Origin: a virus
Virus record (IMG/VR): IMGVR_UViG_3300033149_002833
Location: 1-25,343 of that record
Reading direction: 5' to 3' (one strand)
DNA length: 25,343 nt
Part shown: in pieces, positions 1 through 25,343 of the stretch
Layout: each line of letters opens with the position of its first letter
Numbering within the stretch: the first letter of the stretch is position 1
Program-made: the position numbers and the translations under genes
The notes under the pieces: model-generated
Told to the model about the DNA's origin: nothing
Database searches by the model: none
What the model saw: the letters and a program-made list of their open reading frames with translations, nothing else

Positions 1-57
1 ATAAGTAAAAACCTCGTTGTGACTCTTTTCTGTAATATAAACTTCATATTCAATCAT
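1..57 (-). CDS. Hypothetical protein, N-terminal 19 codons only (cut by window edge)
   Basis: An ATG at 57-55 sits 7 bases behind an AAAGGAG Shine-Dalgarno sequence, and the frame stays open to the left edge of the window. The visible peptide begins MIEYEVYITEKS. It is too short to assign a function. It follows the 36-residue basic protein gene and continues the leftward early operon. The start is well supported by the ribosome binding site; identity is unknown. Confidence 0.55.
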   Translation of the reverse strand, partial: MIEYEVYITEKSHNEVFTY

Positions 58-110
58 AATAAGCTCCTTTCTTTTTTAGTGTTTCTTTACTATTTGTTCT
101 CAGGCCATTT

Positions 111-221
111 TTATCTTTGTCGCCCCCTTCCTGTTTTTTGCGTAGTTTTACACCCGCCACGGCCACGATTTGCCCTGCGGCCTTTACCACTGCCATCTCG
201 TTTTGGTACTCCCTTGCTCAT
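111..221 (-). CDS. Small basic Gly/Arg-rich protein (36 aa), DUF5320-like sequence style
   Basis: This 36-codon frame starts at an ATG preceded by AAAAGGAG at ideal spacing. It encodes a Gly/Arg/Lys-rich peptide with the run DGSGKGRRANRGRGGC, which resembles the DGTGPxGxGPxTGRGxGxC style of small DUF5320-type proteins; that resemblance is from memory, not a search. No membrane segment is present. Its ATG overlaps a TGA that ends an open, Glu/Lys-rich frame running on from just behind the ninG stop, which suggests translational coupling. Function is unknown; such basic peptides may bind nucleic acid. Confidence 0.5.
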   Translation of the reverse strand: MSKGVPKRDGSGKGRRANRGRGGCKTTQKTGRGRQR

Positions 222-284
222 TTCAAGTCTCCTTTTAACTTAATTTCTTTTAATTCTTCATACTCTTCTTTATCCCCTTGAATC

Positions 285-746
285 TTATAAAAAGAGTTGC
301 TTTAGTCTTTTATATTTCTCTTTATAAAAAATCTCAACAGCTTTCATAGACATATCATTTACTCCACCACCACCCTTAATAATACGGTGCTTGCGCTCTA
401 TATCATCAAGTACATCCTGCCCATATCTCTTTAACATAAATTCCCGATATTCTTTTGGCCTGCCTCCCTCAAACCCGTTGCAGCGTTTACACTGAAGGTG
501 AACATTACGCTCATCAAAATACACACCACTCATTCCACCTGAACCTCGACTCTTGTAATGTCCAGCATCCATTCTAAACCAGCTTTTCACGGCTCCACAA
601 GTACAACATTCGCCTATAATATCTTCGGGTCGACTAAACTGCCTTAAATCTATACCGTGTTTTTGGCAATATAAAAGAGCATCCCTAAGACGAATATACC
701 TGCTCATAGCTGCTGAAGCCTTTTTTTTCTGTGTAACTTTTGCCAT
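285..746 (-). CDS. ninG: NinG/Rap-like recombination protein (HNH-type zinc nuclease)
   Basis: This 153-residue protein has the NinG (lambda Rap) core: a CCTCG zinc knuckle near residue 48, then DAGHYKSRG, then FDERNVHLQCKRCNGF, then EYREFMLKRYG. In the family these Cys/His residues bind metal, and Rap-type proteins cut branched DNA during phage recombination. The C-terminus is short. In the next frame, directly behind the stop, an open Glu/Lys-rich stretch (FYKIQGDKEEYEELKEIK) runs to a TGA that overlaps the next gene's ATG. The junction is a run of five T, so the real protein may be about 22 residues longer through a +1 shift or a one-base homopolymer error. It lies downstream of the replication genes, as nin genes do in lambdoid phages. 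Confidence 0.85.
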   Translation of the reverse strand: MAKVTQKKKASAAMSRYIRLRDALLYCQKHGIDLRQFSRPEDIIGECCTCGAVKSWFRMDAGHYKSRGSGGMSGVYFDERNVHLQCKRCNGFEGGRPKEYREFMLKRYGQDVLDDIERKHRIIKGGGGVNDMSMKAVEIFYKEKYKRLKQLFL

Positions 747-784
747 AATTATTCACCGACTTCCTTCCGTTCTTGCCTTTTAAG

Positions 785-1222
785 TTAATCTTCGATTATC
801 CCTTCAGCAATCTCCACAACCCATCTACCTTTGTAAAGACTCTCGAATTTCTTTTTAGTTTGTTCTGCTCGTAGCATAATTTCGCTACTATCGGGAACTT
901 CTTTGGGGCATCCTACATAAATTTCCTTATGATTTTGTGGATTATCTAAATTTCGCATCGTAAACAATTTAACAGGGTCTTGTTTTACAACTACACAAGT
1001 TTGATTCTTCTTGCATTCTTTGACGATGTAATATAATTTTGGACGGTTAAAACTACCCTTTTCGCTTACTAAAAAAGTATGCACCGCCGACTTCGCTACG
1101 CTGTAATCAAAAGCGGAAAGCTCATCAACCCAAACGCCACTTTCGGCCAAAGACGGACTCCACCCAGGAAACAAGTTCTTTATGTGATTATTAACAAAAT
1201 CAACCGCTTCGCTTCGCAGCAT
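785..1222 (-). CDS. Putative helicase-loader-like replication protein (145 aa)
   Basis: A soluble 145-residue protein whose ATG overlaps the 3' end of the replication initiator gene by 23 bases, pointing to coupled translation. The N-terminal region has the pattern of a short helical domain (FPGWSPSL, then VDELSAFDYSVAKSAVHTFL, then RPKLYYIVKEC). This matches in style the small proteins next to phage initiators that load the DnaB-type helicase, such as the G39P family. That is an inference from pattern and position. There is no P-loop, so it is not a DnaC-type ATPase. An unrelated replication accessory protein is the main alternative. Confidence 0.5.
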   Translation of the reverse strand: MLRSEAVDFVNNHIKNLFPGWSPSLAESGVWVDELSAFDYSVAKSAVHTFLVSEKGSFNRPKLYYIVKECKKNQTCVVVKQDPVKLFTMRNLDNPQNHKEIYVGCPKEVPDSSEIMLRAEQTKKKFESLYKGRWVVEIAEGIIED

Positions 1223-1982
1223 ACTTAGCCTCTTTCAAAGCCTCCAGTCGCTCATACTCAGCGAGCGCTTCGGCAAAATTTTGTTCCTTGGGAACCGCCA
1301 ACTCATCATCCCAACGGCTTTGGTTCAGCCACGTCGAGGGATTCGGAATGTATTGACCATTTTCTTTGCACCACTGTTCACTTTTCTTTTGCTGTTCAAC
1401 AGCAGATATTAACTTGTCTATCATCACTGCCGGCGGATTGATTTTGCGCCACGATTTATATGCTTCACCCTTACCTACTTTTTTAGGATACACTAACCAA
1501 AATTTTTCAAAATCCGAGCTATATATACTTTTACTTTTACTGGTACTTTTACCTTTACCTTTACCTATACTTATACTTAGGGGGCTTTGTAAGCCCCTTG
1601 TAAGCCCCTTTATCGGTTCAGTTGAAAGAAGTTGTAAGATGTTTTCTGATAAGTCTTTATACGGTAAAAGCAAATTGATGATTGTAGCGTGTGCTGCGTT
1701 ATTCGGATTGAGTGGTGTATTACGTTGATATTCGAGAAAATTCTTGAGCCAAATACGGTTATTATTAAGAGTTTCATAGCCCCCTGCAAGCCCCTTATAA
1801 GCCCCTTCTATGGAGATTAAATCAGTACCAATAAAAAATGCCGCTTGTTCGAGGTCAACCTCCCATATTCCGGCAATGTTACAATTGTCGCAGATATACA
1901 AAAAGAGTAATTTTTCTAATGGCAGCAATTTCCTGAACCAGAGGTCTTGCCACTTTTCCGCAAGTGTAAATCGAATTGTCAT
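1200..1982 (-). CDS. Phage replication initiator / replisome organizer-like protein
   Basis: The C-terminal 90 residues carry a pattern common in phage replication proteins: FEKFWLVYPKKVGKGEAYKSW, then QYIPNPSTWLNQSRWDDE. The N-terminal part (FTLAEKWQDLWFRKLLPLEKLLFLYICDN) looks like a winged-helix replisome-organizer domain. A low-complexity Gly/Lys/Ser linker (GKGKGKSTSKSKS) joins them. An in-frame GTG lies at 2084, but I prefer the ATG at 1982: it begins MTIRFTLAEKW, matches the domain start, and follows by one base the stop of a small Cys-rich frame. The protein would then be 260 residues. The middle of the gene contains repeated 11-mers that may be the origin, as ori lies inside gene O of lambda. 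Confidence 0.7.
   Translation of the reverse strand: MTIRFTLAEKWQDLWFRKLLPLEKLLFLYICDNCNIAGIWEVDLEQAAFFIGTDLISIEGAYKGLAGGYETLNNNRIWLKNFLEYQRNTPLNPNNAAHATIINLLLPYKDLSENILQLLSTEPIKGLTRGLQSPLSISIGKGKGKSTSKSKSIYSSDFEKFWLVYPKKVGKGEAYKSWRKINPPAVMIDKLISAVEQQKKSEQWCKENGQYIPNPSTWLNQSRWDDELAVPKEQNFAEALAEYERLEALKEAKYAAKRSG
1589..1610. repeat. Tandem 11-bp iteron-like repeat, pair 1 (inside initiator gene)
   Basis: Two identical, abutting copies of GTAAGCCCCTT on the plus strand. A partial inverted copy (AGGGGGCTTT) lies just to the left. The same 11-mer occurs again as a tandem pair at 1786-1807 but in a different reading frame, so selection appears to act on DNA rather than protein. Candidate initiator-binding iterons. 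Confidence 0.45.
1786..1807. repeat. Tandem 11-bp iteron-like repeat, pair 2
   Basis: Abutting copies GCAAGCCCCTT and ATAAGCCCCTT, each sharing the nine-base core AAGCCCCTT with the pair at 1589-1610. A degenerate third copy (ATAGCCCCCT) lies immediately left. The two pairs are about 180 bp apart and flank an AT-rich stretch and a TTTACC hexamer run, an arrangement typical of theta origins. Confidence 0.45.
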
Positions 1983-1983
1983 T

Positions 1984-2097
1984 TTAGTATCCATAATAAA
2001 AGAGCCGCCCGCAGGATGAACAGTCATAGCATACGCCAGACAGGGCCTTTGGGCGGCTTGTATTTGATTTGGAATACTGTACACTACAACTGTTCAT
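1984..2097 (-). CDS. Possible 37-aa Cys-rich small protein
   Basis: An ATG frame of 37 codons ends in TAA one base before the preferred initiator ATG. It contains CYDCSSCGRLF, a C-x2-C-x2-C cluster of the type found in tiny zinc-knuckle phage proteins. It overlaps the alternative, longer N-terminus of the initiator, so only one of the two readings can be fully right. Its own ribosome binding site is weak (GAGG about 20 bases upstream). Plausible but not firm. Confidence 0.3.
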   Translation of the reverse strand: MNSCSVQYSKSNTSRPKALSGVCYDCSSCGRLFYYGY

Positions 2098-2202
2098 AAC
2101 ACTACTCTACCACATCCTCGTATCTGTGCAAGGATTATTTTATATTTTTTAATTATTTATTTTGATTATTTGGTTTACTGGCAATGTCATTTGTTAGCCT
2201 CA

Positions 2203-2925
2203 CTAAAACTTGTATTCTTTCAATCCACCTTCGAACCACGCCTTTAGCGCTGCCTTCTCAATTTTCGTCCAAGAAGCACAATCCAGTACTTTTTTTCTAT
2301 ATTTTTCCGATAGCTTATTGATATTCTGCTGAATCTCTTTTGTGCAACCTCTTTTGACAATATTGGCCATTTTAGAAAAACCTAAACAATGATATTTTTC
2401 GAGCCACCATTTTCTCTCAAAGCCATCATTGCTACTAAATCTTATTAGCTTACAGGTTAATTTCCCTATCTTTGAATAATCAAAAATCAATGGAATATAC
2501 AGCTCGTCTGTGTTGATGCATCCGCCGTCTGTGTCGATGCCGCCGCCGTGTGTGTCGATGTATCCACCGTCTGTGTTGATGTATCCGCCGCCTGTGTAGA
2601 TGTATCTGCCGTCTGTGTCGATGTGTCCACCGCCTGTGTAGATGCCGCCGCCGTGTGTGTTGATGCATCCGCCGTCTGTGTCGATGCCGCCGCCGTGTGT
2701 GTTGATGTATCCGCCGTGTGTGTCGATGTTTTTGCATCGCAGTGATGTCTCTTTTATTACAAGGGCTGCACAATTTATATCACCCTTAACTTCAACAACC
2801 TCACTTTTGGCAGTAAATATAATTTTGCCGTCAAATTCTAAGTTGCCTTTAATTTTTTTGCTTTTAATGATTCTTTCTTTCATATTAAGTATCCTTTTTA
2901 AGGTTTTCTCTGCCGGCAAATCCAT
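2203..2925 (-). CDS. Heptapeptide-repeat (beta-solenoid-like) protein of unknown function
   Basis: The protein has three parts. An N-terminal segment (IKGNLEFDGKIIF, VVEVKGDINCAALVI) has the alternating hydrophobic pattern of bactofilin or beta-helix strands. A central block of about ten heptads with consensus G-G-x-I-x-T-x follows, encoded by an almost perfect 21-bp tandem repeat. The C-terminal 95 residues are Lys/Trp-rich and look helical. I infer a small beta-solenoid; no family is recognised. Start choice is open: an ATG at 2925 overlaps the previous stop (TAATG), a TTG at 2931 lies 6 bases from AAGGAG, and an ATG at 2883 has its own AAGGA. It sits among replication and recombination genes. 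Confidence 0.65.
   Translation of the reverse strand: MDLPAEKTLKRILNMKERIIKSKKIKGNLEFDGKIIFTAKSEVVEVKGDINCAALVIKETSLRCKNIDTHGGYINTHGGGIDTDGGCINTHGGGIYTGGGHIDTDGRYIYTGGGYINTDGGYIDTHGGGIDTDGGCINTDELYIPLIFDYSKIGKLTCKLIRFSSNDGFERKWWLEKYHCLGFSKMANIVKRGCTKEIQQNINKLSEKYRKKVLDCASWTKIEKAALKAWFEGGLKEYKF
2506..2736. repeat. 21-bp minisatellite, ten full units plus one degenerate
   Basis: Units of exactly 21 bp start at 2506, 2527, 2548 and so on to 2695, with a degenerate unit at 2716-2736. The plus-strand consensus is GTSTGTGTNGATGNNTCCGCC. Units 1-3 (2506-2568) and 8-10 (2653-2715) form a higher-order 63-bp duplicate differing at three positions. Because 21 is a multiple of three, several frames remain open across it on both strands; only the minus frame with flanking non-repeat domains looks genuine. 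There are no spacers, so it is not CRISPR. Confidence 0.9.
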
Positions 2926-3170
2926 TACCAATCCAAACTCCTTTTAAGTCTGGCTTCGCACTCGTCTAATTCCTCAAACGGTACGCCGAGGAAAGCAAGT
3001 TCGAGCCTGTGCGACCATATAAATAAAGTGCGAATATCTTCACGCCGCCAAAGTTCCAGTAGTCTCATCAATTCTTCGGACGTTATTTGCGAAGGTGTGC
3101 CTTTTTTATTGCACAACCTGGCTAATAATCGCTTTAGAATTGTTAGTTCACGTCCTTGTTTGAAATGCAT
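2925..3170 (-). CDS. Hypothetical small helical protein (81 aa)
   Basis: A Leu/Arg/Glu-rich, probably all-helical protein (LTILKRLLARLCNKKG, ITSEELMRLLELWRREDIRTLF, FEELDECEARLKRSL). The ATG at 3170 lies 6 bases from AAAGGA and is preferred to an in-frame TTG at 3176 that overlaps the preceding stop. Its own stop overlaps a candidate start of the repeat protein (TAATG). No family is recognised. Position in the operon suggests an accessory role in early DNA metabolism. Confidence 0.6.
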   Translation of the reverse strand: MHFKQGRELTILKRLLARLCNKKGTPSQITSEELMRLLELWRREDIRTLFIWSHRLELAFLGVPFEELDECEARLKRSLDW

Positions 3171-3172
3171 TT

Positions 3173-3310
3173 TCAATCCTTTGTTTTTATTTTTACTTCG
3201 ATTCTATTTTCGTCTTTGTCCAAAAATTCTAAGACCAAATCATTTGATTCTTTGTGTTTACCTTCGAACCAATAACCCATTGCTGACATCAACGCTATAA
3301 CCTGTCCCAT
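3173..3310 (-). CDS. Small hypothetical protein (45 aa)
   Basis: Forty-five codons starting at an ATG seven bases behind a strong GAGGAG site. The sequence is MGQVIALMSAMGYWFEG followed by a charged Glu/Asp/Lys tail. Its TGA lies six bases before the next gene's start region. The excellent ribosome binding site and tight packing in the operon are the main evidence; function is unknown. Confidence 0.5.
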   Translation of the reverse strand: MGQVIALMSAMGYWFEGKHKESNDLVLEFLDKDENRIEVKIKTKD

Positions 3311-3322
3311 TTTTCGTCTCCT

Positions 3323-3733
3323 CTAATATACTATGGTGTCTGGCGGGGGGATTACGCAGCCCCAATGCCGCGCACACAGCATTATACAAGAGTCTATAAA
3401 GTTACTCATTTCATCTTTTTTCAGGTCTGCAAGGCTCGGAACCCACGCAATCACCTTACCCGTGGGACCAGTTACATATCGTGTCAAAAATTCCCCTTTG
3501 AGCAGACCTTTAACTTCTTCTTTGGTATAACCACTGGCTTCACTGGCCAAACTACATATCACACCGTGAAAGTACCGGAGCTGAGGAAGGGTCTTAGAAA
3601 CTTGAGGTTTGCCAATAACTTCTTCGACCTTTTGACCTTCAAGGCCTAAGAGGTATGCCTGCCGCTGCTCCGGCCAATCTGGTACGAATTTACTATCTTT
3701 AATTATCCCGCAAAATTTTGGCTTAATTTTCAT
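3323..3733 (-). CDS. NinB/Orf-like recombination accessory protein (putative)
   Basis: The 136-residue protein has the pattern KTLPQLRYFHGVICSLASEASGYTKEEVKGLLKGEFL, where a QxRYxxG core is followed by a GYTxEEvkxxLK helix. It ends in a short acidic-helical part and CVIPPPD. This style is shared by phage proteins near NinB/Orf, which bind single-stranded DNA and help load annealing proteins. Assignment is from pattern memory. The ATG at 3733 directly follows the TGA of the SSB-like gene (TGATATG) and is preferred to upstream in-frame starts at 3751 and 3769. The location next to SSB-like, ERF and YqaJ genes supports a recombination role. Confidence 0.5.
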   Translation of the reverse strand: MKIKPKFCGIIKDSKFVPDWPEQRQAYLLGLEGQKVEEVIGKPQVSKTLPQLRYFHGVICSLASEASGYTKEEVKGLLKGEFLTRYVTGPTGKVIAWVPSLADLKKDEMSNFIDSCIMLCARHWGCVIPPPDTIVY

Positions 3734-3734
3734 A

Positions 3735-4301
3735 TCAAAAATCTGGCTCATCGTATTCGGGACTATCATTTGTAACTGGTGGCTTAGGAGTAGATACCGG
3801 ATAGAGCTTAACAGTCCAATCCCCAGTCATAATCCAGCCGACACTTGCCAATAAGTATTCTTTGACCATATCCAAAGGTATGTCTGTTGCGCTCAGAACA
3901 GCGTTCAGGGCGTTACCTCTAACTGTTCGCATATCCTTAGCCTCAGCAGCGTTTGGCTGCCCAGCGGGCGGCTGTGCGTTCTGAGAAGGTGGCTGCGGTG
4001 GTGCATATTGCGTCTGTGGCGGCTGAGGTGGTGCGTTCTGCATCGGTGTAGATTGGGCGTATTTCTCATTGTACTTCTTGAATTTTAGATAATCCTCACC
4101 ATTTTTGTTTTTCTTGTTTTCCCAAGTCCATTGACCCATCTGGCCGATAGCCTGCTGCGTATACGGGTGCCGAGAGACAATTTTGCCTGCAAATCGCCCT
4201 TCGTCCGTCTGAATAGTTATGTCTTGATACGAATTGCCGTAACTATCGGTGAAGTTTGGGGGTACTATCTCTACAAGTTTTCCGCTAAGTATTCCTGCCA
4301 T
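3735..4301 (-). CDS. SSB-like single-stranded DNA-binding protein (putative)
   Basis: About 80 N-terminal residues could form an OB fold (ILSGKLVEIVPPNF, YQDITIQTDEGRFAGKIVS, QWTWENKKNKNGEDYLKFKKY). A Pro/Gln-rich disordered linker follows (PPQPPQTQYAPPQPPSQ), then a second small domain (MRTVRGNALNAVL, YLLASVGWIM), and an acidic tip EYDEPDF. The acidic tail ending in Phe is the hallmark by which bacterial SSBs recruit partner enzymes. The ATG at 4301 with AAGGAG 7 bases away is preferred to a TTG at 4307. It sits directly downstream of the ERF annealase, as many phage SSBs do. The N-terminal fold is inferred. Confidence 0.55.
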   Translation of the reverse strand: MAGILSGKLVEIVPPNFTDSYGNSYQDITIQTDEGRFAGKIVSRHPYTQQAIGQMGQWTWENKKNKNGEDYLKFKKYNEKYAQSTPMQNAPPQPPQTQYAPPQPPSQNAQPPAGQPNAAEAKDMRTVRGNALNAVLSATDIPLDMVKEYLLASVGWIMTGDWTVKLYPVSTPKPPVTNDSPEYDEPDF

Positions 4302-4383
4302 CTTCAATCTCCTTTTCTTCTATATCATATTCCATTTCCATTTGCGCTGCCTGCTGGCGGCAAATCCTCTCTGACTAACATTT

Positions 4384-5139
4384 TTATTTTACCCAACTAT
4401 CTTCTCGATTCAACTTGATTAACCACGAAGCGGCTGCATTTGCCCTTTTCATACTGGATGGGTAAGCTCCTTGATGTGCAAAAAAGATTGCAGCAACTTT
4501 ACTCTCATCGACTACTTTGCCATCCGGCAGTGATTCTTGTAGCTTCTCACAGATAACTTTAAGAACAGCTATATTTTCTTTGGTTGGAACAGGCGGCTCA
4601 GCAGGTTCTTTGCCTGCACCGGCTCCATCATCATCTTGGTCGTGGGTTGCAAGTCCTGTTAATGCTAAAAGAGTATATCTTTGCAGGTAAGTTACCGTGC
4701 TGCCAATAGCTTGGATTACGTTTTTACTGCCTGTGTTATCCGGTGGGGCAGAGAGGCAAGTCTCTTCACTATGTCCCATTAGGTGGGTTATCTTGCAGGT
4801 TACTTTAATTGAGCCGCCATCCTGACTTGTTACCCACGAGGCTGTCAAGCCGTGCTTGCTAAGTGCTGAGTTGATTTTAGTTGTAACATTGTGAAGGCTG
4901 GCGTGGTTATATTTTGTATCCTTATAACCGACAGTTTTATCTTTGAGAATTTCAGGCGGATTAGCCTTGAACTTAGACATTGCCTCAACATACGCCTTCT
5001 TTGCTTGGTTTGCATCCCACCGTTCCTGCAAATCCAACAGTTCTTTTAACTTTTCGACATCCATATTCCCATTGGCCTGCACTAAGGCCGCCGCAGAATC
5101 TAATGGCGAATTGGTTTTTTGAATATCATTCCTTTCCAT
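4384..5139 (-). CDS. erf: ERF-family single-strand annealing recombinase
   Basis: A 251-residue protein of the ERF family (P22 Erf type), which anneals complementary single strands and pairs with a 5' exonuclease. Typical features are ANQAKKAYVEAMSKFKANPPEI near residue 45, the conserved YKDTKYNHASLHNVTTKIN block, then HGLTASW, and later GSKNVIQAIGSTVTYLQRYTLLALTGL, followed by the acidic DDDGAGAG end of the core. The C-terminal 70 residues are a variable tail. The start ATG has GAGGTG at good spacing. It lies 14 bases from the YqaJ nuclease gene and immediately before the SSB-like gene, forming a Red-type module. Confidence 0.92.
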   Translation of the reverse strand: MERNDIQKTNSPLDSAAALVQANGNMDVEKLKELLDLQERWDANQAKKAYVEAMSKFKANPPEILKDKTVGYKDTKYNHASLHNVTTKINSALSKHGLTASWVTSQDGGSIKVTCKITHLMGHSEETCLSAPPDNTGSKNVIQAIGSTVTYLQRYTLLALTGLATHDQDDDGAGAGKEPAEPPVPTKENIAVLKVICEKLQESLPDGKVVDESKVAAIFFAHQGAYPSSMKRANAAASWLIKLNREDSWVK

Positions 5140-5153
5140 TTTTCACCTCGCTA

Positions 5154-5756
5154 TCAAAACTCATTTACTGTTAATTTCTCAATTATCTTTTTTAGTTCGT
5201 TTACGAACATCTGTATTTTGATATGGAGTTCCTTTATATAATCCTCATCTCGAAATACTCTGATACAAAAAAACGGTCGTTTTTGCATAGTCGGACAGAA
5301 GGATACCCAATCGCACCACTTACGCCCAGTTACCAACAACTGTCCTTGTACCTGTGGAATGTAAACAGTTGGCATTTTAGACTTTGTTATGTTCTCAATA
5401 TGCGTAGATGGTATTGGACACTTAATCTCCAATTCACCATCGTTGCCGACCAAACCGTCGGGGCTTGCACCAACAAATTCATTCATCTTGATAAAGCCGA
5501 CCTGCTTAACTTTGCAACCATTTAGTTTTTCATAGTATTCTCTCGCTACCGATTCTAACTCTTGACCAGAAGCCATATTCTTATCAGAATATGATACTTG
5601 GGTAACCCCTGTTAATTTTTCAGCAACTAATTTGCGCATATAAAGCCCCCGACCAGTTCCTTTGTTGAGGACTTTGGAAAAATTACTGGCAGATACCACG
5701 CCTAATTTTAACTTGAACCATTCGTCCGTTCCCTGTTGACAATCAAATATCTCCAT
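5154..5756 (-). CDS. YqaJ-type viral recombinase / lambda Exo-like 5'-3' exonuclease
   Basis: The PD-(D/E)XK core is complete: MEIFDCQQGTDEWFKLKLGVVSASNF at the start, ASGQELESVAREYYE with the helix Glu, the catalytic Asp in GASPDG, the ELEIKCP motif, and the Gln of YIPQVQGQLLVTG. These residues bind two metals and degrade the 5' strand to expose 3' tails for the annealase. The ATG at 5756 has GAGG at good spacing and follows the previous stop; the longer start at 5783 would overlap that gene by 25 bases. Partner of the adjacent ERF protein. Confidence 0.92.
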   Translation of the reverse strand: MEIFDCQQGTDEWFKLKLGVVSASNFSKVLNKGTGRGLYMRKLVAEKLTGVTQVSYSDKNMASGQELESVAREYYEKLNGCKVKQVGFIKMNEFVGASPDGLVGNDGELEIKCPIPSTHIENITKSKMPTVYIPQVQGQLLVTGRKWCDWVSFCPTMQKRPFFCIRVFRDEDYIKELHIKIQMFVNELKKIIEKLTVNEF

Positions 5757-5758
5757 CT

Positions 5759-6025
5759 TTATTCCTCGCTCTCTTTTTTGCACTCATCGCAAACATCTCT
5801 ACCGCCCACGTCTCGTTTGTTTATGCACCTCTTGCAGCCAGACAAGCCGCACTCTTCGCAAGTTATGAGGCAGCTTCGGTGAACTTCGGCATCGCAGAAA
5901 GGGCATTGAACGACCTCATAGCCATACATTTCTACGCCGCAGGCTTGGCAGTCGCCAACAAGATTTGGCGATTGACCAATTCCATAACCAGTTAACTCGG
6001 CGGATTCAATTTCGGGGTGAATCAT
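5759..6025 (-). CDS. Small multi-zinc-ribbon protein (88 aa)
   Basis: The sequence is dominated by paired cysteines: CQACG, CPFCDAEVHRSC, CEECGLSGCKRC and CDEC, enough for two or three zinc sites in a RING/B-box-like or double-ribbon arrangement. Such modules mediate protein or nucleic acid contacts; I do not recognise a specific family. The ATG at 6025 has GGAGG five bases upstream; a GTG at 6037 would bury that site. It lies in the early operon between a winged-helix-like protein and the exonuclease. Confidence 0.7.
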   Translation of the reverse strand: MIHPEIESAELTGYGIGQSPNLVGDCQACGVEMYGYEVVQCPFCDAEVHRSCLITCEECGLSGCKRCINKRDVGGRDVCDECKKESEE

Positions 6026-6435
6026 TTTGCCCTCCACACGCAGCAGCCGAGGCGTTCTCTTAATTCGTTTTTGTTTGGCGAATCACTAAAGGTTAGTGTC
6101 CCATCAATTCGTACTCGACCAGCTTTGCTCTTGCGCCGCAAGCCACTTAACCGTCTCTGAATTTTATAATAATCCTTCATATATTCCGTCAGATTATCAC
6201 TGTCACTCATCAAGAATGCTAACTCTTTGGCCGTATAACCTACATCTCTGTCGTGGCGCTTGAGCGTCTCATAAACTTCGGCCTCCTGTTGGCTGAGCTT
6301 GCCGGACTTAATTAACTTGTCTGCGGCAATATAGCTACTTGCAGTGTCGTTTGTATGGCACAACGGCTGCTCAAACAGCGGCAAATCTTCTTGTCTTGTT
6401 GTAGAAGCGCAGCCTGTGTATTCTTTAATTTTCAT
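6022..6435 (-). CDS. Winged-helix-like phage protein (137 aa)
   Basis: The middle has an HTH-like layout: AADKLIKSGKLSQQEAEVYETLKRHDRDVGYTAKELAFLM, then YYKIQRRLSGLRRKSKAGRV, then a wing ending in WRAK. The pattern of SGKLxxQE, then GxTAxEL, then RRLxxLxxxG resembles winged-helix regulators that read DNA through helix three. I infer DNA binding, possibly control of early transcription. Its start overlaps the previous stop (AATGA), and its stop lies inside the next gene's start region, so it is translationally coupled on both sides. Confidence 0.6.
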   Translation of the reverse strand: MKIKEYTGCASTTRQEDLPLFEQPLCHTNDTASSYIAADKLIKSGKLSQQEAEVYETLKRHDRDVGYTAKELAFLMSDSDNLTEYMKDYYKIQRRLSGLRRKSKAGRVRIDGTLTFSDSPNKNELRERLGCCVWRAK

Positions 6436-6698
6436 TTTCGCACCTCATAATAATAGTCATATTCGCTCGCATATTGGTTGCAAATGGCTTCGTCCCAAAC
6501 CTTGCGTGTCTTATCACCTACAACCCCATCAACTGTAATAGGGTAGCCTAAATCAACTAATTGCTGCTGAATTTCGGTTTGAGAGGGTAATTTTGACCTA
6601 ATTACCTGTAATTCACAGTATAGTTGGGTTGTGTAGCCAATCCATAATATAAGAGCTAATCCAATTATCAATGCTCCTATTATTCTTATTATTTTCAT
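6432..6698 (-). CDS. Membrane-anchored small peptidoglycan-binding-like protein (88 aa)
   Basis: Residues 4-25 (IRIIGALIIGLALILWIGYTT) form one membrane helix, with the rest predicted outside. Residues 42-72 (EIQQQLVDLGYPI, VDGVVGDKTRKVWDEAI) match the helix-turn pattern of a peptidoglycan-binding domain type 1 (LQxxLxxLGY, DGxxGxxTxxA). The C-terminus is Tyr-rich. There is no catalytic domain. It could localise a lysis function to the wall, or be an early envelope protein such as a superinfection-exclusion factor. Its position in the early rather than late unit favours the second. Confidence 0.6.
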   Translation of the reverse strand: MKIIRIIGALIIGLALILWIGYTTQLYCELQVIRSKLPSQTEIQQQLVDLGYPITVDGVVGDKTRKVWDEAICNQYASEYDYYYEVRK

Positions 6699-6720
6699 TT
6701 TTATACTTTCTTTCGGGATT

Positions 6721-6921
6721 TCACTGCGTACCTTCTGGTTTTTCGCCTGACCACACTAAAAATTGATTAACCTTCCTTGACTTTGGTTCGCCCGCTTTGT
6801 ATAATTCACAAACAGGCAAACCCCAACTAAAAGAAAAATCCATTCGTTTAGGGCATAAAACGTGGCAGCTCCCACTTTGTTCTCTCCAATAAATACAATC
6901 TTTACAATGCAATTTTTTCAT
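6721..6921 (-). CDS. Small Cys-rich protein (66 aa)
   Basis: The first half has six cysteines (HCKDCIYWREQSGSCHVLCP, then PVCELY) that could bind zinc or an Fe-S cluster. The CKDCxYW opening is common in tiny phage zinc-binding proteins of unknown role. The ATG is preceded by AAGGCGG and overlaps the end of the neighbouring zinc-ribbon gene by 20 bases. Function unknown. Confidence 0.55.
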   Translation of the reverse strand: MKKLHCKDCIYWREQSGSCHVLCPKRMDFSFSWGLPVCELYKAGEPKSRKVNQFLVWSGEKPEGTQ

Positions 6922-7093
6922 TATTCACCGCCTTTCGATATTCTTTCAGTTCAAACTTACATCCACAATCTGGACATTCTATTTCTATGTCGCTTGCATC
7001 AAGGGTTTCTCCTAAATTTTCAACAATCATACTTTCGCACTCCGGGCAATCAAACACCGCTTGATAATGTAATACCCAATCAACTTTTTTCAT
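6902..7093 (-). CDS. Small zinc-ribbon protein (63 aa)
   Basis: Two CPxC knuckles (FDCPECES and IECPDCGCKFEL) about 25 residues apart form a single zinc ribbon. The strong AAAGGAG site supports the ATG. The ribbon type is found in transcription and RNA-associated proteins, but the protein is too small to assign. Third Cys-rich gene in this operon. Confidence 0.6.
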   Translation of the reverse strand: MKKVDWVLHYQAVFDCPECESMIVENLGETLDASDIEIECPDCGCKFELKEYRKAVNNEKIAL

Positions 7094-7105
7094 TATTCAC
7101 TCCTT

Positions 7106-7321
7106 TCAAATTTCTACACCTTTTGCTAAAGCCAAATTGTATTTGTATTGGCGCCCATCACGCATCGATACTATTGCCCAAGGAACACCTGCCATTTGGC
7201 CAGATTCCATTACAACTTCAATACTTGTGATATTTGTATTTATTCCTGCTCTTATTGTTTCTTCATCGTTTGGCCAAAAAATTGCTTGAAGTTCCTGGCC
7301 ATCAAAAAACATTCTTGACAT
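7106..7321 (-). CDS. Hypothetical small protein (71 aa)
   Basis: A 71-residue protein rich in beta-type segments (MFFDGQELQAIFW, ITSIEVVMESG, VPWAIVSMRDGRQYKYNLA). The ATG lies behind AAAGGAG. It is the first gene to the left of the structured non-coding block and could be translated from the same transcript. No known family is recognised. Confidence 0.55.
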   Translation of the reverse strand: MSRMFFDGQELQAIFWPNDEETIRAGINTNITSIEVVMESGQMAGVPWAIVSMRDGRQYKYNLALAKGVEI

Positions 7322-7344
7322 TTCGGCTCCTTTCCAAAAGAAAA

Positions 7345-7946
7345 GGCGGTGGCCGCTGGAACATCCAGCTATAACCCGCGACTAAATTAACCATACATTG
7401 TGAGTTTAGTATTCATTTAGTTTCGCCACCGCCATATTCACTATAGAGTGCAAAGGGCGGTATTCAATTTGGTTTCGCTGGCCATCCGCTGCGATTGATT
7501 CCAGCCCAAATCTTTCCCGCCACGATAAGCCTTGTCGCAGACCCAGAGGGATTCTCGTTATTGCACTCTCTTAACTTTTCAAATAACCGACGGGCAGTTT
7601 TCCTTCTGCTCAACTGTTTTTGCCAGGCTGGCACAGTTGCCTTCTAAGGGTTTGATTCGCCGGTTATAATTAACTTTTCAAACAGGTGGCGGCTCTTAGT
7701 TGTGGAGACCGAAAGTGCCCTCTTTGACTGACATTTTCTTGTTTTGAGCCGCCACCATTTTAGGGAAAAAATTATGTGCCAGTGATTTAGCCCTCTTGCT
7801 GGCTTAGGTTTAATCACAAGCCGCCGCCATACAGGCCAGCGGCTTCGGAGGAGGGATAATTGCACCAGCATACCTGTATTGCTGGCTTTTTATCAACTTT
7901 TCAATGAACTATTTATTAAAGGCGGCTGAGCCATCCATAGCCCAAT
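7345..7946 (-). ncRNA. Candidate large structured RNA (about 600 nt, many inverted repeats)
   Basis: There is no convincing gene between 7322 and 7946. Instead the block holds a dense series of inverted repeats: 7919-7926/7957-7964 (8 bp), 7865-7873/7876-7885, 7818-7824/7839-7845 (7), 7778-7782/7799-7803 (5), 7685-7695/7746-7756 (11), 7583-7589/7661-7667 (7) enclosing 7611-7625/7629-7639 (6+5 with a bulge), 7445-7453/7561-7569 (9) enclosing a bulged 11-bp stem and a possible pseudoknot, and 7345-7353/7425-7433 (9) enclosing two 6-bp hairpins. On the minus strand the last stem is followed by TTTTCTTTT. The linker TTGAAAAGTT recurs three times between stems. I infer a transcribed RNA in the operon direction; the class is unknown, and ROOL/GOLLD-type phage RNAs are the obvious comparison. 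Confidence 0.45.
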
Positions 7947-8141
7947 TTAATCCGTTGCCGCCTTATGTCCTTTGGCGTCTTCAGCACGCCAATCGTCAAA
8001 GGTAGTCCTGTCCCACTTCAGCACCCCGCCGATTTCCCTGCGTGGCGGTAGTTCATCTTTGTGTAAATACACCCAAGCGACTGATTGGCCCATAATTTTA
8101 GCCACATCTTCGACTCCGTAGTATTGACATTCAATTTCCAT
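7947..8141 (-). CDS. Excisionase/AlpA-type helix-turn-helix protein (64 aa)
   Basis: A small MerR-like HTH typical of excisionase/AlpA proteins: YYGVEDVAKIMGQSVAWVYLH (helix-turn-helix), then a short wing with LKWDRTTFDDW. Such proteins bind DNA and act as recombination directionality factors or regulators. TATAGGAG precedes the ATG. Its last codons overlap the outermost stem of the candidate structured RNA. It is second in the unit that begins at the promoter near 8411. No integrase is visible here, so a regulatory role is as likely as excision. Confidence 0.75.
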   Translation of the reverse strand: MEIECQYYGVEDVAKIMGQSVAWVYLHKDELPPRREIGGVLKWDRTTFDDWRAEDAKGHKAATD

Positions 8142-8185
8142 TATTTACTCCTATAAATATAAGATTCCATCCCCCCTCCAAGCAT

Positions 8186-8377
8186 TTAGTTTTGTGCGAC
8201 ATACTCAGGAATGCCGCTGGCAGCAATCTCAATATCTCTGCCGGCACCTTCAATGATTGTGCCGATACCTTTGCCAGCGTACTGGACACCCTGCCCAAAT
8301 GCTGTTAGTGTGTACTCAAAGCAGCCACTTGCCAAAAACATACAACATCCCAACATCACAATCATTAACTTCCTCAT
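8186..8377 (-). CDS. Small entericidin-like lipoprotein (63 aa)
   Basis: The protein begins MRKLMIVMLGCCMFLASGC: a short positive start, a hydrophobic stretch, and the lipobox LASGC with Cys19 as the lipidated residue. The mature part is only about 45 residues, with GQGVQYAGKGIGTIIEGAGRDIEIA, resembling the Gly-rich amphipathic GxGxDIxxAG of entericidins. In bacteria those are membrane-active lipoprotein toxins or antidotes; here the role is inferred only. It is the first gene behind a good promoter with a strong AGGAG site, so it is likely among the most highly expressed early genes. Confidence 0.7.
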   Translation of the reverse strand: MRKLMIVMLGCCMFLASGCFEYTLTAFGQGVQYAGKGIGTIIEGAGRDIEIAASGIPEYVAQN

Positions 8378-8410
8378 TTTCTTCTCCTAAAAAAAATGTG
8401 TTTCTATTAT

Positions 8411-8438
8411 ATTATAGTAATTCACACACAAAAGTCAA
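8411..8438 (-). promoter_or_regulatory. Sigma70-type promoter for the early unit
   Basis: On the minus strand TTGACT (8438-8433) is followed, after 16 bases, by a perfect TATAAT (8416-8411). The lipoprotein ATG lies about 34 bases downstream with AGGAG in between. A hairpin terminator lies just upstream (8553-8598), so this promoter opens a new transcription unit running left. Confidence 0.75.
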
Positions 8439-8552
8439 GTCAAAATCTTGTATTTTCTGCAAAATCGTTTGTGTTTTCCTTAAAATCAACTATTATTTTT
8501 TATATTTTCGCTTTGGACATCTGGCCAATTAAGACTATGTACTTTCTGTTTT

Positions 8553-8598
8553 GGGTAAAACCCTTGCGCCCCGCCAACGAGGCAAGGGCGCAAAAGGG
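8553..8598 (-). terminator. Hairpin terminator after the small-gene cluster
   Basis: Stem TTGCGCCC/GGGCGCAA (8564-8571 with 8586-8593) is extended by ACCC/GGGT across a two-base bulge. In the minus direction it is followed by a short T run (8557-8560 complement). It lies just behind the stop of the 52-residue gene and upstream of the next promoter. Confidence 0.55.
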
Positions 8599-8606
8599 TA
8601 AAAAAC

Positions 8607-8765
8607 TCATTTGTATTTCGGACAAATACCTGCCGTAGCTAATTGTTTGGCCGAATACATATCCTTTACGTTCACATACTTATCATTTTGCCTTAACCCA
8701 ACTTTTTCCATATCGGCCAATAGTCGTTTAATGGCTCTATCTTCTTTTGTATTGTGTTTGTTCAT
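8607..8765 (-). CDS. Small hypothetical protein (52 aa), last of four repeated-leader genes
   Basis: A 52-codon frame starting MNKHNTKEDRAIKRLLADME and ending AGICPKYK. It is highly charged and probably helical. The ATG follows TGAAAGGGTAAAAAA, the same leader core that precedes three neighbouring small genes. That shared leader is the best evidence that it is real. Function unknown; small early phage proteins of this kind often act on host machinery, which is only a possibility here. Confidence 0.55.
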   Translation of the reverse strand: MNKHNTKEDRAIKRLLADMEKVGLRQNDKYVNVKDMYSAKQLATAGICPKYK

Positions 8766-8782
8766 TTTTTTACCCTTTCAGT
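8766..8782 (-). promoter_or_regulatory. Repeated leader copy D (short)
   Basis: Core TGAAAGGGTAAAAAAATG before the 52-residue gene. It overlaps the stop codon (TAA) of the 76-residue gene upstream and lacks the AACTTTATTAACTT extension seen in copies B and C. Confidence 0.6.
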
Positions 8783-9000
8783 TTTAGTTTCGGGTGATAT
8801 ATATGCAAGGTAGCCGGAAGGTGCTGAAGTGTCAGTGCTTGTCGGAACTCAGCCCGCAATTGCCGCCGCAACGCCGCTTTGTTTTCATAGTTAATAACTA
8901 TATCTATATCACCGCTACCGGAGCCGTGTCTGTGAATCACAGTAGCGCCGGCGTTTCTAAGAATTTTATCTATAACATCTTTTGCCTGTTCAGCTTTCAT
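8770..9000 (-). CDS. Hypothetical protein with GSGSGDIDIVI motif (76 aa)
   Basis: A 76-residue protein containing HRHGSGSGDIDIVINYENKAALRRQL. The GSGSGDIDI stretch is reminiscent of the GSxxxGxxSDIDL active site of nucleotidyltransferases, but the protein is far shorter than any known active member, so this may be coincidence. The ATG follows the repeated leader GAAAGGGTAAAAA. The stop codon is inside the leader of the next gene, so the two are closely coupled. Confidence 0.6.
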   Translation of the reverse strand: MKAEQAKDVIDKILRNAGATVIHRHGSGSGDIDIVINYENKAALRRQLRAEFRQALTLQHLPATLHIYHPKLKLKG

Positions 9001-9034
9001 TTTTTACCCTTTCAAGTTTAAGTTAATAAAGTTT
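9001..9034 (-). promoter_or_regulatory. Repeated leader copy C
   Basis: Reads AAACTTTATTAACTT, then a short spacer, then TTGAAAGGGTAAAAAATG before the 76-residue gene. The first 15 bases are identical to copy B. An imperfect palindrome (TTAACACCC/GGGCGTTAA) lies just upstream at about 9031-9072. Confidence 0.65.
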
Positions 9035-9068
9035 AACGCCCAATAACCTCGGCCGGTGTTGTGGGGTG

Positions 9069-9251
9069 TTAAGCATTGCCTAAAGCGCGGTCGGCTATTG
9101 TTAGAGCATCAGAATATCGGCCGGTTTGTATGGCTAACTGAATTTTACGACTGATTTTTGTTGGCAAAAAAGACGCATCATCGTGAGCCGCGTCATAATT
9201 TTTGTGCTTGATGTCCTGGATAATGCTGATTAGCAAATTGGTATTGTTCAT
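9069..9251 (-). CDS. Small hypothetical protein (60 aa)
   Basis: A 60-residue, probably all-helical protein (LLISIIQDIKHKNYDAAHDDA, IQLAIQTGRYSDALTIADRAL). The second half looks like a single tetratricopeptide-type helical hairpin. It is preceded by repeated leader copy B. No family recognised. Confidence 0.6.
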   Translation of the reverse strand: MNNTNLLISIIQDIKHKNYDAAHDDASFLPTKISRKIQLAIQTGRYSDALTIADRALGNA

Positions 9252-9285
9252 TTTTTTACCCTTTCAATAAAAGTTAATAAAGTTT
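9252..9285 (-). promoter_or_regulatory. Repeated leader copy B
   Basis: Reads AAACTTTATTAACTT, then TTATTGAAAGGGTAAAAAAATG before the 60-residue gene. Shares 15 identical bases plus the ribosome-binding core with copy C. Confidence 0.65.
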
Positions 9286-9323
9286 CAACACTCATTAGGT
9301 TCGTTGGACCCTGGCCAAGACAA

Positions 9324-9563
9324 TCAAGAGATATACCACTTGCGGGATTGATTTTGTGCTATAGTCTTATGCACAGGGATAAAACCGGCAGCCGAAATAA
9401 CTATATTCGCAAACTTTTGAACCAGGCCCGTCGGAAATTTGTGTAGCTTCCAGGGGGACTCAAACTTTATTTTTATGTCGGCAGGTTTTAAGTGGTGGTG
9501 GTTAGCGATAACAGTTTTGACTTCTCTAACGAGTTCCGGCCTTGTGTAATAGCCATTTTTCAT
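9324..9563 (-). CDS. Small hypothetical protein (79 aa), first of four repeated-leader genes
   Basis: A basic 79-residue protein with MKNGYYTRPELVREVKTVIANHHHLKPADIKIKF and FANIVISAAGFIPVHKTI. It is probably alpha/beta and soluble. It follows repeated leader copy A and an AT-rich region that probably contains the promoter of this small unit. No family recognised. Confidence 0.6.
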   Translation of the reverse strand: MKNGYYTRPELVREVKTVIANHHHLKPADIKIKFESPWKLHKFPTGLVQKFANIVISAAGFIPVHKTIAQNQSRKWYIS

Positions 9564-9594
9564 TTTTTTACCCTTTCAATTAAGTGTTAATAAT
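9564..9594 (-). promoter_or_regulatory. Repeated leader copy A
   Basis: Reads ATTATTAACACTTAATTGAA followed by AGGGTAAAAAAATG before the 79-residue gene. It is the most divergent of the three long copies but keeps the TTATTAAC and GAAAGGGTAAAAAAATG blocks. Confidence 0.6.
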
Positions 9595-9686
9595 CATTTA
9601 CTTATATATCGACCATTCATTAGTTAAACTTTAATAAACTTTAAGAAACATTGCAAGAAAAAAATAAAAAATAAAAGTGGATTTTT

Positions 9687-9707
9687 ACGCCAAAAACGGC
9701 GTTTTTT
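9687..9707 (+). terminator. Plus-strand terminator-like hairpin
   Basis: Stem ACGCC/GGCGT with a six-base loop is followed by six T on the plus strand. The stem is short. No plus-strand gene precedes it nearby, so it may stop antisense readthrough or be fortuitous. Confidence 0.35.
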
Positions 9708-9763
9708 GAAAAAAAAATAATTCTGTCAAGGCCTGATTGTAATTTATTTTGTCGGTTTTTCGT

Positions 9764-9800
9764 AAAATAAAGCCGCAGAACAATAAATATCCTGCGGCTC
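9764..9800 (-). terminator. Terminator of the late tail operon
   Basis: Perfect 8-bp stem AGCCGCAG/CTGCGGCT (9771-9778 with 9792-9799) with a 13-base loop, followed in the minus direction by TTATTTTA. It lies about 30 bases behind the last late gene and separates the structural region from the small-gene unit. Confidence 0.75.
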
Positions 9801-9830
9801 AGAGAAGAGAAATGAAAGGAATAATATAAT

Positions 9831-10043
9831 TCAGTTCAGTTTTTTGTCTAAAAAAGTATATAAATTATATTGTTTTCCTTTTAATTTATTAAATTGTTTA
9901 TCAAGTTCAATACAATCTTCTTCCGGCAAGCTATTTTGCAATTTCCAAAACTCTTTTTCAAGGTCTGCTAAGTCCGCCCTCAGAACCATTAACTTGTGCA
10001 TTTTTTCATTCCAAAAATTTTGCTCACCTATGTCCATATCCAT
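9831..10043 (-). CDS. Small coiled-coil protein (70 aa)
   Basis: The sequence is Leu/Glu/Lys-rich with heptad-like spacing (MHKLMVLRADLADLEKEFWKLQNSL, ELDKQFNKLKGKQYNLYTFL). It overlaps the upstream possible holin by 20 bases and is the last gene before the late terminator. That position suits a lysis accessory or tail-fibre assembly factor, but the sequence alone does not decide. Confidence 0.55.
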   Translation of the reverse strand: MDMDIGEQNFWNEKMHKLMVLRADLADLEKEFWKLQNSLPEEDCIELDKQFNKLKGKQYNLYTFLDKKLN

Positions 10044-10290
10044 TTTTAATCATCGCTTTCAATTCGTCAATAGCTTTTATGAGATTATCATATCGTTCTT
10101 TGCTTTGCTTAATTTCGTTCTCAATACAATCCTCAAGTCTTTTGTTGCGTTCGAGACAAACATCGTGGAAAACAATTTTATCGGCATTTGGGTGCCGATT
10201 AGAATTAGATAAATGCTTTATAAGCCAGCCATAAATTCCAGCGAACAAAGCTAAAATGCCAAATAAAGTTTTGTCATCGATGCTTGCCAT
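10024..10290 (-). CDS. Single-span membrane protein with coiled coil, possible holin
   Basis: Residues 8-26 (LFGILALFAGIYGWLIKHL) form one membrane helix; the rest is a soluble helix with heptads (CLERNKRLEDCIENEIKQSKERYDNLIKAIDELKAMI). This layout is found in small phage holin- or XhlA-type lysis proteins, though XhlA has its membrane segment at the C-terminus. AAAAGGAG precedes the ATG. It lies after the tail-fibre genes where lysis genes commonly sit, but no endolysin is next to it, so the lysis role is tentative. Confidence 0.5.
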   Translation of the reverse strand: MASIDDKTLFGILALFAGIYGWLIKHLSNSNRHPNADKIVFHDVCLERNKRLEDCIENEIKQSKERYDNLIKAIDELKAMIKNGYGHR

Positions 10291-10305
10291 TATAAACTCC
10301 TTTTC

Positions 10306-11103
10306 CTATGGTGATGCCGTATGTTCGTGGCCGCCAACAATAATACTTGAGGCGGCTATTGCATTACCGTTAATATCTTTAAGATTCTTACGCATTATCT
10401 CAGTTTCTGTACCCTTCTCTTTGAATATCAATACCCATTGGCTGCTATTACTGGTATCAATAACCGTATCAGCTTCTGCGATTTTTTTAGTTACCGTCAA
10501 ATCGGCCTGCAGTGCAGCAAGTTGTGCATCTATATCGCTATCATCAGCAGGGTCATCTGGTAAATTATCTGTCTTGGCTTTGACAGCCGCTAAATCACCA
10601 TCACCGCCTGATTCTATCAATTTATCCATTGACGTTATACGTTCATATACGCTGTTGGGGCCACTTGGATATGGGATTGAAGTATCCAAACCCGTATAAA
10701 CAGCAGAATCAAGTTGAGTAGTTGCATCAATACCTTCTATCAAACCAACATCAACACGACCATTTGTATCTAAAACATATTCCAAAGATGTGCCATTCCA
10801 AATCATCTCAAATGAACCATCAAAGACATCATCATCCGCTGGACTAACCCCCACTTGTCTATAAATTTCAATCAATAATCGCTTTGCTGTATTTATTCCA
10901 TCGGGCATATCGACAGAAAACATACCATTGCCAAATGTTTCCGAAGCTGCAATGCCATAATCAGCAAGTGTTCTCCCGCCAGTATTCCACGCCTCAAAAG
11001 CAGCGGTTGCAGACGGCTTCCAAATCTTGTAACTGTCCTCAATATCTCTGATAGTTATAAAGTAACTATTGCCCGAAATTCGTCTGAACACTATCTCATT
11101 TGC
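10306..11103 (-). CDS. Phage tail fibre / baseplate-associated structural protein (265 aa)
   Basis: The N-terminal half (FRRISGNSYFITIRDIEDSYKIW, WNTGGRTLADYGIA, MFSVDMP) looks like a beta-sandwich. The second half includes a helical linker (DGDLAAVKAKTDNLP, DAQLAALQADLTVTKKIA) and a beta-rich end (WVLIFKEKGTETEIMRKNL, NGNAIAASSIIVGG). I read it as a trimeric fibre-type or capping protein, based on style and on its place between the beta-helix protein and the late end. The ATG at 11103 begins MANEIVF; the in-frame TTG at 11127 is less likely. Confidence 0.5.
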   Translation of the reverse strand, partial: ANEIVFRRISGNSYFITIRDIEDSYKIWKPSATAAFEAWNTGGRTLADYGIAASETFGNGMFSVDMPDGINTAKRLLIEIYRQVGVSPADDDVFDGSFEMIWNGTSLEYVLDTNGRVDVGLIEGIDATTQLDSAVYTGLDTSIPYPSGPNSVYERITSMDKLIESGGDGDLAAVKAKTDNLPDDPADDSDIDAQLAALQADLTVTKKIAEADTVIDTSNSSQWVLIFKEKGTETEIMRKNLKDINGNAIAASSIIVGGHEHTASP

Positions 11104-11127
11104 CATAATCAAAACCTTTTTCAACAA

Positions 11128-12825
11128 CTAATGCACATCTGCTCTGACTGTCGGCGCAACACTGTATGTGATAACTACACTCTCGTGAGGCTCTAAATTT
11201 ACAGTATGGCCCGTTTCGCCAAAAAGTTTGTTTGAATCTTTGGATATATCAGATACCGTACCATTATAAATATATACCGTTTCAGCAGAAGAACCTGCTG
11301 TATATGTCCACGGTGAACCATCCGGCGATGGATTTTCCATACCTTCAGGATTAAATCCAAGATTGTTCCTGCAAAATGTTACTACTTCCCATCCTGCCTC
11401 TCCAGACACCTTGTCTCCGGTAGTTGGACAATCCATATCATTATCATAGATTTGAACATCATTCGGCCCACTTGATATGTATATAAGCCTTGGTATAGAA
11501 ACATCGGGGTCTTTCCAGGAATTTGCGTGAAGAAGTATGTTGCTACCTTTAATGTTACTATAATTGGTAAAATGACGAAACAGGCAATTTGAGAATGTTA
11601 CCCTACTTGAATCGGAAGTAAGAGAAAACGGCCCTGCTGCATTGCTCGCCCCGTCAAGAATACAACTATTTATGATTATATTGTCGGCGGTGCTTATAAA
11701 GATATTGTATTTTGTAGGCTCATAAAATTGGCAGTTGTTAATTGCTATGTTGCTGGCAGCATTGCTTATAGAAACATTAAACCTACCTACGTCTTCCGAG
11801 GTGTCAACAATAACATTGTTGAGAGACAAGTTTGTAGCACCACTTATATTTATGCCTGTCTTGTATGAATCAATTATCATAGAATTAGTTATTGATGTAT
11901 TATCCGAACTAATCTGCATCCCATTGCCTGCATCGCTATTGTAAAACTGACAGTTGGAAACCGTGATGTGATGTGCTGCTGAAGTGTCGAAATAGCAAGA
12001 ACGGTCTGCTCCGGTTATGGTATCTACAACTACGTTGTTAAAGCTGATACGGTAGGAATCATCAATGTAAATGCCGTAATTGGCGGTGTTCTGTATAGTA
12101 CAATTACTTACAACTATATTATGAGCATGCTGTACATATATGCCAGTATTATGGGCATCGTAACCAGTTACATTACTGACATTAATGTTATAATTATCCA
12201 CAGAGTCCTTTCGCCATTCAATACAGACATGTTCAGTCCCTGGATTTGTGCTGACTACATTGTTTATGACAACATCGTGGCTTGCATAGCCAGCAAAAAC
12301 AGCATGATTGCCTATATCAACAAGAATTAAATTTTCCACAATGCCATGATTACTGCTCTCGACCCTAACGCCATCTTTAGCTGTATTATGGACGTATAGG
12401 TTTTTTGCGGCAAACTGGCTTGACGCCTTGAAGGACAATCCATAAGAAGTGCCCGTTTGGCCCGTACCATCAATTGCCAGACCGCATACAATAACATCTG
12501 TTTTGGTATCAGCCTCTAACATCGTTTCATCAAGTGAATCACTGGCATTAAGAATAGTTGCATGGCCACTACCCTTGAAAGTAATCTTTGAATCAAGGTT
12601 TACCTTGGCGGAAATATCAAATGCTCCTTCAGTTAAATAAACTGTACCACCAACAGTACCCAAAGCATCTATTGCTGACTGTATCTGAACATCATCGGCA
12701 GTACCATCACAGACATAATCCGCCCTCGCCTTAACTTCAGCAGGAGCATCACTCGCGGCTACAAGAAAAGTAGCCGTACCGCCTGATGGTTTACTGTAGT
12801 TATATTGCCCCGTTTCCGTTTCCAT
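11128..12825 (-). CDS. Right-handed parallel beta-helix protein, tailspike/depolymerase candidate
   Basis: A 565-residue protein. Residues 30-60 hold the tailspike-type opening (ADYVCDGTADDVQIQSAIDAL, GGTVYLTEGAFDI). From about 100 to 430 follow repeated strand-turn rungs with Asn/Ile/Val ladders (NLYVHNTAKDGVRVES, NIVVSNCTIQNTANYGIYI, HITVSNCQFYNSDAGNGMQI, NIAINNCQFYEPTKYNIFI), the signature of a pectate-lyase-like helix. The last 100 residues form a beta-domain. In phages such proteins bind and often cleave surface polysaccharide. No catalytic pair can be picked by eye, so binding without cleavage is possible. GGAAGG precedes the ATG. Confidence 0.75.
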   Translation of the reverse strand: METETGQYNYSKPSGGTATFLVAASDAPAEVKARADYVCDGTADDVQIQSAIDALGTVGGTVYLTEGAFDISAKVNLDSKITFKGSGHATILNASDSLDETMLEADTKTDVIVCGLAIDGTGQTGTSYGLSFKASSQFAAKNLYVHNTAKDGVRVESSNHGIVENLILVDIGNHAVFAGYASHDVVINNVVSTNPGTEHVCIEWRKDSVDNYNINVSNVTGYDAHNTGIYVQHAHNIVVSNCTIQNTANYGIYIDDSYRISFNNVVVDTITGADRSCYFDTSAAHHITVSNCQFYNSDAGNGMQISSDNTSITNSMIIDSYKTGINISGATNLSLNNVIVDTSEDVGRFNVSISNAASNIAINNCQFYEPTKYNIFISTADNIIINSCILDGASNAAGPFSLTSDSSRVTFSNCLFRHFTNYSNIKGSNILLHANSWKDPDVSIPRLIYISSGPNDVQIYDNDMDCPTTGDKVSGEAGWEVVTFCRNNLGFNPEGMENPSPDGSPWTYTAGSSAETVYIYNGTVSDISKDSNKLFGETGHTVNLEPHESVVITYSVAPTVRADVH

Positions 12826-12902
12826 TTTTTACCTTCCCGTTCCACTTAAATCCCTACCAGTTGTGAACAATAATAATTCATAGTTTATATCTCTTTTTAG
12901 TT

Positions 12903-14186
12903 CTACGGCGCCTTGAACATTTTGTCAACATTATAATGCATATGCCAATCTAATACAATAACTTCTCCGCTAATTTCCGAAGCCGAAGCGGCTATCCTGC
13001 GAAGTCTGCCGCTAAATAATTCGTGCGCAAGTATTTCATTACCACTGCCATCTATATCATAATCAATTACAAAAGAAACTTCGTACTCACTATATTGCGC
13101 ATTGCGACCATTAAGAATAGTTGTTTCAACTTCAACATTATTAGAAGTTGTCGGCACTGCCTCTCCAACGGTCGTGTGTTCCCAGGAAAGTTGTAGCTTA
13201 AACTTATCATCAACATCTTCACCAGTAGATAAGGCTACTTTTATATGCATCAATATATCGCTAATTCCATCCCATCTGTCTGGCACGTTTTGTCTAAAAA
13301 ATATCTCTTCGTTGTCTGATGCATAAATAGGTAAAGAAAAGCCTTTGAATATTCCTATGGTTACCTGTGTAGGTTTATTGTGTGCTATTTGACTGGTATA
13401 ATCAAAGTCTGGTCTTAATGTTAAAATTCCTTTTGCACCCTCTTCCATAGTTACAACACCACTGGGACTAATTACTAATTTATTCGTTGCATCACCAATT
13501 TCCAGACTGCCAATACGTCCGCTAATTCCAAATAAATCGGGGCAGATTAGAATCTTAGTCGGCGATTTTGCAACACCTATAATTTGTGGTGTTGCCGGTG
13601 CCGTTGCTGTCAAATCACCAGCGGTTGTTGCACTAACATAAATTAAATCATTACAAGTGAAATCCCAAGCAGTAGCATCATCGTCAATCCAGCCTAAACA
13701 TCTAACCTTACCTTCCAAATATTGCGCAACGGCTGTTGTTGCAATTCCAACCGCCGGCAATGTAGAATCACTATCCGCTTTTGCCTTGTACATTTCAGTG
13801 CGTTGTATATTGCCTTGTGTTGCCGAAGCTACAATGGTTTCTTCAACAACGATATCGGTATTTGCACCATTATCTGTGGCACTTTCAACTGTATAAACTC
13901 CATCGTTGTTAGTTGAATCTGTTATATTTATTTTTATGCCAGTGCCAAATTTTGAGGCGTGATTGCCAGAGATTTCTAATGTATGTGAAGGAGTAGTAGT
14001 TGTAATTGCATAAGTTGTAGATTTGAGATAAACGGCATCGTAAATTCCTATCGCCTCCCCCGCTTGAACAGTCATCTCAAAACCTTTATCTAAATTAGTT
14101 AACACACCATTTAGAACTGCACCGGAATTTCCAGCACCATTATCAAGTAGCGGAAATTTGTTTTCTTCTGTATAAGATATTGCCAT
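12903..14186 (-). CDS. Tail-associated structural protein with inserted beta-domain (427 aa)
   Basis: A beta-rich protein in three parts: an N-terminal region (FEMTVQAGEAIGIYDAVYLKS), a small domain at about residues 68-130 (LEISGNHASKF, STNNDGVYTV, TDIVVEETIV), then a domain with TPQIIGVAKSPTKILICP, and a C-terminal jelly-roll-like part (FKLQLSWEHTTVGEAVP, YEVSFVIDYDID). The small domain is clearly related to one inserted in the DUF2460 protein encoded at 19138. It probably forms part of the tail tip or a receptor-binding protein. The ATG follows AAAGGA. Confidence 0.55.
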   Translation of the reverse strand: MAISYTEENKFPLLDNGAGNSGAVLNGVLTNLDKGFEMTVQAGEAIGIYDAVYLKSTTYAITTTTPSHTLEISGNHASKFGTGIKINITDSTNNDGVYTVESATDNGANTDIVVEETIVASATQGNIQRTEMYKAKADSDSTLPAVGIATTAVAQYLEGKVRCLGWIDDDATAWDFTCNDLIYVSATTAGDLTATAPATPQIIGVAKSPTKILICPDLFGISGRIGSLEIGDATNKLVISPSGVVTMEEGAKGILTLRPDFDYTSQIAHNKPTQVTIGIFKGFSLPIYASDNEEIFFRQNVPDRWDGISDILMHIKVALSTGEDVDDKFKLQLSWEHTTVGEAVPTTSNNVEVETTILNGRNAQYSEYEVSFVIDYDIDGSGNEILAHELFSGRLRRIAASASEISGEVIVLDWHMHYNVDKMFKAP

Positions 14187-14197
14187 TGTTTAATCCT

Positions 14198-16654
14198 TTA
14201 TATTGCCAACCTATTAACTATAATACTTGCTTTTTTTGTTGATTGTAAACTTCTTGCCGGTATAATTTTTATTCTAACTGGATTCTTAAAATCAAAATCA
14301 TCAATTATTGATAACTCCTCTCGTTCATCATCTGCATCTAAAATTTTCTCAGCAATAAAAGTGCCATCAAGTTCCTCAATTTGTAAATGCACTCGCTCTA
14401 ATTCACTATCGGCTACATAATTGCCATAACCTAATCCCTCATTACCAACTAAATCAGCTTCGTCATCTCCCCATACCCAATTACTATCGAGAATATTATT
14501 ATAACCGCCGATATTAAACCCCCCTGTTTTGCTTGCCAAATACCAATCAATATCTACTGTTATTCCTTGATAATTTTGATAACCCTCTTTTTGCCATATT
14601 CGCAACAGAGAAGCCGGAGCAGGTCTTTTATATTCGCCGGTTATTGTGTGGCTATGTGCTGTAACATCCTCTAATTGCTGTATTGTTTCGCCATAATAAG
14701 TCAAAATCTTAAAGTATATTGTTTTACCAATATCTTCGGCATTATAAATATACGGAAATGCATCGCTTATTGTTACAAAAGTTTCGCCGACCGAATGAGC
14801 TACTGCATCAGTGTTGAACAAACCACGTATTAGGTTTGTTATTGTAAATTCATTTGTAGCACCTATTCTGTCAGCTAATTTATATGCGATAATCTCATTA
14901 CCAATTCTGGCTAACTGCCTGTTGTTGAAAAAATCCGCATCAGTTGCATCTTCTAACAATCCATAATCACCAACATCAACAACAAAACTATCAAGTGGCT
15001 TATGTATAACAGCAGGTTCCGCAGGCAATGCCGTTGACAAAGTTCCTTTTGTAGACGCTGTGTGATGTGTATCGAATTGTTTATAAGTTCCATTTTCCTG
15101 CCAACTATAATAAATAATCCACGCAGGGGAACCAGTCGCTTCGGCCGACCATTCGTCCTGTGGAATAATCGAGATACCTAAAATCGGTTCGAGCGGATGT
15201 TCTGTAAACTCAATCTCCGGACTGGTTAAAGTCGGCTCTTCTTGCTGTTCGTGTTCCGTAGTTGCAGAATCATAACTTACATTACGATACAAATATGGTT
15301 TGTCCTCGACTGCCTCGATTTGCAATAATTTTCCATTTTCAATTTCGTTAATTTTCAAAATACGTATCCGCTGCTCACTTATCATATATCCATCGGACAA
15401 AGTACCAACATCACCAACTCCAATACTCATTGACTTGTAACTTAATGTAAATGTGTAAAACTTAAACCGGTATAAGTTTTCAAACAATTGTCGATAAGCC
15501 ATTTCCTGAGCAAGCGTTGAATTTGTAATGCCATCCATTTGTATATTTTTAGACCTGATTTTGCCTGTTGCTCTTTGGTATACCTCATCGCCAGCAGTAA
15601 CTGTTGATATATCGTAATTTTTATCACAATTTGACCACGCCAAAACAATTTTATTAACACTATCGTGAAAAGATTTCGTTTTAACATTAACAGGAGGCGG
15701 TGGGTTTTCGCCTTCGCTTACAACTAAGTCATCTCTTGTAATCTCAAAAACAGCTGATTCATCTCTATATGCGCCTAAACAAATTAGGCCATTGGACATA
15801 TAAACGTAGCCCTTAAAATGTGAACGTATATAATCAATCCAATCCCATATTGATTTTTGGTCATTAAGAACAAAACTAAAGTTATAGTCCTTCGCAGTGC
15901 AGTAATCCTTAATTATATTAAAGCTGGTATCATTAATAAAACTCTCAGGAATGCGGCCACCATACCGAACATTTGTTAATAAATCTCTTATTATCATTGC
16001 ACCATTACAGTCTATCGCACCACCTGCCCTCTCGACATTAGTTTCACCATAACCAGCCATAAGTTGAGGGTACGTCCAGCCTGACCGTGTTTCTTCTGTT
16101 GGGTTTATAATCCAAATGTTTTCAAAGTCCCAACCAGTAAATGTGCTCTGCGTCTGCATTTCTCTGGTTGTTTTACCTGTGCCTAAAGCACTAAAGATAG
16201 TTTCTGAAGTTTCTATATCCCAAAAACAGTTTGTTGCTGTTACATCCGAGCCTGTAACATCGCCACAAAATCCCCCAACATTTATCGACCCTGTTGGTTT
16301 ACCGGTCGAATAACAATTTACAAAATTTATTCTTGAAGCAACCGTTCCAACAAATCCACCTACGTTTTGAGCTACTTCTGTACCACCATTAACTTCACCA
16401 GTGGCATAACAATCAACAATATCTTCTGTATAACCAACACTTGGACTGATGGCTGCACCTACAAATCCACCCATACCGCTGCATCCTTCATCACTTGGAA
16501 CACTCAAATCACCTGTTGCATAGCATTTATATATGTTTGCACCAAAAATAACACATATAAATCCACCAGACCATTCTGTACCTTCTACATCACAAGAAGT
16601 CGAACACCAACCAATTTCCGAATCTTGGTCAGTAATATTGCATGAATTGTGGAA
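14198..16654 (-). pseudogene. gpJ/GTA-g15-like tail tip protein, C-terminal part (frame-disrupted)
   Basis: This frame has no upstream start of its own: it opens after a TAA at 16655-16657, and the first possible start codon is a TTG at 16507. Its first 200 residues finish the GLUG-type repeats (GGFVGTVASRINFVNCYSTG, VGGFCGDV, GWTYPQLMAGY). The rest is a conserved phage tail-tip protein (DLLTNVRYGGRIPESF, KSFHDSVNKIVLAW, ATGKIRSKNIQMDGI, IGVGDVGTLSDGYMI, ARIGNEIIAYKLAD, FTITNLIRGLFNTDAVAH), the part that contacts the host receptor in lambda gpJ-like proteins. Joining it to the 353-residue frame upstream by a -1 shift restores one protein of about 1150 residues. No slippery heptamer lies in the overlap, so a base lost by mutation or sequencing is most likely. 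Confidence 0.75.
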
Positions 16655-17646
16655 TTAGTAACATAAACCGCTAATACTGTGCATTCACTTTTGCCGTTTA
16701 TAGTAGGATTTTCTATTGTCAAATCTTGAATTACAGCACCTTCAATAGTGTCAAATATTCCGACACGATTTCTCTCAGGTCTATTTATAACTAAATTGGA
16801 AATTGTATGCCCACAACCATACAAGCCACCAGTAAATTTATATGGAGAAGTATCCCCAATAGGCAAAAATCCTTTTCCGCCGTCCCAACCAGAAGTCTCT
16901 GATGCATCAATATCATTTGCCAAATAATAAGTTGCAGATTTGTCAAGTTCAATATCTTGCAAATCGTTTACATCTAAAATAGCAATAGCGCCGGCAGGCG
17001 GAACAAATCCTTCATCAACTGGACACTTAACCTCAAATGTAAAATTCGGGATACTATCAGAATTTCCTAAATCATAATTCTCAAACCACGCACAACAAAG
17101 GTCTGGAAAATAACCATACTCATCTGCCGCATTTTCAGAGACGATTGTTGTTTGTGGATTTGTACTATTATCACCTGAATAAATTACAGCATCAGTTAGC
17201 TCAATCAGTTTTTTGTTTTTCCAGATGTTGAGAACTTCTGCCGGCCCTTCACAAATCCCAATTAGAAAACTGCGGCGATATCTTGTCTCCTTTGCCACAA
17301 GAACTTTTCGCCCACCACCTTTCCCCCCTTCTTGATAATGATTGATAGTATAAGGCACACTGTCGCCAAACCAAATAATGTTGCCAGCAACTTTCCGGCT
17401 GCCATAAACCTTCGCTACTGGTATACCTTTAGCCGCTGTTTGTATTGGGTATTTTGTAACGTCCGGAGCTGCAATATCATTTTTCTGAGGAAACAAATAA
17501 CTGCCTACCATTGAGCCAATCATAAACCCAACAGCACCACCAAACGAACTGCCTAAACCAACAGCAGCACCGAGTGGGCCGCCAATTATAGCCCCGCCAA
17601 TCCCCATTACTAACGGAACAACTGTTCTACCACTACGGCATCTCAT
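16585..17646 (-). CDS. gpJ/GTA-g15-like tail tip protein, N-terminal part with GLUG insertion start
   Basis: The first 50 residues are a Gly/Ala-rich hydrophobic segment (GIGGAIIGGPLGAAVGLGSS) ending in GSYLFPQKND, typical of GTA-type host-specificity proteins. Then come IPVAKVYGSRKVAGNIIW, FLIGICEGPAEVLNIWKNKKLI and IPNFTFEVKCP, all conserved in that family. From residue 222 a GLUG-type adhesin domain is inserted (DLQDIELDKSATYYLANDID, FTGGLYGCGHTISNLVI, VGIFDTIEGAVIQDLTIENP). The frame then ends early with an unrelated 18-residue tail. Its ATG overlaps the stop of the peptidase gene (ATGA). Confidence 0.8.
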   Translation of the reverse strand: MRCRSGRTVVPLVMGIGGAIIGGPLGAAVGLGSSFGGAVGFMIGSMVGSYLFPQKNDIAAPDVTKYPIQTAAKGIPVAKVYGSRKVAGNIIWFGDSVPYTINHYQEGGKGGGRKVLVAKETRYRRSFLIGICEGPAEVLNIWKNKKLIELTDAVIYSGDNSTNPQTTIVSENAADEYGYFPDLCCAWFENYDLGNSDSIPNFTFEVKCPVDEGFVPPAGAIAILDVNDLQDIELDKSATYYLANDIDASETSGWDGGKGFLPIGDTSPYKFTGGLYGCGHTISNLVINRPERNRVGIFDTIEGAVIQDLTIENPTINGKSECTVLAVYVTNSTIHAILLTKIRKLVGVRLLVM

Positions 17647-18092
17647 TGTATAAGCCTTTTTTCATTCAGTCTAAAAGTCATCGACCAACGCTCAGACCAT
17701 ATTGAATTTTTCAACACACCATAACAACACCGTTTCGCATCCTGATACGAATGTGCGAATATGTGCTCACCCAAATATATTCCTGCGTGGCTTTTTGCTC
17801 GACCAAATCTAAAAACCAGAACATCGCCAATGCGTAAATCAGTAACCTCATCAGCATATTTTGTTATCTCCTTTATAATTTGTTCTTCACAGCCTTGATG
17901 CAAATTCCAATCTTTAGAATACATAGCCAATTTGTAATTCTGCAAATAACCTAATGATTGTATAACTCCAATCAGAAAACCTGTGCAATCACAACCACGA
18001 ACCGTAGTACCTCTGTGGACATAAGGCACTCTAAGTTTTACCCATTCTCTGGCTTTATTTGCTATTCGTTGTGCTAAAAAATCATCCATCAT
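17643..18092 (-). CDS. NlpC/P60 cell-wall peptidase, GTA g14-like
   Basis: A papain-like cysteine peptidase that cuts stem peptides during DNA entry from the tail tip. The catalytic Cys is in GCDCTGFLIG (residue 36 from the chosen start), the His in KSHAGIYLG, and the third polar residue near IFAHSY. DLRIGDVLVFRFG is the usual strand before the His. The ATG at 18092 overlaps the preceding TGA and has a GGAAGAGG site; a start at 18167 would overlap the previous gene by 79 bases. The gene order DUF2460, DUF2163, NlpC/P60, gpJ-like equals g12-g15 of the Rhodobacter gene transfer agent. Confidence 0.9.
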   Translation of the reverse strand: MMDDFLAQRIANKAREWVKLRVPYVHRGTTVRGCDCTGFLIGVIQSLGYLQNYKLAMYSKDWNLHQGCEEQIIKEITKYADEVTDLRIGDVLVFRFGRAKSHAGIYLGEHIFAHSYQDAKRCCYGVLKNSIWSERWSMTFRLNEKRLIQ

Positions 18093-19141
18093 AATAATAC
18101 CTCTTCCGGTCGTGGTATGTAAATAAATCCTGAAAATCGCTCTACATTGCCAAACTTTTCTTTGCACGTTGACGGCCTTTTATCGCAGCCTGGATACACA
18201 TTAAAACTAAGACCAGATTCTGCATTTTCAGGCATTGGTATTGCCAAATAAATACTATCATCTTTTGCCGCTCTTATCATAAATCGAAGCCCTGAATAAT
18301 CACCGCTTGTAAGCTCAACTTCTCCTAATTCGTAAAAAGACGTGTCTTCTGCCGGTGTGCCATTGACTACAACCGTATTTCCGCCGCCAGTTAATACTTC
18401 ATTGTCGTCGAAATTGTTTGCATTTGATAATTCCAAATACCAAATATAACCGGTAGAATCTGTTATATAAGTTATGCAAACAACCTTTGCAGTATAGCCG
18501 CTGTCGCCACCTGTAATTGTATCTCCCACTTCTACTGGATTTGAACTATCACCATTATTGAATGGTACTTTATAAACAGGAAAGCTGCTATCGGTTAGAG
18601 TATAATCGTTTGTCGACGCTAATGTTGTCTCCGCTTCATATTTATAATCACTTTGTGTCAAACCGCAATTCTCATCAAACAAAGAATTATTACACGGCTC
18701 CTGATACAATCTTCTCGGAACAGTTATATTAAGACTATCTAAAATTGAACGACATTTTAATACTAATGTTTGCCGATTGTATTCGCTTGAGGCAGTACCA
18801 ACAAAAAGTATTAAAAAAGACCCTGTGCCCGCATCGCCATCAAAAGCAATTCTCTTAATAGTTATAGTTGCACCCTCTAACATATTTTTTTGTACTTCAG
18901 AAACTAAGTCCCCAGTAATATTAGAAAGTTTTAATTCAACAGTATCAGTTTCTAAATTGGAATGTTGGTTTATCGCACTTCTTTGAATTGGCAACGCCAC
19001 ATATTCACGACCACCCCAAACAATATCATCATTATGATTTGTAAAATAATAAGTTTTACCTATCAATAAAGTTATCTCGAAAAGTTCGGCAAACTTTACA
19101 TTGCTATTTGTTTCGTTGAATTCTGTCGGCAAAGTTCTCAC
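18089..19141 (-). CDS. DUF2163/BR0599-family tail hub protein, GTA g13-like, with inserted domain
   Basis: The N-terminal part (FAELFEITLLIGKTYYFTNHNDDI, VWGGREYVALPIQRSAI, ETDTVELKLSNIT) and the C-terminal CDKRPSTCKEKFGNVERFSGF are the two hallmarks of the DUF2163 and phage BR0599 families, components of the tail-tip hub with paired cysteines near the C-terminus. Further cysteines lie at EPCNNSLFDENCGL. Between them, residues 200-265 carry an extra beta-domain (PVEVGDTITGGDSGYTAKVV, WYLELSNANNFDDNEVLTGG). It is translationally coupled to genes on both sides by 4-base overlaps. Confidence 0.88.
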   Translation of the reverse strand: MRTLPTEFNETNSNVKFAELFEITLLIGKTYYFTNHNDDIVWGGREYVALPIQRSAINQHSNLETDTVELKLSNITGDLVSEVQKNMLEGATITIKRIAFDGDAGTGSFLILFVGTASSEYNRQTLVLKCRSILDSLNITVPRRLYQEPCNNSLFDENCGLTQSDYKYEAETTLASTNDYTLTDSSFPVYKVPFNNGDSSNPVEVGDTITGGDSGYTAKVVCITYITDSTGYIWYLELSNANNFDDNEVLTGGGNTVVVNGTPAEDTSFYELGEVELTSGDYSGLRFMIRAAKDDSIYLAIPMPENAESGLSFNVYPGCDKRPSTCKEKFGNVERFSGFIYIPRPEEVLL

Positions 19142-19968
19142 GGCTTAACCTCTATCAATTCAATATCATTGGCCTCGTAATAACTAACCTCCGGCATTAA
19201 GTCCAAATGCGTATCGGTATTAAACCGCACTCTATAATAAAACTTAAACGTGCAAACTATTGTCTGGCCATCCGTTGGTGCCTTCCCATCTTCAAAAATC
19301 ACAATACCAGTGGTATCATCCAAAGTATAATCAACATCTCTTGTTTTAGGATTGCCAGCAACTGTAACTGTTGTTTCATTCGGCTGAATATCAACTCTGT
19401 TTTCTGTCCATTCTTCTGTCTCGCCACTATAATAAGTCGTAAAAAGCTGAAACTCTTTTTTAAGAATATGCCCATTTTCTGGGTCTGCATCAACAACGGA
19501 GTCAGTAACAACAATGGAAGTCAATCCTGTATCACTGCTATAAGTCGAATCGCCATCAACTATAAAATCACCAGTATTATTCGTTGAGCTTGCAATTGCA
19601 AAATGAACGCCATCTTTGAAAACAGAAGTATAATTTCCTATAACAGTAAATGTTTTTGTAGTTGAAACAGCAGTATAAATCTCAATCTTTGCTTGAGTAT
19701 AAGAGCAAGAACCATTCTCATCTTCGCTGTCCAAATACTTAAAAGTATTATACCTGCCAGCAGCCCTTTGGAATAATTCGATTAATTTGTCTCTATTAGC
19801 CTTTGGCAACATAGGCCAATTTATAATCCAGTGGCGTCTTGGCTCACTTAAAATTTGTGCCCTCTGCTCAGCTCCAGAGTCAAAACTAACAACCTCTGTT
19901 CTCCACTCGAAGACCTTTCGCAGCGGCCCACCCTGCAAGTAATCAATAAACGTATTTATTAACTCCAT
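19138..19968 (-). CDS. DUF2460-family distal tail protein, GTA g12-like, with inserted domain
   Basis: The N-terminal part has RRHWIINWPMLPKANRDKLIELFQRAAGRYNTFKY, the DUF2460 core. At about residues 105-172 there is an inserted beta-domain (FTVIGNYTSVFKDG, SSTNNTGDFIVDG, SIVVTDSVV, GHILKKEF) related to one in the 427-residue protein. The family core resumes with LFTTYYSG, TRDVDYTLDDTTGIVIFEDGKAPTDG, YYRVRFNTDTHLDL, and ANDIELIEVKP. The family forms the ring joining tail tube and tip. AGGA lies about ten bases upstream of the ATG. Confidence 0.88.
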   Translation of the reverse strand: MELINTFIDYLQGGPLRKVFEWRTEVVSFDSGAEQRAQILSEPRRHWIINWPMLPKANRDKLIELFQRAAGRYNTFKYLDSEDENGSCSYTQAKIEIYTAVSTTKTFTVIGNYTSVFKDGVHFAIASSTNNTGDFIVDGDSTYSSDTGLTSIVVTDSVVDADPENGHILKKEFQLFTTYYSGETEEWTENRVDIQPNETTVTVAGNPKTRDVDYTLDDTTGIVIFEDGKAPTDGQTIVCTFKFYYRVRFNTDTHLDLMPEVSYYEANDIELIEVKP

Positions 19969-20075
19969 CTTATAACTATCCTGCTACCAATTAACATTAT
20001 ATTGTTACTTTCGCCTTTTTTCGCTTTATATTAAAATAATCAACGTCTTTACTTCCTATGCTTAAAGCACTTATG

Positions 20076-20102
20076 ACTACTATAAGCTCACCTTATAGTA
20101 GT
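20076..20102. promoter_or_regulatory. 27-bp perfect palindrome, possible operator
   Basis: Two 11-bp arms, ACTACTATAAG and CTTATAGTAGT, around the loop CTCAC. There is no T run on either side, so it is not a terminator. It lies 15 bases upstream of the plus-strand promoter at 20118, as an operator or activator site would. It lies in the 243-bp gap between the tape measure and DUF2460 genes, in which no convincing gene is seen. Confidence 0.5.
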
Positions 20103-20117
20103 ATTAGCCGAATTTGC

Positions 20118-20145
20118 TTGACACATTTTTTCAAATCTGTATAAT
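20118..20145 (+). promoter_or_regulatory. Near-perfect sigma70-type promoter pointing right (antisense to tape measure)
   Basis: Perfect TTGACA (20118-20123), 16-base spacer, perfect TATAAT (20140-20145). Nothing on the plus strand downstream looks like a gene; a transcript would run antisense into the 3' end of the tape measure gene. Either a small or antisense RNA or the remains of a lost moron. Confidence 0.6.
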
Positions 20146-20211
20146 ATTCTTTCATAAGGTTATAAGCATTTGTCTTCTTGTTTTAATTAAGTTTTTATAT
20201 AGTTAAACAAA

Positions 20212-22941
20212 TCAAAAATTTCTCCTAAGAGGATGATTATTTGTCATTGTTGATTGCATGAGCGAAGCAATAGCAGCTTTGTTTTTGCTCAAAAACTGAT
20301 AAGCATTTTCGCCATCAATTGCATTGACATTCACAGTTACTCGCACTGGTTGCGACTTTTCGGGCAACGCTCCCTTTTTGTTTAGAGGTATAATAGCCTC
20401 CGGCCCCGACTCGCCGGCAAGTATCGGCGTGGGCTGATTGACAATGCCACCTAACGCCATAGGCTTGAAAAGACCACCTAAACCACCTAACAATCCACCC
20501 GTTCCGCCAGCTGTCAATAGTCCCATCATTTTGCGAGCTAACATTTGGGCAACTAACCTTTCAAACGCCCTTCGCACATCCCCAATAAGATTAGTTACAA
20601 CATCACGCCAATTACGAGCATCGTGCATAATGCCCTCAAATGCTGTTGATAACGACTCCTCTATTTTTCGAGCTACATCAGCCATTTTTTCACTTACAAA
20701 CAAAGCCCAATCCTGGAATGACTCTCGTAACTCCATCATATAAATTTTGAACTGGTCTAATCGCATTTTATCTAAATGAACAATCTCTTCAGTAAGCGAT
20801 TGATAAGCATTTTCAACTTCTTCAAAAGATTTTTTGTTTTCCTCTGTAAAAAGATATGCATATTCTTTTTCAAGATTGAGTAATGCCTGCTTGCGTTCTA
20901 ACCGTGTTAAATACTCGTCATTTGCTATCCGGTCAGTTTCTCTTAAAACGTAATTAGCAGCGTCTGTAATGGCTTTTGTATCTACAATTTGAGCTGCAGT
21001 AGCTGGCTTTTTCTTTGCAGCCGGAGCTGCCCCAAGCCCTGCTGGAAGTTTGAACTCTGGAATACCAACACCCGCAAAAAGGTCATAAAGAGCAGGCATT
21101 TTTTCCTTGATTATTTTTATCAAGGCATCCATATCTTCCCCTGCCTGTTTTTTTATGGCTTCCCACAAATCTTTCCAGTGTTCCGTCGTAGCTTCGCCAA
21201 AAGCTCCCAAGTCTATTTTTATCTCATCTAAAGTTATTTTTACCTTGTCCTCAAAATCCCCTAATCCTTTCATTGTATTCTCAAATGCTTTAACGTACGC
21301 CGCTGCCCAATCCTCGCCTTTTAACCAAGCCCACGCACTTTTTACTCCTGCAACAATATCAGATATAAATTCCTTAAATCTTTTATAAACCCCTTTTAGT
21401 ACCTTCAACCAATTTATACCAAACCAGTTGAGAACTTCTGAAGTTACCTTTTTTATTTTATTGTAGCCAACACGAATCATATTGACAAAATCTTCGAATC
21501 TGTCTCGTATCGCTTGCAAGTTTTGTTTCCAAGCTGCTCGAAAGGCATAAACAGCAGCACCAAGAGTTGCAAATAAAGCAATAAGTGGTAATGCAGGAGC
21601 CAACACTTTAGCCCACATTGCTGCAAAAATGCTGCCCAAAGCTCGCACAACTTTGGACAAAGCTGCCATTGTTGTGCCAATACCAAAAAGTGCATATCCC
21701 AATGCGGTGGCTCCAAGTAATGATAAACCAAGAGCCGCTGTAAATTTTGTAATTGCGGCGGTCAAGTCTTTGTATTTTTCATTCCATTGTTTTAATTGTG
21801 TGATTATAGGAATAGTCTTATCTATTAAACTTTTAATCTCCGGTAGTAATGTATCACCTATTTTTGCTGCCAATATGACAATGCTATCCTTCAGTCTCAT
21901 CAACTGTGCAAAAAGTGCCTTTGATGCAGTTTCGTATTCACGCTGTAAACTTGTACCTTCTTCGTATGCTTTAGTTGCCATTCCCATATTCTTTGCAAGA
22001 AGTTCTTCACTATCAGCAAGTGCCGCTATAATCGGTTTCACTCTCATACCTGCTAATCCCATTTTTTCAATCACTTCATTTTTTTGCCATTTTCCAAGCG
22101 ATTGAAGATGAATTAAGAAATTCTTTAATGCTTTTATGGGGTTCTCGTCAACCAACTTTTTATACTCTTTTAGTGATACTCCCGATACGCTTGCAAAGAG
22201 TTCTGCCTCTGACATCATTTGGTTAAAAATCTTCATTATTGCCGAACCGCCGGATTCCAATCTTCCACCTATATCTCTTATAGTTGCCGAAAATCCTAAC
22301 GTTTCCGCTGCCGTTAAACCGAATTGCTTTGCCACCGCCCCCATTCTTTTAGTTATGTCTAAAATATCGCTGGAAGTGGCAGTAGTATTATTCGACAATT
22401 CATTCATAGCCGAACCAAGTTTTTCTGCCTTGTCAACACCCAATCCTAATACCTTGAGCAATCTTGCCATACCAATTGCTGCCTCATCCGCGCTTAAATT
22501 CGTTGCTACACCCATCTTTGCAATGGTTCTGGTGAAAATTAAAATGTTATTTACGCCTTGTATTCCTAATTGTCCTGCCGTAGCTGCAATTGACTGTAAC
22601 TCTTTTATGGAAACACCAGCCATACTTATAGCAAGCCGTTCCAGACTCTTTTGAAATTTCACCATTTCTTCGTCGGCAAAGCCTGTTCGTTTTGCAACTT
22701 CTATATATCCTTTCTCTAAATCTCCAGCAGTTTTAACTACCAACATCATACTTGCACTAATTGTAGTGCCGAGTACTCCAGCTGCTCTACCAAGTCGTCT
22801 GAAAGATTCAGCATTAGCTTTGAGTATTCTGCTGGTCTTATCCCTAAATGTCCTTATTTGTTGCGTAGCTCGACTAAGATTAACAGTCAATCCCCGTATA
22901 TCCGCAGTTACTTTTGCACTTAAAGTTCCGACATTTTCCAT
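20212..22941 (-). CDS. Tail tape measure protein
   Basis: A 909-residue protein of the TP901 tape measure type. Residues 1-350 hold the conserved region (GDLEKGYIEVAKRTGFADEEM, QLGIQGVNNILIFTRTIAKMG, LGSAMNELSNNTTATSSDIL, AAETLGFSATIRDIGGRLESG, GMRVKPIIAALADSEELLA). Hydrophobic segments follow at about 395-480 (ALGLSLLGATALGYALFGIG, LAPALPLIALFATLGAAVYA). After a long helical middle, the C-terminus carries WRDVVTNLIGDVRRAFERLVAQMLARKM and a Gly/Leu tail, as in lambda-type tails. It sets tail length (about 1.5 A per residue gives roughly 135 nm) and enters the host membrane at infection. Genes for its chaperones lie directly upstream, beyond a plus-strand insert. Confidence 0.92.
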   Translation of the reverse strand: MENVGTLSAKVTADIRGLTVNLSRATQQIRTFRDKTSRILKANAESFRRLGRAAGVLGTTISASMMLVVKTAGDLEKGYIEVAKRTGFADEEMVKFQKSLERLAISMAGVSIKELQSIAATAGQLGIQGVNNILIFTRTIAKMGVATNLSADEAAIGMARLLKVLGLGVDKAEKLGSAMNELSNNTTATSSDILDITKRMGAVAKQFGLTAAETLGFSATIRDIGGRLESGGSAIMKIFNQMMSEAELFASVSGVSLKEYKKLVDENPIKALKNFLIHLQSLGKWQKNEVIEKMGLAGMRVKPIIAALADSEELLAKNMGMATKAYEEGTSLQREYETASKALFAQLMRLKDSIVILAAKIGDTLLPEIKSLIDKTIPIITQLKQWNEKYKDLTAAITKFTAALGLSLLGATALGYALFGIGTTMAALSKVVRALGSIFAAMWAKVLAPALPLIALFATLGAAVYAFRAAWKQNLQAIRDRFEDFVNMIRVGYNKIKKVTSEVLNWFGINWLKVLKGVYKRFKEFISDIVAGVKSAWAWLKGEDWAAAYVKAFENTMKGLGDFEDKVKITLDEIKIDLGAFGEATTEHWKDLWEAIKKQAGEDMDALIKIIKEKMPALYDLFAGVGIPEFKLPAGLGAAPAAKKKPATAAQIVDTKAITDAANYVLRETDRIANDEYLTRLERKQALLNLEKEYAYLFTEENKKSFEEVENAYQSLTEEIVHLDKMRLDQFKIYMMELRESFQDWALFVSEKMADVARKIEESLSTAFEGIMHDARNWRDVVTNLIGDVRRAFERLVAQMLARKMMGLLTAGGTGGLLGGLGGLFKPMALGGIVNQPTPILAGESGPEAIIPLNKKGALPEKSQPVRVTVNVNAIDGENAYQFLSKNKAAIASLMQSTMTNNHPLRRNF

Positions 22942-22970
22942 TTGACAACCTTTTCAAAATATGCTATACG
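22942..22970 (+). promoter_or_regulatory. Promoter of the plus-strand moron gene
   Basis: TTGACA (22942-22947), 17-base spacer, then TGC-TATACG with an extended -10 TGN element. The expected transcription start, about seven bases on, coincides with the ATG at 22977, so the mRNA would be leaderless. It overlaps the region upstream of the tape measure start on the other strand. Confidence 0.65.
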
Positions 22971-22976
22971 AACATT

Positions 22977-23285
22977 ATGGAACTTATACTATTTGCAATT
23001 GCCTTATTATTCGCAATAGCTGTCTTATTAACTTTGCCTTTTATATTCCTCAAAGATTTAATTCATTTAATGCTGCACAAAATTTGTCCTTATTGCAAAA
23101 AAACTATTGATAAGCAAACTATTATCTGCCCGAATTGCCAAAAAGAACAACCTGCAAAAGCATCTTTTAAGCAAAAAATATATATTTTGTTTTTCCACGT
23201 TGTAAAAATGATTTTTTGTTTTATATTGTTTGCTCTCATTATTGGATTTGCAATGCGTGTTTTTCTTTATTCTCATTCTACTTAG
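22977..23285 (+). CDS. Moron-like two-TM zinc-ribbon membrane protein (102 aa)
   Basis: The only convincing plus-strand gene. Residues 2-25 (ELILFAIALLFAIAVLL) form a first membrane helix; Cys37, Cys40, Cys51 and Cys54 (CPYC, CPNC) form a zinc ribbon; residues 68-96 (KIYILFFHVVKMIFCF, ILFALIIGFAMRVF) form a second helix. It is inserted between the chaperone and tape measure genes, which normally abut, and has its own promoter: the definition of a moron. The 22914 in-frame start lies inside the tape measure gene and upstream of the promoter, so 22977 is preferred. Its stop overlaps the end of the convergent chaperone frame by 8 bases. It may modify the host envelope, for example for superinfection exclusion; that is inference. 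Confidence 0.7.
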   Translation: MELILFAIALLFAIAVLLTLPFIFLKDLIHLMLHKICPYCKKTIDKQTIICPNCQKEQPAKASFKQKIYILFFHVVKMIFCFILFALIIGFAMRVFLYSHST

Positions 23286-23667
23286 CCCTGTATTCCTTCA
23301 AGAACTTACCTATATTCGGCATACCCGCTTTTAACCAGGCCTCTTTTTCCGCTGTTGTAAAACTGATACTCGGCAGTCCTAATTCAGCCATCTTTGCTCT
23401 ATTTTCCTTTTCTTGGCTCTGTTTAATAGAACCAATTGGTTTTTTATCTTTAATACCAAAAAAGCCAAATAGTGCTAAGCGTATTCGTTCCAAAGTTACA
23501 TCAGTTGTCGGCACTTGCTGCCTGTAAATCCTAAGTTGCTCGAAACTATGCACAAATTCCTGTAACGTCAGGTTGCGTATCTGCTCATAAGTCCAGCCAA
23601 ATTCCTTCGACAACGTAAAACAAGCCGCCGGCCAATCTACTTCCTCTTTCGATTGGCCCTCGGCAAG
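23278..23667 (-). CDS. Tail assembly chaperone extension (G-T fusion, made by -1 frameshift)
   Basis: This frame has no proper start. From the slippery site it reads LAEGQSKEEVDWPAACFTLSKEFGWTYEQIRNLTL and on to the stop at 23278, 129 residues. The FGWTYEQIRNLTLQEF core is typical of the T domain in lambda-type gpG-T chaperones. The expected product is a 235-residue fusion with the G protein. G and G-T coat the tape measure and recruit tail tube subunits, and are absent from the virion. The 3' end overlaps the convergent moron gene by 8 bases. Confidence 0.85.
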   Translation of the reverse strand, partial: LAEGQSKEEVDWPAACFTLSKEFGWTYEQIRNLTLQEFVHSFEQLRIYRQQVPTTDVTLERIRLALFGFFGIKDKKPIGSIKQSQEKENRAKMAELGLPSISFTTAEKEAWLKAGMPNIGKFLKEYRAK

Positions 23668-23984
23668 TTTTTTACTTGGCTTTTTAACTGAATATCAAAA
23701 ACAGAGGTCAACTTTTCAATAACACCCGTCAGCTGCTCAAGTTCTAATTGTTTGAAAAGCTGCTCGGCTTTTTCTTCTGTCAATTTTGGGTTATGCTGCA
23801 AAGCAAGCGCGATAATAAGATTAGCCATATCCCGAATACGGCCACTGTCGAATCTTATATCAGCAATTGTTTTATCAAACTTATCTTCTAACCACCATAC
23901 CGCACCCATCTTTAGCTTGGTATCAATAACCAATCCTGGGCACAACTCGATAGTTTCAGCAACTGCCAAATCATTTTTCGCCAT
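23637..23984 (-). CDS. Tail assembly chaperone G
   Basis: A 115-residue, mainly helical protein (TIELCPGLVIDTKLKMGAVWWLEDKF, IRDMANLIIALALQHNPKLTEEKAEQLF). It lies between the tail tube and tape measure genes, the fixed position of gpG. The final nine codons (LPRANRKRK) lie past a slippery heptamer and are made only by ribosomes that do not shift. ATAGGAG precedes the ATG. Assignment rests on context and on the frameshift signature more than on sequence identity. Confidence 0.85.
   Translation of the reverse strand: MAKNDLAVAETIELCPGLVIDTKLKMGAVWWLEDKFDKTIADIRFDSGRIRDMANLIIALALQHNPKLTEEKAEQLFKQLELEQLTGVIEKLTSVFDIQLKSQVKNLPRANRKRK
23667..23673 (-). promoter_or_regulatory. -1 programmed frameshift site A AAA AAC
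   Basis: In the G frame the codons read GTA AAA AAC, giving the canonical X XXY YYZ heptamer A AAA AAC at residue 106 of G. A -1 slip joins the frame to the T extension without a stop. The G stop (TAG) lies 28 bases downstream. Confidence 0.85.
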
Positions 23985-24044
23985 AACAAACTCCTATACC
24001 TATCACAGAATCGCCTACAAGCTGCACGGAACCTCAAAGGCTAT

Positions 24045-24605
24045 TTACCCCGCCTGCTGCACTTCGTCGGCAATAAAGCCCATTTGGTCGCCTGCGGAAC
24101 GGTCTGCATCTGCAAGTGCCTCCCACTCGACGTCTGATAAAATTATATCTTCTTCGTGGAACGGCAAATTAAGTACACGATTAGATACGGCCGCATAAAA
24201 GACAACAACAATCTTTTTCGTAGTACCAGGCCTTGTGTGCTCAAACCGCAACGATACCTCTGCAACCGTCTTATCACCGCCAAAGCTTATAACATCGAAA
24301 CTGGAGCTTGCGGCTGCACTATACTCACTGGGGTCATAAGAAGGAAAACTACTGCTCTCAGTTACGGCGGTCGAAACACCCAAAGCTAATCTCATATTAG
24401 CCACTTTAATTTCAGCCAGTGAAGCTGTTAATTTCACCGTTTCACCAGTAACAAATCTCTTAACCTTACCGGTCATATTTGCGGGCTTGAAATCTACAAA
24501 TTCGCCCTCAACAGTTAAAACAACATCACCTTTAAGATGTCCGACATTGATTTTGTTAAGATATAAATCACCAGTGCCTAAAGTTACTTGTGTTGTATCT
24601 GCCAT
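24045..24605 (-). CDS. Major tail tube protein
   Basis: A 186-residue beta-rich protein: VTLGTGDLYLNKINVGHLKGDVVLTVEGEFVDFKP, GETVKLTASLAEIKVANMRLALG, and a C-terminal VLNLPFHEEDIILSDVEWEALADA. This is the general plan of siphovirus tail tube subunits, which stack as hexamers around the tape measure. AAAAGGAG precedes the ATG. It is directly upstream of the chaperone genes, as expected. A terminator lies immediately to its right, so its own promoter must overlap that terminator, or readthrough is needed. Confidence 0.8.
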   Translation of the reverse strand: MADTTQVTLGTGDLYLNKINVGHLKGDVVLTVEGEFVDFKPANMTGKVKRFVTGETVKLTASLAEIKVANMRLALGVSTAVTESSSFPSYDPSEYSAAASSSFDVISFGGDKTVAEVSLRFEHTRPGTTKKIVVVFYAAVSNRVLNLPFHEEDIILSDVEWEALADADRSAGDQMGFIADEVQQAG

Positions 24606-24631
24606 TTTTAATCTCCTTTTCTTTTATGGTT

Positions 24632-24660
24632 AAAAAAAGGCTGCCAATTATTTGGCAGCC
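24632..24660 (-). terminator. Strong rho-independent terminator after the glycosyltransferase
   Basis: Perfect 9-bp stem GGCTGCCAA/TTGGCAGCC (24639-24647 with 24652-24660), four-base loop, then seven T on the minus strand. It ends transcription from the glycosyltransferase 27 bases before the tail tube gene start. Confidence 0.85.
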
Positions 24661-24724
24661 CCTATAACAGACTGATATACACTGATAGCTAATACCGCAT
24701 ATTTTCTTTATTTTAATCTTTTTT

Positions 24725-25343
24725 TTAACTATTATGTTTCAATACTAACTTAAAAACTTTATCATATTTTTCAGCAATCTCCTTAATGTTATGCCATTTT
24801 TTTGCCACTTTACGCCCATTACGTGCAAGCCGTGCTCGTAGTGCAGGATTTTCTACGAGCATCATTATTTTTTCCTCAATATCTTTTCTGTCTCGTTTTA
24901 TAAATAAACAGTTTTCTCCGTTTTCAAGAATCTCACCGTGAAAACCAACTTTAGTGCATAATACAGGAACACCACAAGCCAACGCCTCGGCTATAACATT
25001 CGAGCAACCTTCATTTACACTCGGTAAAAGTAAACAGTCAATTTGGTGATAAAACTTTGTAGGCATTTCATTATGCAATATCTGATTATAGCCTTGCAAA
25101 AGTTTTTTGCTTTTTACCTTATCCCAAAGTCTCACAGTAGCCTGAACATAATACTTATAACCTTTGTAGTCTATTCCTAAGTTCCAAATATTGCCTGCAA
25201 AACCAACCGTAAAATCCCTATCAAAAATAGGGTTTAATGGTTCAGGCGGCCTGAAAAGGTCAAGGTCAACTCCATTCGGAATAAGAAAAGTATTAGAATT
25301 AACCTTTTTCGCTATATCATAAAGCTGCCGATTTGTTGCTATT
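24725..25343 (-). CDS. GT4-type (GT-B fold) glycosyltransferase, C-terminal part, 5' end outside window
   Basis: The frame is open to the right edge (206 codons visible); the GTG at 25135 is internal. From the edge it shows IATNRQLYDIAKKVNSNTFL, then IPNGVDLDLFRP, then FTVGFAGN, a typical junction between the two Rossmann domains. Further on are LLLPSVNEGCSNVIAEALACGVPVLC, with the E-x7-E motif that binds the nucleotide sugar, and ENPALRARLARNGR near the C-terminus. It transfers sugar from an NDP donor to a glycan or lipid acceptor, unknown here. Ahead of the tail module it may be a phage-carried surface-modifying gene (serotype conversion) or host DNA at a prophage edge. Confidence 0.85.
   Translation of the reverse strand, partial: IATNRQLYDIAKKVNSNTFLIPNGVDLDLFRPPEPLNPIFDRDFTVGFAGNIWNLGIDYKGYKYYVQATVRLWDKVKSKKLLQGYNQILHNEMPTKFYHQIDCLLLPSVNEGCSNVIAEALACGVPVLCTKVGFHGEILENGENCLFIKRDRKDIEEKIMMLVENPALRARLARNGRKVAKKWHNIKEIAEKYDKVFKLVLKHNS

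Follow-up and report, generated by a model that had tools for sequence, protein, structure and literature searches.

A probable large structured RNA, modelled as a tandem chain of closed units, in the early operon of an uncultured phage

Two early genes of an uncultured phage flank a gene-free block that our analysis supports as a large structured non-coding RNA, probably transcribed, because its folding and inverted-repeat statistics stand out from those of shuffled sequence and coding signal is absent from it. The block belongs to the window analysed here, i.e. the whole 25.3-kb stretch of a virus record, and is best read, on the folding models, as about six closed units strung in tandem with UUGAAAAGUU(A/G)A linkers between them (Table 1). 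These units, with their linkers, end at a ribosome-binding site, which points more to a cis-acting RNA of the early operon than to a free-standing molecule of the ROOL/GOLLD kind. Our preferred reading, to which we give a probability of roughly 0.45, is that the block forms a non-coding segment of the sense-strand early message, made of about six tandem and mostly branched units that would act in cis, with the last of them (M7) gating the downstream genes.

Table 1. Coordinates of the block, its units and linkers, the neighbouring features and the other members of the long-loop stem descriptor (window positions unless a contig is named).
Feature	Position	Strand	Basis and remarks
Promoter-like TTGACT-16-TATAAT	8411-8438	minus	consensus scan, 11 of 12 consensus bases
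First small gene, 63 aa	8186-8377	minus	lipoprotein-like signal by eye; codon score +0.24
Excisionase/AlpA-like helix-turn-helix (HTH) gene, 64 aa	7947-8141	minus	Pfam HTH_17, E 1.3e-5, just below the curated cut-off
Structured block	7345-7964	minus (operon)	about 600 bases, between two early genes
Unit 1 (M1)	7919-7964	minus	hairpin closed by AAGGCGGC/GCCGCCUU
Linker UUGAAAAGUU, copy 1, then GA	7895-7904	minus	direct-repeat family
Unit 2 (M2/3)	7762-7905	minus	three hairpins; weakest unit alone, z -1.5
Unit 3 (M4)	7685-7756	minus	11-bp closing stem GGUGGCGGCUC/GAGCCGCCACC; z -3.6; mean pair probability 1.0
Linker UUGAAAAGUU, copy 2, then AA	7672-7681	minus	with the preceding CCGCCACC matched in L150 (the retrieval pattern itself)
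Unit 4 (M5)	7583-7667	minus	4-way junction, closing AUAACCGGCG/CGUCGGUUAU; z -3.2; mean pair probability 0.97
Linker UUGAAAAGUU, copy 3, then AA	7573-7582	minus	direct-repeat family
Unit 5 (M6)	7445-7569	minus	4-way junction closed by AGAGUGCAA/UUGCACUCU; z -2.9; mean pair probability 0.96
Unit 6 (M7)	7345-7433	minus	3-way junction, closing GGCGGUGGC/GCCACCGCC; z -3.5; descriptor match
U-run UUUUCUUUU, terminator-like	7336-7344	minus	sequence; 3' of the last stem
Shine-Dalgarno GGAAAGGAG of next gene	7327-7335	minus	directly after the U-run
Next gene, 71 aa, function unassigned	7106-7321	minus	codon score +0.30
Descriptor member, L005	4237-4312		
Descriptor member, L005	2507-2563	minus	
Descriptor member, L008	15858-15940		
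Descriptor member, L019	4054-4156		

The accepted genes of the window lie nearly all on the minus strand, in the order of a tail module (about 25-10 kb), a set of small genes and a replication/recombination module (5-1 kb) encoding Erf and a DnaD-like protein. The block begins about 450 nt downstream of a near-consensus promoter, co-directionally with the early operon, of which this promoter-like site is, from its sequence, the likely start; a terminator-like palindrome at about 8561-8599 was seen by eye and is not listed by the scan tool. The first-pass annotation had described the block as free of genes, and this was borne out by the two ORFs found inside it, both in one frame (7644-7871 and 7464-7634, 75 and 56 codons), whose codon log-odds of -0.17 and -0.03 bits per codon compare with +0.08 to +0.30 in the accepted small neighbours, and which returned no match from Pfam or from a tblastn search of 50,697 phage records. 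One boundary had to be corrected: 18 bases (7964-7947) are shared with the 3' end of the upstream HTH gene, and these final bases of the gene fall within the first stem of M1. The product of the 71-aa gene downstream is 44% identical to a protein in the phage contig L002. Upstream, at 8607-9587, four small genes form an array with a similar TTGAAAGGGTAAAAAAATG-type leader before each; the leader repeat is a 39-nt family (8751, 8985, 9237 and 9549) that resembles the TTGAAAAGTT linker of the block. Elsewhere in the window, a protein of the replication module repeats a glycine-rich motif of the INTHGGGIDTDGG type (2203-2931, minus strand), and an ORF resembling by eye the C-terminal part of a family-1 glycosyltransferase lies beside the head-tail genes (24725-25135, minus strand).

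The inverted repeats on which the block had originally been singled out are all present where they had been placed, including stems of 11 bp (7685-7695/7746-7756), 9 bp (7445-7453/7561-7569 and 7345-7353/7425-7433) and 7 Watson-Crick bp, or 10 counting G-U (7583-7589/7661-7667); a further stem of 8 bp pairs 7919-7926 with 7957-7964, and the TTTTCTTTT run reported at 7344-7336 of the minus strand was read correctly. The shuffle check proposed for these repeats also came out in their favour. Counting perfect Watson-Crick stems with at most 130 nt between arms, the block contains 33, 12 and 3 stems of at least 6, 7 and 9 bp, against means of 14.8, 3.8 and 0.24 in dinucleotide-preserving shuffles, none of which (0/400) reached any of these counts; among 77 further tiles of the window, two also reached the 7-bp count. 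The minimum free energy of the minus strand gave z -4.79 for 7345-7964 (60 shuffles) and -5.25 for the longer segment 7330-7980, with a window background of mean -0.55 and sd 1.1 (80 tiles of 620 nt on both strands, block-overlapping tiles included). The corresponding plus-strand values were -4.06 and -3.44; the plus strand must fold well to some degree because the inverted repeats are perfect. Fold stability and stem excess over shuffles, together with the absent coding signal, are thus the properties of a structured non-coding RNA that the block displays.

The architecture differs in part from that first suggested: the stems stand, and the models favour a chain of independently closed units over a single nested fold. 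An end-to-end helix closing the whole block (7968-7975/7334-7341), which appears in the minimum free energy structure, was dropped after 163 of 2000 shuffles did as well, i.e. it is not significant. Folded alone, M4, M5, M6 and M7 each beat their shuffles and M2/3 does not clearly do so, and the closing helices of M1 and of M4 to M7 are predicted with mean pair probabilities of 0.95-1.0. M6 is modelled with a long inner hairpin (7521-7456), its inner helices reaching a mean pair probability of 1.0. Between units, UUGAAAAGUU followed by (A/G)A recurs in three copies that start, reading down, at 7904, 7681 and 7582.

Among the units only M7 is clearly terminator-like, with a 71-nt loop far longer than those of standard terminators; a standard terminator scan reported nothing at 7345-7433, which is picked up only if this long loop is allowed. 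The GC stem of the last unit, the U-run and the Shine-Dalgarno sequence of the next gene recall the intrinsic terminators and attenuators that lie between early genes of phages, but the loop of M7 carries hairpins of its own and five further units lie upstream. The CCUUUUC strand formed by the 3' end of M7 and the U-run is predicted to be able to pair with the Shine-Dalgarno sequence, whose predicted accessibility is 0.71 with the whole of M7 and 0.20 with the 3' arm of M7 alone; it falls with a longer leader, to 0.45 when the entire block is folded and to 0.37 when folding starts at the promoter. Comparable anti-Shine-Dalgarno pairing was not evident by eye in L005, a contig related through Erf, or in L154, the viral contig described below.

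We used a descriptor (a GC-rich stem of at least 8 bp, a loop of 25-125 nt, a U-run, then a ribosome site and start codon) to look for similar arrangements. It matched six times in 285 kb of DNA from Erf-relative phages and never in the reversed sequence, two of the six being overlapping calls at one place in L005. This combination is rare but recurs in Erf-relative phages. An initial pass over 1.4 Mb had given 11 matches against 1 in the control; the 11 included one true tRNA and two duplicate-contig pairs, and those in L123 and L130 were coding by eye. The best match of an M7 covariance model among four loci was the L005 element, at 13.1 bits and E 0.54, which is not significant. Two of the contigs hold elements of some interest in themselves. 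In L005, seemingly the same hairpin of about 55 nt (GTCCCCGG...CCGGGGAC) occurs twice, at 2507-2563 and 9828-9881, possibly as a mobile hairpin. The L019 member (also L021 4631-4733) spans 103 nt; with its long closing stem and a hairpin like a T-arm, CTCGTTCAAATCGAG, it is tRNA-like to the eye but receives no call from ARAGORN or Rfam.

For the function of the block we infer the following route. The chain would fold during transcription, and M7, with its 9-bp stem, the U-run and then directly the Shine-Dalgarno sequence, would gate expression of the downstream early genes, either by partial termination, by means of a CCUUUUC anti-Shine-Dalgarno strand partly locked in the stem of M7 itself, or by both. 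The upstream units could provide spacing, be targets of processing, or bind host or phage factors, the putative partners of the RNA.

A pattern scan for CCGCCACC followed within 10 bases by TTGAAAAGTTAA retrieved a single viral contig (L150 as extracted, L154 as the whole contig). By our estimate about one chance match is expected for such a pattern, so the surroundings of the match matter. It is intergenic, between a 237-aa gene of unassigned function and small genes preceding a helicase gene, and on the sense strand four arms are predicted inside a 9-bp closing stem, AUGAGGCGG/CCGCCUCAU (z -3.5); next come an A/U-rich stretch with a Shine-Dalgarno sequence (AUUAUUUUAAGGAAAGGA) and an ATG. 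When the retrieval pattern was excluded, the alignment of the block to this element was equalled by 5 of 1000 shuffles on the minus strand and by 156 of 1000 on the plus strand. M1 is the part of the block most like it (0/1000 alone), and M7 alone is not significant in local alignment (328/1000) and reaches 0/1000 end to end when the U-run and ribosome site are included. An nhmmer search of 1.4 Mb did not recover the element with any unit of the block or the reverse, and covariance models of M5 and M7, built from single sequences, found nothing convincing in L154. The sequence comparison is suggestive of a relationship between the two, short of proof. Small matches to the same element in L025 and L012 look like coding sequence and were discarded.

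Closer relatives of the block were sought without success. Searches by blastn in phages and plasmids returned nothing relevant, and close homologues were found neither there nor in 155 genomes of the class and 395 of the phylum to which a Syntrophaceae MAG carrying a related Erf belongs; a single short class-level DNA match (G013) looks like coding sequence and was judged to be chance. The M6 model against the class genomes and a DNA search of the phylum genomes likewise gave nothing, both being searches without a positive control. Neighbouring genes led to no further copies either: loci reached through the downstream 71-aa gene (L002 and L003) have closely packed genes and lack the block, 26 loci reached through Erf all lack it, 17 reached through the gene at 10306-11127 have only a shared stretch, and the HTH gene and the tail protein (16585-17646) yielded no loci. 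The double-linker pattern occurs in 95 stretches, none with a closing stem between the linkers like that of the window, and the M5 stem pattern had no match. Negatives from the covariance models are weak, each model resting on a single sequence; since no alignable homologue turned up, the exact fold stays a prediction and a new class a conjecture. A 68-kb viral contig (L044) has TTGAAAAGTTG-type repeats scattered in large numbers along about 1 kb of its length.

ROOL and GOLLD RNAs often lie close to tRNA genes and have several domains supported by covariation, together with pseudoknots and oligomer contacts. The block is like them in being hundreds of nucleotides long, gene-free, multi-branched and phage-borne, and membership of one of these classes had been put forward in the first-pass annotation. 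It is not supported: the Rfam check with covariance models was run, ROOL and GOLLD included, and the block had no match at the gathering score, at E 5 or even at E 10, yet Rfam 15 holds both families, whose models are part of that database (PMC12286853). The block differs from them also in its make-up, as separately closed units in a chain that ends at a ribosome-binding site, and in the lack of a tRNA gene, none being found in the 25-kb window, which is a contig fragment. One tRNA-Met (CAT) each was seen in three Erf-relative loci (L004 7091-7165, L005 10305-10373 and L008 20259-20332). Vibrio phage ICP1, which has no tRNA genes, is reported to produce an abundant orf-less transcript of about 800 nt between gp139 and gp140 (PMC7567579), a similarly large orf-less segment in a tRNA-free setting, but from a different phage, and the block has no nucleotide similarity in the phage collection. 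The group of the c4 antisense RNA (RF01695), small regulatory RNAs of P1, P7, N15 and P4 (PMC7567579), offers another likeness, a structured RNA within a phage regulatory operon; the block, in contrast, has no Rfam match to c4 or to other phage RNAs, and a search for long-range antisense pairing gave nothing significant (one 17-nt pair at 82%). The manA RNA (RF01745) is a candidate cis-regulatory RNA or riboswitch found in 5'-UTRs from marine samples and cyanophages (PMC2864571). The L150 element resembles it in its phage 5'-UTR setting and in having several hairpins enclosed by one stem, and scored 18.5 bits (E 0.012) with the manA model, far short of the gathering score of 55.2; the block of the window did not match this model. 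Similarly, the int-alpA RNA model had no match in the window; int-alpA RNA (RF02996) scored above gathering in two Erf-relative phages (L008 15240-15308, plus strand, and L009 3521-3586, minus strand).

The chief rival to our reading, in itself unlikely, is a free-standing, trans-acting large phage RNA comparable to ROOL, GOLLD or the ICP1 transcript, processed from the early transcript or made from a promoter of its own. Abundant large non-coding RNAs do occur in phages (PMC7567579, PMC12286853), and the size of about 0.6 kb, the multi-branched units and the gene-free block fit this kind; however, Rfam gave no match to ROOL, GOLLD, OLE or others at E 10, the window has no tRNA, no strong promoter lies directly upstream (the best matches within the block are 9/12), and the 3' end runs straight into a ribosome-binding site. 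An antisense RNA functioning from the plus strand is scarcely credible, since its z of -3.4 to -4.1 is weaker than that of the minus strand in both fold tests, no plus-strand promoter-like site is among those listed beside the block, and the plus-strand similarity to L154 is not significant.

The same plus-strand values are expected of perfect inverted repeats, which fold on either strand, and thus leave room for a function at the level of DNA. The TTAACTTTTCAA-type sequence, in three copies, could be bound by the HTH protein, or the block could be an attachment-site region or have built up from small palindromic mobile repeats. The HTH_17 gene immediately upstream, the three direct repeats of 12-13 nt and the hairpin element present at two places in the relative L005 are consistent with such a DNA-level element, which we nevertheless consider quite improbable given that the operon strand folds better, that the whole block resembles L154 significantly in the sense orientation alone, and that the ORFs examined in this contig fragment included no recognisable integrase-like gene. 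That the block is what remains in the operon of decayed small genes is very improbable, even with two ORFs persisting in one frame and a neighbouring small-gene array (8607-9563) whose TTGAAAGGGTAAAAAAATG-type leaders resemble the TTGAAAAGTT linker, because gene decay gives rise to no surplus of long, mutually compatible stems, and neither coding signal nor protein relatives were found.

Few large structured RNAs have been described from phages, most of them with functions still obscure. Beyond the cis-acting segment that we prefer, it is tempting to speculate on a new modular class of phage RNA, consisting of tandem closed units with 3- or 4-way junctions, a repeated UUGAAAAGUUAA linker and a unit number that varies (one in L154, about six here), the last unit docking at the ribosome-binding site that serves the following early gene; we regard this as rather unlikely. 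If the elements were merely hairpins punctuating an operon, they would be of modest interest. If true, however, the proposal would place a unit-repeat RNA at the head of an early operon, its unit number, linkers and output being separately testable with a reporter, and would suggest that such RNAs can grow by the addition of modules.
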